A stretch of DNA of 64,000 nt from Parasphaerochaeta coccoides DSM 17374 (GTDB lineage: Bacteria > Spirochaetota > Spirochaetia > Sphaerochaetales > Sphaerochaetaceae), in assembly GCF_000208385.1 (NCBI RefSeq), contig NC_015436.1, positions 496,001 through 560,000 on the forward strand. The letters run 5' to 3'. Positions 1-64,000 of the stretch are shown here, one piece after another; the stretch's first letter is position 1, and each line of letters starts with the position of its first letter. The position numbers and the translations under genes are program-made. The notes beneath the pieces were generated by a model. The model was given only the letters and a program-made list of their open reading frames with translations, was not told the DNA's origin and did no database searches.

Positions 1-480
1 AAAAACGCTGCGCCATGCAATGAGCTCGACCAAAGGCGCGCTGGTACGGACAATGCGGATGTCACCATTGCTGTCCGTCGTCTTGACTGCCCTGTACAGC
101 ATGGGGGTGTGCATTGAGCCGCTTGAACGGGATGATACCCCTGAGCCAGTGGACAGAGCCTCCTGTATTTCCTCGCGCCAGAGATGATTGTCCATGGTCG
201 ATGGATCTACTTCACTGTCATAGGTGACAATCCCATTTTCATTGACTATCGTGATTCTTATGTCAAGGTTCTCGGCATAAGAATCCAGGGTGGCAATGGT
301 ATCTTCGCTGTTCATGCGGGGCAGACGAGCGGCGAGGAAACGTGCTTCACCATCCAAGGTGCTGTCCGCTGATTTCCGTATGGCCTGTGAGAATGAGATA
401 GTCGCCGCTATGATTGCACATGACATGGCGAAAGTCAGCAAGGCCGTCACGTAGACGAGCAGGCGGCTCCGGAGCTTCAT
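1..480 (-). CDS. PhoR-type sensor histidine kinase, N-terminal part (cut by window edge)
   Basis: Reading frame open from the ATG at 480 down to base 1, about 160 residues. It begins MKLRSRLLVYVTALL, a charged start followed by a hydrophobic segment (about residues 8-30), then a soluble region of about 130 residues that looks like the extracytoplasmic sensor of a PhoR-like kinase. The HisKA and HATPase domains would lie beyond the edge and are not seen. The ATG overlaps the TGA of the response-regulator gene (ATGA), so the two are translationally coupled. A phosphate-sensing role is inferred from the PhoB-like partner and the pst operon 18 kb away; another stimulus is possible. Confidence 0.8.
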   Translation of the reverse strand, partial: MKLRSRLLVYVTALLTFAMSCAIIAATISFSQAIRKSADSTLDGEARFLAARLPRMNSEDTIATLDSYAENLDIRITIVNENGIVTYDSEVDPSTMDNHLWREEIQEALSTGSGVSSRSSGSMHTPMLYRAVKTTDSNGDIRIVRTSAPLVELIAWRSVF

Positions 481-1232
481 GTTTCTTCTTCCTGATATTT
501 GTATCCGATTCCCCAGACAGTCTTCAGCGCGGCACCGCCTTCTCCCAGCTTTCGGCGGACGCTTGCCATTTGTACGTCAATGGATCGTTCGGTGACAGGG
601 TAATCATCTCCCTTTATGGTACTGATGATTTGGTTGCGGGTAAATACCCGTCCGACACATCCTGCGAGCAGATGAAGAATGGCGAACTCAGTTGCTGTCA
701 GGTTCAGCTTTGTTCCCTTGTATTCACATCCGTAGCGGGAAATGTCCATGGTCAGGCCGCCGGGAGTCTTGATGATGTCAGTATCTTCCTTTTTTGGGGA
801 AGCGGCACGGGATTCCTGTTCCTGCGTTCTGCGGAGAATGGCTTTGACGCGAGCAATGAGAACTTTGGGGCTGAATGGTTTGGTAATGTAGTCATCGGCG
901 CCGATTTCCAAGCCCATGATGATGTCGCTTTCTTCCGTCCGTGCCGATGCAATCAGTACGGGTAGGGCAGTCATTCCCCATGAATAGCGGATGGTCTTCA
1001 ATACTTCCAGTCCGCTGAGTTCGGGCAACATAAGGTCGAGCAGGACGAGATTCGGAGTTCCGACCTTGATCTGTTCCAAAGCCTGACGCCCGTCGAGAGC
1101 CTGCAAAACAGAATAACCTTCCTGCTTCAGATGGTAACTGATAAGCTCTTGGATGTCAGTCTCATCCTCAACAATGAGAACTACCTTACCTGTGTTTGTA
1201 TCCACAATGTCATGTGATGGCATTTTGTCCAT
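477..1232 (-). CDS. OmpR/PhoB-family response regulator
   Basis: 251 residues. An N-terminal receiver (about 16-135) has the acidic pair in IVEDETD, the phospho-acceptor Asp66 in LLDLMLPE and the conserved Lys118 in TKPF. A C-terminal winged-helix DNA-binding domain follows (about 155-248; LTATEFAILHLLAG, RSIDVQMASVRRKLG, GIGYKY). Length and order match PhoB/OmpR regulators. It is followed with ATGA overlap by the sensor kinase. PhoB identity is likely because of the PhoR-like kinase and the pstSCAB-phoU operon in the same window, but paralogues of this family are hard to separate by reading alone. Confidence 0.85.
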   Translation of the reverse strand: MDKMPSHDIVDTNTGKVVLIVEDETDIQELISYHLKQEGYSVLQALDGRQALEQIKVGTPNLVLLDLMLPELSGLEVLKTIRYSWGMTALPVLIASARTEESDIIMGLEIGADDYITKPFSPKVLIARVKAILRRTQEQESRAASPKKEDTDIIKTPGGLTMDISRYGCEYKGTKLNLTATEFAILHLLAGCVGRVFTRNQIISTIKGDDYPVTERSIDVQMASVRRKLGEGGAALKTVWGIGYKYQEEET

Positions 1233-1353
1233 GTTTCAACCCTAACCGAACACCATTGACCAGACAAGTGGGAATATATGAGGAAAGTGCAAATTCATAC
1301 TTTTCACATACTTTCCGGCTAATCCGGATTGATTCCATTAATTCCAGGGTATG

Positions 1354-1395
1354 AAAAAAGCCACCCCGACATTGACATGCCGAAAGTGGCTTTTT
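1354..1395 (-). terminator. Rho-independent terminator after the 1411-1818 gene
   Basis: Perfect arms AAAAAGCCAC and GTGGCTTTTT enclose a loop of about 21 bases. Read on the minus strand the stem ends in a run of T. It sits just below the stop codon of the minus-strand gene at 1411 and above the response-regulator start, so it separates the two units. It could act in both directions. Confidence 0.7.
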
Positions 1396-1410
1396 GTGGT
1401 CTTGCAACCA

Positions 1411-1818
1411 TTAGGCTGAAAGGCGAGGTGTGCGGAGCCTGGAGACAAGGGCAGGAAGCCCGTGACCGTATTTTGCAGAATAATCAAGAGCAGCAAGGTC
1501 TGCCCATGCCTCAGGATGCTTCTCCAGGAGATAGTACCAGTGGTCGGACACCGCGAAATAAAGCTGCGCAAGCGTCATGTTTGGGAAAGCAGAACGGACT
1601 TCCCAGCGGGAAATATATTGCATCAAGGGGTTAAATACGTTCTCCAGCCAGGAGTACAACGCATCATCCCATGAAATGGTCCAAGGTATATTCTGGTTCA
1701 CCAGATATTTGTGGGTCGCCACCTGTTTCTTGAGCAACGCAAAGTCCTTGTCAGTGAAAATTCCATCAGTGCTGTCAAGCATGAATTTCTCGTCCAAATT
1801 TTCCAGGTCTTTCTTCAT
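1411..1818 (-). CDS. Conserved hypothetical protein
   Basis: About 135 residues, soluble, no signal peptide. Two adjacent ATGs lie at 1821 and 1818; an AGGAGGG ribosome site at 1825-1831 is better spaced for the second. The middle (WENVFNPLMQYI, then AFPNMTLAQLYFAVSDHWYYLLEKH) is rich in aromatic residues. I am reminded of the C-terminal part of DUF4032-type proteins but cannot establish this. It forms its own unit, with a terminator below and an AT-rich region above. Function unknown. Confidence 0.6.
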   Translation of the reverse strand: MKKDLENLDEKFMLDSTDGIFTDKDFALLKKQVATHKYLVNQNIPWTISWDDALYSWLENVFNPLMQYISRWEVRSAFPNMTLAQLYFAVSDHWYYLLEKHPEAWADLAALDYSAKYGHGLPALVSRLRTPRLSA

Positions 1819-1821
1819 CAT

Positions 1822-2160
1822 AGACCCTCCTTCGTTATTTCTAACTCTTTTTATATCTGTAATATCATACTAATGAAAAAAAGAATCAAGAGCGTTTTTA
1901 AAATTTTTTAAAAAAAACTTGACAAATAGACACTTATACCCATCTATCGTGTATTAATCATATTTTTATAAGATTTGACAAGGCATTCCCGCTTGTTTTC
2001 CACTGTTTTCTTGTTGCTCACAAGTCATGGGACGGACTCGATGGAGCCAATGAGAATCACATGGATGAGTTGACCTTTTCCCGCCATGCAGATACCATTT
2101 TACTGTAGACAATATGACATGGCCGGTGCGTGGGCACGTGGCGTCTTGGAGGTAGCATAC
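1822..2160. other. Intergenic region with divergent leaders
   Basis: No credible gene. The left half (about 1850-1975) is very AT-rich and probably carries the promoter of the minus-strand gene. TTGACA boxes occur at 1919-1924 and 1975-1980 but neither has a good -10 at normal spacing. The right half carries the gpmA promoter candidate listed separately and a ribosome site GGAGGT at 2148-2153. Confidence 0.5.
2070..2098 (+). promoter_or_regulatory. Candidate sigma-70 promoter for gpmA
   Basis: TTGACC (2070-2075), 17-base spacer, TACCAT (2093-2098). It would give a leader of about 55 bases before the gpmA ATG. Confidence 0.4.
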
Positions 2161-2910
2161 ATGTACAAATTAGTTCTTGTGCGTCACGGGGAAAGTGAAT
2201 GGAACCGTGAGAACCGTTTTACCGGGTGGACAGATGTGGATCTTTCTGAAAAAGGCGAGAAGGAAGCGGCCATGGCAGGCGAGCTCTTGAAAAAGGAAGG
2301 CTATGCATTTGACATTGCGTTCACATCCGTGCTGACCCGCGCGAACCGCACCTTGAACCTGATCTTGGATAAGATGGGTCTTTCATGGATTCCCGTTGTA
2401 AAGAACTGGAGGCTGAACGAACGCCATTATGGCTCCCTTCAGGGACTCAACAAAGCCGATACCGCCGCCAAATATGGTGACGACCAGGTGAAGATATGGC
2501 GTCGCGCTTATGATATTGCTCCCCCGCCTCTTGCCGAGGATGATGAGCGTTATCCTGGCCGTGACCCCCGGTACGCCGGGTTGGACAAGAAGGATCTGCC
2601 GCTTACCGAATGCCTGAAGGATACCGTAAAGCGGGCGATTCCTTTCTGGAACGATGAGATTGCTCCTGCCATCAAGAGCGGGAAGAAGGTGATTGTCGCT
2701 GCCCATGGCAACAGTCTCCGTGCGCTGGTGAAGTATCTTGACGGCATCGGCGATGATGAGATTGTCAATCTGAACATCCCGACCGGGGTTCCCCTTGTAT
2801 ATGAGCTGGATGGGGACTTGAAGCCTGTTAAGCATTATTATCTGGGTGACGCCGCCGCGGTGGAAGCTGCCATGGCTGCTGTTGCCGCCCAGGGAAAGAG
2901 CAAGAAATAA
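2161..2910 (+). CDS. gpmA: 2,3-bisphosphoglycerate-dependent phosphoglycerate mutase
   Basis: 249 residues, normal length for dPGM. It interconverts 3- and 2-phosphoglycerate in glycolysis through a phosphohistidine. The signature [12 protein letters not shown] carries the catalytic His near residue 9; [10 protein letters not shown] and [17 protein letters not shown] (second catalytic His) are in the usual places. Start at 2161 is set by GGAGGT seven bases upstream; the open frame could extend to 2086 but that extension resembles nothing. The last 15 residues are Ala-rich and end in a Lys pair. Single-gene unit; other glycolytic genes lie at the far end of the window. Confidence 0.97.
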
Positions 2911-3065
2911 TCTGGAAGCTTTCTCTGCGTCTTGTGGGAATGGGGTTGTTGCAAAATGAGTTTGCGGCATCCCCTTCCTTGTCTCTGGCTAAGGGATGTC
3001 TTTGCCGAACCGAATTATCTTGTGTCCACTGGATTTTCTTCGTGTTTGGAATTACTGTATGTACG

Positions 3066-3809
3066 ATGGAAAATATGGAAAATCTGAAAGTCCACCCAGG
3101 ATGCGACCTTACATGTCCACATGGCAGGAATTGTATCCATAACATACCTTTGTTTTCTTCATTGGGGCATGATGCCATCATGTCCCTTACCGCTGTAATG
3201 TCACATCATTCATGGAAGAAAGGTGATGTCATCCTGCGGGAAGGCGCACAGGCGACAGGTTTTACCATCATCCGTGAAGGAATTGCAAAGGCAGTCAAGG
3301 TAACGGCGGAGGGGCGTGAGCAGATTCTTTATATTTTCCCCAAGAATGACTATTTCGGCGCACGTTTCCTTTTCACGGATGGCATTGCCCCGTATACGGT
3401 CGTGGCACTTGAAGACACAATCACGTGTGCCTTGGATACCAAGAACTTCCGGTCATTGTTGGCCGCTCAGCCTGAGATTTCCTTGCAGGTGATCAATGCT
3501 CTCGCTGGCCGGATGAGGAGTCTGGAGCGGATTCTCCTCAATGTTGGTGGCAGAAATTCCGCCATCCGCATCGCCTCCATGTTGCTTGAGCTTTCCGAGG
3601 GTTATGGCGTCCACACGTCCAATGGCGTGGAGTTGGAGCTGCCGCTGAGCAGGGAAGGATGGGCGAATCATCTTGGGCTTGCGCGCGAGACTTTGAGCAG
3701 AAAGATGACACAACTTGAAGAAATGGGAATCATCGTCCAATATCCGGGGAAGAAGTTGCTTATCAAGGACATGGCATCGCTCCGGGAGTATGTCGAAACC
3801 GGAGAGTAA
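3066..3809 (+). CDS. Crp/Fnr-family regulator with FNR-like cysteines
   Basis: 247 residues: short N-terminal cysteine region, cyclic-nucleotide-binding-type beta barrel (about 28-150) and a C-terminal helix-turn-helix (about 165-240; LPLSREGWANHLGLARETLSRKM in pieces, with the typical ARETLSRKM recognition helix). Cysteines at about 13, 17 and 23 (C-x3-C-x5-C) plus Cys121 resemble the four ligands of the oxygen-sensing [4Fe-4S] cluster of FNR, which has C-x2-C-x5-C and a fourth near 122. The start was chosen at MENMENLK because upstream residues are not family-like; the ribosome site is weak and 3075 is an alternative. Likely an oxygen or redox switch, but the cluster is inference. Confidence 0.85.
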   Translation: MENMENLKVHPGCDLTCPHGRNCIHNIPLFSSLGHDAIMSLTAVMSHHSWKKGDVILREGAQATGFTIIREGIAKAVKVTAEGREQILYIFPKNDYFGARFLFTDGIAPYTVVALEDTITCALDTKNFRSLLAAQPEISLQVINALAGRMRSLERILLNVGGRNSAIRIASMLLELSEGYGVHTSNGVELELPLSREGWANHLGLARETLSRKMTQLEEMGIIVQYPGKKLLIKDMASLREYVETGE

Positions 3810-4104
3810 GGAATTTCTTTCATTCTTTTGGCAGTACTTGCTTTTTTCTTTTATTTCTCTTATTCCGTAGTCTTGTTTTTATTGAAAAATTTTCCTCGAT
3901 TGTTCATAATGCCAGGCGAATGTCATGAGTTTCTAATTTATTGAGGATTCCATGACACAGTCGAATGGTTTGATATATGTAAAGCGGGAAGCACAGGCTT
4001 CTCCCGGTTGGTATGTGTAATACATGCATGCCAGCACGATGAAAAAGCAAACTGCAACCGGTACGTGATTCCGGGTGCAAATATACACAAAGGTTGGTTG
4101 TGAA
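3810..4104 (+). promoter_or_regulatory. Leader region of hppA
   Basis: 295 bases without a gene. TGTCATG near 3920 and CATGACA near 3952 form a wide inverted repeat. A hairpin GAAGC-N4-GCTTC lies at 3988-4001. No riboswitch class is recognised. The AAAGG at about 4089-4093 serves the hppA start. Confidence 0.35.
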
Positions 4105-6192
4105 ATGTCTACAGTCCTAATTGTTCAGTTCATCGCCCTGGCGGTGTCTGTACTCTCTTTTGGAGTGGCGTTGTGGCTTTATACGTGGGTAAAATCCCAG
4201 CCGTCTAAGAACAGTCGCGTCGAAACAATTGCAGAGCTCATCCGCCGTGGCGCAAACACATTCCTGCGCCGTGAGTATGTCGTTCTGGCAAAGTTTGCCG
4301 GAGTCGCGGCAATCCTCATTCTTCTGTTCATTCCCCATCCGATTTGGACTGGCGGTGCTTTGGACAACATCCTGATGGCTGTCGCGTACTTGGTCGGTAC
4401 TGCATTTTCCGCCCTTGCGGGAAAGGTTGGCATCCAAGTGGCGACCATCGCCAACAAGAAGACAGCCGTGGCTGCGCAACAGGGCATCAAGCCCGCGTTC
4501 CTTGCCGGTTTCCGTGGCGGTGCCGTCATGGGTATGGCGGTAGTCGGTTCCAGTCTGCTTGGCGTGACGCTGTTGTTCATGCTGACTCAGGATGCCACTA
4601 CGCTTCTTGGTTTCAGTTTTGGCGCTAGTTCCCTGGCTTTGTTTGCCAAGGCCGGTGGCGGTATCTTCACCAAGACAGCGGATATCAGCGCCGACCTCAC
4701 GGGCAAGGTTGAACTGGGCATCCCTGAAGATGACCCCCGCAACCCTGCCGTTATTGCGGATAACGTCGGTGACAATGTCGGCGACGTCGCTGGCATGGGC
4801 GCGGATCTCTTTGACTCCAATGTCGCTTCCATGGCTGCCGCGCTTGTCATGGCCATGTCATTGGACAATGGAACGCCCGGAAAGAACGTCCTGACGGTGT
4901 TCCTCTATGCCGCCCTCGGTCTTTTGGCATCCATCCTGGGTGTTGGTACCGCAAAGATGGGTCGTGGCGGAAGTCCTACCCGTGCGTTGAACAGCAGCAC
5001 TTACGTGACGACCGCTGTTTATGCGGCGATTACAGCACTCGCTACGTGGCAGCTCAATCTTGAGTGGCGCATCTGGGGCGCGGCTGTCATCGGACTCTTG
5101 GTCGGTACGATCATTGGCCTCGCCACCGATTATTTCACTGATGATACCAAGCCGCCTGTACGGCACGTGGCGAAGGCTTCACAGTCCGGTCCCGCGTTCA
5201 CCATCCTGTCCGGTGTTTCCTATGGTTTCCTCAGCGTCCTGCCTGCCATGGTGGGCATAGCAGTGGCTTCCTTCGCTTCCTATCTCATCACCGCTCCTCT
5301 TGGCGCAGGTTATGCAATGTTCGGAATTGCAATGAGTGCCGTGGGTATGCTTTCCATCGTCGGCATGATTATTTCCAACGATGCCTACGGTCCTATCGTT
5401 GATAATGGCCGTGGTCTTGTGGAGATGTGCGACCTTGGCGACACGGCTCTGGAGATCACTGATTCCCTGGACAGCGCCGGCAACACGGTCAAGGCTGTCA
5501 CCAAGGGCTTTGCCATAGCTGCTGCTGGTCTGACAGTCATTGCTTTGCTGGGAGCTTTCATTGCGGAAGTCAACGAGGCAATCGTCACCCGCGGATTGAA
5601 CATAGAACTGCTCACGGGATTCGACATCATGCAGCCTGATGTATTCTTCGGTCTCTTGGTCGGGGCTGCCATCCCGGCGGTTTTCAGTGCCATGCTGATT
5701 TTGGGAGTTGACCGCAATGCCCAGAGAATGGTCACAGAGATTCACCGTCAGTTTAAGGAGATTCCTGGACTGAAGGAAGGAAAAGCCGGTGTAACTCCTG
5801 AATATGACAAGTGCATTGACATTGCCACTACCGGTTCTCTCAAGGAACTGCTTCCTGCTGGCGCACTTGCCATCATCTCCACTTTGGTGGTCGGTTTCGT
5901 CGGCGGCGTACACGCTATCGGCGGTTTCTTGACCGGCAATATCGTAAGTGGTTTGCTGTTGGCATTGTTCATGTCAAATTCCGGCGGTCTGTGGGACAAC
6001 TCCAAGAAGTATGTCGAGTCTGGACACAATGGCGGACGTGGCTCTGATGCGCACAAGTCTGCTGTCGTTGGCGATACAGTCGGTGATCCGTTCAAGGATA
6101 CCGCTGGACCTTCAATCAACACTCAGATTACTGTAGTGTCCCTGATTTCTTCCCTGATGGCTTCACTGTTCCTGACTTTCTCTCTGTTCTAA
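4105..6192 (+). CDS. hppA: Membrane-bound ion-pumping pyrophosphatase
   Basis: 695 residues with about 16 membrane helices, the usual size for an M-PPase. It hydrolyses PPi and moves ions out of the cytoplasm. The substrate site is plain: PEDDPRNPAVIADNVGDNVGD with GADLFDS, then DAYGPIVDNGRG, and near the end GDTVGDPFKDTAGPS. At the cation-selectivity site the sequence is GNTVKA with Lys463, the form of K+-independent enzymes (K+-dependent ones have Ala), so a K+-independent proton pump is predicted. Start at 4105 rather than the upstream ATG because MSTVLIVQ begins the first helix. Followed by a strong terminator; single-gene unit. Confidence 0.96.
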   Translation: MSTVLIVQFIALAVSVLSFGVALWLYTWVKSQPSKNSRVETIAELIRRGANTFLRREYVVLAKFAGVAAILILLFIPHPIWTGGALDNILMAVAYLVGTAFSALAGKVGIQVATIANKKTAVAAQQGIKPAFLAGFRGGAVMGMAVVGSSLLGVTLLFMLTQDATTLLGFSFGASSLALFAKAGGGIFTKTADISADLTGKVELGIPEDDPRNPAVIADNVGDNVGDVAGMGADLFDSNVASMAAALVMAMSLDNGTPGKNVLTVFLYAALGLLASILGVGTAKMGRGGSPTRALNSSTYVTTAVYAAITALATWQLNLEWRIWGAAVIGLLVGTIIGLATDYFTDDTKPPVRHVAKASQSGPAFTILSGVSYGFLSVLPAMVGIAVASFASYLITAPLGAGYAMFGIAMSAVGMLSIVGMIISNDAYGPIVDNGRGLVEMCDLGDTALEITDSLDSAGNTVKAVTKGFAIAAAGLTVIALLGAFIAEVNEAIVTRGLNIELLTGFDIMQPDVFFGLLVGAAIPAVFSAMLILGVDRNAQRMVTEIHRQFKEIPGLKEGKAGVTPEYDKCIDIATTGSLKELLPAGALAIISTLVVGFVGGVHAIGGFLTGNIVSGLLLALFMSNSGGLWDNSKKYVESGHNGGRGSDAHKSAVVGDTVGDPFKDTAGPSINTQITVVSLISSLMASLFLTFSLF

Positions 6193-6211
6193 GAGTCAAA
6201 GCATCTGGATG

Positions 6212-6244
6212 CAAGCCCTGTCTTCGGATGGGGCTTGTTTTTTA
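6212..6244 (+). terminator. Terminator of hppA
   Basis: Stem CAAGCCC/GGGCTTG (6212-6218 and 6231-6237) with a UUCG-containing loop, followed by seven T. Confidence 0.85.
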
Positions 6245-6287
6245 TTAAAAGGTTTGTAAAGCGCTAGCGGTATGGATTCAATATGTG

Positions 6288-6800
6288 TTATCGCCACGCA
6301 AGACGCTTCGGCTGGAAGAATTGCCAGTGCCATCCTCCAAGGCTTTGTTCAAGCTCAAGGACTGCCAGACGGGCGTCTGTGATGGGAGAGAAGGAAAGGG
6401 GAGAAAGATAATCCTCGATTTCCTGCTGATGGTACAGGAAGCTTTCCTTGGCCATGGGTGCCAGCATTAGTCCCTGGGGATGGGCGGCAGATGCCCCGGA
6501 GGAAGTTGTCAGCGTATATGTCAGTCTCTCCAGTGCCGGGGACTGCACGGCAGGAAGAATGAGCGCACCCAAGTCGGAGAGTACAGCACGGGAAGATATC
6601 TCCACCCGGCTGCCATCCCAAGGAATATCCTCAGGAAGAGACAGGGGATCACGGCTGTGGGCGAGCGTCAAAGCACTGCTTGCGGCATAGAAAGCGACAT
6701 CGCCCGTCATCCTCCACAGGACGCGTCGAACCGACTGAAGCTCCCTGCGTATCTTTTCGGGCAAGATAAGTACATAATGGTAAGCGAGTAACCGATGCAT
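6288..6800 (-). CDS. Hypothetical protein
   Basis: 170 residues, beginning MHRLLAYHYVLILPEKIRRELQ. No signal peptide or clear membrane segment; composition is that of a soluble protein with several Trp and Pro in the C-terminal half (GGWHWQFFQPKR). The frame is free of interruption and lies in an otherwise empty interval between the hppA terminator and rpmB. The N-terminal pattern loosely recalls 2H-phosphoesterase-like proteins, but the paired H-x-T motifs are not there. Function not recognised. Confidence 0.55.
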   Translation of the reverse strand: MHRLLAYHYVLILPEKIRRELQSVRRVLWRMTGDVAFYAASSALTLAHSRDPLSLPEDIPWDGSRVEISSRAVLSDLGALILPAVQSPALERLTYTLTTSSGASAAHPQGLMLAPMAKESFLYHQQEIEDYLSPLSFSPITDARLAVLELEQSLGGWHWQFFQPKRLAWR

Positions 6801-7056
6801 ACCTTAATAATAAAGGCTGGTACGGCACTTCGCAACAAGAACAATCACTAAAAGTAATGTATGACAGGAAAAAAGGTCTGAAAAACACTAAAAAGAACCA
6901 AGCCGCTTTACACGAATACGTGAATCTGTTAGGCTGTCATAGCTGTAGGTTCCGTGCTTCTTCCGGTAAAGTAGGCATATGGAACCTGTTTCATGCGGAT
7001 GCCTCGTGCAGTCCGTGCAAAGCGAATGGAAAAAGACTTAGTAATGAGGTGAAGAT

Positions 7057-7287
7057 ATGGCTCGCAGATGTCAATTAACTGGAAAAGGCACCATGTCCGG
7101 AAATATCGTGACACGGAAAGGCCAGGCAAAAAAGAAGGGCGGCGTCGGTCAGCACATCGGCGTATGCACCAAGCGCACTTTCAAACCTAATTTGGTAAAG
7201 GTAAAGACTCTCATTGACGGAAAGCCCGTCACTCTGAAGATTAGCGTTCGAGCACTGAGAAGCGGTCTGGTTCAGAAAATCGTGTAG
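7057..7287 (+). CDS. rpmB: 50S ribosomal protein L28
   Basis: 76 residues, basic, beginning MARRCQLTGKG with the L28 pattern SGNIVTRKGQAKKKGG and ending SVRALRSGLVQKIV. Start supported by GAGGTGA at 7046-7052. The gene stands alone, followed by a terminator. It binds 23S rRNA in the large subunit. Confidence 0.95.
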   Translation: MARRCQLTGKGTMSGNIVTRKGQAKKKGGVGQHIGVCTKRTFKPNLVKVKTLIDGKPVTLKISVRALRSGLVQKIV

Positions 7288-7344
7288 TCTTTTACCCTGT
7301 GGTAATATCCACAGGAATGTGTGCGGTTGCAGGCCGGATATGAA

Positions 7345-7371
7345 GGGCCCTTTTCCAAGGGCTCTTTTTTT
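7345..7371 (+). terminator. Terminator of rpmB
   Basis: Stem GGGCCCTT/AAGGGCTC (one G-U pair) with a TTCC loop, followed by seven T. Confidence 0.85.
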
Positions 7372-7436
7372 GCATTCTTTTCAGGGAAAAGTTCACTCTT
7401 TTGTTCATTATATGGAACCGAAGACGGGAGATAGAT

Positions 7437-9872
7437 ATGAAGGATATTCGAGTACATTCACTCCCCGGCACACTTGCGCTGGATGCCGATGCCCCTGAGA
7501 AATTGGCAGAAATAGCGGCTTTGGTACCGGCGATCCATGTGTTCATCATCGGACCTGTACGACGGGTGTCTTATGATCTTGCGTTCTCCATCCGACAGTC
7601 TCACGGGAATGCGGAAGCCGCCATGAAAGCCCTGGAGGACGGACAGGAACTATGGAACCATCTTGTCTATGACCGTCTTGGCAAGGGAAAGGCCTCTGGA
7701 AGCATTTCAGCACATATCGCTTCCAACATAGCGACAGCCAGGGAAATACTGCATGTTTTGGATGGTTCCCTTGCTTTTCCTGGAGGTTCTGATAGATATG
7801 TTGATGCCCTTGGCTCCCATTGGGCGGCAGAAATCTGCCGGGCGGCAATGAAACAGAAGGGCATGGATGTAGTTTTGGTGGATTACCCTCAGGCACTGCG
7901 CAAAGGAAACTCAATCCTTACATCTCCCATTGTCCTGATTTACGGAGATATCCGTGGAGAAGAAGACATCGACGTTTCAACTGATCCTGATGGAGAGACC
8001 CTTGCCGAACATGCCGCCAGTCGTCTTGGCCCCTTGTTGGGAGCAGGAGGCATAACGTTCTGGAACGGACACGCGCCTCTGCGTACCGCCGACATACGTG
8101 AAGTCCCCGGAGCACGTGTCATTGATGAACTTTCCTTTTCGGAGGCTGTGGAACTATCCTATTTCGGAGCTCCTGTGGTTCATCCACGGTCGCTGTTGCC
8201 CGCTTCCGGAACAGGATTACCGGTGCGCTTGTCATGGTGGAATGACATCCAAGGTCCTTGTACCGTAGTCCGTCCCATGGCGCATGCGGAAAGAATTCCG
8301 GAATCGACGGTCAATGGCAGGGTCAAGGGATTTTCCATCATTCACGATGTCGCTTTGATCAACATTGAAGGTACTGGGATGAGTGGAGTTCCCGGTATCT
8401 CAAGCCGTCTGTTTTCTACGATGCGTGATGGTAGCATATCGGTTTCCTTCATCAGCCAAGCGTCCAGTGAGTATTCCATCTGTTTTGCAGTCGCTGCTGT
8501 TCAGGCACAGGATGCCATGACTCTGGCACACGACGCTTTCCGCCATGAGCTCTCTCTCGGACTCATTCAACGCATTGACAGTGAGCCTGGCTGTGCAATC
8601 CTTGCGGTTGTCGGAGACAGAATGAGCGGGACTCCGGGCATTGCCGCGCGTGTCTTCTCCTCCCTGTCCAAGGTAGGCGTGAATGTTCGGGCAATTGCGC
8701 AGGGTTCTTCGGAAAGAAACATCAGCGCAGTGATAAAGGACTCGGACAGTACCCGCGCCCTTCAGGGGCTTCATGCAGGTATCTTTTTGTCTCGCAGGAC
8801 TTTGTCTGTAGGAATATTTGGACTGGGTGGCATTGGTTCCACATTATTGGAACAGCTCAGGGTACAAAGTGAAAGACTGCATGAGGAGTTTGGCGTTGAT
8901 ATCCGCATCAGGGCTATGGCAAACAGCACACGAATGCTTCTGGATGAGGAAGGTGTGGATCTTGATACATGGAAGGAACGTTTTAAAAAAGATTCCGTGC
9001 TTTTGGATACCCAAAAAGTCATTGAGCATGTGACAGTCCCATATTTTCCCCATGCGGTCATCTTTGATTGCAGCGCCAGTGGAGAACTCCCGCGCAATTA
9101 TGTCTCATGGTTGGAAAAAGGCGCTCATATCATCACGCCTAACAAAAAAGCCGGAGCAGGTCCTTATGGGTTGTATGACAAACTGATGAAGACTTGTCGT
9201 TCCACTGGTCGTCGTTTTCTGTATGAAGCTACTGTCGGTGCCGGTCTGCCGGTCATCAGCACCTTGCAGGACTTGGTACGCACCGGAGATCGCGTACATC
9301 GGATTGAAGGCATTGTAAGTGGAACTTTGGCATGGCTTTTCTCACAGTATGATGGAAGCAAGCCTTTTAGTTCATTGGTGCGTGAGGCCAGGGAAATGGG
9401 CTATACGGAACCTGATCCACGGGATGATCTATCCGGCATGGATGTGGCACGCAAGACAGTCATTCTTGCCCGTGAGTTAGGTTATACGGTTGAGACAGCC
9501 GATTTGCAAGTCACGTCCTTGGTGCCGGAGCAGCTTTGCAACATGGATGTCCCCCTGTTCATGGCGCGGCTGCAAGAGATGGACGTACCGATGGAGAAGT
9601 TGTTCAAAGAGGCTGAAGCGAGGGGAGAAAAACTTCGGTATGTCGGTCAGATTGATGGAAATGGTCGTTGTTCTGTCAGCCTGAACAGCTATCCCGCTGA
9701 ACATCCTTTTGCCCAGACTGTCGGTACAAACAATGTCATTTGCTTCACCACCGACAGGTATCATGAGTTTCCGCTGGTCATCACAGGGCCAGGAGCCGGA
9801 AAAGAAGTGACTGCTGGTGGAGTATTCGCGGACTTGCTGAGATTGTGTGCGTATCTTGGCGCACGGTTGTAA
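7437..9872 (+). CDS. ThrA-like fusion: degenerate aspartokinase domain plus homoserine dehydrogenase
   Basis: 811 residues in ThrA order: aspartokinase-like region (about 1-285), two ACT regulatory domains (about 295-450; GMSGVPGISSRLFS, QGSSERNISAVI) and homoserine dehydrogenase (about 455-811). The dehydrogenase has the NAD(P) motif GLGGIG near 462, TPNKKAGAG near 569 and the signature EMGYTEPDPRDDLSG, and should reduce aspartate semialdehyde to homoserine. The kinase part keeps its late elements (PGARVIDELSFSEAVELSYFGAPVVHPRSL) but lacks the N-terminal KFGGTS, the RGE and the LGRGGSD nucleotide motifs, so it is probably catalytically dead. Start ATG follows GGGAG. Upstream of thrC, gap 47 bases. 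Aspartokinase must come from elsewhere. Confidence 0.9.
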   Translation: MKDIRVHSLPGTLALDADAPEKLAEIAALVPAIHVFIIGPVRRVSYDLAFSIRQSHGNAEAAMKALEDGQELWNHLVYDRLGKGKASGSISAHIASNIATAREILHVLDGSLAFPGGSDRYVDALGSHWAAEICRAAMKQKGMDVVLVDYPQALRKGNSILTSPIVLIYGDIRGEEDIDVSTDPDGETLAEHAASRLGPLLGAGGITFWNGHAPLRTADIREVPGARVIDELSFSEAVELSYFGAPVVHPRSLLPASGTGLPVRLSWWNDIQGPCTVVRPMAHAERIPESTVNGRVKGFSIIHDVALINIEGTGMSGVPGISSRLFSTMRDGSISVSFISQASSEYSICFAVAAVQAQDAMTLAHDAFRHELSLGLIQRIDSEPGCAILAVVGDRMSGTPGIAARVFSSLSKVGVNVRAIAQGSSERNISAVIKDSDSTRALQGLHAGIFLSRRTLSVGIFGLGGIGSTLLEQLRVQSERLHEEFGVDIRIRAMANSTRMLLDEEGVDLDTWKERFKKDSVLLDTQKVIEHVTVPYFPHAVIFDCSASGELPRNYVSWLEKGAHIITPNKKAGAGPYGLYDKLMKTCRSTGRRFLYEATVGAGLPVISTLQDLVRTGDRVHRIEGIVSGTLAWLFSQYDGSKPFSSLVREAREMGYTEPDPRDDLSGMDVARKTVILARELGYTVETADLQVTSLVPEQLCNMDVPLFMARLQEMDVPMEKLFKEAEARGEKLRYVGQIDGNGRCSVSLNSYPAEHPFAQTVGTNNVICFTTDRYHEFPLVITGPGAGKEVTAGGVFADLLRLCAYLGARL

Positions 9873-9919
9873 GGCAAGCAGAAATCAAGGGATAAGAGAA
9901 TTGCAGGAGGGAAGCCGAT

Positions 9920-11185
9920 ATGAAATTTTTTTCGACACGGAAGAAAGCGCCGCACGTGAACCTGGGAGAATCTCTGCTGACCGGATTGGCTCCTGATGGC
10001 GGTCTATATGTTCCTGAAACCATTCCTGCCAGGGATTTCCGGGAATATTTCCCATCATCATTTCCTGCTCTGGCGGCGGATGTCCTGTCGCCATTCTTTG
10101 AGAAAGATCCACTTGCTTCAAGTCTGGACGATATTTGTGCATCGGCTTTCAATTTTCCTGTCCCTCTCCATAGCTTGGGAGATGATCGAGAGGTCTTGGA
10201 ATTGTTTCATGGGCCTACTGCGGCCTTCAAGGATTTCGGGGCACGTTTCTTGGCACGTTCCATGGAGAAAGAGCTTGTCCGTTCCGGACGCACTCTGACC
10301 ATATTGGTGGCTACCAGCGGTGATACGGGAGGAGCGGTGGCTGCGGCGTTCCATGGATGCAGAGGAATTAACGTGAAGGTGCTTTTCCCCAAGGGACGGG
10401 TTTCCGCCCGACAGAAACGGCAGCTGACCTGTTGGGGGGACAATATTTCAGCATATGAAGTCGAAGGTTCATTCGATGACTGTCAGAAAATGGTCAAGGA
10501 TGCTTTCATGGACAAGGATGTTTCCCGTAGAGAGAGGCTGTCAAGTGCGAACAGCATCAATCTTGGACGGCTTCTGCCTCAAATGACGTATTACGTACAT
10601 AGTGCCTTGGAATTCAAGAAAAAACATGGTGCGAATCCTCTGGTCATTGTTCCTAGCGGTAATGTCGGGAATAGTTGCGCTGGTTACTGGGCAAAGACTT
10701 CAGGCGCTCCTATTGCGCGTATCGCCTTGGCTGTAAATGCGAATAGCACAATCGTTGACTTTCTTTCCAGCGGACGATATGAACCACGCCCCAGCGTGGC
10801 GACATTGGCGAACGCGATGGATGTGGGAGCCCCCTCAAACATGGAAAGGCTCCAGGAGCTGTTTCCGAGCTTTAAGGAATTTTCCGCAAACGTCACTGCC
10901 TGGAGTGTCTCGGACGAACACATTAGAGAAACAATCGGGAAAACGTGGGAAAATGACCGGTATGTCATGTGTCCGCATACGGCAACCGCTGAATATGTCA
11001 GACTGACACACTTCCCCAGAGAAAAGAGTATCATTGTCTCAACGGCTCATCCGGCGAAGTTTGAGACCATAGTGGAACCTCTGGTAGGGCATTCTGTCGC
11101 TGTTCCTGACTCATTGGCGGTTTTGCTTGAAAAGAAAGAGACGTATCAGTCGATTCCGGCTGACCATCATCTCCTTTTTGCATGA
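9920..11185 (+). CDS. thrC: Threonine synthase
   Basis: 421 residues. A PLP enzyme that converts O-phosphohomoserine to threonine. N-terminal GLAPDGGLYVPE is typical of the short bacterial class; PLP Lys104 is in AAFKDFGARF, and VATSGDTGGAV and the glycine-rich PSGNVGN phosphate-binding loops are present. Start follows GGAGG at 9906-9910. Second gene of a two-gene threonine operon with the thrA-like gene; there is no thrB homoserine kinase between them, though galK of the same GHMP superfamily is next door on the other strand. Confidence 0.95.
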   Translation: MKFFSTRKKAPHVNLGESLLTGLAPDGGLYVPETIPARDFREYFPSSFPALAADVLSPFFEKDPLASSLDDICASAFNFPVPLHSLGDDREVLELFHGPTAAFKDFGARFLARSMEKELVRSGRTLTILVATSGDTGGAVAAAFHGCRGINVKVLFPKGRVSARQKRQLTCWGDNISAYEVEGSFDDCQKMVKDAFMDKDVSRRERLSSANSINLGRLLPQMTYYVHSALEFKKKHGANPLVIVPSGNVGNSCAGYWAKTSGAPIARIALAVNANSTIVDFLSSGRYEPRPSVATLANAMDVGAPSNMERLQELFPSFKEFSANVTAWSVSDEHIRETIGKTWENDRYVMCPHTATAEYVRLTHFPREKSIIVSTAHPAKFETIVEPLVGHSVAVPDSLAVLLEKKETYQSIPADHHLLFA

Positions 11186-11211
11186 GAGACTTTCCATCGG
11201 AGCCGGGTGTG

Positions 11212-12486
11212 CTATAAGATGCGTGATGACTTCCTATGTCTGATGGCGAGTGCAGTCACGCTGTTTTTCCCAAACACCAGCTCCATCTCTTTTTTGTAAT
11301 GAGGGAATAAATCCACGGGCACATAGGCAAGTATCGTTCCGGCGAATCCTCCTCCATGATTTCTGCATGCACCGCATCCATTCAGTATCCTGCGGCTTAA
11401 CGCCAGTGCCAGTCCAAGACCCTGTTCAAGAGGGTTATGGGGGGAATAAAGGTTCTGAAGATACTCGAAGGCTGAGTGACAGGCTTCATTGGTCAAGGAA
11501 AGGTATGTTGTCATATCATTGTTCTGGAGCGCATTGAGCATTGCCGCGACACGATTGTTTTCATCAAAAAAATGGATGGCACGGAGAAGGGATCGGTCAT
11601 TCTTCACGCTTTTATGGAGAGCTGGAAGTGCGGCGTAAAATTCTTCCTGTGGGACTTCCCTAAGATATTTCTTGTTAAAAAAAGCGGATATCATTCCCAT
11701 TTCGGGTGGAATTGAAGCATAATCACTGGTCAAATCAGCATGATTCCCACCGGTATCTACGATTGTCAGGACATATCCTGCCTGGAAGAAATCAAAGGAA
11801 ACCGGTGTGACAAGAACATTTGCAGGATTAGCGAAATCCATGCCTATTATGCCGCCGTGGGCGCAGGCGGCCTGATCCATCAATCCGCTGGGCTTGTTGA
11901 AATAGACATTTTCTGCATATTTCCCGATTTGTGCCAGCTTGATGGGCGACCACGCGTCATTATTGGAATAATGGTTGAATATGGTTGCGCAGAGTATTTC
12001 AATGGCAGCCGAGCTGCTCAGCCCGGAACCTTTCAAGACAGTGGATGTCGTATATGCCTTCCATCCTCGTAGTGCGATGCCTTCATCTGAAAATGAACGT
12101 GCAATGCCGCGTACAAGTGCCGTACTTGACTCTTTTTCTTCTTCCTTTGGCGCAAGGTCGGAGAGGTTCACGCTAACGGGTCTAAAGCCTTCGCTAATCA
12201 GTTGAACCGTATTGTCGTCAGTAGGGATTACCGCAGCAATGGTATCAAGGTTGATTGAGGCTGCAATGACTTTCCCCATGTTGTGATCAGTATGGTTTCC
12301 CGCCAGTTCTGTTCTGCCTGGAGTACTGAAAAGCGCAGGGCGTTCGGTTTTCCCAAAGATTCTGATGAACCCGTCAAGGAGATTATGGAAACGCTCATCC
12401 ATCTTTGTTGCGTCATAATCACTCCCATAAAGCTGTGGGTAGACGGCATGCAGCGTGTCAATGTCAGGTGGAGTGAGGATTGCCAT
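11212..12486 (-). CDS. galK: Galactokinase (GHMP kinase family)
   Basis: 424 residues. The galactokinase signature is read as GRTELAGNHTDHNMG (about 57-71), followed by the ATP loop GSGLSSSAA and the C-terminal GCGACRNHGGGFAGT, which matches the third GHMP motif. It should phosphorylate galactose at C1 for the Leloir pathway; neither galT nor galE is in the window. The start follows AGAAGGAG. The 193 bases above it (12487-12679) are very AT-rich and should hold the promoter, with TATACT on the minus strand near 12515, but I cannot pick a -35. It converges on thrC. Confidence 0.88.
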   Translation of the reverse strand: MAILTPPDIDTLHAVYPQLYGSDYDATKMDERFHNLLDGFIRIFGKTERPALFSTPGRTELAGNHTDHNMGKVIAASINLDTIAAVIPTDDNTVQLISEGFRPVSVNLSDLAPKEEEKESSTALVRGIARSFSDEGIALRGWKAYTTSTVLKGSGLSSSAAIEILCATIFNHYSNNDAWSPIKLAQIGKYAENVYFNKPSGLMDQAACAHGGIIGMDFANPANVLVTPVSFDFFQAGYVLTIVDTGGNHADLTSDYASIPPEMGMISAFFNKKYLREVPQEEFYAALPALHKSVKNDRSLLRAIHFFDENNRVAAMLNALQNNDMTTYLSLTNEACHSAFEYLQNLYSPHNPLEQGLGLALALSRRILNGCGACRNHGGGFAGTILAYVPVDLFPHYKKEMELVFGKNSVTALAIRHRKSSRIL

Positions 12487-12679
12487 TCGTCAGTCTCCTT
12501 CTGTTCTTTTTTCAAGTATATCATATCATGGCAATTCGTCGCTATGGGATGTCAGCGCCAACATCATGATATATGATTATATGAAATAAAAATATAAAAC
12601 ACAATAATAACGATATATATTCAATATAGTAACAATCAATTTTAATATCATATTTATGTTAGTATAATGTAATTATAAA

Positions 12680-14116
12680 TCAGTGTTTCAGTACTATCCT
12701 ATCATTAAGCAATGGAAAATGCAGGATTTTTATTCTATTTCTATGTATGAGAGTTCTTACGGCTTCCTTGGCTTGGCTCGGTGTCCAGCGCATTGCGCCG
12801 CAAGCGTCTCCTGCAAGGTGATCTGTAATGTTTTCATTCCAGTTGTCCTCATTGGCTCTGAGCCATGCCGACAAGGTATCGGGATTGTGGCGCAGAGGAT
12901 GCCATAAGATTTCCTTGAGAATATCATTCTCCGCTTCCGCTTCGTTCACGTATGTACTATCACAGATATCACAGCCGGAACAGAAAGTTCCTTGTTGTCC
13001 CATCTTTTCAAGCACAGTTCGGCGGATGCAGCCGTGCGGTTCCATGAAGGCATTCTGATATCCTTGGCATGGCTTTTCCATTCCGGTGATGATGACCCAC
13101 GCATGGGATGTATTTCCGTCACGTCCCGCTCTGCCGGATTCCTGGAGATATTCTTCAACAGTGGAAGGAAGCCGTACATGGACGACACTCCTGATATTCG
13201 GTTTATCCACCCCCATGCCAAAGGCGCAGGTTGCGCAAAGGACGGCATCCTGACTTGAAATAAACCATGATTCTGTTTCTTCTCTTTCTTTTCTTCCTAA
13301 CCCGGCATGATAAGCTCGTACTGGAATATGAGGGAGTGCAAGCGCAATTTCCGTAGCACAACGCCATGTTTCTCTGCGGGTAGGGCAGAAAACAAGAAGC
13401 GGGCGCGGGGCAATGGCGGCAAGAAGTACTATTTCCCTGTCAGGACATAGGGTTCTTCTGACATGATAGATGATGTTTGGTCTATCAATGTCAGCTCGGA
13501 CAATGTGGGGAGGCACCCGGTTAAAAAGACTGGCGATGAGTTGTCCGGTCATTCCGTCTCCAGATGTCGCGGTGAAAGCCATGACATGGCGTGCGCCAAG
13601 CGTTGGCAGGGTTTGAGACAGGTCATGATAAGCAGGACGGAAGGAATTTCCCCACTGTATGAGAGTATGAGCCTCGTCAAGGACAAAGAGACTGATATCC
13701 AACTTTTCAAGTCGTTGTCGGACATGAGGATTAACGAGCGTTTCCGGGTTTGTCAGGATGATTGCCTGGTTGAGATGGGAAAGTTTCCGCCAGATGTCAT
13801 CACGCTGGGCATATGTCTGACCTCCTCTCAGGCAAAATACCGGAACCGGACTGTCAGTCATCTTGCGTTTCTGGTCATTCATCAGGGAGAGCAGAGGGTA
13901 GACAATGATGGAAATTCCGTTCATGAGCAGGGCAGGCAGCATGAAGCAGAGAGTTTTTCCTCCTCCTGTCGGCAGGATGACGAGATGCCCCGGATCGCAG
14001 GCATCGTTTTGTTCTGCCTCAAGCATATCTTCTATGATAAGGCTCTGGAATGGCCTTAGTTTGATGCCGCCGAAAGATTTGTCCAGCATGTGTTGAATGA
14101 GTCGGGAATGCTCCAT
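12680..14116 (-). CDS. RecQ-family ATP-dependent DNA helicase, short form
   Basis: 478 residues. Superfamily 2 motifs in order: Walker A LPTGGGKTLCF (about 48), DEAH box in FVLDEAH, motif III AFTATSG, RecQ-type motif IV region, and motif VI QESGRAGRDG. A zinc-binding region with CSGCDICDS follows. The C-terminus is short: the full RQC winged helix and HRDC domain of E. coli RecQ (about 610 residues) are not evident. Role in DNA repair or restart is from the family. The stop lies in an AT-rich stretch above galK; start at 14116 is the first ATG of a frame that begins MEHSRLIQHMLDKSFG, matching RecQ N-termini. Confidence 0.88.
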   Translation of the reverse strand: MEHSRLIQHMLDKSFGGIKLRPFQSLIIEDMLEAEQNDACDPGHLVILPTGGGKTLCFMLPALLMNGISIIVYPLLSLMNDQKRKMTDSPVPVFCLRGGQTYAQRDDIWRKLSHLNQAIILTNPETLVNPHVRQRLEKLDISLFVLDEAHTLIQWGNSFRPAYHDLSQTLPTLGARHVMAFTATSGDGMTGQLIASLFNRVPPHIVRADIDRPNIIYHVRRTLCPDREIVLLAAIAPRPLLVFCPTRRETWRCATEIALALPHIPVRAYHAGLGRKEREETESWFISSQDAVLCATCAFGMGVDKPNIRSVVHVRLPSTVEEYLQESGRAGRDGNTSHAWVIITGMEKPCQGYQNAFMEPHGCIRRTVLEKMGQQGTFCSGCDICDSTYVNEAEAENDILKEILWHPLRHNPDTLSAWLRANEDNWNENITDHLAGDACGAMRWTPSQAKEAVRTLIHRNRIKILHFPLLNDRIVLKH

Positions 14117-14201
14117 GATGTATGAAATATCGCTGCCCAGCGGAATGTTTCACCATAAAGGCATAGAGAAAAACAAAGAAAAACAACTGTAACCTTGAAA
14201 A

Positions 14202-14230
14202 TTGACCCCCAAGGCCTTATGATTTTACAT
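14202..14230 (+). promoter_or_regulatory. Candidate promoter for the plsC-like gene
   Basis: TTGACC (14202-14207), 17-base spacer, TTACAT (14225-14230). The -10 box is weak. Confidence 0.3.
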
Positions 14231-14310
14231 ATTAGTAAGTGTATGTGACATGAAATTCGGCAGCGCGTACAGGAAGCTCGGATTCCCGTACCCTGGTTGA
14301 GGATGACGCT

Positions 14311-15228
14311 ATGGAATTGGATATCAGCGAATCGCTTGTAGATGTTGTTGCTGAAGAAGAAAAAGAAGACATCCAAGAAATCGAGCTCAATGAGGCACGA
14401 TATATCGATGTCATGAACGGGGCGAGAGGGCCTCGCTGGTGGAGACTTTTCCGACAGGCTGTGCGGGAGGATGAGGCAGGGATGCTACCGAAAGTGTTCC
14501 TCCATTGTCTGTCGCTCGTGACCAAGATGCCCAAGGTGCTTGTGCGTCGTAAAGGTGAGAAACGCAGGCTCTATACATTCAATGTAATCCAGTCCTGGTG
14601 TCGGAAGATTTGCCACAAGACAAATCTGCACCTTGAGATCGTAGGAGCTTCTAATGTTCCTTATGGTCGGGCTTGCCTGTATGTGTGCAATCATATGTCT
14701 GCCATGGATATTCCTGCTTTGTTCGCAGTATCTCCCATTCCTTTTGCTTTTGTTGCCAACAGTCTGTTTTCACAACTTCCTTTCTTTAGCTTCTGGACCG
14801 ATCATTCAGGTTCCGTATATGTGAAGCAGGGAGATGGAGCGGAAGAAATGAAAGCCATGAGGGATATGATTGCCTCTTTGAAAGGAGGCGCGTCTCTTGC
14901 GCTTTTTCCCGAAGGTTATATTTTCCAACACGAAGGCTTGGCTGAGTTCAAGAGAGGTGGTATTTCATCTGCCGTCATTGCCCAAGTTCCTATTGTTCCT
15001 GTGTGCATCTGGGGAACGCAGGATGCATTCCCCCCCGGACATCTCTATATCAAGCCTGATACGAAAATACGGATTGAATTTGGCGATCCCATCGAAACAG
15101 CTGGCATGAAAAAACAGGAAAGAAAAGATATCGAGGAAAAGGTCAGGATTGTCTTGTTCGGCATGAAGACTCGTGTGGCAAAGGAATCCCACGGAGAGCG
15201 GGTAGGATGGGGTGAATCAGCACAATGA
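14311..15228 (+). CDS. 1-acyl-sn-glycerol-3-phosphate acyltransferase (PlsC family)
   Basis: 305 residues. Acyltransferase motif I is NHMSAMD (H-x4-D, about residue 130), motif III is FPEG in ALFPEGYIF, and VPIVPVCIWG is the usual motif IV. It should add the second acyl chain to lysophosphatidic acid. Compared with E. coli PlsC (245 residues) it has an acidic N-terminal extension of about 60 residues (SESLVDVVAEEEKEDIQEIE). Start supported by GAGG ahead of ATG. Monocistronic by context. Confidence 0.88.
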   Translation: MELDISESLVDVVAEEEKEDIQEIELNEARYIDVMNGARGPRWWRLFRQAVREDEAGMLPKVFLHCLSLVTKMPKVLVRRKGEKRRLYTFNVIQSWCRKICHKTNLHLEIVGASNVPYGRACLYVCNHMSAMDIPALFAVSPIPFAFVANSLFSQLPFFSFWTDHSGSVYVKQGDGAEEMKAMRDMIASLKGGASLALFPEGYIFQHEGLAEFKRGGISSAVIAQVPIVPVCIWGTQDAFPPGHLYIKPDTKIRIEFGDPIETAGMKKQERKDIEEKVRIVLFGMKTRVAKESHGERVGWGESAQ

Positions 15229-15248
15229 CCTGTTCGTTGTGCATAATA

Positions 15249-15274
15249 GGAGGCTCCAGTCGCCTGGAACCTCC
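15249..15274. terminator. Hairpin between convergent genes
   Basis: GGAGG-C-TCCAG, four-base loop, CTGGA-A-CCTCC: a ten-pair stem with one mismatch and no T-run. It lies between the plsC-like stop and the lipoprotein stop and may end transcription from either side. Confidence 0.4.
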
Positions 15275-15328
15275 AGCCATTCTTCAAGATCATCGTTGAG
15301 CAGTTTCCAACGGAGACTGCCTTACTTG

Positions 15329-18259
15329 TTAAAAATCAACCCAGTCTGCCGTCAGTATCACGTCGGAAGGCGGCATCAAGAAAAACTCATCATCGGATTC
15401 TCCAGTTCCATAGAGTAGTCCGTCATACGAATTGATCCATCCTTTAAAAGGACGATAACCCGACGGATCCCCCTCGTCTCTCCCTTCCTCCCACCGCAGC
15501 AGTGATCCCTGACCTGGTACTGTAATCTCGTCTCCTTCAAAGGCGGTTATCGGCGCTGGTACAGTTCCGCCTGTATGCCCGTTGCCATCAAAAGTGACGG
15601 TGTATTGCCTTATCCAGACTGCATACAGCAACATGTCATCAGAGGGAATGAAGTAACTATCCCAAAAACTGTCCCCGGCGCCAAAGGGATCAGTACTCCA
15701 TCCGGCAAAAACATGATTGGTTTTCACCAGTGATCCCTGACCTTGTACATTAGCCTCGTCTCCTCTATTGACGATTATCGGCTCCGGTACAGTTCCGCCT
15801 GTATGCCCGTTGCCATCAAAAGTGATGGTGTATTCGTTCTTCTCCCACTGTGCATACAACGTCACATTCTGGGAGGGAATCTCGAAGGAGGAACCAGCGG
15901 CATATGAATCTCCATTACCAGCAAGCTCGGTATTCCATCCGCCAAAGGAATAACCGCTCTTTTCCAATGTTCCGTGACCTGGTAGTGTGACCGCCGTTTC
16001 CACATAATCGGTTATCGATGTCGGTGCAGAACCGCCCGTGGAACCATTGCCGTTGAAGGAGACGGTGTATTGGTTCTTCTCCCACTGTGCATACAACGTC
16101 ACATTCTGGGAGGGAATCTCGAAGGAGGAACCAGCGGCATATGAATCTCCATTACCAGCAAGATCGGTATTCCATCCGCCAAAGGAATAACCGCTCTTTT
16201 CCAATGTTCCGCAATCTGGTAGTGTGACCGCCGTTTCCACATAGTCGGTTATCGATGTCGGTGCAGAACCGCCCGTGGAACCATTGCCGTTGAAGGAGAC
16301 GGTGTATTGGTTCTTCTCCCACTGTGCATACAACGTCACATCCTGGGAGGGAATCTCGAAGGAGGAACCAGCGGCATATGAATCTCCATTGCCAGCAAGC
16401 TCGGTATTCCATCCGCCAAAGGAATAACCGCTCTTTTCCAATGTTCCGTGACCTGGTAGTGTGACCGTCGTTTCCACATAATCGGTTATCGATGTCGGTA
16501 CAGATCCGCCCGTGGAACCATTGCCGTTGAAGGAGACGGTGTATTGGTTCTTCTCCCACTGTGCATATAACGTCACATTCTGGGAGGGAATCTCGAAGGA
16601 GGAACCCGCGGCATATGAATCTCCATTACCAGCAAGCTCGGTATTCCATCCGCCAAAGGAATAACCGCTCTTTTCCAATGTTCCATGACCTGGTAGTGTG
16701 ACCGTCGTTTCCACATAGTCGGTTATCGATGTCGGTGCAATACCGGTAGCACCGTTGGCATGAAAGGAGACGGTGTATTCGTTCTTCTCCCACTGTGCAT
16801 ACAACGTCACATCCTGGGAGGGAATCTCGAAGGAGGAACCCGCGGCATATGAATCTCCATTACCAGCAAGCTCGGTATTCCATCCGCCAAAGGAATGACC
16901 GCTCTTTTCCAATGTTCCGTGACCTGGTAGTGTGACCGTCGTTTCCACATAATCGGTTATCGATGTCGGTACAGATCCGCCCGTGGAACCATTGCCGTTG
17001 AAGGAGACGGTGTATTGGTTCTGCAACCAGATAGCATGTAGCATCACATCATGAGCAGGCATGATGAAAGAGTTTCCGATGGCATACTGAGTTCCGGTGC
17101 CAGTAGGCAGAGTATCCCATCCACCAAAGGAATGACCTGACCATTCCAGCGTTCCGGGACTTGGTAGAGTGATTACGTCGCCCTCATGAACGTACATCCG
17201 TCCCGGCGCATTCCCGCCCGTGGCTCCGTTTCCCTCAAAGGTGAGGAGGTATGCCTTGGTTGCAGCCGCGTTCACCCCGCTCCCGGTGTCCCAGTCCACT
17301 ATCCCTATGAGAATCTCTGCGAGGGCGACTTCATGAGCATCCGTGTTCAGCGTCATGTTGTAGACATGCTGCTTGCCTTTGTCAAAGTGAATCTTGCCCT
17401 GGTCAGAGGTCGCTACGGAATTCGCTGCCCATGTGTATGTATCAGAGCCCAGGGTAAATTCCAGTTTCAAAGCATCAAGCAGGACATCTGAGTGAACCAC
17501 AGGTATCAGTACCGCTTCAAACCTGCGCTTGCCCGCATCCTGCTCCGCTTGACTGAGGGTGTGGGAGATGTTCTTCATTATGATTCCCTCAACGGAACTT
17601 GTGACTGACAAGGCTCCGGTATCCAGGTTGAACGTGCCTTGCGTGCTTGTGCCTTCGACCATAGCAGAAAGTACGCCACCCGTGATGGCGTCCGCATCGA
17701 CAGTCGTGCTGGGAGAGATGTTGACTATCAGACGGGAGAGCATATGGTCAAGTTTCAGATGCACCGTCGAGGTATTATTCTGTACGTTGTCGGCGTGTCC
17801 CCACAGGAAGTCAGCCGTCCCGGTCATCTGTTCCGAGGAACTTCGGTTGATGTCTATGGCCACGGTCGTCGGGTCAGAGATGTTTTCATCATAGGGATAG
17901 TAGGCGATGAAGTCGAAGTGTGTGATGGCAGGATTGGAGATGTCGTCCCACTTCAAGGTGTCACCAGCGGTAGCAGGAGTGAAGCCGGAAGTCTGGAAGG
18001 CTGTGTCAGCCGTGTATGCTTGGTTGGCACGCCCCGTGGCGGCAGAAGCTGCCAGAGCATCATGAGCTACCATGTAGATGCCGACTTCATCATCGGCTTG
18101 CCATTCGGAATCTGCCGTGGCCTTGCGGCCTATCTCGGAAGTGAAACGTACTTCGTTTGTATGTGAAACATTCAGTTTGCTGTCGCATGAAATAAGGGCG
18201 ACAAGTAGCATCAGAATGGTTGTAAGAACCACAAAACCTGGTCTGCTAGATTTGCTCAT
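15329..18259 (-). CDS. Surface lipoprotein A: fimbrillin-like domain plus eight InlB-type repeats
   Basis: 976 residues from the internal ATG at 18259. Signal peptide with lipobox LISC (Cys near 25). Residues about 30-330 form a fimbrillin-like region (VRFTSEIGRKA, DDEVGIYMV, DFIAYYPY, LKLDHMLSRL) as in Bacteroidetes fimbrial and adhesin proteins. Then eight repeats of about 79 residues of the Listeria-Bacteroides InlB B-repeat type (TVSFNGNGSTGG, SFGGWNT, LYAQWEKN). Probably exported and surface-anchored. A second start, ATG at 18338, follows a good ribosome site and is separated from 18259 by an (AG)30 tract that puts it out of frame. Paralogue of the gene at 26227-28425 in the N-terminal part only. 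Confidence 0.85.
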   Translation of the reverse strand: MSKSSRPGFVVLTTILMLLVALISCDSKLNVSHTNEVRFTSEIGRKATADSEWQADDEVGIYMVAHDALAASAATGRANQAYTADTAFQTSGFTPATAGDTLKWDDISNPAITHFDFIAYYPYDENISDPTTVAIDINRSSSEQMTGTADFLWGHADNVQNNTSTVHLKLDHMLSRLIVNISPSTTVDADAITGGVLSAMVEGTSTQGTFNLDTGALSVTSSVEGIIMKNISHTLSQAEQDAGKRRFEAVLIPVVHSDVLLDALKLEFTLGSDTYTWAANSVATSDQGKIHFDKGKQHVYNMTLNTDAHEVALAEILIGIVDWDTGSGVNAAATKAYLLTFEGNGATGGNAPGRMYVHEGDVITLPSPGTLEWSGHSFGGWDTLPTGTGTQYAIGNSFIMPAHDVMLHAIWLQNQYTVSFNGNGSTGGSVPTSITDYVETTVTLPGHGTLEKSGHSFGGWNTELAGNGDSYAAGSSFEIPSQDVTLYAQWEKNEYTVSFHANGATGIAPTSITDYVETTVTLPGHGTLEKSGYSFGGWNTELAGNGDSYAAGSSFEIPSQNVTLYAQWEKNQYTVSFNGNGSTGGSVPTSITDYVETTVTLPGHGTLEKSGYSFGGWNTELAGNGDSYAAGSSFEIPSQDVTLYAQWEKNQYTVSFNGNGSTGGSAPTSITDYVETAVTLPDCGTLEKSGYSFGGWNTDLAGNGDSYAAGSSFEIPSQNVTLYAQWEKNQYTVSFNGNGSTGGSAPTSITDYVETAVTLPGHGTLEKSGYSFGGWNTELAGNGDSYAAGSSFEIPSQNVTLYAQWEKNEYTITFDGNGHTGGTVPEPIIVNRGDEANVQGQGSLVKTNHVFAGWSTDPFGAGDSFWDSYFIPSDDMLLYAVWIRQYTVTFDGNGHTGGTVPAPITAFEGDEITVPGQGSLLRWEEGRDEGDPSGYRPFKGWINSYDGLLYGTGESDDEFFLMPPSDVILTADWVDF
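15842..17018 (-). repeat. Near-identical 237-bp tandem repeats within lipoprotein A
   Basis: The motif CCCACTGTGCATA recurs at 15844, 16081, 16318, 16555 and 16789, spacings 237, 237, 237 and 234 bases. Units agree almost base for base, including silent positions. The short unit lacks one codon. The outer repeats (first and last two of the eight) are diverged. Confidence 0.95.
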
Positions 18260-18274
18260 ACGCAGTTCTCTCAG

Positions 18275-18340
<66 letters not shown>

Positions 18341-18411
18341 TGTCTTTCCCTTTCTCCGTGAAGAAGATGACGGCATGTCAGCACAACCAATGCGGAGGCA
18401 ATGAATAAGGT

Positions 18412-18488
18412 AGTGTAAATCCTTTGATGGCAGCCGACTATTACCCAAAGGTATTATTTCATATGAAATGCATATAATACTTTCGGGT
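18412..18488 (-). promoter_or_regulatory. Promoter and 46-bp dyad of lipoprotein A
   Basis: A -10 box TACACT on the minus strand (18412-18417) would start transcription near 18405, 67 bases before the ATG at 18338. Upstream, ACCCAAAGGTATTAT (18443-18457) and ATAATACTTTCGGGT (18474-18488) form an inverted repeat with 15-base arms and two mismatches, centred about 60.5 bases from the start. The same dyad and spacing occur before lipoprotein B. No good -35 is seen, as in activator-dependent promoters. Confidence 0.6.
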
Positions 18489-18615
18489 TATTTGGTGATT
18501 TTAGATGTAAATAGTGTTAATAGATAAGGTTTAAAACGTATGAGGCGTAAGAAAACAAGAAACTGGAAATAATGCGAAAAACCGATGCAGTCAACTGGAC
18601 AGCTTTTTTCTCAGA

Positions 18616-18651
18616 CACCACATTACCATAGGTGGTGATGCCTCCTATGGT
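18616..18651. other. Two overlapping alternative hairpins
   Basis: CACCAC (18616-18621) can pair with GTGGTG within 18632-18637, while ACCATAGG (18625-18632) can pair with CCTATGGT (18644-18651). The two stems exclude each other. The element lies between the lipoprotein A promoter and the Pho-box-like repeats of pstS. No T-run follows. Confidence 0.5.
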
Positions 18652-18687
18652 CATCGTCCGGAGATTCAAATCTGAAATACCCTGAGA

Positions 18688-18741
18688 TTAACACTTTTTT
18701 AACACTTTCATGACTATTTCCTAGCAGTTGTTCCTTATAGT
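18688..18741 (+). promoter_or_regulatory. Pho-box-like repeats and promoter of pstS
   Basis: Three 11-base direct repeats: TTAACACTTTT (18688-18698), TTAACACTTTC (18699-18709) and ATGACTATTTC (18710-18720). The TTAACA-N5-TTAACA array matches the form of PhoP/PhoB boxes. A -10 box TATAGT (18736-18741) lies about 20 bases beyond the last hexamer, so the array replaces the -35, as in PhoB-activated promoters. Confidence 0.65.
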
Positions 18742-18768
18742 CCGAGGCATATCACATGGAGGATATTA

Positions 18769-19623
18769 ATGAAAATGAAAAAAATCGTTGCCATCGCATT
18801 GATTCTCGTTGTTGCTTTCGGCACTGTATTTGCTCAGGGAAACAAAGAGCAGGCACAGAAACCTGTTGAAGTGAAGAATTATACTTTCGGCGGATCCACG
18901 ACGGTTGCTCCGATTGTTGAGACTGCGATTCCCCTGTTCACTGCTGCCAATCCTGGTGTGAAAATCAGCTATGAAGGCGTGGGAACCGGAACCGGATTGA
19001 AGCAGCTCACCGCTGGAACATTGACCTTGGCCGGTGCCAGCCGTGATCTCAATTCCACTGAGATTGCTGATGGACTTGTCCCGAACACCATTGCTCTCGA
19101 CGGTCTCTCTGTTGCCGTCAACAAGTCCGTCACTGTCGCTAACCTGAGCCTCGCTCAGCTTGCCGGTATCTTTTCCGGTGAAATCAGCAACTGGTCCCAG
19201 GTCGGTGGACCCAACGCCGCCATCGCCCTGATTGTCCGGGATGAATCGTCCGGTACGTATGCTTCTTTCAAAGAAATAGTACTTGATACCCAGAAGAAGG
19301 CGCCTTCCAAGAACGCCATCGTTGCCAAGGAAAACGGAGAACTTGCCGCCAAGATTGCTTCTACTCCCAATTCTATCGGCTATCTCGGCATGGCCTTCAA
19401 CCACATCGTGACTGAAGCCGGTGGAAAAGTTCTGTTGGTTGATGGCATCGAATCCACCACTGCCAACGTCTTGAATGGTAGCTATCCAATCAGCCGCAAC
19501 CTGTACTTGGTCAGCAAAGGACCTCTTGCGGGGGGAAGCGTCGAGAAGGCTTTCGTGGATTTTATCCTCTCCGACAAGGGGGCTGCGGTCGTGCTGGATG
19601 CCCAGTACATTCCCCTCAACTAG
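18769..19623 (+). CDS. pstS: Phosphate-binding protein of the Pst ABC transporter
   Basis: 284 residues. Signal peptide (charged start, hydrophobic core to about residue 22, AFGTVFAQ) then the GNKE start typical of spirochaetal binding proteins. The phosphate-site loops are GGSTTVAP (about 43-50) and DESSGTYASF, which match the S/T-rich and SSGT loops of PstS. First gene of pstSCAB-phoU with a Pho-box-like array ahead; start follows GGAGG. Binds phosphate in the periplasm and delivers it to PstCA. Confidence 0.95.
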   Translation: MKMKKIVAIALILVVAFGTVFAQGNKEQAQKPVEVKNYTFGGSTTVAPIVETAIPLFTAANPGVKISYEGVGTGTGLKQLTAGTLTLAGASRDLNSTEIADGLVPNTIALDGLSVAVNKSVTVANLSLAQLAGIFSGEISNWSQVGGPNAAIALIVRDESSGTYASFKEIVLDTQKKAPSKNAIVAKENGELAAKIASTPNSIGYLGMAFNHIVTEAGGKVLLVDGIESTTANVLNGSYPISRNLYLVSKGPLAGGSVEKAFVDFILSDKGAAVVLDAQYIPLN

Positions 19624-19676
19624 GAACGAGACATACATTCGGAAAATAAATCCACGCAACAAGGAATGATAAAAGC

Positions 19677-20570
19677 ATGCAGTTAGGTCTACCGAGAACA
19701 AACGGCGTGCGAAGCTTCAAGGAGCGTAGCGGCAGGATTATCCTGCTGCTCGCTGCTTTGGTTTCCATAGCGACTGTTCTTCTTATCACTATCTTTATTT
19801 TTCAGCAGGGCGTGCCGGTGTTCGGCAAAGTATCCGTGCTGGATTTCTTGTTTTCCACGAAGTGGCTTCCTACGGGAAATCCACCTGCGTATGGAATATT
19901 GTCATTCGTCTGGGCAAGTTTTATGGTGACTGCGCTGTCCCTGCTGTTCGCCACTCCGGTTGCTCTGGCAGTCGCTGTGTATCTGGCAGAGTTTGCCAAG
20001 GGACGCAGAGCTTCCATCCTCCGTTCATCGATTGAGCTGCTCGCCGGCATTCCATCAATCATCTATGGACTGTTCGGTATTGCCGTCATTGTTCCGGCAA
20101 TCAGGAATATTTTCGGAGGAACCGGCTACAGCCTGCTTGCCGCGGCCATCATCCTTGCCATCATGATACTTCCTACCATCATCAATATCAGCGAAGTATC
20201 CATCAGGGCAGTCAACGATGAGTTGCGTTATGCTTCCGTAGCCATGGGAGCGACGAAATGGGAAACAATTTCCCGCGTTGTACTTCCTGCCGCCAAATCA
20301 GGAATATTCACGTCCATCATCCTTGGACTAGGGCGTTCCGTAGGAGAGACGACAGCGGTTCTTCTTGTCGGTGGAAACGCGGCCATTTTTGCCCGTACTC
20401 CCTTGGATATGGGCAGAACCCTCACCATGAACATCATCACTGACATGAGCTATGCCGAAGGAACTCACCTGCAATCCTTGTTCGCTACCGCCATGCTCCT
20501 GTTCATCGTGATATTGGTGCTCAACTATATCGTCGTGCGTGTCGCTCGGCACAGCAGGATGGAGGACTAG
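19677..20570 (+). CDS. pstC: Phosphate ABC transporter permease PstC
   Basis: 297 residues with about six membrane helices. PstC-type features are the first helix followed by GVPVFGKVSVLDFLFSTKW, the segment ELLAGIPSIIYGLFG, and the coupling motif ASVAMGATKWETISRVVLP (EAA loop). Forms the channel with PstA. Starts 53 bases after pstS; the gap is short and has no terminator, so the five genes likely form one operon. Confidence 0.95.
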   Translation: MQLGLPRTNGVRSFKERSGRIILLLAALVSIATVLLITIFIFQQGVPVFGKVSVLDFLFSTKWLPTGNPPAYGILSFVWASFMVTALSLLFATPVALAVAVYLAEFAKGRRASILRSSIELLAGIPSIIYGLFGIAVIVPAIRNIFGGTGYSLLAAAIILAIMILPTIINISEVSIRAVNDELRYASVAMGATKWETISRVVLPAAKSGIFTSIILGLGRSVGETTAVLLVGGNAAIFARTPLDMGRTLTMNIITDMSYAEGTHLQSLFATAMLLFIVILVLNYIVVRVARHSRMED

Positions 20571-20572
20571 CA

Positions 20573-22150
20573 ATGACCGATACACAGCAGATGCTTGCTC
20601 ATGACAAACGACGAAAAAGCATAAATCGTTTCGCCATTGGTTCCATCAAGATACTTTCCTCCCTTACTGTCCTCATTCTGGTTGTGATCATTGGCTACTT
20701 GGCTGTGCGGGGTCTCTACAAGCAGGAGAGGACGCAGGTCAGTGTCTTGCCGCTGGCGACCGCACAACGGCTCGGTCTGTCTCAGACGGAAATTCCGTTC
20801 GACATTGTAGCGAACAAGAGGGCGGAATTTCGTCAGGTCGATTGGAACATGTTGAGGGAAATGGCGCAGGGAAAGATTATTTCCCTGAGACGCGTCACGT
20901 ATGTGAATGAGAATTTCTTTCTTTATGTCGATGAAAGTATCGCGGATGAGTTTGCTCGTTTCCTTGATTTGGCATCCGACTGCCTGGCTTCCGGCGGAAT
21001 CATCGTTGGTTCCTTCCGTGCTACCGTCGATGGGGCTGCCGCGCACAATGGCTCGATTGCCATTGTTCCCCGGAATACGGCTTCATCTTCACTGCCTTCC
21101 GCATTAAAAACCATAGCCTACGAAGAACATGTCCTCGTGGTTCATCCGACCGTCACGCAACTGTACGGGAACAATATGGTCGGAGTCCTCTCTGATGTTC
21201 AGGTTGATTTATTGCTTTCCGGCGAATACAGTTCATGGGTTCAGCTCCATGGAGGAGACATCCCCGTCGCTCTCGTACAGGAGAAAACGGATTCTTCCGT
21301 CGCTCGTGAGGTCGCGGGTATAGAAGGTTCCGTCGGTGTCACGACGCAGAAAGATGTCTTTCGCGCCGGGGAGCAGGGTTTCGTGACAGCCGTACTCCAA
21401 GTAAACCGTATCATCAGAAGTCCGAACCTTACCTTCAGATATCTGGTATTGCCTACCCAGGAATCTGGACGCTTCGGAGGCATCGGCAGCATCATAATCA
21501 ACACTTTCCTGATGGTTTTCCTGACAACGCTCATTGCTGCTCCTTTGGGCATTGCAGCGGCCGTCTATCTGGTGGAATACGCAAAGAAGGGGAGACTGAC
21601 ATCAATCATCCGTTCTGGAATCGATGTCTTGGCCAGCATACCGTCCATCATCTTCGGCCTTTTCGGTCTGCTGGTGTTCGTCCAGCTTCTTGGATGGAGT
21701 TTCTCTCTGATCAGCGGAACGCTTACCGTGGCGTTGATGATTCTCCCCACCATAATCCGTACCAGCGAGGAAGCGATACGTTCAGTCGAACAGCGTCTGC
21801 GTGAGGCGAGCATTGGTATGGGAGCCACAAAGATGGAAACCATCTGGAGGGTTGTCCTGCCATCCGCGTTGAACGGTATCACGACCGGCATCATCCTTGC
21901 GATGGGTCGGGCGATCGGAGAGACAGCCGCTCTGTTATATACTATCGGTTCCTCAACCGCAGTGGCGACCGGACTGTCAAGCGGTTCCCGTGTCCTTGCG
22001 TTACATATCATGCTGACAATCAATGAAGGCCAATCCTTCGATAAGGCGTTTGCTTCTGCTTTCGTCTTGATCGTGGTTGTACTCATCATCAACACCACGG
22101 CGCGTTGGATGATGAACAGAGCCTCCGTGAAGAATAAAGGAAAAGAATGA
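20573..22150 (+). CDS. pstA: Phosphate ABC transporter permease PstA with large extracytoplasmic domain
   Basis: 525 residues, far longer than the usual 280-300. After the first helix (about 22-45) comes a soluble stretch of about 230 residues that ends near [13 protein letters not shown], where the conserved permease core begins ([38 protein letters not shown]). This resembles the DUF3333-containing form of PstA. The soluble part ([17 protein letters not shown]-like segments, [15 protein letters not shown]) partly recalls PstS-like folds, but that is a guess. Two bases after pstC; overlaps pstB by ATGA. Confidence 0.92.
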
Positions 22151-22944
22151 TGGCAGAAGTTGCAATGGTTCCTGAAACAGAATATGTCTTTGACGTCCAT
22201 GGTCTGAACTTATGGTATGGCTCATCCCACGCATTGAAGGATGTAGACATGCAGATAGAGAAAAACTCCATCACCGCGTTCATAGGACCCTCCGGTTGTG
22301 GCAAGTCTACTTTCCTGCGTGTGTTGGACAGGATGAATGATCTCATCGACAATGTAAAAATTACAGGTTCCGTCCTTTTTGATGGACGGGATGTCTACGT
22401 TGATTATGATCCAATGGATTTGCGGCGCAAGGTCGGCATGGTATTTCAACGTCCGAATCCTTTTCCCATGAGCATCTATGACAACATTGCCTATGGGCCT
22501 CGTCTGCATGGACGCCCGCCAAAGAGCGAGCTTGATGCCATTGTGGAGGAAAGTTTGCAGAGGGCAGTGCTGTGGGATGAGGTGAAGGATCGCCTGAACA
22601 AGAGTGCCCTGAGCCTTTCAGGGGGACAGCAGCAGAGGCTGTGCATAGCACGAACCCTTGCGATTAATCCGGAAGTCGTGTTGATGGATGAGCCGACCAG
22701 TGCGCTCGATCCCATTTCAACGACGAAAATTGAGGAACTGATGGTGGAGCTTAAGGCCAAATATACCATTGTCATTGTGACGCATAACATGCAGCAGGCT
22801 TCCCGTATATCCGATAATACCGCTTTCTTTCTTATTGACAGTGAGCGTTGCGGTTATCTTGTCGAGTACGGTGAAACCAGCGGATTGTTCTTCAATCCTC
22901 GTGATAAGAGGACTGAGGATTATATTTCAGGTAAATTCGGTTGA
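22147..22944 (+). CDS. pstB: Phosphate ABC transporter ATP-binding protein
   Basis: 265 residues. Walker [10 protein letters not shown] (about 47-55), signature LSGGQQQRL, Walker [14 protein letters not shown] and the PstB-specific [16 protein letters not shown] are all present. Powers phosphate import. The ATG overlaps the pstA stop; a second ATG at 22150 is equally possible. A small hairpin TTCCTC/GAGGAA lies at 22959-22974 between pstB and phoU. Confidence 0.97.
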
Positions 22945-23050
22945 TGCGCAGGGTGTTTTTCCTCTATGGAGGAAGAAATTCACGTTATGATGTATGTAAA
23001 GATGTACATAAAGACAGGAAGGTATTGCCTTCTGCATAAGGAGTAAATCA

Positions 23051-23713
23051 ATGATGGTCAAGAAACATCAGCTTGACGATAAGATGACCTTTTTTAATGA
23101 GTTGCTGATCCAGATGGTGAACCGTGTGGAGGGAGCTATCTACCAGGCGGTGCATGCTTTCAAGGAGCATGACCAGGAACTTGCCAAGAAGGTCGTCTCG
23201 GATGACTATTTTATCAATCAGCTTCGGGACATGATTGAATCTGATGGCGTGCGCTTGCTGATTAGCGAAGCACCTTACGGGCAGTATATGCGCACGGTAA
23301 TCGCCGGCATGAAGATTGTGACCAGTCTGGAGCGCATGGGAGACCATGCCGCGCATCTTGCCCGGCTTGCCCTGTTGCCGACTGGGCAGTTTGATGACAA
23401 GAAGATTGTGGAGGAAATGTCGGCCATGGCTCTCATCGGCGCCCGTATGACGCGCAGTGCGGTCGAGGCTCTTGTCGCCAATGACCAGGATAAGGCTCGT
23501 GCGGTCGCTTTGATCGATGATGAGATGGACGCCAAACGAAAACAGGTGAACGGGCTAATCTACAATGTCGAGACAAAAAGTCGTGAGGATCGGGAGAAGC
23601 TTTATGATTATTTCTATGTGACAAAGGAGCTGGAGCGGCTAGGCGACCATGTGACTACGATTTGTTCATGGATTGTCTATACTGCCGCTGGCGTGAAGCC
23701 TAAACTTAATTAG
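23051..23713 (+). CDS. phoU: Phosphate signalling protein PhoU
   Basis: 220 residues made of two related three-helix halves, each with the metal-binding pattern E-x3-D: LERMGDHAAHLA (about 98) and LERLGDHVTTIC (about 198). PhoU links the Pst transporter to the PhoR kinase and represses the Pho response when phosphate is plentiful. Last gene of the pst operon, 106 bases after pstB, with ribosome site AAGGAG. Confidence 0.95.
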   Translation: MMVKKHQLDDKMTFFNELLIQMVNRVEGAIYQAVHAFKEHDQELAKKVVSDDYFINQLRDMIESDGVRLLISEAPYGQYMRTVIAGMKIVTSLERMGDHAAHLARLALLPTGQFDDKKIVEEMSAMALIGARMTRSAVEALVANDQDKARAVALIDDEMDAKRKQVNGLIYNVETKSREDREKLYDYFYVTKELERLGDHVTTICSWIVYTAAGVKPKLN

Positions 23714-23865
23714 CATTTTGCTGGTCAATGATAACCGTTTCTTTGCCTCACGCATCGCCCGGAGGACAAGGCATTTTGAACAAAAGGGGAGTCATGGCAT
23801 TGTGACAGAGACTGATATGATGACTTTTGCTCCTGTAGTGACTTCACCTCCGACTTCCAGAGGGA

Positions 23866-23917
23866 CTCCCAAAGCGCTTTCTTGACCCCTGGGAATGCTC
23901 ATGCTAGGCTTTGGGAG
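23866..23917 (+). promoter_or_regulatory. Promoter enclosed by a 10-bp perfect inverted repeat
   Basis: CTCCCAAAGC (23866-23875) and GCTTTGGGAG (23908-23917) are perfect arms 32 bases apart. Between them lies TTGACC (23882-23887) with, after 17 bases, TAGGCT (23905-23910). The rest of 23714-23969 holds no gene. Confidence 0.4.
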
Positions 23918-23969
23918 ACTTGAAGTCTGGGTGGAAAACGGAACGACAGGAATGCTCTGGGAGGCAGAA

Positions 23970-24755
23970 ATGGAGACATATGTGAAGCATAACAGTAAGG
24001 CATGGGACGCGGAAGTCTCACGGGGAAATATCTGGACAGTGCCTGTTGACTCTGAATCTGTGGTTAAAGCACGGCAAGGGAAGCCAGAAATGTATCTTAC
24101 TCCCACCGCTGCCGTTCCACTTCACTGGCTGGATGACCTGGCGGACAAGGATGTCCTCTGTCTGGCCGGAAGCGGTGGACAACAAGGGCCATTGGCAGCC
24201 GCCATGGGAGCGCATGTAACAGTCTTTGACAATAGCGCGGCTCAGCTTGAGCAGGACAGGAAGGTTGCCGCACGAGAAGAACTGGATATCCGAACCATCC
24301 AGGGAGACATGCGGAATCTTGCCATTTTTCCTGATGAAAGTTTCGACATGATCATCCATCCAGTCTCGAACTGTTTTGTCGATGACGTGGAAGCCGTCTG
24401 GAGGGAAGCCTACAGGGTTCTCCGTCATGGAGGCGTGCTGCTCGCGGGAGTGACCAACCCCGTGATGTACCTGTTTGACGAGAAAGCAGAGGCACGGGGG
24501 AAACTCAAGGTGAAGTACACCATCCCGTATAGCGACATGACAAGCCTAAGCCGGAAGGAACTGGATAAAAAAATCAAGGCACTTGATACCATGGAATTCA
24601 GCCATACATTGGATGCGCAGTTGGGTGGGTTATGCCGAGCGGGTTTTGCCATTGTCGGTTTCTACAGCGATGCCAGCCGGTTCGAGCTGACGGACAGTTT
24701 CATCCATGACTGTTATCTTGCGATTCGTGCTATCAAGGTTTCAAAGGATTTCTAA
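23970..24755 (+). CDS. SAM-dependent methyltransferase, class I
   Basis: 261 residues from METYVKHNSKAWD. The SAM motif I is VLCLAGSGGQQGPLAAAMG (about 66-84) with the acidic end of strand 2 in VTVFDNS, then GDMRNLAIFPDESFDMIIHP as motifs II/III and YRVLRHGGVL. This matches the Methyltransf_11 group found in small-molecule enzymes. Substrate not recognisable. Start chosen because GGGAGG lies six bases before; the open frame extends 25 residues further up. It precedes the serine-palmitoyltransferase-like gene, but the 128-base gap with its own operators argues for separate control. Confidence 0.85.
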   Translation: METYVKHNSKAWDAEVSRGNIWTVPVDSESVVKARQGKPEMYLTPTAAVPLHWLDDLADKDVLCLAGSGGQQGPLAAAMGAHVTVFDNSAAQLEQDRKVAAREELDIRTIQGDMRNLAIFPDESFDMIIHPVSNCFVDDVEAVWREAYRVLRHGGVLLAGVTNPVMYLFDEKAEARGKLKVKYTIPYSDMTSLSRKELDKKIKALDTMEFSHTLDAQLGGLCRAGFAIVGFYSDASRFELTDSFIHDCYLAIRAIKVSKDF

Positions 24756-24772
24756 GGAAAAGCAAAGTTAAT

Positions 24773-24867
24773 AGACATTGTGTCAAATATTTTTCCATTT
24801 TTTACTTTCTGATACTTGTTCTTTCATGACACTTCCCGATAAAGTGAAGTTATAAGACAGAGTGTCT
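24773..24867 (+). promoter_or_regulatory. Paired GACA-N3-TGTC dyads in the promoter of the following gene
   Basis: GACA-TTG-TGTC (24774-24784) and AGACA-GAG-TGTCT (24855-24867) share the same dyad and lie 82 bases apart centre to centre. Between them ATGACA (24826-24831) and TATAAG (24851-24856) make a possible promoter with a long 19-base spacer. The second dyad would cover the start of transcription, as repressor sites often do. Confidence 0.5.
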
Positions 24868-24883
24868 AATAGGAAGGTAGAGA

Positions 24884-26095
24884 ATGAATACTCACAAGTC
24901 GATTTTCGACAAATGTTATGCCTTTACGGAAGCGGAAGACGCACGGGCTACCGGACTGTATCCTTTTTTCAAGCCTATCAGCCGCAGCGCAGGTTCCAAG
25001 GTCTATGTTCATGGCCGTGAACTGCTCATGCTTGGTTCCAATAACTATCTTGGATTAGCCAATGATCCCCGGCTCGTTGAAGCGGCGCGTATTGCTACGG
25101 AAAAATTTGGTACGAGCTGTTCAGGTTCCCGTTTCATGAACGGAACGCTTGATTTGCATGAGGAACTTGAAGCGCGTCTTGCCTCTTTCGTCGGAAAAGA
25201 GGATGCCCTGTGTTTTTCCACAGGCTATCAGAGCAACCTTGGTTCAATTTCAGCTTTGCTGAACCGAGGCGACCATGTGATTGTTGATAAATATGACCAT
25301 GCTTCCATCATGGACGGAGTGTTTCTTGCCGAAGGGTTGAAGCATAATATCAACCTGCATCGTTATAATCATAATAATCTCAAGGAACTGGAGAAAGAGC
25401 TGGCGAGGATTCCTCTTGAAGAACCGAAGCTCATTGTCGTGGACGGCGTATTCTCCATGGAAGGGGATATCGTTCCCTTGCCCGAAGTCAAGGCTCTTGC
25501 AGATAAGTACCATGCCGGAATCTATTTGGATGAAGCGCATGCCATTGGAGTCGTCGGAAGGAACGGACGGGGAACGTGCGAGCATTTTGGGGGAGATTTC
25601 TCATTAGCTGATATCATCATGTGTACATTCTCCAAGTCCTTTGGGTCTTTGGGTGGGTTTGTCGCGGGAGACAGGAAGGTCATAGACTATATCCGTCACG
25701 CCGCACGCCCCCTGATGTTCAGTGCCTCCATGCCTCCTGCCAACATAGCGGCGGCATCGCGCGCTCTTGACATCATGCAAAATGAACCTGAGTTGATTCA
25801 CAAGTTGCAGCGGAACGCCCGACTCCTGATTGATGGGTTCACCGCTGCCGGATTCAACACGGGCACAACTGAAACTCCCATTGTACCTTTGGTCATAGGC
25901 GACAATGAGAAGACGTTCTTGCTGTGGAAGGCTCTGTACGAGGGGGGCATTTATGTCAATCCGGTCATCAGTCCTGCTGTTCCGCCTCAGCGTTCCTTGC
26001 TTCGGATTTCCTGCATGGCAGTACATGAGGAATCTGAACTGTCACAAGCCATTGACTTGATTTCGGATGAAGCACGCAAGCTCGGAATCATCTGA
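24884..26095 (+). CDS. Alpha-oxoamine synthase, serine palmitoyltransferase-like
   Basis: 403 residues, fold-type I PLP enzyme. The PLP Lys251 is in TFSKSFGSLGGF, with DEAHAIGV for cofactor contacts and SNNYLGLANDP near the N-terminus. The family joins an amino acid with an acyl-CoA: glycine C-acetyltransferase (kbl), 7-keto-8-aminopelargonate synthase (bioF) or serine palmitoyltransferase. SGSRFMNGTLDLHEELE and the LYPFF-x-PI start read most like the bacterial Spt group of Bacteroidetes, which suggests 3-ketosphinganine or another long-chain amine. Kbl remains possible. No tdh or bio genes are near. Start follows GGAAGG. Confidence 0.85.
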   Translation: MNTHKSIFDKCYAFTEAEDARATGLYPFFKPISRSAGSKVYVHGRELLMLGSNNYLGLANDPRLVEAARIATEKFGTSCSGSRFMNGTLDLHEELEARLASFVGKEDALCFSTGYQSNLGSISALLNRGDHVIVDKYDHASIMDGVFLAEGLKHNINLHRYNHNNLKELEKELARIPLEEPKLIVVDGVFSMEGDIVPLPEVKALADKYHAGIYLDEAHAIGVVGRNGRGTCEHFGGDFSLADIIMCTFSKSFGSLGGFVAGDRKVIDYIRHAARPLMFSASMPPANIAAASRALDIMQNEPELIHKLQRNARLLIDGFTAAGFNTGTTETPIVPLVIGDNEKTFLLWKALYEGGIYVNPVISPAVPPQRSLLRISCMAVHEESELSQAIDLISDEARKLGII

Positions 26096-26156
26096 GGTCG
26101 TGAGATATTGCTCCCAGTATGGATGACAGATGATGCCTTGCCATGGGGAGCTGTAG

Positions 26157-26217
26157 GAGATAACCGGCGTGGCGGAACGACCTGTTAATCGGTCGGCGTG
26201 TACGCCGGTATCATCTC
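26157..26217. terminator. Nested inverted repeat between convergent genes
   Basis: GAGAT and CCGGCGT (26164-26170) pair with ACGCCGG (26202-26208) and ATCTC at the far side, with an inner stem CGACC (26178-26182)/GGTCG (26191-26195). No T-run on either strand. It sits between the alpha-oxoamine synthase and lipoprotein B stops and may act as a bidirectional terminator. Confidence 0.45.
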
Positions 26218-26226
26218 ATGTTCTTG

Positions 26227-28425
26227 TCAGAAAATTACCTGCACGGGCGTGTTTGTGTTGACTATAGTGTTATCACCCAGTTGACCATAATAGTTGTATC
26301 CTGTCCCCCAGAGCGTGCCGTCCTTCTTCAGGATTATCGTATGGTATTCTCCGACGGAGACCGCCGCGACATCAGTCATGAACCCGCTATCATCAGTAGT
26401 ATCCTTGACCCGCACGGGAGTAGTTCTGGTGATCCCAGTGCCGTCACCCAGTTGACCCTGATAGTTGTATCCTGTCGCCCAGAGCGTGCCGTCTTTCTTC
26501 ACAATCATCGTGTGATTCAGTCCGGCGGAGACTTCCTTGACATCAATCATGAAGTCGTTGGCGGCGGTACTGGCCTTGACCTGCACGGGCGTGCTTTTGT
26601 TGTTCACTATACCCGAAGTGCCGACACCCAGCTGACCATATTCGTTGTATCCAGTCGCCCAGAGCGTCCCGTCATTCTTCAGGATCATCGTGTGTGCGTA
26701 TCCGGCGAAGACAGCCGCGACATCAGTCATGAACCCGGAAATATCGGTATCATCCTTGACCTGCACAGGCGTGCTTTTGTTGTTCGGATCGCCTGAAGTA
26801 CCATCGCCCAGTTGACCATAGTTGTTCCGTCCAGTCGCCCAGAGCGTCCCGTCATTCTTCAGGATCAACGTGTGATTGTATCTGGCGGAGACGGCCGCGA
26901 CATCAGTCATGAACCCACCAGCATCCTCCTTGACCTGCACGGGCGTGCTTTTGTTGTTCGAATCGCCTGAAGTACCATCGCCCAGTTGACCATAGTTGTT
27001 CCGTCCAGTCGCCCAGAGCGTGCCGTCCTTCTTCAGGATCATCGTATGCTCCCGTCCGGCGGAGACAGCCGCGACATCAGTCATGAAGTCGTTGGGAGTG
27101 GTACTTGCCTTGACCCGCACGGGAGTAGTTCTGCGGTACGTAGTGCCGTCACCCAGTTGACCATAGGTGTTCTGTCCAGTCGCCCAGAGCGTGCCGTCCT
27201 TCTTCAGGATCATCGTGTGATCACCTCCAGCGGAGACGGCCTTGACACCAGTCATTTTCACGGAACCATTGGTAGAATCCCAGACCTGCACGGGCGTGCT
27301 TCTGTTGGTAGTATTACCGACACCCTGTTGGCCATAATTGTTGCGTCCAGTCGCCCAGAGCGTCCCGTCCGTCTTCAGGATCATCGTGTGATCACCTCCG
27401 GCGGAGACTGACTTGACTCCCAGCTTGACAGCAGGTGCGTTTATGCCATCTCCGGTGTCCCAGTCCTTTATCTCAATCTGGATAGCGGCAACGGCGACTT
27501 CATCATCAGACGTATTGAGCGTCATGTTGTAGACATGTTGCTTGCCTTTGTCAAAGTGAATCAGATGCTTGTCTCCCTCAGCTACAGCACCTGTGGTACT
27601 TGGCTTCCAGGTGTATGTACCAGCGCCAGCACCACCGGTCAGGATAAACTCCAGGCTCACGTTATCCAGGGCAAACGTGTTATCCGTAGGTATCAGCACT
27701 GCCTCGAACCTGCGCTTACCCTCGGCCCTTTCCGTGGTCGTAAGCGTGTCGGAAATGTCCTTCATGACAATAGACTCAATGACACTGGCAGCATCCAAGG
27801 TTCCGTCATTCAGGTTGATTGCGCTCTGCGTGTTCAAGCCTCTGACCGTAGCAGTAAATCCACCGGTGGCATCATTGATAGCCACAGCATCAACGGTCGT
27901 GCTGGGAGAGATGTTGACAATCAGACGGGAGAGCATATGGTCAAGCTTCAGATGCACCGTTGAGGTATTGTTCTGTACGTTGTCGGTGCGTCCCCACAGG
28001 AAGTCGGCCGTCCCGGTATCCTGTTCTCCGGAACCCGGATAGATATTTATGGGTAGAGCCGTGGCATCAGTGATGGATGATGCATAGGGATAATAGGCGA
28101 TGAAGTCAAAATACGTACTGACAGAATTGGAGATATCATCCCACTTCAAGGTATCACCAGCGGTAGCAGGAGTGAAGCCGGAAGTCTGGAAGGCTGTGTC
28201 AGCCGTATAGAGTTTGTTTGCACGTTCTGAGGCGGCAGTGGCTGCCAGGGCATCATGAGCTACCATATAGATGCCGACTTCATCATCGGCTTGCCATTCG
28301 GACTCTGCCGTGGCCTTGCGTCCGATTTCCGAGGTGAAGCGTACTTCGTTGGTATGTGAAACATTCAGCTTGTTGTCGCATGAAACAAAGGTGATAAGAA
28401 GCATCAGGATGGTCAGGAAGACCAT
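26227..28425 (-). CDS. Surface lipoprotein B: fimbrillin-like domain plus RCC1-type repeats
   Basis: About 732 residues from the internal ATG at 28425, which would leave only one residue before the hydrophobic core MVFLTILMLLITFVSC: too short a signal peptide. The better start is the ATG at 28481 behind GGAGAAAGGA, out of frame here because of the (AG)20 tract. Lipobox FVSC, then a fimbrillin-like region of about 300 residues very close to lipoprotein A, then about seven RCC1 repeats of about 50 residues (AGxxHTMILKKDGTLWATGxNxYGQLGDG) which should form a beta-propeller. Likely a surface binding protein; ligand unknown. Confidence 0.85.
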   Translation of the reverse strand: MVFLTILMLLITFVSCDNKLNVSHTNEVRFTSEIGRKATAESEWQADDEVGIYMVAHDALAATAASERANKLYTADTAFQTSGFTPATAGDTLKWDDISNSVSTYFDFIAYYPYASSITDATALPINIYPGSGEQDTGTADFLWGRTDNVQNNTSTVHLKLDHMLSRLIVNISPSTTVDAVAINDATGGFTATVRGLNTQSAINLNDGTLDAASVIESIVMKDISDTLTTTERAEGKRRFEAVLIPTDNTFALDNVSLEFILTGGAGAGTYTWKPSTTGAVAEGDKHLIHFDKGKQHVYNMTLNTSDDEVAVAAIQIEIKDWDTGDGINAPAVKLGVKSVSAGGDHTMILKTDGTLWATGRNNYGQQGVGNTTNRSTPVQVWDSTNGSVKMTGVKAVSAGGDHTMILKKDGTLWATGQNTYGQLGDGTTYRRTTPVRVKASTTPNDFMTDVAAVSAGREHTMILKKDGTLWATGRNNYGQLGDGTSGDSNNKSTPVQVKEDAGGFMTDVAAVSARYNHTLILKNDGTLWATGRNNYGQLGDGTSGDPNNKSTPVQVKDDTDISGFMTDVAAVFAGYAHTMILKNDGTLWATGYNEYGQLGVGTSGIVNNKSTPVQVKASTAANDFMIDVKEVSAGLNHTMIVKKDGTLWATGYNYQGQLGDGTGITRTTPVRVKDTTDDSGFMTDVAAVSVGEYHTIILKKDGTLWGTGYNYYGQLGDNTIVNTNTPVQVIF

Positions 28426-28437
28426 GACGCTTAGTTT

Positions 28438-28483
<46 letters not shown>

Positions 28484-28553
28484 TATCTTTTCCTTTCTCC
28501 ATGAAGAAGATGATGACATGCCAGCTTACGCATATGGTAGTAATTAATAAAAT

Positions 28554-28630
28554 AGTATAAACGTGGTGATGGCAGAAAGCTATTACCCAAAGGTATTATT
28601 TTGCATGAAAAGTATATAATACTTTCGGGT
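28554..28630 (-). promoter_or_regulatory. Promoter and 46-bp dyad of lipoprotein B
   Basis: A -10 box TATACT (minus strand, 28554-28559) predicts a start near 28547. ACCCAAAGGTATTAT (28585-28599) and ATAATACTTTCGGGT (28616-28630) have exactly the arms seen before lipoprotein A, at the same distance from the -10, while the sequence between dyad and -10 has drifted. Arms conserved and flanks not: the mark of a binding site. Confidence 0.6.
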
Positions 28631-28709
28631 TATTTAATGATTTTGAATGTTAATAGTGGTTATTGATTCGGTTTTAAGCGTAAATACTACAGAAAGCTTA
28701 AAGAAATGG

Positions 28710-28726
28710 AGACCACAAGGTAGTCT
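28710..28726 (-). terminator. Hairpin after malQ
   Basis: AGACCAC/GTAGTCT with a three-base loop, starting at the malQ stop codon. The T-tract on the minus strand is poor (CCATTTCTTT), so termination is uncertain. The rest of 28631-28709 holds nothing evident. Confidence 0.4.
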
Positions 28727-30286
28727 TTATTCCATGCTTTCGGCAGGTAGCCCGTTCCGTCCGTAGAGGCGTACAAGTTCAGAGAAACGGGAGGATATGA
28801 AATCTGACGATTCCCAATCTTCCATCCGCCATGCCCAGTTCCACGGGCCGCAGGTGGAGGGGATGTTCATTCTTGCTCTGTCATCGCTGTCCAGCAAGTC
28901 CTGCATGGGGAAGATGGCGTACTCGGCATGGGAAGCCAGGACAGTGCGCATCATGGCCCACGTCGCCTCATGGTCGTTACAGCCAAGGTAGCGTCTCACC
29001 ATGTCCTTGTCATCATCCGACAATGAATTGAACCATCCACGTGTCGTCTGGTTGTCGTGAGTGCCCGTGTAAGCAACACACTCGCGTTCATAGTTATGAG
29101 GCAGGAAAGTATCAAAAGGATTCGGAGAACCGGAAGGGGTGCGTGAGAATCCAAACTGGAAGATCTTCATGCCGGGAAAGCCGTTTGACAGACGCAATTT
29201 CTGGACTGAGTCAGTCATGAAACCCAAATCCTCGGCAATGATAGGCAACTCTCCCATCTCCTTGCGAACCGTTGCAAAGAAATCCTTTCCGGGTACTTTG
29301 ACCCATGTCCCGATTTCAGCAGTCTTGTTTCCATAAGGTACTTCCCAGTAGGAATCAAAACCTCGGAAATGGTCGATACGGAGGATGTCCGTCTGATGGA
29401 ACATCCGTTTGATTCGTTGAAGCCACCATGAATAACCATCCTTGCGCAGGACATTCCAGTCATAGACAGGATTACCCCAGAGCTGTCCGGTCACTGAGAA
29501 GTAATCAGGGGGGACGCCGCTGATTGCTGTGTAGCGTCCCTGTGCATCCGTCTTGAACATATGGAGATTGCTCCATGTATCGGAGCTGTCCGCGGAAACG
29601 AAGATGGGAATGTCTCCGATGAAGCGGATTCCCTGTTCATTGACGTATTTTCTCAAAGCGAGCCACTGTTCATCAAAGAAAAACTGGAGGATCTTCCATA
29701 CCTTGATGTCCACGGCATGTTCCCGTACAAGCCGTTTCAATGCTTCTTCATCGCGTGTAGCATATTTCTTGTCCCAAACGCTGAACCAACGGGCATCATT
29801 GTATTTTTCGTACAAAACCATGAAGATGGCATAGTCATCAAGCCATGATGCATTGGAGGAACAAAAAGAGTCAAAAGCCTGACGGATTTCTTTAGTGCGT
29901 CCGGATGGTTTGACTATCGAGAGGAAAGTATGCGCGGCTTTTTTCAAAAGCGGGAGCTTCCACGAACCAACCATGTCATAATCGACGCGGGACGTGAGAA
30001 AGGATGGGGGAGCAGCTATGTCATCTTCCGTCAGGAAACCTTTTTCCACCAGCCAGTCCAGGTCAATCATCAGTTCGTTCCCAGCAAAGGTGGAACGGGC
30101 GGCATACGGAGAATTGCCAAAACCAGTGGGGCCAAGGGGCAGTATCTGCCAGAGCGTCACGCCGGAAGAAACCAGATAGTCGGCAAAAGCGTAAGCTTCC
30201 TTGCCCAAATCGCCGATGCCATGGGGACCGGGCAGGCTGGTGATATGCATGAGTATGCCGCAATGACGTATATCGGAAGTGTTCAT
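28727..30286 (-). CDS. malQ: 4-alpha-glucanotransferase (amylomaltase, GH77)
   Basis: 519 residues, usual length. GH77 motifs: SLPGPHGIGDLG at the start, the nucleophile Asp in ILRIDHFRGF, the acid/base Glu in IIAEDLGF and the stabilising Asp in YTGTHDNQTTRGWF. It moves glucan chains between maltodextrins in the cytoplasm. It is the last gene of the minus-strand sugar operon, 19 bases after the LacI-type regulator, which fits a transporter for malto-oligosaccharides. Confidence 0.96.
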   Translation of the reverse strand: MNTSDIRHCGILMHITSLPGPHGIGDLGKEAYAFADYLVSSGVTLWQILPLGPTGFGNSPYAARSTFAGNELMIDLDWLVEKGFLTEDDIAAPPSFLTSRVDYDMVGSWKLPLLKKAAHTFLSIVKPSGRTKEIRQAFDSFCSSNASWLDDYAIFMVLYEKYNDARWFSVWDKKYATRDEEALKRLVREHAVDIKVWKILQFFFDEQWLALRKYVNEQGIRFIGDIPIFVSADSSDTWSNLHMFKTDAQGRYTAISGVPPDYFSVTGQLWGNPVYDWNVLRKDGYSWWLQRIKRMFHQTDILRIDHFRGFDSYWEVPYGNKTAEIGTWVKVPGKDFFATVRKEMGELPIIAEDLGFMTDSVQKLRLSNGFPGMKIFQFGFSRTPSGSPNPFDTFLPHNYERECVAYTGTHDNQTTRGWFNSLSDDDKDMVRRYLGCNDHEATWAMMRTVLASHAEYAIFPMQDLLDSDDRARMNIPSTCGPWNWAWRMEDWESSDFISSRFSELVRLYGRNGLPAESME

Positions 30287-30305
30287 CGTGTATATCCTCG
30301 GAAGC

Positions 30306-31358
30306 TCAGGAAACGAGTTTTTTCAGGGATTCCCGTTCCTGTATGGTGAAAGAAAGCTCCATCCTGTTCGATTCGATTTCTTCTCCATTGATAGCACGGA
30401 AAAGAGCTTGCGCCGCCAGTGTTCCTTTCTCTACGCTTGACTGGCGTATCGTGGTGAGGCGAGGAGTAATAAAAGACGCTTCGGGGATGTCGTCAAAACC
30501 AACGACGGACATGTCATCCGGAACAAGCAACCCTGATTCATGGAAATGGAGGATGGCGCCTATCGCCACAATGTCGCTCATACTGACCACTGCGGTGGGA
30601 CGTCGTTCCATGGCGTACACAATCTGACCCATCCTCCGACCTTCCTCAAGAGTCGTGTCGCACACCAGATGCGCGACTTCTTCTCCTTGTGGGTCTATGC
30701 CGGCTTCCCTCAGCGCCTTGTGGTAACCCTTGAGCCGCAAAGTGGGGACATTCATCGATTTGTCCGCCGCTTCAAAGGAGTCCTTGTTCAAAGCGATGAT
30801 GACGATTGACTGGTGTCCCGCCTTCAGGACTTCACGCATGATGAGATATGCCGCCTCGACCTCATTGATATTGACTGAAGGCATCCCTTCCGACGGTGTG
30901 CCGTCAATGGTCACATAGGGAAGCTTCCGTAACTTCATCATATCGACGATTTTCATCTCAACGCTCATACCCATCGTTATCAACCCATCGACGGCAGCAC
31001 CGCGTACTGCTTCGGACATGCTTCCGTCAACGGGAGGAATGAGAGTCAATGTATAGCCGTGTTCCTGGCATACTGTTCCTATGCCTTGAAGGACACCTGT
31101 GATGTGAGGGTTACGGAGCGTATTGCCAATTACCTGGGGGAGGAGAAAACCAATTGACTTGTACCGTTTCAAAGACAGGTTGCGCGCCATGGGATCAGGC
31201 ACATAGCCTAAGGTCAGGGCACATCCGAGTATTTTTTCACGGGCTTCCACGCTGATGCGGGAAGGCGCGTTGAAAGCAAAGGATACTGCGGTTTTGCTGT
31301 ACCCGGATGCGGCAGCTATGTCTTTGATTGTCGGACGTTTGTCATGGTATATGCTCAT
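30306..31358 (-). CDS. LacI-family transcriptional regulator
   Basis: 350 residues. N-terminal LacI helix-turn-helix (RPTIKDIAAASGYSKTAVSFAFN, about 8-30) with the hinge PDPMARNLSLKR, then a sugar-binding domain of periplasmic-binding-protein fold (SIGFLLPQV, VVGFDDIPEASFITPRLTTIRQ). Start at 31358 because this ATG overlaps the permease stop (ATGA) and GGAG lies ten bases before it. Likely represses its own operon through the tandem CCGG dyads at 34576-34596. Confidence 0.93.
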   Translation of the reverse strand: MSIYHDKRPTIKDIAAASGYSKTAVSFAFNAPSRISVEAREKILGCALTLGYVPDPMARNLSLKRYKSIGFLLPQVIGNTLRNPHITGVLQGIGTVCQEHGYTLTLIPPVDGSMSEAVRGAAVDGLITMGMSVEMKIVDMMKLRKLPYVTIDGTPSEGMPSVNINEVEAAYLIMREVLKAGHQSIVIIALNKDSFEAADKSMNVPTLRLKGYHKALREAGIDPQGEEVAHLVCDTTLEEGRRMGQIVYAMERRPTAVVSMSDIVAIGAILHFHESGLLVPDDMSVVGFDDIPEASFITPRLTTIRQSSVEKGTLAAQALFRAINGEEIESNRMELSFTIQERESLKKLVS

Positions 31359-32188
31359 CCCTTTACAGCTCCTGCGATTACTCCGCTGATGATGTACTTC
31401 TGGCAGGTAAGATAGAAGATGATGACAGGAATCATAGCCAGCACAAGCATGGCCATCATGGCCCCCATGTCCACGGCTCCATAACCGCCACGCAGATATT
31501 GTATCGCAATAGGAATAGTCTTGTGATTTGTTCCGATGGTCAAGTAGGGGAGCAGATAGTCGTTCCATATCCACATTGCATTAAGGATGGCGACAGTAAT
31601 GGCTGTAGGAACCAGCATAGGGAATACGACAGAGAAGAAAGTGCGCGGGGGGGAGCATCCGTCAATCATGGCCGCTTCTTCAAGAGCCAACGGAACACTC
31701 TTGATGAATCCGCTGAACATGAAGGAGGCCAATCCCGCTCCAAAGCCGAGATAGACGACAATCAGACCCGCGGGAGTATCGAGATGCAACATGTTCACGA
31801 CTTTGCTCATGGTGAACATCACCATCTGGAATGGAACTATCATGGAAAAGACCAAGGCAAAATAAATCAAGCGCGTGAGAGGAGTCTTTACCCTGGTGAT
31901 GTACCATGCCAACATGCTGGTGAACAAGATAATGGCGAGTACAGAAAATACTGTAATGAACAGGGAATACCCGAAGGCGCTGAAGAAGCCTATCTTGAAG
32001 ATGCCTTCATAATAATTGGCAAGTCTGGCAAAAGTATTTTCATCAGGGAAAGCGAAGGGCGCATTGCTGATGAAAAGCCTGCCCTTGAAAGAGTTCATCA
32101 AGACAATGAGAACTGGGGAGAGGAACAGGATGGCAAGGATGAACAGCAGGGCGGAAACGCCCCATAAGGACTTTTTCATGCGAATCAT
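31355..32188 (-). CDS. Sugar ABC transporter permease (MalG/LacG type)
   Basis: 277 residues, six predicted membrane helices. The coupling loop is read in EEAAMIDGCSPPRTFFSVVFPML (EAA motif, ATPase contact). Starts at 32188, overlapping the preceding permease by ATGA, with GGGAGG upstream. CUT1-class partner of the next gene. No ATPase gene is present in the operon, so it must share an MsmK-like ATPase coded elsewhere. Confidence 0.92.
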   Translation of the reverse strand: MIRMKKSLWGVSALLFILAILFLSPVLIVLMNSFKGRLFISNAPFAFPDENTFARLANYYEGIFKIGFFSAFGYSLFITVFSVLAIILFTSMLAWYITRVKTPLTRLIYFALVFSMIVPFQMVMFTMSKVVNMLHLDTPAGLIVVYLGFGAGLASFMFSGFIKSVPLALEEAAMIDGCSPPRTFFSVVFPMLVPTAITVAILNAMWIWNDYLLPYLTIGTNHKTIPIAIQYLRGGYGAVDMGAMMAMLVLAMIPVIIFYLTCQKYIISGVIAGAVKG

Positions 32189-33027
32189 TGTTCTACCTCC
32201 CTTTTGCGGGTTATCTGGAGCTGGATGAGTGCGATTGCTGCGACGAGGATGAAGAAAAGGACAGCCTTTGCTTGGCCGACACCAAACCATCCCGCACGTC
32301 CATAGAAGGTGTTGTATATGTTCAAGGCAAGCATCTCTGTTTGTTTTGAAGGCGCTCCTGCGGTCAAGGCAAGGTTCTGGTCGAACAACTTGAAGCCATT
32401 GGTGACGGTCAGAAAGAGACATATGGTCACAGAAGGCATGATGGCGGGAATGATGATGTTCTTGATGGTCTGCCACCGTCCGGCGCCGTCAACCTCCGCT
32501 GCTTCCAACAGCTCACGGGGGATATTCTGTATGCCAGCTACATAAATGACCATCATGTAACCGGTCATCTGCCACGTCATCAGGATCACAAGCCCCCAGA
32601 AACCGTAGGTCGGATTGCTTGTCAGCGTGACGCCATAAGGCTGGAGTACCCCATTGAGGATCATCTGCCATATATAACCGAGCACGATTCCACCGATCAG
32701 ATTGGGAAGGAAGAATATTGTCCTGAATCCATTTGTTCCAGGAATCGAGCGGGTGAGAAGCAAGGACAGGAAAAAAGAAAGGATGTTGATTGTCAGCACC
32801 GAGACGATGACGAATTTCACCGTGAACCAGAGGGAATTAAGGAAATCCGGAGTTTGGAACGCCCTGATATAGTTTTCCAGTCCTACCCATGAAGCATTGG
32901 TAACCGTAGTGAACTGGGTGAAGGACAAGACGATGCCCATGATGAAAGGGACGACAAAGGCCATGGTAAAGGCCAAGAGTCCTGGAAGGGCGAACAAAGC
33001 GAAATATTTTTTTAGTGTGTTCTGCAT
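32185..33027 (-). CDS. Sugar ABC transporter permease (MalF/LacF type)
   Basis: 280 residues, six predicted helices, with the EAA loop in ELLEAAEVDGAGRWQTIKNIIIP. Start MQNTLKKYF at 33027 follows AGGAAGGA. CUT1 family, carbohydrate import, with the MalG-type permease and the binding protein on either side. Confidence 0.92.
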   Translation of the reverse strand: MQNTLKKYFALFALPGLLAFTMAFVVPFIMGIVLSFTQFTTVTNASWVGLENYIRAFQTPDFLNSLWFTVKFVIVSVLTINILSFFLSLLLTRSIPGTNGFRTIFFLPNLIGGIVLGYIWQMILNGVLQPYGVTLTSNPTYGFWGLVILMTWQMTGYMMVIYVAGIQNIPRELLEAAEVDGAGRWQTIKNIIIPAIMPSVTICLFLTVTNGFKLFDQNLALTAGAPSKQTEMLALNIYNTFYGRAGWFGVGQAKAVLFFILVAAIALIQLQITRKREVEQ

Positions 33028-33122
33028 GTTCCTTCCTATTGCATTCGGGATGCAAGGGTTTTCAAGCACTGGAGAGCCGTCATGCGACGGCTCTCATCCC
33101 ATTCACAATTTCACATTGGTGC

Positions 33123-34466
33123 TCAGTACAAAGATTCAGCCTTCCATGTGGAACGGAAGATATCTTCGACCTGTGCCCACGTCTTGCTGCCTTGCGTATA
33201 CTCCAGGAGAGCAGAACCAAAAACCGTCTTGAATTCATTGGAGGGGAATGCCTGGAATATCCAGGGTACACTGGTCACGCCAGGAGCGTTCAGCCAGCGG
33301 ACGATTTCCTTGGCAAGAGGATCAGAGGGTTGCTCGTTCGGTCCAAAGGTGTTGAACGGGGCAATGAAGCCAAGCTTGCCAATGACGAAGCCCTTGCCTG
33401 TTTCGCTGGAGAACAGCCATGTCAGGAAGTCAATGGCCGCCTGCTGCTTAGCTGCTGAAACAGTCTTGTTGATGGCAAAGTAATTTTCGGTTCCGATGTT
33501 CAAGCCATATTGTGACTCACCAGGGACGCCGAAATAGAGGGGAAGAAACTTGATGTCTTCGTTCTTCACGGTATTGCCTTGGACGCCCAGTATCTGACCG
33601 GCACCCCAGTTACCGTTCTGCACAAAGGCGACCTGACCCAAAGCAAATTCGGCCATTGAGTCATCGACACTCTTGTTGGCGAGAAGGCCGGGAGCGGTAA
33701 TGCTGTTGTTCAGATACAGGTCGAACAGGTTTTTGAAAGCGCTGCCGTATGAGAAAGCGACTTCCTTGGCTGCCAGTCCGGCTTCAAGCGCACTGCCGTT
33801 TCCTTTGGCGGCATCGAATTCATAGAACAGGGGCTGGTTCGGAAGATGTGTCTGCCATCTCCAGTCATTGCCAGGGGCAAAGGATGTCGAAGCAAAAGCT
33901 CCTCCGATTCCCAACGCGGCTTTGTTCTTCTGGATATCCTCGACCACTGCCTTCAAAGTAGCGAAATCCTTTATTTCCGTGGCACTGCTGATGGAAACGG
34001 CTTTGCCAGGGAGCGCGAAATACTTGCGGAGGATGGCGTCATTGTAGATGATTCCGTAGCCTTCGACGACATACGGGATGCCATAGACTCCTGAACCGCT
34101 GGTAACGGCGAGTGATTTGTCACTCAAAATACCATAGAGAGCAGTATCTTTCAGGTCAGCGGTATAAGCAATCCAGTTCTTCAAGCCGACGGGGCCGTTG
34201 ATCTGGAAGATGACAGGAGGATCATTCTTCGCGATTTCACTGGTCAATGTCTGCTCGTACGTACCTGAAGCGGCGGTGACGACCTTCAGCCGTACACCTG
34301 TTTCGGCTTCATATGCCTTGCTCACCTCGTCATACACAGATGCTATTTCCGGTTTGAAGTTGAGGAAGTAAATTTCCTGAGAACGTGATGCTTCTTTGTC
34401 TCCACCGGCAAAAACCAAACCGGTGACAAGCATCAGAGCCATGATGATACCCAAGGTCTTTTTCAT
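33123..34466 (-). CDS. Sugar-binding lipoprotein or periplasmic protein of ABC transporter
   Basis: 447 residues. Signal sequence MKKTLGIIMALMLVTGLVFAGGDKEA; the mature GGDKEAS start is typical of spirochaetal binding proteins. CUT1 (SBP_bac_1) pattern: SYGSAFKNL, MAEFALGQVAFVQNGNW, AAIDFLTWLFSSETGK. Start follows AAAGGAG. First gene of the operon binding protein-permease-permease-LacI-malQ; the neighbour malQ suggests maltodextrins as substrate. Confidence 0.93.
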   Translation of the reverse strand: MKKTLGIIMALMLVTGLVFAGGDKEASRSQEIYFLNFKPEIASVYDEVSKAYEAETGVRLKVVTAASGTYEQTLTSEIAKNDPPVIFQINGPVGLKNWIAYTADLKDTALYGILSDKSLAVTSGSGVYGIPYVVEGYGIIYNDAILRKYFALPGKAVSISSATEIKDFATLKAVVEDIQKNKAALGIGGAFASTSFAPGNDWRWQTHLPNQPLFYEFDAAKGNGSALEAGLAAKEVAFSYGSAFKNLFDLYLNNSITAPGLLANKSVDDSMAEFALGQVAFVQNGNWGAGQILGVQGNTVKNEDIKFLPLYFGVPGESQYGLNIGTENYFAINKTVSAAKQQAAIDFLTWLFSSETGKGFVIGKLGFIAPFNTFGPNEQPSDPLAKEIVRWLNAPGVTSVPWIFQAFPSNEFKTVFGSALLEYTQGSKTWAQVEDIFRSTWKAESLY

Positions 34467-34570
34467 TGCAATCTCCTTTTGCGGCAATCCGCAGTCATGC
34501 TGTCCAGAGGGGGCATTACGTGATGTCATGAAATATTGCGTCACAGAGTGCCTCTCTCCAGACCAACTCA

Positions 34571-34599
34571 ATGCTAAACCGGTTTTCTAAACCGGTCAA
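34571..34599 (-). promoter_or_regulatory. Sugar-operon promoter with embedded tandem operators
   Basis: On the minus strand TTGACC (34594-34599), exactly 17 bases, TAGCAT (34571-34576). The spacer is almost wholly made of two palindromes: AAACCGGTTT (34576-34585) and AAACCGGT (34589-34596), 13 bases apart. The central CG dyad is typical of LacI-family operators, so bound repressor would block the promoter. Confidence 0.7.
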
Positions 34600-34622
34600 C
34601 TAAAAATATTTTGATTTTTTTC

Positions 34623-34631
34623 TGCTATAAT
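34623..34631 (+). promoter_or_regulatory. Extended -10 promoter for guaB
   Basis: TGCTATAAT: a perfect -10 (34626-34631) with TG extension, preceded by an AT-rich stretch and no good -35. It would give a leader of about 165 bases, in which no purine riboswitch was recognised. Divergent from the sugar-operon promoter. Confidence 0.6.
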
Positions 34632-34804
34632 CCGGGAACGAATTTTCCTTCTTCTGTACAGATGTACGGGCTTTTCGCATGGTGCCTCTTGCATGGACGA
34701 AGTTTCATCACTTTTCTTGTTTTTTTTACTTTTTTGGTTCATTATGTCTGCTAAACTTTGAAAGCAGTCATTCCCGCTTCATGGAACCACCTGAGGAGAA
34801 AACG

Positions 34805-36313
34805 ATGGCAACTTATTATGACAAGGCTTCCCACACCTTCAGCGAATACCTGCTGGTACCGGGTTATTCCTCGGCGGAATGTATTCCGTCGAATGTCGAT
34901 CTCAAGACTCCCTTGGTGAAGTTCCGCCGTGGGGAAAAAAGCGCCATTACCTTGAACATCCCCTTGGTGAGCGCACTGATGCAGTCTGTCAGTGGAGAGA
35001 AGATGGCTGAGGCATTGGCTCGTGAAGGTGGGCTTTCCTTCATCTACTGTTCCCAGTCGGTCGAGGAAGAAGCCGCCATGGTGGCGAGGGTCAAGGCGTT
35101 CAAGGCAGGTTTTGTCTCCAGTGACGCCAATATCCGCCCCGACCAGACCATGGCGGACGTACAGGCACTTAAGGCACAAACTGGACATTCGACCATTGCA
35201 GTGACTGATGACGGTTCTCCGAATGGCAGGCTCCTCGGCGTAGTGACAAGCAGGGACTACCGTCCCAGCAGGATGGAACCGACCGTCCGCGTCTCGACCT
35301 TCATGACTCCTTTTGAGAGACTTATCTATGGTCGGGACGGCATAACCCTCTCCGAAGCCAATGATATCATCTGGGAACACAAGCTGAACGCCCTGCCTAT
35401 CATTGACGCCAAGGGAAACATGAGGGGTTTTGTATTCCGTAAGGACTATGACAGCCACAAGGAGAATCCTCACGAACTTCTGGACAAATCCAAGAGATAT
35501 GTGGTCGGAGCAGGCATCAACACCCGTGATTATGAAAAAAGAGTTCCAGCACTCGTCGAGGCAGGCGCTGATGTGTTGTGCATCGATTCTTCCGAAGGAT
35601 TCACGGAATGGCAGCAACGCACGCTGGGATGGATACGTTCTGCCTACGGAGATTCGGTGAAGGTCGGCGCAGGGAATGTCGTTGACAGGGACGGCTTCCG
35701 TTTCTTGGCAGAATGCGGCGCGGATTTCGTCAAGGTGGGAATCGGGGGCGGTTCCATTTGCATCACACGGGAGACAAAGGGCATTGGACGCGGGCAGGCA
35801 ACGGCGGTCATAGAGGTCGCCAAGGCACGTAACGAATACTTTGAGGAAACAGGCATCTACATTCCTATCTGTTCCGATGGAGGTCTGGTTCATGACTACC
35901 ACATGACGCTTGCCCTTGCCATGGGCGCGGACTTCCTGATGCTTGGACGTTATTTTGCCCGTTTCGATGAAAGTCCCTCCCAGAAGGTCAATATCAATGG
36001 TAATTATCTGAAGGAATACTGGGGGGAAGGTTCTCCCCGCGCACGCAACTGGCAGAGGTATGATATGGGAGGCAGCGACAAGCTGTCTTTTGCCGAAGGC
36101 GTCGATTCCTATGTGCCGTATGCCGGTTCGCTGAAGGACAACATGGGTTTGTCGCTGGCCAAGGTACGTTCAACAATGTGCAACTGCGGAGCCGTTTCCA
36201 TACGGGAACTACAGGAGAAAGCACGGCTGACCTTGGTTTCCTCCACCAGCATCGTGGAAGGTGGAGCGCATGATGTCATTCTCAAGGATACCCATAATAC
36301 GCAGATAAAGTAG
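34805..36313 (+). CDS. guaB: IMP dehydrogenase
   Basis: 502 residues. TIM barrel interrupted by two CBS domains (about 105-230; [28 protein letters not shown]). The catalytic Cys319 is in [18 protein letters not shown], followed by the flap. It converts IMP to XMP for GMP synthesis. The loop CITRE-x-KGIGRGQA differs from the GSICTTR-GVGVPQ form of E. coli GuaB, so it belongs to the other bacterial IMPDH branch. Start [20 protein letters not shown] is set by GAGGAG; the frame extends 42 residues further upstream without sense. Confidence 0.93.
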
Positions 36314-36354
36314 GAATAGGGCAATGTAAGGAGAAGAAAGGATGATGTGTTGCG

Positions 36355-36384
36355 TTGACACACGCCATCACGTCATGCTACCTT
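36355..36384 (+). promoter_or_regulatory. Promoter of tRNA-Val
   Basis: TTGACA (36355-36360), 18-base spacer, TACCTT (36379-36384) with TGC before it. Transcription would start about five bases before the tRNA. Confidence 0.55.
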
Positions 36385-36395
36385 CTCTTTCGCGC

Positions 36396-36467
36396 GGGCG
36401 GATAGCTCAGTGGGAGAGCGGTTGCCTTACACGCAATTGGTCGGGGGTTCAAATCCCTCTCCGCTCA
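36396..36467 (+). tRNA. tRNA-Val (anticodon TAC)
   Basis: Full cloverleaf: acceptor GGGCGGA/TCCGCTC with one G-U, D arm GCTC/GAGC, anticodon stem GTTGC/GCAAT around loop CTTACAC (anticodon TAC, reads GUA), T arm GGGGG/CCCTC with loop TTCAAAT, discriminator A. CCA is not encoded. Confidence 0.96.
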
Positions 36468-36486
36468 TTTTGACCGTCGCAAGAGG

Positions 36487-36515
36487 AACCGCTGCACGAT
36501 GTGTGGCGGTTTTAT
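36487..36515 (+). terminator. Terminator of tRNA-Val
   Basis: Stem AACCGC/GCGGTT with a 13-base loop, followed by TTATTATATT. Confidence 0.5.
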
Positions 36516-36777
36516 TATATTAAGTATCACTGATGGTAGGATTGTGTGGAAAAACATACTTTCCCCCAAAAAAGACTCATGGCTGTGGGGATTTTGTGAA
36601 CACATCCGGATGAAAACCAGCGGAGAAAAGAAAAGGGCGCATTCTCTGAGGCAAGGAAGAAAAAATATGGCGACTCTGTCCTTCTTTGCGCTATAGTTCC
36701 GGATGGGATGGGATATCCGTGTTTGTGCGCGGACACGTAGGAACCGGCAGAAAAAAGAGAGGGGGAGTCAATTACTG
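36516..36777. other. Intergenic stretch before yggS
   Basis: No gene supported; the short open frames here lack ribosome sites. TATAGT at 36692-36697 is a possible -10 for the yggS operon but has no -35. GGGGGAG at 36761-36767 is the yggS ribosome site. Confidence 0.4.
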
Positions 36778-37485
36778 ATGCAGAAGACTTTGGCATCCCG
36801 CCTCGCGGAGGCTCGGCGGACAATTAGGGAGCATGTTGCCCTGAGTGGACGGCAGGATAGTGACATCACTTTGATGGCTGTATCAAAGACACGGCCGTAT
36901 GAGACCATACTGGAAGCATATGAGGCAGGCCAGCGTATCTTTGGGGAAAACAGGGTACAAGAAATCGTTGACAAGTTCCCTCTGCCTTCCGAGCGTCCCA
37001 CGGGGATGAGACTCCATCTTATCGGACATCTCCAGTCGAACAAAGTAAGGAAGGTCGTTCCTTTGGTCGATGCCATTGATTCAGTCCATTCCCTGCGTTT
37101 GGCTGGCCAGATATCCTGTGTTGCAATGGAGCGCGGCAGGGTCATGCCGATTTTGCTTGAATACAACACAAGCGGGGAATCATCGAAATCAGGTTTTACC
37201 ACCGAAGATGACCTATTCAGTGCCGTGGAAGCAATTTCCTCCCTGGGTGGCGTTAAAATTCGCGGACTGATGACAATTGGTCCCCTTGAAGGAGACGAGG
37301 ATGCTGTGCGCAGAGCATTCCGGAGACTGCGTTCCCTGCGTGATGAATGCATCAAACGTTTTCCGTCCCAGGATTTTTCCGTCCTGTCGATGGGGATGAG
37401 CTCTGATTATCCCGTAGCCGTGGAGGAAGGATCGACCTTGGTGCGGCTGGGAACTACACTGTTCGGACAGAGGGAAACACTATGA
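36778..37485 (+). CDS. yggS: YggS/PROSC-family PLP homeostasis protein
   Basis: 235 residues, single TIM-barrel domain. PLP Lys37 is in AVSKTRP, then FGENRVQE, HLIGHLQSNKVR and the phosphate-binding MGMSSDYPVAV. Binds PLP and buffers its level; no enzymatic activity is known in the family. Start set by GGGGGAG. The stop overlaps the next gene by ATGA; rluD follows, so the three are one operon. Confidence 0.95.
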   Translation: MQKTLASRLAEARRTIREHVALSGRQDSDITLMAVSKTRPYETILEAYEAGQRIFGENRVQEIVDKFPLPSERPTGMRLHLIGHLQSNKVRKVVPLVDAIDSVHSLRLAGQISCVAMERGRVMPILLEYNTSGESSKSGFTTEDDLFSAVEAISSLGGVKIRGLMTIGPLEGDEDAVRRAFRRLRSLRDECIKRFPSQDFSVLSMGMSSDYPVAVEEGSTLVRLGTTLFGQRETL

Positions 37486-37826
37486 AGAAACCAATCCTTG
37501 TCCTTGTGCTCCTGTGCCTTGCCGGAGCTTTCATCTTGCAACCGCTTGCCGCCGCGGATGCGGTGAAGGACTATGAACCATACCAGAAGGATGAATTTCC
37601 CATCTGGTCAGGGAAGGTGCGTCGTGCTGAAATAATTTTCTTCGGCTCCATGCCCATTACTCTTACGGCGACCATGCTCGGATATAACCTTGCCGTCAAC
37701 CAGTTCGGAGCCGCTCACATTACACCAGATTCCCGGCGCATGTTGACGCAGGTCGGCATTGCCGCGGGTATTTCCCTGGGCATTGTCTTGGTGGATTTCA
37801 TCTTGGGAGAGATGCAGGAAAAATGA
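37482..37826 (+). CDS. Small exported or membrane hypothetical protein
   Basis: 114 residues. Signal peptide MKKPILVLVLLCLAGAFIL to about residue 24 (LAAADA), a polar stretch (EPYQKDEFPIWSGKVRRAE), then two hydrophobic segments (about 50-65 and 92-108) that may cross the inner membrane. Family not recognised. Overlaps yggS and rluD by four bases each, so it is expressed with them; ATGA joints on both sides support it as a real gene. Confidence 0.75.
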   Translation: MKKPILVLVLLCLAGAFILQPLAAADAVKDYEPYQKDEFPIWSGKVRRAEIIFFGSMPITLTATMLGYNLAVNQFGAAHITPDSRRMLTQVGIAAGISLGIVLVDFILGEMQEK

Positions 37827-38818
37827 ACATGTGCCATGTGTTCGAGTCCATTGTCCCTGACGATGCGGACGGAAAGCAGCGTGTTGATGCCTACCTTGCG
37901 GCGGCAAGCGGGGTCAGTCGTTCCATCATCGGGGATGCTTCTTCCCGAATCATGGTCAATGGACGTGAAGTCAAGAGAAGCAAGGCAATTGCTCCCGGTG
38001 ATGCTGTCATCCTGTATTGGCAGGAAAATCCTCCTGGGAATATCGAGCCGCAGGACATCCCCTTGGATATTCTCTATGAGGACGACGACATTCTGTTCAT
38101 AGACAAGCCCCAAGGGATTGTCGTTCATCCGGGGGCAGGGAATCCTGACGGGACTGTTGTCAATGCCCTTGTATTCCGCTACGGGCCGGATTTCATCCGG
38201 GCATATGGCGGCCAAGATGAGCACGAAGACGCTGGTGACGAAACGGACGAGGCGGTGGACAGGACGGATTTTCTGCGGCCTGGAATTGTCCATCGTCTTG
38301 ACAAAGATACCAGCGGGGTCATGGTCATTGCCCGTACCCGTCTTGCCCATGGATACATGGCGCGGCAATTTTCAGAACATACTGCCGTCAAACACTATAT
38401 TGCTTTGGTCGAAGGCTCCATGAAGGATGACGAGGGGGTTATCATCACCAACCTTGCCAGGGACAGGAACGACAGGAAGAAATTCCGCGTTTCCACGGGG
38501 AAGGAAGGAAAAAGGGCTGAAACCCGCTGGAGAGTCGTGGCGCGGTATGGTGTTTGCACGCTCCTGCGCATTCGTATCATGACAGGACGCACACACCAGA
38601 TACGGGTTCATATGGCTCATCTGGGACATCCTGTGGTCGGAGATGGTGTCTACGGAGGAAGACGAAAGAGCTTCCCAGGTGTGACACTGATGCTCCATGC
38701 CCGCTTGCTCGATGTGTCCCGGCCTTCAGATGGCCGACACCTGAAGATAAGCGCGCCTGTTCCCCAGCGTTTCATTGAACTTGTTCATGAGGCGGGAGGA
38801 TCATTTCCCCAAGTATGA
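37823..38818 (+). CDS. RluA/RluD-family rRNA pseudouridine synthase
   Basis: 331 residues. N-terminal S4 RNA-binding domain (about 18-70; RVDAYLAAASGVSRS, IMVNGREVKRS), then the catalytic domain with HRLDKDTSG, catalytic Asp160, and GRTHQIRVHMAHLGHPVVGD. Converts uridine to pseudouridine in 23S rRNA. An acidic insert GGQDEHEDAGDETDEAVD (about 131-148) sits just before the catalytic motif and is not usual. Which RluA-type site it modifies cannot be told; RluD is likeliest with S4 present. Its 3' end overlaps the convergent gene by 18 bases. Confidence 0.93.
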   Translation: MNMCHVFESIVPDDADGKQRVDAYLAAASGVSRSIIGDASSRIMVNGREVKRSKAIAPGDAVILYWQENPPGNIEPQDIPLDILYEDDDILFIDKPQGIVVHPGAGNPDGTVVNALVFRYGPDFIRAYGGQDEHEDAGDETDEAVDRTDFLRPGIVHRLDKDTSGVMVIARTRLAHGYMARQFSEHTAVKHYIALVEGSMKDDEGVIITNLARDRNDRKKFRVSTGKEGKRAETRWRVVARYGVCTLLRIRIMTGRTHQIRVHMAHLGHPVVGDGVYGGRRKSFPGVTLMLHARLLDVSRPSDGRHLKISAPVPQRFIELVHEAGGSFPQV

Positions 38819-39385
38819 AGCCCGGTCCTCGATATCCCGGTTGAACAGCTTCTCAATGAGGATTGAGCTTGGCGCTCCATGACCAGGAAAAACCAGCAGG
38901 CGATCATCCATGCTCAGAAGCCGCGATGTCACCATGTTCACCAAGAGGGCATGTTCCCTGTAGCCGCTGGTACTTCCCACATGTCCGCTTGCCAGGGCAT
39001 CTCCGGTAAAGAGAGCGTCACCAATCCTGTAGACCATGGAATCAATCGAATGTCCGGGGACATGAATCGGCATGACGGAAAGACCGGCGCAGGAAAAAAT
39101 CTCATTGTGAGAGACCGGCAAGAGCGGAAAACTCCTGATTCGGGAGAACGCGCCATGAAGACGCGGGCGGTATACCTTCATCAAAGTCCCTACGCCTTTG
39201 ACATGGGCATCATGGGAATGGGTGAACAGTACATCTGTGATGACATATTCTTGTTTTTGGATAAGGTTGATCAAGTCGTTGTCCACATATCCAGGGTCAA
39301 TGATGATTGCCGGTCCGCCAGCTGGCCCTCCGACCAAGTACGTGTTACAGAAGCCGACAACGGAAAAATGCGGGAATATCTTCAT
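38801..39385 (-). CDS. Metallo-beta-lactamase-fold hydrolase with altered metal motif
   Basis: 194 residues, compact MBL fold of the glyoxalase II-like size class: NTYLVGGPAGGPAIIIDPG at the start, the first metal motif THSHDAH, then VPGHSIDSMVY, LFTGDAL and FPGHG at the end. The canonical motif is HxHxDH; here it reads HSHDAH, so the Asp of the second metal site is Ala. The His residues and TGDAL Asp remain, so one metal may still bind. Substrate unknown. Overlaps the preceding pentapeptide-like gene by ATGA. Confidence 0.85.
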   Translation of the reverse strand: MKIFPHFSVVGFCNTYLVGGPAGGPAIIIDPGYVDNDLINLIQKQEYVITDVLFTHSHDAHVKGVGTLMKVYRPRLHGAFSRIRSFPLLPVSHNEIFSCAGLSVMPIHVPGHSIDSMVYRIGDALFTGDALASGHVGSTSGYREHALLVNMVTSRLLSMDDRLLVFPGHGAPSSILIEKLFNRDIEDRASYLGK

Positions 39386-39960
39386 ACCTTCGCCTCATCG
39401 TAGTTTGAATAACGGAAAGAAACATCCTGCCGACGGGTGAAACCCATGTCAGTATTCTTCATGCTGCAATCCTCGAATTTTACAGATTCAAGGGAAGACG
39501 AGAGGAAGGTTGAGTAATTGAGGTCACTATGGGAGAAATCAGTAGAATGAGCTTCGATTCCCATGAAATTGGAATGAAGAAGCAAGGAGTCGGAAAAATC
39601 ACAGTCAATGAAACGACAACCGGCAAATACGCAATAGCGGGCATCAAGGCCGGTGAAATCACAGGCGACGAACAGGGAAAAGTTGAAATAGCATGCAATG
39701 AGCTGTGTACCGGAGAAAGAACAATTGCGGAATGTGTTCCAGGGCAAGTAACAGGTGACCCATTTTCCCCGTGAGAAATTCTCCCCGGAAAATTCAGCAT
39801 GACCGAGCGACAGGTCACCCATGGGAGAAGCTGACAACATGGCAGCACGCGCACGCGCTTTCACGCCTTCCTTGTCCGGAGTATGAAGGCTGCACATGAG
39901 CTCATCGTCACAAACGAAATCCGTACATCCCGGTTGTGCGCATTTGATGAAACTGAACAT
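39382..39960 (-). CDS. Pentapeptide-repeat-like protein
   Basis: 192 residues. After a Cys-rich start (KCAQPGCTDFVCDDELMCSLHT, possibly one zinc site) comes a region from about 55 to 185 with five-residue periodicity A/C-x-F/L (AEFSGENFS, NCSFSGTQL, DFTGLDARYCVFAGCRF, STDFSHSDLNYSTF), the right-handed quadrilateral helix fold. Such proteins often act by mimicking DNA or as scaffolds. Partner not known. Coupled to the MBL-fold gene by ATGA. Confidence 0.8.
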   Translation of the reverse strand: MFSFIKCAQPGCTDFVCDDELMCSLHTPDKEGVKARARAAMLSASPMGDLSLGHAEFSGENFSRGKWVTCYLPWNTFRNCSFSGTQLIACYFNFSLFVACDFTGLDARYCVFAGCRFIDCDFSDSLLLHSNFMGIEAHSTDFSHSDLNYSTFLSSSLESVKFEDCSMKNTDMGFTRRQDVSFRYSNYDEAKV

Positions 39961-40049
39961 GCTTCACACACTACCAGATTGACTGATGTTGTCAATCCTC
40001 CTGAATCCTTATACCATGACAAAACATGGTGAGTGGGGAGGATGAGAAA

Positions 40050-41054
40050 GTGGGAGAGGCTGTGGAAGGGACAGTGACCCGTGGCATCAATAATATCTAT
40101 ACGGTGATTGATTCCGACGGGACTGCATATCTCTGCCGCATCAAAGGCAAGCAGCTTGTCCAGGCCGCTGGGGAATACAATCCCATAGTCGCAGGCGACA
40201 GGGTATTGTTCCAGCCTGTGGAAGGTTCCGGCGAGGCTTTGATCCTTGAGAGGCTTGAGCGCACCAGTTTTTTCGCCCGCTGGAATGAAAAAGGTCAGCG
40301 GAACCAGATTGTCGCGGCGAACATGGACATTGTCGTCTGTGTTTCCAGCGTGGCGTCCCCTCCATTCCGCCCGCGTTTCATCGACCGGGTGATTGCTTGC
40401 AGCAGGAATGTCGAGACAGTGATCATATTGAACAAATGCGACATCGCCCAGAAGGATGCGGAGGCCGAGCGTTTCGCGTTGTTCTCTGAGCTGGGCTACC
40501 GTACAATCCGCGTCTCAGCGGCACAGGGTGAAGGACTTGATGAAGTCAGGGGAATCTGCCATGGGAAGACAGTTGCTTTCATCGGTCAGTCCGGTGTCGG
40601 GAAGTCTACTCTCATCAATGCTCTCTTGGACGGAACCGTTGTGCAGCGGACAGGCGGGATATCCCGGAAGTTTGACCGTGGACGGCATACCACCAATTAT
40701 GCCACCATGCTATTCGGAAAAGACTTTACCCTTATTGATACTCCGGGAGTGAGGGAAATATCAGTTCCTCATGATGATCCGCACGCAATCGAGGCTTCTT
40801 TTCCTGAATTTGCTTCGTACCGTGTCCGCTGTCAGTTCGAGGGTTGCCTGCATGATGAGGAGCCTGGATGCGCCGTCCGTGATGCCGCCGACGCCGGGCT
40901 TATCCATGAAGACCGGTATGAAAGCTATCTGAGGATGCTTGCATCGCTTGAAGAAAGGGCACCTTCATGGGCTGTGCGGCCACGTGCGCAGAGGAACCGA
41001 TATGCTGATGATACATGGGACAAGGAGGAATGGGATGCACACGAGGACGCTTGA
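40050..41054 (+). CDS. rsgA: Ribosome small-subunit-dependent GTPase A
   Basis: About 334 residues. N-terminal OB fold, then a circularly permuted GTPase: NKCD (G4) precedes GQSGVGKST (G1, about 179-187) and DTPGVRE (G3). A C-terminal zinc site follows (CQFEGCLHDEEPGCAVRDA). Helps 30S maturation. GTG at 40050 behind GGGGAGG is my choice; ATG at 40026 is in frame but has no ribosome site. The last 20 bases overlap mutS2. Confidence 0.95.
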   Translation: MGEAVEGTVTRGINNIYTVIDSDGTAYLCRIKGKQLVQAAGEYNPIVAGDRVLFQPVEGSGEALILERLERTSFFARWNEKGQRNQIVAANMDIVVCVSSVASPPFRPRFIDRVIACSRNVETVIILNKCDIAQKDAEAERFALFSELGYRTIRVSAAQGEGLDEVRGICHGKTVAFIGQSGVGKSTLINALLDGTVVQRTGGISRKFDRGRHTTNYATMLFGKDFTLIDTPGVREISVPHDDPHAIEASFPEFASYRVRCQFEGCLHDEEPGCAVRDAADAGLIHEDRYESYLRMLASLEERAPSWAVRPRAQRNRYADDTWDKEEWDAHEDA

Positions 41055-43386
41055 GGATCTCGGTTTCACGACGGTGACGACATCTATCGCCACTCATGCG
41101 TTGAGTAGCGAGGGCAAGGAAGAATTAAGCAGGGACAGGTTTGTCCGCACTGCGGATGAGTGGGAGGAAAGACAGCTCTTGGTAGGAGACATCATGCGTC
41201 TCCGTCAGGATTCTTTGCGCCCCGCGCCCTCTGGCTTTCCCGATATCTCCGGAATTCTCAATCTCCTCGACCGACCGGCGGCGGTTCTGGCCGGCGAAGA
41301 CATTTACACTGTCGGTGGATATATCGCCGCTGCCCGTGAGTTCAAAGCGTTCTGCGAAGAACAGGACGAGGGGAAGGCTGTCAATCCTGCGGCGGGTCTG
41401 TTCACGGCATTTCCCGTGACGCTTGCCCCGGTGGAGAAGGAAATCTTCTCCATCATGGAAAGTCCTGGTACCGTGAAAAAAAGCCATCCCGAACTTGCCA
41501 AGCTGCTCCGTGATGTGGAAAGGATACGTGGGGAGCGGCAAGCCTACAGCCGTGAGTTTCTTCTGAAGAACAGCCAAAGCGTCCGTAATGACCAACCGGT
41601 GTTGCGTGACGGTCGCCTTGTCATACCAATGCGCTCTGACCAGAGTTCTACGGTGACTGGCTTTGTCCATGGGAGCAGTGCCAGTGGAGCGACTACCTTC
41701 ATGGAGCCTTTTCCCCTTGTCGGTCTGAATAACAACGTTGTGCTGGCGGAACAGAAAGTACAGATGTGCATTGCCCGTATCCTCTCCGCCCTGAGTGCGA
41801 CGGTCAAGGCTGTCCTTGATGATGTGAAGGTTTTGCAGTGTATCATTGGTGAAGCTGATGCCCTGTACGCGTGTGCTTCATGGGCAGGGAGGAACAGATG
41901 CGTCGTCGTGCATCGTTCGGATGACATTCCCTGCCGTCTGGTCGGCGCTCGACATCCCCTGCTGGGAAGCAAGGCGGTTCCGGTGACCGTTGATATACCA
42001 CCGGGCATAGACGGGGTGGTGTTCAGCGGGCCGAATGCCGGTGGAAAGACGGTGACAATCAAGACTGTCGGACTTTTTGCCCTTCTCAATCAGTTCTGCG
42101 GATACGTACCGGCGGAAGAAGGCACATCCCTGCCTTTGTTTGATGGAATCTTTAGCGACATAGGGGACGATCAGAGCATCGAAAAGGAGTTTTCTACTTT
42201 CAGCGGACACCTGCATCGCATAGGTTTCATCATGAAGGAGGCGACTCCGCGCAGCCTGATTATCCTTGATGAACTGGGTAGTGGCACTGATCCTGCGGAG
42301 GGAGCGGCTCTGGCGCGAGCTATCTTGGAATACTGTCTTGACCATGCGTTCCTTACTTTGGTCACCAGCCATCACGGGGTGTTGAAGCAGTATGCTTACG
42401 GTTCTGACCGTCTGCTCAACGCCGCCATGGAGTTTGACGAGGAATTTCATAGGCCGACCTTCCGGGTGGTCAGCGGTATTTCAGGGGAAAGCCATGCCAT
42501 TGAGACTGCCCGTCGGATGGATTTGCCGTCAGAGGTCATTGTTGCTGCCCAGAAGTATCTCGGAACAGAGGCCGTGCGAATCAGTACCATCATCAGGGAT
42601 TTGGAAGAAAAGCAACGCAGGGCACGGCAGATGGAAGAAGAAATGGCTCAAGACAAAAAAGCCCTGGAGTCTGCCCTTGCCCAAGCCAGGGAACGCTCCC
42701 GTACTTTGCTTGAAGAAGAAGTCAGGGTGAGGGAAGATGGCATGGCGCAGCTTTCCTCTTACATCGCGGATACCCGGAAAAGTTTGGAGAACCTCATTGC
42801 CGACCTTCGTCATGGTGAGATTAGCAGGGAGAAGACGCTCCGTGCCAAGCAGTTCATCGCTGACCTTCAGGAGAAGGAAAAGAAAGAGCGGGATGCCTTG
42901 GTTTCCCGCAAGGACAGGCAACGTACATTCAATCGGACGCAGGATGCTACGCTCTTGACTGAAGGGATGGATGTCCTTGTCGGTACGGCACGGAAGGAAG
43001 GACGGCTTCTGCGGAAAAAGGGAAAAAACTCATGGGAGGTTTCGGTAGGGGTCATGCGTATGGTCATTGATGAGAAAGACATCCACCCTGTCAGGAGAAG
43101 GGAGACGCCAGTTTCGGTTATCTCCTATGCCACGGCTTCTCCTCGTCCGTCTCCGATTCTCGATGTACGGGGGATGACGTTGGATCAGGCGCTTGAGGAA
43201 GTTTCCCGCCGTGTGGAGGCTTGCATTGTCCATGATATGTCTGGTTTTGAGATTATTCACGGTTATGGGGACGGGATACTTGCCCAAGGCATAGGGAATT
43301 TCCTTGATTCCTTTCCCGCGGTAAAGAAGCGTTTCTTCGCACGCCCGGAGGAGGGCGGTATGGGGAAGACCTACGTGGAGCTGTAA
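41035..43386 (+). CDS. mutS2: MutS2 family ATPase/endonuclease
   Basis: 783 residues. Core and clamp domains, ATPase with Walker A GPNAGGKTVTIKT (about 332), Walker B LIILDELGSGTDPAEG and the H-loop TSHHGVLK; a long charged coiled coil (about 515-650, RDLEEKQRRARQMEEEMAQ); C-terminal Smr nuclease domain (LDVRGMTLDQAL, HGYGDGIL). It lacks the mismatch-reading domain of MutS. In other bacteria it suppresses recombination or rescues collided ribosomes. ATG at 41035 follows GGAGG inside the rsgA frame. Confidence 0.95.
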   Translation: MHTRTLEDLGFTTVTTSIATHALSSEGKEELSRDRFVRTADEWEERQLLVGDIMRLRQDSLRPAPSGFPDISGILNLLDRPAAVLAGEDIYTVGGYIAAAREFKAFCEEQDEGKAVNPAAGLFTAFPVTLAPVEKEIFSIMESPGTVKKSHPELAKLLRDVERIRGERQAYSREFLLKNSQSVRNDQPVLRDGRLVIPMRSDQSSTVTGFVHGSSASGATTFMEPFPLVGLNNNVVLAEQKVQMCIARILSALSATVKAVLDDVKVLQCIIGEADALYACASWAGRNRCVVVHRSDDIPCRLVGARHPLLGSKAVPVTVDIPPGIDGVVFSGPNAGGKTVTIKTVGLFALLNQFCGYVPAEEGTSLPLFDGIFSDIGDDQSIEKEFSTFSGHLHRIGFIMKEATPRSLIILDELGSGTDPAEGAALARAILEYCLDHAFLTLVTSHHGVLKQYAYGSDRLLNAAMEFDEEFHRPTFRVVSGISGESHAIETARRMDLPSEVIVAAQKYLGTEAVRISTIIRDLEEKQRRARQMEEEMAQDKKALESALAQARERSRTLLEEEVRVREDGMAQLSSYIADTRKSLENLIADLRHGEISREKTLRAKQFIADLQEKEKKERDALVSRKDRQRTFNRTQDATLLTEGMDVLVGTARKEGRLLRKKGKNSWEVSVGVMRMVIDEKDIHPVRRRETPVSVISYATASPRPSPILDVRGMTLDQALEEVSRRVEACIVHDMSGFEIIHGYGDGILAQGIGNFLDSFPAVKKRFFARPEEGGMGKTYVEL

Positions 43387-43504
43387 GCTGTAAAGGTGTT
43401 CTGTGTGTCAATAAAATCCTGTTCCATCAAGAAAATTTCCCAATAACACCATATATGTGAACAAAAATGAATATATATTAAAGATATTCGGCGACATCAC
43501 CTCA

Positions 43505-43577
43505 TTTATACAGTTTTTCATGCATTTTTATACAGTGATTTTCCATTTTGAAATTGGCTGAACAAAAGAGATATGTT
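43505..43577 (+). promoter_or_regulatory. Direct repeat and promoter before the DUF969 operon
   Basis: TTTATACAGT at 43505-43514 and again at 43527-43536, 22 bases apart, two helix turns. Then TTGAAA (43548-43553), 18 bases, TATGTT (43572-43577). The 234-base interval 43387-43620 is AT-rich and otherwise empty. Confidence 0.45.
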
Positions 43578-43620
43578 ATCCTATGTTACATCAATCTCAA
43601 TTAAACAAGGAGAAAAGGAG

Positions 43621-44301
43621 ATGGAAGCACTGAAACTTATCGGAGTGGTGATAGTCATTGTGGGCTTCATCCTCAAGAGAGACACCATTGCGACGGTTGT
43701 CGTTGCCGGTGTCGTGACAGGGCTTGTTGCCGGTATGACTGTCATGGATATACTGAATACCCTTGGCAGATCCTTCATCACCCAGCGTACCGCCACATTA
43801 TTTGTGTTGACTTTGCCCGTCATTGGTATCAGCGAAAGGTACGGGTTGAAGGATAAGGCTGTTGATTTCATCCGCGGGATTAAGAACGCTACCACGGGAA
43901 GGATAATCGCTCTATACCAGAGTATCCGTACCGTTGCTGCGGCGTTCTCCCTGAGACTCGGTGGCCACCCGCAGTTCGTCAGACCTTTGATCAATCCTAT
44001 GGCCCAGGGCGCGGCTGTAGCGAAGTTCGGGAAAATTGACGAGAAGACCGAAGATACCATCAAAGGGTATAGCGCTGCCGGAGAGAACTTCGGTAATTTC
44101 TTTGCACAGAACTGCTTCATGGGGGCTTCCGGAACCTTGCTCATCGTCTCGACTCTTGTGGAGCAGGGCTACGAGGTCAATGCATTGCAGATTGCTACAA
44201 TGTCCATTCCTATCGCTGTCGTTTCCGTCCTGGTCGGATGGGTTCATGCAATCCTGCTTGACCGCAAGCTTGCCGCCACATATCAGGGCAAGGAGGGTTG
44301 A
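43621..44301 (+). CDS. DUF969-family membrane protein
   Basis: 226 residues, about five to six membrane helices. It begins MEALKLIGVVIVIVGFILKRDTI behind AAGGAG and contains the family pattern GISERYGLKDKAVDFI and NPMAQGAA. Together with the next gene (DUF979) it looks like a two-part secondary transporter; the two families usually occur as a pair beside pyrrolidone-carboxylate peptidase, as here. Uptake of 5-oxoproline or pyroglutamyl peptides is inference. Confidence 0.85.
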   Translation: MEALKLIGVVIVIVGFILKRDTIATVVVAGVVTGLVAGMTVMDILNTLGRSFITQRTATLFVLTLPVIGISERYGLKDKAVDFIRGIKNATTGRIIALYQSIRTVAAAFSLRLGGHPQFVRPLINPMAQGAAVAKFGKIDEKTEDTIKGYSAAGENFGNFFAQNCFMGASGTLLIVSTLVEQGYEVNALQIATMSIPIAVVSVLVGWVHAILLDRKLAATYQGKEG

Positions 44302-44304
44302 ACC

Positions 44305-45219
44305 ATGAATAACATCATTGCTGAATTTTTCTACTGTGTCATTGGAGTGATTTTCATTCTGGTTGGGCTGAAGGCGCTCAATGATAAAACCCTTGCAACA
44401 CGCATCACCACGGCGCTTTTCTGGTTTATTCTTGCATTCACTTTCATTGCTGGTCCATATCTTCCTCATTGGGTAACAGGTGCCTGTGTGCTGATCATCG
44501 CTGTGCTGACCGCCTTTAAGCGCGTCACCCAAAGCAAGAGCGATGTGCCGTCCGAGGAAACCACCAGGAGTAATGCCAATAAACTCGGCTATACGGTGTT
44601 CATTCCTGCGCTATGTCTTGCTCTTGTAGCAGTGCTTGCCGCGACATTCCTGCCTTTTGGCGCGAATAATGCCATTGGTATTTCTGCCGCTGTTGCTCTT
44701 CTCGTTGTATTCTTAATTACCAAAGCGCCTGCGAAGTCCGCAGTCACAGATGGCTCACGCCTGATGGATAATGTCGGACCGGTAGGTATCCTGCCTCAAC
44801 TTCTGGCAGCTCTTGGTGCGTTGTTCACAGCGGCGGGTGTCGGTACAGTCATTGCCAATGGCGTGTCCGCCATTATCCCTGAAGGGATGCGGATCATTGC
44901 CGTGGCTGTCTACTGCATTGGAATGGCTTTGTTCACCATCATCATGGGCAACGGTTTCGCTGCGTTCAGCGTTATTACCGTTGGCATCGGTATTCCGTTC
45001 CTTATCATGCAAGGCGCAAATCCCGTAGTGGTCGGTGCGCTTGGTCTGACTGCCGGCTATTGTGGTACTTTGCTGACTCCTATGGCTGCGAATTTTAATA
45101 TCATGCCTGCCGCGCTTCTTGAGACAAAGAACAAGTATGTCATCATCAAGGCTCAGGCTCCGGTAGCAATCACCATGCTGTTTGTCCACATTGTGCTGAT
45201 GTATATCCTTGCGTTCTGA
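44305..45219 (+). CDS. DUF979-family membrane protein
   Basis: 304 residues, about nine to ten helices, rich in small residues ([35 protein letters not shown]). The latter half resembles dicarboxylate- or gluconate-type permease cores. Start follows AAGGAGG, three bases after the DUF969 stop. Probable partner of DUF969 in one transporter. Confidence 0.85.
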
Positions 45220-45254
45220 AATGGTTGCCTGGAAATGGTTTTGAGGAGAGATAC

Positions 45255-45896
45255 ATGAAATTGTTATTGACGGCTTTTGATCCATTTGGAGGGGAGAAAG
45301 TCAATCCGGCCCTGGAGGCTGTCAAGTTGGTCGCCGACCAACTTGATGGTATCTCCGTCATAAAAGTGGAGGTTCCTACGGTATTCAACAAATCGATCGA
45401 TACCGTGGAGAGCGCAGTCAGGAAGCATCAGCCTCAGGTCGTACTGTGCATCGGTCAGGCCGGAGGACGTTTCGATGTGACGCCTGAACGTGTGGCAATC
45501 AATGTCAATGATGCTCGTATTCCGGATAACGAAGGGAACCAACCCGTCGATCGCCCGATTTTCGAGGATGGAGAACCTGCGTATTTTTCCACGCTTCCTA
45601 TCAAAGCCATGGTGGAGGAAATGCGGAAGGCGGGTGTCCCCTCAAGTGTTTCAAATACAGCGGGAACTTTTGTTTGCAATCACCTGATGTATGGGGTGAT
45701 GTATCATCTTGCCAAGTCTCATCCTGGCGTGCGGGGGGGGTTCATCCATGTGCCGTTCATCCCCAATCAAGTTATCGGGCGACCGAATACTCCGTCTTTG
45801 GCTCTAGGTGATATCGTGACTGCTCTTGAGGCTTCCATTCGGGCAATCGGAAAGAATCTCACGGATACAGAAGTAACGGGAGGTCGGGAATCCTGA
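45255..45896 (+). CDS. pcp: Pyrrolidone-carboxylate peptidase (pyroglutamyl peptidase I)
   Basis: 213 residues, C15 cysteine peptidase. Starts with [15 protein letters not shown]; catalytic Glu in VTPERVAIN (about 80), Cys in [14 protein letters not shown] (about 143) and His in GFIHVPF (about 167). Removes N-terminal 5-oxoproline from peptides in the cytoplasm. Start follows GAGGAG. Its place after DUF969-DUF979 links peptide or 5-oxoproline import with cleavage. Confidence 0.95.
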
Positions 45897-45897
45897 C

Positions 45898-46326
45898 ATG
45901 GAATGTATGAGGATATGGGTGTACGGCAGCTTGCTGGAGGGTTTTTTCAACTATAGGAAGGTACTTGTCGGTAAAGTCCTTTCCCGTAAGGCAGGACAGG
46001 TGAAAGGCAAGATCTTCCACCAATTGGCAAAAGGGTATCCAGCGTTGCTTGCGGGCGATGACTGGGTGGAAGGGGAACTTCTGGAGATTGAGGATTTCCA
46101 CGATACGCTGGAAATGCTCGATGTACTGGAGAACTATTTTGGTCCTGGCGATGCGGACAATGAGTATGAACGTATCGTCACGCCTGTGTTCCTTCCGGGA
46201 ACCGATGCCTGGACGGAAGCGTATGTATATTGGTATGGACGGGATGATCTTGGTTCTCCGGAAAATCCAGTGATACCTTTACCCGACGGAAGCTGGCGTA
46301 CATTCATGAGAAAAAACAATACATGA
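45898..46326 (+). CDS. AIG2/gamma-glutamylcyclotransferase-like protein
   Basis: 142 residues. The GGCT-like fold opens with WVYGSLLEGFFNYRKVL (substrate loop YGSL) and has a candidate catalytic Glu in DNEYERIVTPVF. GGCT enzymes release 5-oxoproline from gamma-glutamyl amines or peptides; the family also holds other cyclotransferases. One base after pcp, so it is the fourth gene of the operon and points again to 5-oxoproline. A second start at 45907 is possible. Confidence 0.82.
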   Translation: MECMRIWVYGSLLEGFFNYRKVLVGKVLSRKAGQVKGKIFHQLAKGYPALLAGDDWVEGELLEIEDFHDTLEMLDVLENYFGPGDADNEYERIVTPVFLPGTDAWTEAYVYWYGRDDLGSPENPVIPLPDGSWRTFMRKNNT

Positions 46327-46333
46327 AGGAAGG

Positions 46334-46390
46334 GAGTTGCGGACGGAAGCCGATGAAAACCGACGGAAGCCGCAACTTCATTGTTTTTTT
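46334..46390 (+). terminator. Terminator of the pcp operon
   Basis: GAGTTGCGG (46334-46342) pairs with CCGCAACTT (46370-46378), followed at 46384 by seven T. The loop holds two copies of GACGGAAGCCG. Confidence 0.7.
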
Positions 46391-46474
46391 GACAGACCTC
46401 GTTGCATATGATAACGTTGTGTTCCCACAGGATGTCATGTCCTCATTTCATCCGTGGCTCAAAGGAGTAATGCA

Positions 46475-47260
46475 ATGACTGATTATATGCAGGGAACGGG
46501 AATGCAATACCATGTTCATCTCAAGAAAGGAGATGTAGGTCGCTATGTCATTCTTCCCGGAGACCCCGGACGTTGCGAACGTATCGCTCGTCATTTCGAT
46601 GATGGGCGTTTCGTCGTCTCAAACCGGGAATATACCACGTATTCGGGATATCTCGATGGAGAAATGGTGAGTGTGACCAGTACAGGCATCGGTGGGCCTT
46701 CGGCATCAATTGCCATTGAGGAACTTACTAGATGCGGCGCTGATACCTTCATCCGGGTCGGCACGTGTGGGGGTATTGCACTGCCTGTGGAATCAGGTGA
46801 TGTGGTCATAGCCACCGGCGCCATCCGCATGGAAGGGACAAGCCGGGAGTATGCTCCCATTGAATTTCCCGCCGTGAGTGATTTCTCTGTTGCACAATCA
46901 TTGAAAAAGGCTGCTGAAAAGTTGGGATTGCGTCACCACATGGGCATCGTCCAGTGTAAGGATGCTTTCTACGGACAGCATGAGCCGGAAGCCATGCCTG
47001 TCTCCTATGAACTGCTTCCCAAGTGGGAGGCATGGAAAAAACTCGGTGTTCTTGCCTCAGAGATGGAAAGTGCCGCATTGTTTGTCGCGGCAAGCAAACT
47101 GGGAGTCCGTTGCGGAAGTGATTTCTTTGTTGTCGGCAACCAAGAAAGAGAAAAAGCCGGGCTGGAGAATATCATCCGTCATGATACGGAGACTGCCGTT
47201 CTTGTGACCGTCGAGGCGCTCAGGATACTCATAGCCCACGACCGTTCCATGCGGAAATGA
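46475..47260 (+). CDS. udp: Uridine phosphorylase
   Basis: 261 residues, nucleoside phosphorylase family. Phosphate loop [15 protein letters not shown] (about 26), RVGTCGGI and [10 protein letters not shown] at the nucleoside site match Udp. It splits uridine to uracil and ribose-1-phosphate. Start [14 protein letters not shown] follows AAAGGAG. A TTGACA at 46389-46394 overlaps the preceding terminator and may be its -35. Confidence 0.92.
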
Positions 47261-47277
47261 TTCTCCATTTTCTGGCA

Positions 47278-47643
47278 TCATTCTAATGACAAGATAGTCA
47301 CGCTTCTCCCAATGATAAGGGAGATGGTGATGTCATCAGGACGAAGAACGTCTCTGGCGGAAAGCGGAAAGAACTGACTGCGGATGTCGCGCATGTTCTG
47401 GGGCTCCTGTTTCCCGACTTCCTTTTCCCGATTCGCGCCAGATTTCATGAAATAGGGAAGACGGAAAGATAATCGGAGCATATGCCCCTCGCCGTGATGT
47501 CCGTGTGTGGCGGATGTCACGGTGATGCCAGTGCGGTAACATGAATAATCAATCTTCCGAGTCATGCAGGAAAGTCCATGCATGGCTCCATACAGACATT
47601 CATACAGACCGCAATCCGTCAAAAAACCATGTTCCCGTTCCAT
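47278..47643 (-). CDS. Hypothetical protein
   Basis: 121 residues, Cys- and His-rich in the first half (LTDCGLYECLYGAMHGLSCM, SATHGHHGEGH). No family recognised. A GGGGGA site lies six bases before the ATG, which favours a real gene; it is convergent with udp, 17 bases apart. Translation and conservation are unproven. Confidence 0.45.
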   Translation of the reverse strand: MEREHGFLTDCGLYECLYGAMHGLSCMTRKIDYSCYRTGITVTSATHGHHGEGHMLRLSFRLPYFMKSGANREKEVGKQEPQNMRDIRSQFFPLSARDVLRPDDITISLIIGRSVTILSLE

Positions 47644-47825
47644 TTCTTCCCCCTGATGTAGGAAACACAGGAGACGACAGGGGCGTTTCAGCGCTTTAGA
47701 AAAGATATGATTTCACACCTTCTGTCCTTGGAAGACGAAAATAAAGGAAAAGGAAGCGACTGGATTGACAAGAAAGTTTGATATTGCTAACTTTTATCCA
47801 TCAAGGGGCAAATCCGGAGGCTGGA

Positions 47826-48389
47826 ATGTCAAGTTTGGAAAGAACAATACTTTTCCATTGTGCTCCGGTGATTAGCGGCATCAAACCCGCGGGACTTGTT
47901 TCTTGCGCTGGGATGATGAGGAAAGAAGGTTTTGCATCGGAACTCTCCGCTCTTGCGGCGGACATGGACGGTACGGGGCTTGCTTTTCGCACGGTGTGCC
48001 GATGTCTTTCCCATGAATTGCTCCTTGTGTATCATGAGCGGGCTTTGGAAGCTCAACTTTCCCTTCCGGCCATTTCAAGCTATTTGAAATCCCTGGGGTA
48101 TCCTGTGGACGGAACTCTTGAAGATTTGCTTGGAAATCTTTGTTCAACTCTCGGCTGTGGAACTTCTTTTCCCCATGAAGTCGGATTGTTCCTGGGATAC
48201 CCTTTGCATGATGTGTTGGGCTTCATCGACAGCAAAGGACAGAAAAGTTTGTTGGACGGTTATTGGAAAGTCTATGCACACCAAGAAAAAGCGCAGGAAA
48301 TTTTTTCCTGTTATGATCGATGTCGCGAGAGATTATGTCGCCTGTATGATCATGGGTATTCCTTCCGGCAGCTTGCTGGAGTCGCATGA
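47826..48389 (+). CDS. DUF3793-family protein
   Basis: 187 residues. The family features are LLVYHERALEAQL in the middle and HEVGLFLGYPLHDVLGFI with WKVY later, followed by a CYDRC motif. Function is not established. In many anaerobes DUF3793 is coded next to a flavodoxin, as here (33 bases apart), which suggests an iron-limitation or electron-transfer role. Start MSSLERTILFHCAPVISG follows GGAGG. Confidence 0.88.
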   Translation: MSSLERTILFHCAPVISGIKPAGLVSCAGMMRKEGFASELSALAADMDGTGLAFRTVCRCLSHELLLVYHERALEAQLSLPAISSYLKSLGYPVDGTLEDLLGNLCSTLGCGTSFPHEVGLFLGYPLHDVLGFIDSKGQKSLLDGYWKVYAHQEKAQEIFSCYDRCRERLCRLYDHGYSFRQLAGVA

Positions 48390-48422
48390 ATGTAAAACTT
48401 GAAAAGAATGAGGAGTCTTGAA

Positions 48423-48854
48423 ATGGCAAAAGTTTCAGTTGTGTATTGGAGTCAGACTGGTAATACGGAGGCCATGGCGGAAGCCATTGCGGAAGGAGCG
48501 AGAACGGCAGGAGCAGAGGTTGTACTTACACCTGTCTCTAAGGTAAATAAAACAGATGTCCTGTCTAGCGATGTCATAGCTTTGGGCTGTCCTTCCATGG
48601 GTGTGGAAACCCTTGAGGAAATGGAATTCGACCCATTCTTTGCGGATATCGAATCTTCTCTTTCCGGCAGAAAGGTTGCTTTGTTCGGTTCTTATGGATG
48701 GGGAGATGGACAGTGGATGAGGGACTGGGAAAGCAGAACAACCGCTGCCGGAGCCATCATTTATCAAGGAGAAGGCTTCATTGTCAATGAAACCCCTGGA
48801 AATGCAGAACTGGCAAAAGCCAAGGAAATAGGCGCGGGACTGGCATCTTTCTGA
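48423..48854 (+). CDS. Flavodoxin
   Basis: 143 residues, short-chain flavodoxin. FMN phosphate loop WSQTGNTEAMA (about 9-19), isoalloxazine loops around GCPSMGVETLE and FGSYGWGDGQWM. Low-potential electron carrier. Start follows GAGGAG; paired with DUF3793. Confidence 0.93.
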   Translation: MAKVSVVYWSQTGNTEAMAEAIAEGARTAGAEVVLTPVSKVNKTDVLSSDVIALGCPSMGVETLEEMEFDPFFADIESSLSGRKVALFGSYGWGDGQWMRDWESRTTAAGAIIYQGEGFIVNETPGNAELAKAKEIGAGLASF

Positions 48855-48930
48855 CTGGGGACTTTGATGATTATAGCCTGAACATGGTATGCATCCCGAA
48901 CTCCATCGGGTAAATCATAAAGAACGCTTG

Positions 48931-48964
48931 GACCATCCGGAGTCGCTGCCGGGTGGTCGTTTCA
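48931..48964 (+). terminator. Terminator of the DUF3793-flavodoxin unit
   Basis: Ten-pair stem GACCATCCGG/CCGGGTGGTC (one G-U pair), loop of eight, followed by a short GTTTC. Confidence 0.55.
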
Positions 48965-49069
48965 TGAAAATACTAAACAAATGTAAAGCATGCTCTTCAT
49001 TTTTTTCTCAAGATAGAGTAGAGTAGTTTCGTCTGGTTGACGTATGGCCGGAAGATTGGAGGGCATGTC

Positions 49070-50122
49070 GTGGCGAGGGAATCTACACCTGTATCCATAG
49101 CAGATATAATCGTGGGAGGAGGCAGCCCTGTACGCATCCAGACCATGTGGGACGAGCCCCTTCCTTCCAACGGTGATGACAAAGCGGTGGAGTCCCTGCT
49201 CCATAGATTACGCCTGCTCAAGTCAATGGGATGCGACATCATACGATTTTCTTATCCGGATGACGAACATCGGCAGACCTTCCGGCGCATCTGCGCGGAA
49301 AGTCCCATGCCAGTAGTGGCTGACATTCATTTCGACTATCGGTTGGCCGTAGCGGCAATCGAGGCCGGTGCCCATAAGATACGGATAAATCCTGGAAACA
49401 TCGGCGCAGCGTGGAAGGTTGAGGAAGTCGTGCGGGCTGCAAAAGAAAAAAACGTGGCAATCCGGATAGGACTGAACAGCGGCTCATTACCCAAGCATAC
49501 AGAAAAGGAGCCGTCTGACCTGATGGTCGATACTGCCTTAGAATATGTCTCTTGGTTTCATGATATGGATTTCCATGATATCGTCGTTTCGCTGAAAGCA
49601 TCCGATCCATCCCTTACCTACGATGTGAACGTCCGCTTTGCTGAAAAAAGCGATGTTCCCCTGCATCTCGGTGTCACGGAGGCGGGCGGCATTGTTTCCG
49701 CCGTGACCCGTTCCACCTGGGTGTTGGGGCGTCTTCTGGAGAAGGGTATTGGCGACACCATACGTATTTCCATCACCGGCAGTATTGAGACGGAAGTGCA
49801 GGCCGGGGTAGAGCTTCTTCGTACGCTTGGCTTGCGTGCGGGAGGCATCAATGTCATAAGTTGCCCCCGTTGCGGTCGATACAGCTTTGATACGCAGAGC
49901 CTGCTTGCCAAACTGGAGCCACGGCTGCTTCAGATACAGAAGTCCTTGACTGTCGCCATCATGGGCTGTCAGGTCAACGGCGTGGGAGAGGCTTCCCATG
50001 CCGACATCGCAATCACAGGAATCGGCCATAAGGCTTTCCTGTATGTCCGTGGAAAACTGGTGAGGGACGTGTCGGCGGAAGATGTCGAACAAGTCCTGAT
50101 GGACGTCGTAGAGGAGTTCTGA
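49070..50122 (+). CDS. ispG: 4-hydroxy-3-methylbut-2-en-1-yl diphosphate synthase
   Basis: 350 residues. TIM-barrel half with VADIHFDYRLA and KIRINPGNIG, and the [4Fe-4S] half with cysteines in SCPRCGR and MGCQVNGVGEA. Seventh of the eight steps of the MEP isoprenoid pathway. The GTG at 49070 is chosen because GGAGGG lies six bases before it; a TTG at 49037 is in frame but lacks a ribosome site. First gene of a seven-gene same-strand run. Confidence 0.95.
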   Translation: MARESTPVSIADIIVGGGSPVRIQTMWDEPLPSNGDDKAVESLLHRLRLLKSMGCDIIRFSYPDDEHRQTFRRICAESPMPVVADIHFDYRLAVAAIEAGAHKIRINPGNIGAAWKVEEVVRAAKEKNVAIRIGLNSGSLPKHTEKEPSDLMVDTALEYVSWFHDMDFHDIVVSLKASDPSLTYDVNVRFAEKSDVPLHLGVTEAGGIVSAVTRSTWVLGRLLEKGIGDTIRISITGSIETEVQAGVELLRTLGLRAGGINVISCPRCGRYSFDTQSLLAKLEPRLLQIQKSLTVAIMGCQVNGVGEASHADIAITGIGHKAFLYVRGKLVRDVSAEDVEQVLMDVVEEF

Positions 50123-50124
50123 AC

Positions 50125-52962
50125 ATGCAACATTCCAAGCTGATCATCCGGGGAGCGCGTGAGCATAATCTCAAGAATCTGGACATAGATATCGAGAAGA
50201 ACAAGTTGATTGTTGTCAGCGGTATCAGCGGTTCCGGCAAAAGCTCCCTGGCTTTCGATACAATTTTTGCCGAAGGACAGAGGCGGTATGTTGAGAGTCT
50301 TTCCGCCTACGCCCGCCAGTTCCTGGGACGGTTGGAAAAACCGGACGTGGACTATATGGAAGGGCTCTCGCCAGCCATTGCCATCGAACAGAAATCAACT
50401 CATCGCAATCCCCGCTCAATTGTCGGAACCATCACGGAAATCTATGATTACTACCGCCTGCTCTGGGCACGTATAGGCCGCCAACACTGTCATATCTGTG
50501 GCCGGGAGATATCAGAACAGAGCATCGACCAAATCATCGGGACTATCTACAGGTATCCTGCGGGAACCCGTCTTACTATCCTTTCACCCTTGGTGCGGGG
50601 GCGTAAGGGCGAACATAAGAAGATATTCGAGGATGCCCGTCAAGGTGGCTATCAGAGAGTGAGGGTGAACGGGACAATACGAAGGCTGGATGAAGAACCT
50701 ATCGTATTGGACAAGCAGGTCAAGCATGACATCGAGGTGGTCATCGACCGCCTCATCCTGGAGGCGGAGAACCGTCACCGTCTGTCGGAAAGTCTGGAGA
50801 CGGCCATTTCCATGAGCGACGGGCTTGCCGCGGTCGTTTTTTCCACTGATGGACAGCCGGAGACGATTGAGTTGTTCAGCGAAAGAAATAGTTGTCCCCA
50901 TTGCGGCGTGAGCTTGCCTGCTCTTGAACCCCGGCTGTTTTCCTTCAATAATCCTTTCGGAGCCTGCCCGGAATGCAATGGACTCGGTTTCAAAAGCGAG
51001 TTTGATCCTGACAAGATTATTCCGGATCGCACGAAATCCTACAACCAAGGCGCGATAGCTACCCAGAATCCGGAAGCGGCATGGGGGCGAGTACCGTTCA
51101 AGGCTCTGGCAAAACGCTACGCTTTTACGTTGGATACTCCTTTTTCCGACTTGCGCGATGAAGTTTACAATGTAATCCTCTATGGAACGCAAGAAAGACT
51201 TCCGATGGAATACAAGAATGAGAACGGTAAGGGAACGTATGTGATGGAGAAACCCTTTCCTGGAATTCTCCCTGACCTGAAAAGGCGATACTATGAGACG
51301 AGCAGCATCCAGATTCGGCAGTGGATGGAGGGATTCCAAACAGCGCGTGTCTGTGAAGCCTGTCATGGTGAACGCCTGCGTCCCGAAGCCTTGGCGGTGA
51401 CTGTAGCCGAACGGAATATCATGTCAGTGACTCGTCTGAGTGTGCGTGATTCCATGTCTTTCTTTAGTTCGTTGAAACTGACGGAGAAGGAAATATCCAT
51501 CAGCACCCAGATTATGAAGGAAATCCGCAGCCGCCTGGGATTCCTCAACAATGTCGGTCTAGACTACCTGACCTTGGATCGATCTTCGGCCACCTTAAGC
51601 GGTGGAGAAGCCCAGCGTATCCGTCTGTCCACACAGATTGGTTCCGCTCTCAGCGGAGTGTTGTATGTTCTTGATGAACCATCCATCGGACTCCATCAGA
51701 GGGACAACCAGAAGCTCATCGAATCATTGAAGAACCTCCGCGACTTGGGAAACACTCTGATTATCGTCGAACATGATGAAGCCACGATTCGCGAGGCGGA
51801 CTATGTGGTGGATTTAGGCCCTGGGGCAGGAATCCATGGTGGGTACATCACCGCGCAGGGTACGCCTGAAGAAATCGAGAAAAATTCCGAGAGCATCACC
51901 GGACGTTTTCTCTCCGGCGCGGAAACCATCCCTATTCCTGCGCAACGAAGGGAAGGCAATGGCACAAGCATCACCTTGAAGGGAGCGTGGAAGAATAATC
52001 TCAAGCACATTGATGTTGATATCCCTTTGGGAAAGCTGGTAGTGCTCACAGGTGTGTCAGGTTCTGGGAAAAGTACTTTGCTCAACGAAGTACTCCTTCC
52101 TGCCGTCCGTAGGAGGCTTAACCGCCAGAGTGACGACTTTGATGGGTATTCCTCGCTTGAAGGCGTGGAAAACATCGACAAGGTAATCAACATCGACCAG
52201 AGTCCGATTGGCCGTACACCACGGAGCAATCCTGCCACCTATGTAGGGGCATTCACGCCTATCCGCGACCTGTTTGCCTCCCTGCCTGAAAGTAAAGCTC
52301 GCGGCTACAAGCCGGGACGGTTTTCCTTTAATGTTCCTGGAGGGCGTTGCGAGAATTGTCATGGGGACGGGACAATCAAGATTGAAATGCACTTTCTGCC
52401 GGATGTCTATGTGACCTGTGATGTCTGCCATGGAAAACGCTTCAATAAGGAAACGCTGGGCATCAGATACAAGGGCAAGAACATCCATGAAGTGTTGGAA
52501 ATGACCATGGATGAGGCAGCGGAATTTTTTACTGCCGTGCCATCCATCAAGAGAAAGGTTGATACGGTCATCTCGGTCGGATTGGGATATATCAAGCTTG
52601 GTCAGAGTGCTTTGACTTTAAGCGGAGGTGAAGCCCAACGGGTGAAACTCAGTCTTGAGTTGTCGAAATATGGGACTGGAAAGACGCTCTATGTACTCGA
52701 TGAACCTACCACGGGACTGCATTTTGCTGATGTCAAGAAACTGATGGAGGTGATTAACCGGCTGGTTGACGCGGGAAACACCGTGGTACTGATTGAACAT
52801 AATCTTGATGTAATCAAACAGGCGGATCATGTGATAGATTTGGGACCTGAAGGAGGGGATAACGGAGGTATGGTGATTGCCACCGGCATCCCCGAAAAAA
52901 TCGCCCTTTGCAAAGAATCCTATACAGGTTACTATCTTGCCGGTATAGTGAATGAAAAATGA
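50125..52962 (+). CDS. uvrA: Excinuclease ABC subunit A
   Basis: 945 residues, complete. Two ABC modules: Walker A GISGSGKSS (about 31) and GVSGSGKST (about 643), signatures LSGGEAQRIRL and LSGGEAQRVKL. Zinc sites C-x2-C pairs at CHICG (about 118), CPHCG with CPECNG, and CENCHG with CDVCHG. Finds DNA damage for nucleotide excision repair. Two bases after ispG. Confidence 0.98.
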   Translation: MQHSKLIIRGAREHNLKNLDIDIEKNKLIVVSGISGSGKSSLAFDTIFAEGQRRYVESLSAYARQFLGRLEKPDVDYMEGLSPAIAIEQKSTHRNPRSIVGTITEIYDYYRLLWARIGRQHCHICGREISEQSIDQIIGTIYRYPAGTRLTILSPLVRGRKGEHKKIFEDARQGGYQRVRVNGTIRRLDEEPIVLDKQVKHDIEVVIDRLILEAENRHRLSESLETAISMSDGLAAVVFSTDGQPETIELFSERNSCPHCGVSLPALEPRLFSFNNPFGACPECNGLGFKSEFDPDKIIPDRTKSYNQGAIATQNPEAAWGRVPFKALAKRYAFTLDTPFSDLRDEVYNVILYGTQERLPMEYKNENGKGTYVMEKPFPGILPDLKRRYYETSSIQIRQWMEGFQTARVCEACHGERLRPEALAVTVAERNIMSVTRLSVRDSMSFFSSLKLTEKEISISTQIMKEIRSRLGFLNNVGLDYLTLDRSSATLSGGEAQRIRLSTQIGSALSGVLYVLDEPSIGLHQRDNQKLIESLKNLRDLGNTLIIVEHDEATIREADYVVDLGPGAGIHGGYITAQGTPEEIEKNSESITGRFLSGAETIPIPAQRREGNGTSITLKGAWKNNLKHIDVDIPLGKLVVLTGVSGSGKSTLLNEVLLPAVRRRLNRQSDDFDGYSSLEGVENIDKVINIDQSPIGRTPRSNPATYVGAFTPIRDLFASLPESKARGYKPGRFSFNVPGGRCENCHGDGTIKIEMHFLPDVYVTCDVCHGKRFNKETLGIRYKGKNIHEVLEMTMDEAAEFFTAVPSIKRKVDTVISVGLGYIKLGQSALTLSGGEAQRVKLSLELSKYGTGKTLYVLDEPTTGLHFADVKKLMEVINRLVDAGNTVVLIEHNLDVIKQADHVIDLGPEGGDNGGMVIATGIPEKIALCKESYTGYYLAGIVNEK

Positions 52963-53015
52963 GTTTGACGATTGATTCCGTTTTGCCTGACAAAGTGAAA
53001 GACGAAAGGATGGAG

Positions 53016-56000
53016 ATGAAAACTTCCATACGGCGACCAGTGTCCCGCGGCATCCGAAAGATGTCCGTTCTCCTGTCTATCCTTGTGCTTACACAGGCAC
53101 TGTTCCTTCCTTTGGTAGCGGAAGATGCTGCTCCAGCGGAATCTCCTGGCTCTCAAAGCGGCTGGAAGGTCGAGATACTCCATGCGCGGACATTCTCCCG
53201 TGCTGGAGAAGGGGAAGGCAGCGTAGAATTGGGAGGAGGAGCCTCAGTCCGTCTTTCCGATGCGGATTCTGGGTCGGCCTTTACTCTCAGCGCACGAACC
53301 ATTGTCTTTGACTTGAACAACAAGCGAATGTCTGCCAGTGGTGGGGTTGAATTTGTCGATGAGAATACCAATGCCGCGATGACCTCCGTCCAAGGTGATA
53401 TCATCTCGTTGTCATGGGTGGATTCACGCCTGGACATATCTACCGGTCAGTTGACAACGGTGCGCCAGACTCCTGATGCAAAAGACAAGGATGTCAGTTA
53501 TTTCACGCATGGCAGGCGGCTGCGGTACGCTAGTGATGATGAGATGCTGTCGCTTGACGATGGCGTCATTACAATCAATCCTGATACTGCCTATTCCAGT
53601 ATCAGGGCAGGGAACCTGACCTTTCTTCCCGGTGGTGATGTTTTCATGAGTAATGCACGTCTGTATGTCGGACGTGTGCCGGTGCTCTGGCTTCCTGTTT
53701 TCTTCTACCCTGGCCGTGAACTTGTATTCAATCCTGCTGTCGGTTTTGAAAGTGACCGGGGCATGTTCCTTAATACGACATTCGAGGTTTACGGTACCTA
53801 TCCCAAGACTGAAGAAAAGGATGCGTCCGGAAATGTCACCGAAGATACCGCCCGCAGCTTTTTTTCCATGTTCTCCTTGGACAGCTCTGCCAAGGATGAA
53901 GTCAGGGTTCGTGACGGAATTTTCTATGAAACCATGCCTGTGAGTGAGGTCAGTGCCCTTCAGAAATGGGCATATGAATCCTCCTCATACATGGCATTAC
54001 TCGCGGATGTGTACCAGACTTCCGGTTTCCTGTTAGGACTCGGTTCTTCGACAGGTCTTTTTTCTGATGCACTGAGAATCAATGCCTCCGGTGCGGTCAT
54101 CTTGGATCCTTCCGCCGGTACTACAGGAGAACCTGCTGTCAGATACATGGCAGATTTCGGATTGAAGCTCAAGACGGACTTCGCTTCCTTTGATATTTCC
54201 ATGCCTCTGTATTCTGATACGACGGTACAGAAGGATTATTCAAGCCGTCTGACAGCTTTTTCCATCGACAAGCTGATTGGATCCCATGTCTTCGACCGTG
54301 GGAACATAGCAACCGATTCTACCATATACTGGAACGCGCAAGGTTCATTTTCACTCCCTAAAGACTTGCAGACATCGTTCTTGTCCCGCCTGTCCATATC
54401 GACCTTGACGGCAACCGTCCGCTTCGACTGGAGGAATGGAAGTTCCGATGGCTATTCATTGTGGGGAGGAAAGGACACATATTATATCCGTTCATTTACA
54501 CTTCCTACGTTCAATGCCAATGCTTCCGGTACAATCTTCAGTTGGGAAGGAAAACCTTATGTTGCAAAGAATGATAAGGCTGCTGAAAATGGTGCGTTGA
54601 CACAGGTTGACACTATACCGACACCGGCTTTGGCTCCAGAGGACGAAGCTTCTGAACTACAGATTTCCGACTTTTTGGCCAGCCAAGGACTGCCGGCGGT
54701 ATATGAAGCCGTGTTGCCTACGACCCCTGTTTCAGCGTCCGTTCCTACTGATCGTGCTTCGTTTGGAATCACCTGGTCACTGAACGAGCGGTTGACTCAT
54801 ATTCTTGATGCGGGGAGCAGCGTTCAGGATTTGGGGCCTCGCAGCGTTTCCACGACGACCGACGGAGAGTTGGTCATCAAGGGTTCCACAGGTCGTGGCA
54901 TCCTGTCCGTTTCCCAGACATTTTCTCCTTCATATACTTTCACTCTCGATGAAAAGACCAATGCATCCGATTCTACCAGTGTCAATCGTACCCAGCTGCG
55001 CAGCTACAGTGTTGCGCAGGTTCCTCTGCTAGGTTTAACATGGAGGTTGAAGACTGATCTCCATACATATCAGGAAACACGCAAGGGCAGCAGCATCACT
55101 CCCAATGTCGATAGACCTTTCAGTAGCTATCAATTCACCAAGGATTATGTCAGCCAGCATGAAATCTCTTTCAGTCATGCCATATCCTTGGGACAGGCAG
55201 GCACGCTCACTCCGTCCCTGACTGGTGCCTTGTATCCAATTGACTTTTTCCTGATTCCGGCTCTTGCCTGGAGCAGGGCAGGTATGAGTCTGTTCGCGTC
55301 ATGGAAGTTCCTGCCCAAAGATCCTGTTGTGAGCCAAACCCTTGAACCGGAGTTGCTCACGATTACCGGTTCCTATGTACGGAATCTCGTTGATACCCAA
55401 GTGCGCTTCCGGTATGACATGCATGATTCCGGCGGAACCTCGCGTTTCTTCCCTTCTCATCCGTTGCTCGCTGATGGCAAGCTTACCATACGACTCTTTG
55501 ACAATAAACTGACATTGGGTGGCGGCTTTGATTTTACTAGTTTTCAGGCGCAACCGTTGCGTACAGATTATTTCTCATCTCTGTATGTGAAAGCCGACCT
55601 GAACAGAGCTGACAACAGGCCATGGCTGGAGACATCTTTTTCTTGGGCTGGGAGCATAAGTGCTATGGATCAGCCATTCGCACCGGATTCGTTATCATTG
55701 AAACTTTCAACCAAGGATGTGAGTTTTTCTTGGTGGAAAAAGCGGATAAAATTAGGTTTCACCGTGGACTCATCGATGTCCTTCAGTTTTGCTGATAAAT
55801 ATAACAGCTATCTCTCGATTAGTTTGGGGACTTCCTTCAAAATAGAGGAATTCCTTGATGTGAAGCTATCCCTATCGTCTTATAATTCAGGATTTTACAA
55901 ATATTACGATGGAGAAGACTTCAAACCATCGTTGATGTTCCAAGATTTGTTCCGGTCTTTTGATTTTTTCGGGAACGGACGGAGCAACACAAATTTCATC

Positions 56001-56207
56001 ATGAACGAGGTCTCTCTGGAGCTGGTTCATTACATGGTGGACTGGGACCTCCATTGCAAATACACGGGAAGAGTAGTATCATCCCAAGGTAAATGGTCTT
56101 GGCAGCCGAAGTTCAGTATTTATCTGCAATGGAATACGCTGTCTGAGATTAAGATTGACCAGAACTGGACGAAGGACACTTCTTCCGGATGGAAGATGGT
56201 CACATAG
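53016..56207 (+). CDS. LptD/OstA-like outer-membrane protein
   Basis: About 1063 residues. Signal peptide (RRPVSRGIRKMSVLLSILVL, cleavage near LVAED), an OstA-type beta-jellyroll region (about 55-230; LSARTIVFDLNNKRMSASGGVEF), the LptD marker RVPVLWLPVFFYPGRE near 225-240, then a long region of alternating, aromatic-rich strands consistent with a beta barrel. In diderms LptD inserts LPS. Spirochaetes such as Treponema have such a protein though they lack classical LPS. Start at 53016 fits AAAGGA and a normal signal peptide; the frame is open from 52959. Confidence 0.85.
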   Translation: MKTSIRRPVSRGIRKMSVLLSILVLTQALFLPLVAEDAAPAESPGSQSGWKVEILHARTFSRAGEGEGSVELGGGASVRLSDADSGSAFTLSARTIVFDLNNKRMSASGGVEFVDENTNAAMTSVQGDIISLSWVDSRLDISTGQLTTVRQTPDAKDKDVSYFTHGRRLRYASDDEMLSLDDGVITINPDTAYSSIRAGNLTFLPGGDVFMSNARLYVGRVPVLWLPVFFYPGRELVFNPAVGFESDRGMFLNTTFEVYGTYPKTEEKDASGNVTEDTARSFFSMFSLDSSAKDEVRVRDGIFYETMPVSEVSALQKWAYESSSYMALLADVYQTSGFLLGLGSSTGLFSDALRINASGAVILDPSAGTTGEPAVRYMADFGLKLKTDFASFDISMPLYSDTTVQKDYSSRLTAFSIDKLIGSHVFDRGNIATDSTIYWNAQGSFSLPKDLQTSFLSRLSISTLTATVRFDWRNGSSDGYSLWGGKDTYYIRSFTLPTFNANASGTIFSWEGKPYVAKNDKAAENGALTQVDTIPTPALAPEDEASELQISDFLASQGLPAVYEAVLPTTPVSASVPTDRASFGITWSLNERLTHILDAGSSVQDLGPRSVSTTTDGELVIKGSTGRGILSVSQTFSPSYTFTLDEKTNASDSTSVNRTQLRSYSVAQVPLLGLTWRLKTDLHTYQETRKGSSITPNVDRPFSSYQFTKDYVSQHEISFSHAISLGQAGTLTPSLTGALYPIDFFLIPALAWSRAGMSLFASWKFLPKDPVVSQTLEPELLTITGSYVRNLVDTQVRFRYDMHDSGGTSRFFPSHPLLADGKLTIRLFDNKLTLGGGFDFTSFQAQPLRTDYFSSLYVKADLNRADNRPWLETSFSWAGSISAMDQPFAPDSLSLKLSTKDVSFSWWKKRIKLGFTVDSSMSFSFADKYNSYLSISLGTSFKIEEFLDVKLSLSSYNSGFYKYYDGEDFKPSLMFQDLFRSFDFFGNGRSNTNFIMNEVSLELVHYMVDWDLHCKYTGRVVSSQGKWSWQPKFSIYLQWNTLSEIKIDQNWTKDTSSGWKMVT

Positions 56208-56214
56208 GAGAAGC

Positions 56215-57237
56215 ATGGGTCGTAGTGTAGTGTTCGAGGCTCAGGAGCAGATGCGCAGGGTATTGGGCGCTAATGACAGGAACCTGCCATATCTTGAAGC
56301 TCTGCTTGGAACTGACCTCACATCCCGTGGGAATGCTTTGGAAGCGGCAGGTAATGATGAGCGCGGTGATGACAGGTTTGTCAAGTTGCTCCAGCGCCTC
56401 AAATTCCTGGCGGACAGGCAACCGGTCATTGCCGAACCAGAAATCTTCATGGAATATCAGATACTTGTCTCAGGAGATGGAGATTCCCTTGTCGGAGAAA
56501 TCCCGGCAAAGGGTGCCAGTGAAGCAGACATTAGTCGTAGCATTGTCATTGCTGGTCATCAAGTGTTCCCGAAAAGCCTGCGGCAGAAGGAATATATCAG
56601 GGCGATGCAGCGCAGCCAGGTAGTCTTTGGTATTGGACCAGCTGGTACGGGCAAGACTTTCCTTGCCGTTGCCCATGCTTTGGAACTGGTTCTCACTGGT
56701 GTCCGGTCGAAACTGATCATTTCCCGGCCTGTCGTTGAGGCGGGGGAGAGCTTGGGTTTCCTTCCCGGAGATCTTTCCCAGAAGCTTGATCCCTATCTTA
56801 AGCCTCTGCATGATGCAATGGAACGCTTGGTTCCCCGTGCTACTCTTACCCGCATGTACGAGAACAACGTCATTGAAGTAGCCCCCTTGGCATACATGAG
56901 AGGCCGGTCGCTCCATAATGTCAGCGTGATACTCGATGAAGCCCAGAATACCACGCAGGAACAGATGAAGATGTTCCTGACCCGTCTTGGCGATGATGCC
57001 AACGCAGTCATTACAGGGGACATCACCCAGACTGACCTTCCACGTGGGAAAGAAAGTGGACTGGTACACGCATCCAGAATCTTGAAAGACATTGAAGGCA
57101 TAGAGTTTATCTATTTTTCCTCTCCCGACATTGTGCGCAGCCGGATAGTCCAGCGGATTGTTTCCGCATACGATCATGATTCCGGTTCTGCTGTAACGAA
57201 CGGAAGGGGTGACGTGGATCGGAGATTCATACAATGA
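56215..57237 (+). CDS. phoH: PhoH-like ATPase
   Basis: 340 residues. Walker A GPAGTGKTF (about 141), Walker B VILDEAQN, and the family string LIISRPVVEAGESLGFLPGD. An N-terminal KH-like segment precedes the ATPase. PhoH (YbeZ) works with YbeY, coded two genes on, in RNA metabolism. Start follows AGGAGA, seven bases after the LptD-like stop; the end overlaps pgpH by ATGA. Confidence 0.95.
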   Translation: MGRSVVFEAQEQMRRVLGANDRNLPYLEALLGTDLTSRGNALEAAGNDERGDDRFVKLLQRLKFLADRQPVIAEPEIFMEYQILVSGDGDSLVGEIPAKGASEADISRSIVIAGHQVFPKSLRQKEYIRAMQRSQVVFGIGPAGTGKTFLAVAHALELVLTGVRSKLIISRPVVEAGESLGFLPGDLSQKLDPYLKPLHDAMERLVPRATLTRMYENNVIEVAPLAYMRGRSLHNVSVILDEAQNTTQEQMKMFLTRLGDDANAVITGDITQTDLPRGKESGLVHASRILKDIEGIEFIYFSSPDIVRSRIVQRIVSAYDHDSGSAVTNGRGDVDRRFIQ

Positions 57238-59507
57238 TCAAGCATGTTGCCATAGGAGGAAAACGTCCGGCGTTCGCAAAACCACAGAAAATAGCTGTCA
57301 TTTTTCTTGTCATCCTGGTTGTCTGTGCTGCGGTCATAGGGCCTCTCTTGGTTCGTACCCTTTCATCGGGATTTATTCTTGGAGATCTTCAGAACTATGT
57401 TGCGGGACAACTGGGGACTCGTGATGTAATTGCGCCTCAATCCGTCCGTTATGAAGACAGGGATGCTACCCGCCGGGCAGTGACAGCTGCGGAAGCGGCC
57501 GTGCCGCCTTATTTCGTCCGTTCCCTGCGTTCCACTTTGGTTGCAAGAGGACAGGTCGATGGATTCACCGCTGGCGTACTTTCTGAAAATGCTGATGCAT
57601 CCGCTCGTGCTTTCATGCTCGCGAACGGCATCATCGACACTCAGGGAATTGTTGACAGGTTCATGAGGCTCTCCCAAGCGGACAGGACAATCATGGCGTC
57701 AATCCTGAAGGAAACAGCCTCATTCCTCCTTGAGACGGGATTGTACGATGGGAACGAGCTTTCCCGTCTTGAGAACCAAGGAATCACAGTGGTGGCGTTG
57801 AGGGAAGGAAATAGTTCTGTCACGTCTTTTCCTGTCGGAGAGCTTATCACCATGGAGGACATCCAGAGCGTGACCACTCCGTTTCTTGAGCAGTACGGAG
57901 ATCTGCCGGCTTTCGACAGGTGGTTGCTTCTTGATTCCCTGTCCCTGCTGCTTGTTCCTAATGTCCATTATGACGAAGTCACCACAATCGGATTCCGTCA
58001 ACTGGCGGCGGATTCCGTGTCCCCTGTCATGGCAGAGATTGCAGAAGGGGAATACATCATCCGCCGTAATGAAGTGGTGACAGGGGAAATGCTGGACAAG
58101 CTGGACGTCATGAGAGGCGAAAAACCTACCTATTCATTTGCCGCGATATCAGGCATGGTGCTTTTCTCTGTCATTGTGACGTCAGGCGGAGTCATAATGT
58201 TCGACCGTTTTCCGAACCGCTACCGACGGTTTCAATTCCTGTTGATCTTGCTCATCGGTATTTTTCTCACTTTGATTGCCATGGTTGGTGTCATGAAAGC
58301 TTCGTTTATTTTCCGAGCCATCACCATGATACCGTTCCTGCCCATTCTTTTCCTTCCTATCTTCATATCTCTTGTGACCAATGACAAACGACTTGGACTG
58401 ATTGCAGCCGCCATGCTCTGTGCCTATGCTGTCCTGTTCATGGAAGGCGGGAGGGCGACCACATACGTCGAACTTATTTTGATGACATGTTCCTGTGTTT
58501 ATGCCATACAGTTTGCCAGTCGAAGGCTGGACATGCTGTACCAGGTTTTCCTTGTCGCGTTGATCGGAGCTTTCATCGTGACTCTTTTTTCTTTGATTGA
58601 TGGTTATAGGCTGACGGCGGTTCCCCTTTTGGTAATCGGGATTGTCGGGAATGTGGTGATTTCCTATCTTCTCGCCATAATTCTCCTTCCTATCATGGAG
58701 AAACTATTCAATATTCCCACGGCATTCATGTTACATGAGCTTTCTTATACTGATTCTCCCACGTTAATCAGGTTAAGTCAGGTTGCCCAAGGGACATACA
58801 ACCACAGCCGGGTAGTCGCTGACCTTGCTTACGATGCTGCCAGGGCAATTGGCGCAAATGCACTGCTTGTCCGTGCGGCGGCTTTGTACCACGACATTGG
58901 CAAAGCAGACCATCCGGAGTATTTCATTGAGAATCAGACTGGGGAGAACAAGCATGATGACCTGAAACCAAGCCTTTTCGCTGCCATCATAAAGAGCCAT
59001 GTGCGCCTGGGAGTGGAAAAAGGACGTGAAATTGGGCTTCCCCAGGAAGTCCTTCAGATTATCAGCGAACATCATGGCAATGATGTGATTTACTATTTCT
59101 ATAAAGAAGCGCAGCAGGACGGTATCCGTGAGAACCGTCTGGTAGCGGAAGAAGACTTCTGCTATTCCGGCAATCCACCAGGCAACCAGGAGTCTGCGAT
59201 TGTAATGCTCAGCGATTGCGTAGAAGCAGCGACACGCTCCATAAAGAGACCGACGACGCCGAAATATGAAAAGATGATTCATCAAATCATCATGGGCAAG
59301 ATAGAAAGGGATCAACTGAACGACAGTCATCTTTCGCTCTCTGACTTGGATATTATTTCTTCTTCGCTGCTTCATACTTTAATTGGCCGTGACCACCGAA
59401 GGATTGAATATCCTGAGGACATACCGGCAGGCCAACAGCAGCTTTTTTCCCTTCAGCACGATGGCGCGGCAGCCGGACAGAATCCTTCGAAAGGAACTGA
59501 GAAATGA
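57234..59507 (+). CDS. pgpH: 7TM-HD family cyclic-di-AMP phosphodiesterase (PgpH-like)
   Basis: 757 residues. One N-terminal helix (about 20-42), an extracellular domain (about 45-290), seven helices (about 295-500) and a cytoplasmic HD domain with LYHDIGKADHPEYF (about 551) and ISEHHGND. In Listeria PgpH degrades c-di-AMP. Coded between phoH and ybeY, the usual place. The substrate is inferred from the family; no di-adenylate cyclase gene is in this window. Confidence 0.92.
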   Translation: MIKHVAIGGKRPAFAKPQKIAVIFLVILVVCAAVIGPLLVRTLSSGFILGDLQNYVAGQLGTRDVIAPQSVRYEDRDATRRAVTAAEAAVPPYFVRSLRSTLVARGQVDGFTAGVLSENADASARAFMLANGIIDTQGIVDRFMRLSQADRTIMASILKETASFLLETGLYDGNELSRLENQGITVVALREGNSSVTSFPVGELITMEDIQSVTTPFLEQYGDLPAFDRWLLLDSLSLLLVPNVHYDEVTTIGFRQLAADSVSPVMAEIAEGEYIIRRNEVVTGEMLDKLDVMRGEKPTYSFAAISGMVLFSVIVTSGGVIMFDRFPNRYRRFQFLLILLIGIFLTLIAMVGVMKASFIFRAITMIPFLPILFLPIFISLVTNDKRLGLIAAAMLCAYAVLFMEGGRATTYVELILMTCSCVYAIQFASRRLDMLYQVFLVALIGAFIVTLFSLIDGYRLTAVPLLVIGIVGNVVISYLLAIILLPIMEKLFNIPTAFMLHELSYTDSPTLIRLSQVAQGTYNHSRVVADLAYDAARAIGANALLVRAAALYHDIGKADHPEYFIENQTGENKHDDLKPSLFAAIIKSHVRLGVEKGREIGLPQEVLQIISEHHGNDVIYYFYKEAQQDGIRENRLVAEEDFCYSGNPPGNQESAIVMLSDCVEAATRSIKRPTTPKYEKMIHQIIMGKIERDQLNDSHLSLSDLDIISSSLLHTLIGRDHRRIEYPEDIPAGQQQLFSLQHDGAAAGQNPSKGTEK

Positions 59508-59965
59508 ATACGATTGATGTAATGTATGGAGAGGGGCAGGAGATGTTCAAGGAGAGCTATCCTGAAGATGTGATACTGGACAGGATTTCTGGCATCCTCT
59601 CTGATTTAGGCTTGGAAAACGTGGAAATGTCCTGTTCTTTTGTCTCCGATGAAGAAATCCGCCGTTTGAACGCTGAATGGAGGGACAGGGACGAGAGTAC
59701 GGATATCCTGTCTTTTGTCCAGGAGGATGGGGAAGCCATGCCATCAGCGGACGGAAATGAGTGGAGGATGCTTGGAGACTTGGTCATCAGCCCTGAGTCC
59801 TTGAAAAGAAATTCCGAATACTTTACTGTTTCACTAGATGAGGAGTTGCACCGGTTGCTTGTCCATGGCATGTTGCACCTGCTGGGTGACGACCATGCCA
59901 CGAATGATCCTCAGGAACCTATGTTGATTCGGCAGGAGGAAATGCTCCGCCGGTTAAGGGGGTAA
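59504..59965 (+). CDS. ybeY: rRNA maturation RNase YbeY
   Basis: 153 residues. Metal site HGMLHLLGDDH (about 119-129), and SFVSDEEIRRLNAEWRDRDESTDILSF in the order usual for YbeY (read in pieces). Metal-dependent endonuclease acting on the 3' end of 16S rRNA. The ATG overlaps the pgpH stop. Confidence 0.96.
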   Translation: MNTIDVMYGEGQEMFKESYPEDVILDRISGILSDLGLENVEMSCSFVSDEEIRRLNAEWRDRDESTDILSFVQEDGEAMPSADGNEWRMLGDLVISPESLKRNSEYFTVSLDEELHRLLVHGMLHLLGDDHATNDPQEPMLIRQEEMLRRLRG

Positions 59966-59968
59966 ATC

Positions 59969-60751
59969 TTGTTTGGCGCTATCAAAGCGTTGTTCGGCAA
60001 AGAAAAATCTGAAGAAAATGACGGTTCCGACCAATCAGAGGAGCCATCGTCGCGTGAAGAACAAAGGGATATGATAGAAGGCATCGCGGAGCTTGCCCAG
60101 AAGACCGTGAAGGAAATCATGGTTCCCCGCGTGGATGTGCAGTTCGTAGCCATCGATGCATCACTTGATGATATCTATGACCTGTTGGCGGAACAAGGAT
60201 ATTCACGCTACCCTGTGTATTCCACATCTCCGGACAATGTTGTCGGAGTGTTGTATATCAAGGATGTCCTGAAAAGGGATATCGCCCAGGATTTCAATGT
60301 AGGGCGGATGATGAGGCCGCCGTTCTTTGTTCCGGAAACAAAACGGCTTGACGTCCTGCTCAGGGAGTTCCGCCGGAAGCGTGTCCACATGGCTATTGCC
60401 ATCGATGAATATGGCGGTGTTTCCGGAGTCGTCTGCATGGAGGACATTCTCGAAGTCATCGTGGGAAATATCCAGGACGAATATGATGACGAGGAAGAAG
60501 AAGTGATTGCTTTATCGCCAGGCATCTGGTCGTGTGACGGACGCAGCTCGCTTGAGGATGTGAACGATATTACTGGCTTGGAATTCCCGGACAATGAAGC
60601 CGAAACCATCGGGGGATATGTCTTTGAGCTTTTCGGAAGGGTTCCGCTTGCCGGAGAGACGGCTTCGGACGGGAAAGCTGATTTTGTAGTCGAGAATGTT
60701 TCCGGCAACAAGATCGAGCGGGTACGGATTGTTGTAAAATATGGAGATTAG
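59969..60751 (+). CDS. CorC/YbeX-type CBS-domain protein
   Basis: 260 residues, no membrane segment. Acidic N-terminus, VKEIMVPRVDVQFVAID opening two CBS domains (about 48-170), IDEYGGVSGVVCMEDILEVIVG, then the CorC_HlyC domain (about 185-260, ETIGGYVFELFGRVP). YbeX-type member in the phoH-ybeY operon, as in many bacteria; linked to ribosome or metal homeostasis. TTG start at 59969 with AAGGGGG six bases before it. Confidence 0.92.
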   Translation: MFGAIKALFGKEKSEENDGSDQSEEPSSREEQRDMIEGIAELAQKTVKEIMVPRVDVQFVAIDASLDDIYDLLAEQGYSRYPVYSTSPDNVVGVLYIKDVLKRDIAQDFNVGRMMRPPFFVPETKRLDVLLREFRRKRVHMAIAIDEYGGVSGVVCMEDILEVIVGNIQDEYDDEEEEVIALSPGIWSCDGRSSLEDVNDITGLEFPDNEAETIGGYVFELFGRVPLAGETASDGKADFVVENVSGNKIERVRIVVKYGD

Positions 60752-60763
60752 ACGCGAGGTTCG

Positions 60764-61832
<1,069 letters not shown>

Positions 61833-61850
61833 CTGTTTTGTCCAACGTTG

Positions 61851-61872
61851 TCAGGCCCTTTACGGGGCCTGA
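61851..61872 (+). terminator. Intercistronic hairpin between gap and pgk
   Basis: TCAGGCCC (61851-61858) and GGGCCTGA (61865-61872) form a perfect eight-pair stem followed by only TTT. Probably a weak terminator or an RNA-stabilising stem that sets more gap than pgk message. Confidence 0.55.
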
Positions 61873-61902
61873 TTTCGCGTTGGCGTATGAAGGAAGGTAA
61901 CC

Positions 61903-63087
61903 ATGAAACTGAATACGATTGAAGACGCGAAGCTGGAAGGTAAGCGTGTACTGATTCGAGTTGACTTCAACGTTCCTCTCAAGGACGGAGTAGTTACCGA
62001 TGACACGCGCATCGTAGCGGCGCTTCCTACTGTCAAGCATATCCTGGGCAAGAAGGGTACGTCACTTGTTGTCATGACCCATCTCGGACGTCCCAAGGGA
62101 CAGAAGAACATGGAGTTCAGCCTTGCCCCAGTCGCCCGGCGTTTTGAAGAACTGCTTGGTTCTCCCGTCAAGCTTGCTTCTGATGTCATCGGCTCTCAGG
62201 TGAAGGAAGATGTCGCTTCCCTTAAGCCCGGAGAAGTCCTGTTGCTTGAGAACGTTCGGTTCTACAAAGAAGAAGAGGCGAACGATCCTGCTTTTGCAAA
62301 AGAATTGGCATCATTTGGAGATATCTACGTGAATGATGCTTTCGGCACGGCACACCGCGCCCATGCCTCAACGGAAGGCGTCGCGCATTTTCTTCCCGCC
62401 TACGCCGGATACCTCATTGAGAAAGAGGTCCGTTTCATGGCTCCGCTTCTTGAGAATCCTGCGCATCCCTTTGTCGCCATCATCGGCGGCGCCAAGGTTT
62501 CATCGAAGATCACCGTCTTGGAATCTTTGCTCAAGACAGTGGATACAATTGTCATTGGCGGTGGCATGGCCTATACCTTCCTTAAGGTACAGGGACGTGA
62601 GATCGGGGGCAGTCTGTTTGAGCCGGACTATATCGGAACCGCTGAAAGTTTCCTCAAGAAGGCAGAGGACAAGGGCGTGAAGGTAATCCTTCCCGTCGAT
62701 TATGTCTGCGCTTCGGAATTTTCCGAGACAGCCGTGCCTGTGTATGTTGATGCGCCGGATGTTCCGGCTGACATGATGTCCTTGGACATCGGTCCCAAGA
62801 CGACCCAGCTGATCATCGACGCTATTTCCACTGCAAAGAGCGTGGTGTGGAATGGTCCGATGGGTGTATTTGAGTTCGAAGCATTTGCCAAGGGCACTCT
62901 GGCAGTGGCCCAGGCTCTTGCGGCCAGTTCCGCAGTGACCGTAGTAGGTGGCGGGGACAGTGTCGCGGCCATCAACAAATTCGGATTGGCAGACAAGATT
63001 TCCCATGTATCCACCGGGGGTGGAGCTTCACTTGAGTTCCTTGAAGGCAAGGAACTTCCCGGCATCGTGGCATTGGAGGCAAAATAA
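61903..63087 (+). CDS. pgk: Phosphoglycerate kinase
   Basis: 394 residues. [19 protein letters not shown] at the start, THLGRPKG, the hinge and nucleotide region GGAKVSSKI and GGGDSVAAI, and the end signature [14 protein letters not shown]. Makes ATP from 1,3-bisphosphoglycerate. Start follows GAAGGAAGG. The stop overlaps the tpiA start (TAATG). Confidence 0.98.
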
Positions 63088-63845
63088 TGAGAAGATACTA
63101 TATCGCCGGAAACTGGAAGATGAACTTGACTCCTTCAGAAGGAGCGCTTTATGCCGCTGAGCTTGCGAAAGCGGTACAAAAGGGCAAGCCTGACGCGAAG
63201 GTCATGATTGCGCCAGCTTTCGTTGCGATTCCGGCTGTCCTTGAGGCTGTGAAGGGGAGTCCGATCATCGTTGCTGCCCAGAATGCCGCTGACCATCTTT
63301 CCGGTGCTTATACCGGGGAAGTTTCCCTGTCCATGCTGAAGGATCTGGGAGTCGGGACGGTAATACTGGGACACAGTGAACGCCGCGCAATCTACGGTGA
63401 GTCAGATGCTTTGATTAATGCCAAGACTAAACTTGCCTTGTCCGAAGGTTTCGAGGTCATCCTCTGTGTCGGTGAAACTCTGGAAGAAAGAGAGGCCGGA
63501 AAGTTGGAAGATGTCCTCTCCCGGCAGGTAAAGATAGGTCTTGGGGGAGTATCTTCCGCTGATATGTCTCGCGTGGTCATTGCTTATGAACCTGTCTGGG
63601 CTATCGGTACCGGAAAGACTGCCACTCCTGATGATGCTGACAATGCTCATGCCTATATCCGTGGACTCATCAATGGACTTTATGGTAAAGATGTTGCAGA
63701 ACAGCTCATAATACAGTATGGTGGTTCGGTAAAGGCAGATAATGTGAAGGAGCTCATGGCCAAGCCTAATGTTGATGGCGCTTTGGTCGGCGGGGCATCA
63801 CTTTCCATTGATAAGTTCCTGCCTATCATCGAATTCGGTCTCTGA
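63087..63845 (+). CDS. tpiA: Triose-phosphate isomerase
   Basis: 252 residues. AGNWKMN with the catalytic Lys near 12, GHSERR with His, YEPVWAIGTGK with the catalytic Glu, and the phosphate loop YGGSVKADN. Coupled to pgk by overlap. Confidence 0.98.
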   Translation: MRRYYIAGNWKMNLTPSEGALYAAELAKAVQKGKPDAKVMIAPAFVAIPAVLEAVKGSPIIVAAQNAADHLSGAYTGEVSLSMLKDLGVGTVILGHSERRAIYGESDALINAKTKLALSEGFEVILCVGETLEEREAGKLEDVLSRQVKIGLGGVSSADMSRVVIAYEPVWAIGTGKTATPDDADNAHAYIRGLINGLYGKDVAEQLIIQYGGSVKADNVKELMAKPNVDGALVGGASLSIDKFLPIIEFGL

Positions 63846-63860
63846 TAGATGGAGTTGATA

Positions 63861-64000
63861 TGGTTGTTCTAAGCATCATCCTGACGGTTTTCTTTGTTAT
63901 TGCCAGTGTCGTGCTGGTAATTTTGGTTGGCCTCCAGAGCGAAGGGGGCACAGGACTGGGCGGCATCTTCGGTGGAGGAAGCGACACTGCTTTCGGTGCC
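63861..64000 (+). CDS. secG: Preprotein translocase subunit SecG (cut by window edge)
   Basis: First 46 residues only. MVVLSIILTVFFVIASVVLV is the first helix, followed by VGLQSEGGTGLGGIFGGGSD, the typical SecG cytoplasmic loop. Start follows GGAG, 15 bases after tpiA; the tpiA-secG order is common. Confidence 0.92.

Follow-up and report, generated by a model that had tools for sequence, protein, structure and literature searches.

The thrA gene and its neighbours

The window (the whole 64,000-nucleotide stretch of Parasphaerochaeta coccoides DSM 17374 analysed here) carries on its forward strand an open frame running from an ATG at 7437 to a stop at 9872, thrA, whose 811-residue product combines a putatively kinase-dead aspartokinase half, two ACT domains and a homoserine dehydrogenase. 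The pseudo-aspartokinase domain (residues 1-288; 7437-8300), delineated by Pfam, alignment, AlphaFold2, PDB matches and a profile, has an amino-acid-kinase fold without the catalytic residues; Pfam places the two ACT domains at residues 292-452 (8310-8792) and the homoserine dehydrogenase at residues 455-811 (8799-9869), all on the forward strand. Matches to Homoserine_dh (PF00742, 8.8e-52), NAD_binding_3 (PF03447, 3.5e-16) and ACT (two copies) agree with the original prediction for this DNA that both ACT domains and the dehydrogenase are intact, and the latter is the sole homoserine dehydrogenase of the genome. Within the ACT domains, none of the 61 aligned copies departs from Gln341 or Gln422; these two lie 81 residues apart, as do the threonine-binding Gln 443 and Gln 524 of Arabidopsis AK-HSDH.

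Directly 3' of thrA lies thrC, encoding threonine synthase (9920-11185, forward strand), and this gene order recurs in 78 of the 81 loci compared. Divergent from thrA is a gene for a 170-residue protein without a Pfam or NCBIfam match (6288-6800, reverse strand), homologues of which accompany thrA at 47 of the 81 loci; convergent with thrAC is a galactokinase-like gene (11212-12486, reverse strand), with a counterpart close to thrC at 27 of the 81, whose product scores below every NCBIfam galactokinase cut-off and has the galactose-binding signature. The genome has no match to TIGR00191 (thrB) or TIGR02535 (the phosphoglycerate-mutase-like homoserine kinase). Across 61 genomes these models exceed their cut-offs in two and four, respectively, so that in most of these spirochaetes neither model recognises an enzyme making phosphohomoserine. 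The sole APH-family gene of the window genome (at 291 kb) matches none of the NCBIfam models; one of its two GHMP genes looks like a galactokinase, and the other is, on our own reading, presumably IspE. Among genomes examined from the window's own family, the only one with a canonical thrB over cut-off (G026) is that with the most degraded ThrA (L038, a frame of 749 residues), a pairing that may be due to chance; the genomes with shortened ThrA (L034, L035 and L037) are without canonical thrB.

Catalytic residues and fold of the N-terminal half

Compared with E. coli ThrA, the window protein carries the changes K5 to S, E127 to S, R204 to E, D208 to E, T227 to N and D228 to G, which bears out the earlier reading that the KFGGTS, RGE and LGRGGSD motifs have been replaced. 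The codon aligned with Lys5 of KFGGTS encodes Ser8 (7458-7460), a position with Lys in none of 81 copies; Glu191 (8007-8009) is aligned with Asp208 of the GSD loop, a change common to the dead copies (as we call those that have lost these motifs); and Trp209-Asn210 (8061-8066) correspond to Trp226-Thr227 in the WTD motif, all three on the forward strand. In the window and 80 relatives together, E. coli K5, E127, R204, D208 and D228 are each kept in 0 of 81 copies, the D208 position is Glu in 81 and the T227 position Asn in 80, and W226 is retained throughout (81/81). The former motif sites thus hold fixed residues of their own: His7, Glu191 (81/81) and Asn210 (80/81). The N-lobe of the dead copies also has a new acidic-Trp helix motif, and part of this N-lobe signature (Trp63, Trp109) is gone from the window copy. 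In aspartokinase III, a 2003 study reportedly ascribed key catalytic roles to K8 and D202. For NAGK, PMC2851564 calls the Lys and Asp at these places (K8 and D162) key catalytic residues. With the catalytic residues gone both here and in 80 relatives, we infer that the kinase half of the window ThrA is catalytically dead.

A sequencing frameshift that hides the motifs, named in the original prediction as one way it could fail, was looked for and rejected together with an assembly error: KFGG, GRGGSD or GRNGSD, and WTD are absent from all six frames between 7301 and 8400 and the coding frame is open, so no frameshift conceals them; the loss is common to all 80 related genes from other spirochaete genomes, and domain and dehydrogenase share one frame in 80 of 80. 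The single RGE tripeptide of the protein, at about residue 172, does not fall where the alignment places E. coli E127; the window has Ser there.

The fold has nonetheless been kept. An AlphaFold2 model of residues 1-452, built with 60 relatives, has a mean pLDDT of 91.4 and a pTM of 0.90, and its best Foldseek matches are the threonine-sensitive aspartokinase structures 3c1m and 3c1n of M. jannaschii (TM up to 0.81); VIA-align superposes it on threonine-bound 3c1n with Z 33.7 and an rmsd of 3.1 over 427 residues. Residues 1-285 alone match UMP kinases with Z of about 16-17 (VIA-align), and the ACT region matches 6mx1, an E. coli-type ThrA regulatory domain, with Z 21.2 and an rmsd of 2.0 over 156 residues. 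The Pfam AA_kinase match is partial, covering ThrA residues 120-264 and positions 75-231 of the 234 in the profile. The earlier statement that the N-terminal part aligns with aspartokinase only in its later portion holds for comparison of the single sequence; it does not hold for a profile of the N-terminal domain alone (the A1 profile, n=23), which matches residues 16-305 of the M. jannaschii aspartokinase 3c1m (E 3e-27), and hence the whole N-terminal region is a diverged aspartokinase domain. Replacement of the kinase by an unrelated domain is rejected by the same fold and profile matches; model, PDB matches and profile all identify an amino-acid-kinase fold.

Spread and history of the loss

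When 84,980 species genomes were scanned with the A1 profile, 128 stretches came back, of which 124 were relatives and 80 were kept; all 80 are from spirochaetes, including the isolates Sphaerochaeta halotolerans (L077) and Bullifex porci (L133), and all have lost the motifs. Sixty of the 80 fetched loci (after a 90% identity filter, with L111 left out as its start is missing) form, with the window, the alignment of 61 copies (A2). Within the class, ThrA is found at E <= 1e-60 in 94 of 297 genomes; these were sorted by family code into 60 dead and 34 intact genomes, and the motifs were read in part of them, namely 17 dead copies outside the window's own family and 18 intact ones (G309 having been dropped by the filter), plus own-family copies. 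All 19 copies read from families f24, f42, f45 and f5 and from E. coli are intact and have Asp at D208, while Glu stands there in 24 of 24 untruncated dead copies from six families (f1, f3, f4, f17, f22 and f25), the four truncated relatives being counted apart; two of the 24 (G052, G057) are without the N-terminal end because the contig or the examined region stopped there.

The dead copies differ in how far decay has gone. Families f22 and f25 stand halfway: K5 is kept in 5 of the 8 copies with letters at that position, R204 in 4 of 9, and G206 and G231 in 9 of 9, but not one of 8 retains E127. Decay is full in f1, f3, f4 and f17; the N-lobe is missing in L034, L035 and L037, and in L038 the domain is nearly unrecognisable (the four frames span 653-749 residues). 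The window's own family (37 genomes) includes 22 near full-length forms, 4 shortened or degenerate ones, 10 genomes with low-similarity dehydrogenase or aspartokinase matches only, and 1 with nothing.

In a tree of 41 ACT and dehydrogenase sequences (without L034, L035, L037, L038, E. coli ThrA, G189 and 8 of the 12 f24 rows), the dead copies group in a single clade (95/95) next to the intact copies, so that one change of state suffices; the members of the own family likewise form a clade (96/100), and f3, f4 and f17 need two changes. A quick first tree of 55 rows that included the truncated copies agrees on the single change (SH-aLRT 94) and differs in the remainder; its topology, in which the own family is scattered and the truncated copies are basal to the dead group on long branches, was set aside. 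In both trees the dead copies lie on one side of a branch. The decay is old and clade-wide rather than peculiar to the window gene, as the search for the same decay in relatives that the original prediction had proposed bears out.

Supply of the pathway by another aspartokinase, likewise predicted, fits the gene content. In the window genome, a single contig of 2,227,296 bases, the one further aspartokinase is LysC (296,824-298,128), with KFGGSS, SRGE, SRGGSD and WTDV intact. LysC is intact in 13 of 13 dead-ThrA genomes read for it (the window's included), and LysC of the same type (E <= 1e-40) occurs in 57 of 60 dead-family genomes. Of the three exceptions, G162 (95% complete) has no LysC that we found, G013 has two fragments elsewhere, and the G075 genome is 85% complete. 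An apparent restriction of LysC to genomes with dead ThrA (57/60 versus 0/34 at E <= 1e-40) was withdrawn as an effect of subtype: with a general aspartokinase model, 29 of 34 intact-ThrA genomes have a further aspartokinase over cut-off, and a spare kinase by itself thus neither explains nor predicts the loss. One genome with an intact ThrA has its second aspartokinase match within an open frame of 843 residues (G300:C111:8672-9979).

Selection, role and known systems

Across 21 pairs of close relatives, which are non-independent, dN/dS is 0.043-0.132 for the dead domain, 0.010-0.135 for the ACT region and 0.010-0.096 for the dehydrogenase; the dead domain is mostly faster-evolving than its neighbours, yet far from neutral. 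Relative to its own dehydrogenase (log-identity), the domain evolves at 2.3-3.0 in the dead groups versus 1.2-1.6 in intact ThrAs. With 32 positions unchanged in 95% or more of the 60 other copies, a preserved kinase fold and purifying selection, the domain survives, as had been predicted, and that of the window ThrA, retained under selection with its catalytic residues lost, is a probable pseudokinase. The window copy is at the same time the most eroded of the 61, with 14 of 46 conserved domain positions changed (the median of the 61 is 4%) and 5 of 69 in its ACT region; having drifted beyond any of the 60 relatives, its domain is losing constraint as well.

We hypothesize, and think it probable, that the kinase half of ThrA died in an ancestor shared by several families of spirochaetes and has been kept as a folded, non-catalytic scaffold. 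Aspartyl phosphate would then be made by LysC alone; the dead half would keep the two ACT domains in their oligomeric arrangement; and threonine bound at the ACT pair would, via the scaffold, still inhibit homoserine dehydrogenase, the enzyme that commits flux to threonine and methionine. Judged from sequence, coupling of the threonine-sensing ACT pair to the dehydrogenase is the likely role of the domain. Telling against this account are the raised rate of the domain relative to its dehydrogenase, the erosion of the window copy, the lack of a LysC in G162, the spare aspartokinases of most intact-ThrA genomes, and the four relatives in which the domain is shortened or almost gone, so that some lineages can dispense with it.

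A less probable account, to which we would give a minor share of belief, is that of a slowly vanishing relic, lost stepwise, whose only job is not to harm the folding of the rest. The graded series from partial decay (f22, f25) through full decay (f1, f3, f4, f17) to loss of the N-lobe (L034, L035, L037) and severe loss (L038), the raised rate of the domain relative to the dehydrogenase and the outlying position of the window copy among the 61 would all suit it, but a dN/dS of 0.04-0.13, the 32 positions so widely kept and the near full-length form in 22 of 37 own-family genomes argue against it. More doubtful still is that the dead half is more than a scaffold, its former active site (with His7, Glu191 and Trp209-Asn210 fixed) having been rebuilt as a pocket for another ligand, or the half now pairing with LysC, so that the threonine signal would be relayed to the dehydrogenase and to the separate aspartokinase. 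The fixed residues and the acidic-Trp helix motif of the N-lobe could be read in this way; the former, however, may serve packing only, and the window copy has lost Trp63 and Trp109 of the latter signature.

That the protein is still an aspartokinase working with substitute residues is very improbable: the fold is kept and the NCBIfam equivalog for bifunctional AK/HSD I (NF006959) is passed with 751 bits versus a cut-off of 726, but this score stems from residues 190-806 only, not one of the 81 copies retains the Lys, the Glu, the Arg or either Asp of the catalytic motifs, and an intact LysC is present. The notion that the dead half is the missing homoserine kinase, invited by a genome in which thrC follows thrA and neither TIGR00191 nor TIGR02535 matches, can practically be discounted, as the catalytic Lys and Asp are lost, three dead-ThrA genomes (G039, G052, G060) also have TIGR02535, and G014, whose copy is without the N-lobe, has thrC and matches neither model.

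The same equivalog, a curated model of NCBI, is over its cut-off in four of four dead proteins scanned (window, L077, L133 and L023), which shows that the name "bifunctional aspartate kinase/homoserine dehydrogenase I" is an annotation error on dead proteins; metabolic models using such names would include an aspartokinase that the cell probably does not have in this protein. Our literature search, which reached few subscription journals, found no report of a kinase-dead ThrA, and a plasmid collection yielded three records with only an 85-base match, to E. coli thrA. A pseudokinase within a fused metabolic enzyme is already known; the ThrA case adds a kinase that is dead throughout a clade and whose intermediate forms survive. 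One bacterial class thereby offers a natural series of intact, partly dead, fully dead and truncated kinases, all fused to the same living enzyme, on which one can test whether homoserine dehydrogenase, to be controlled by threonine, requires the fold of the kinase domain but not its chemistry.

Among known systems, the window ThrA is like E. coli ThrA (b0002) in its domain order (kinase fold, ACT, ACT, dehydrogenase) and in belonging to a thr operon with thrC, but its kinase catalytic residues are all lost, there is no thrB between thrA and thrC, and the genome has a separate LysC available for the kinase step. The closest solved structure, the M. jannaschii threonine-sensitive aspartokinase (3c1m, 3c1n; window ThrA residues 4-451), is by contrast an active kinase with no fused dehydrogenase. 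The aspartokinase beta subunit of Corynebacterium glutamicum, an ACT-only product of an internal start, is likewise a kinase-less part of an aspartokinase kept for regulation; it lacks the kinase fold, which the window ThrA retains. The best parallel is N-acetylglutamate synthase, in which, according to PMC4490483, the kinase-fold domain nucleates oligomers and carries arginine regulation: there, as proposed here for the window ThrA, a kinase fold forms the core of the oligomer and regulates a second enzyme fused to it, although the fused enzyme is a different one and arginine binds the kinase-fold domain itself, whereas the expected threonine site of ThrA is the ACT pair.
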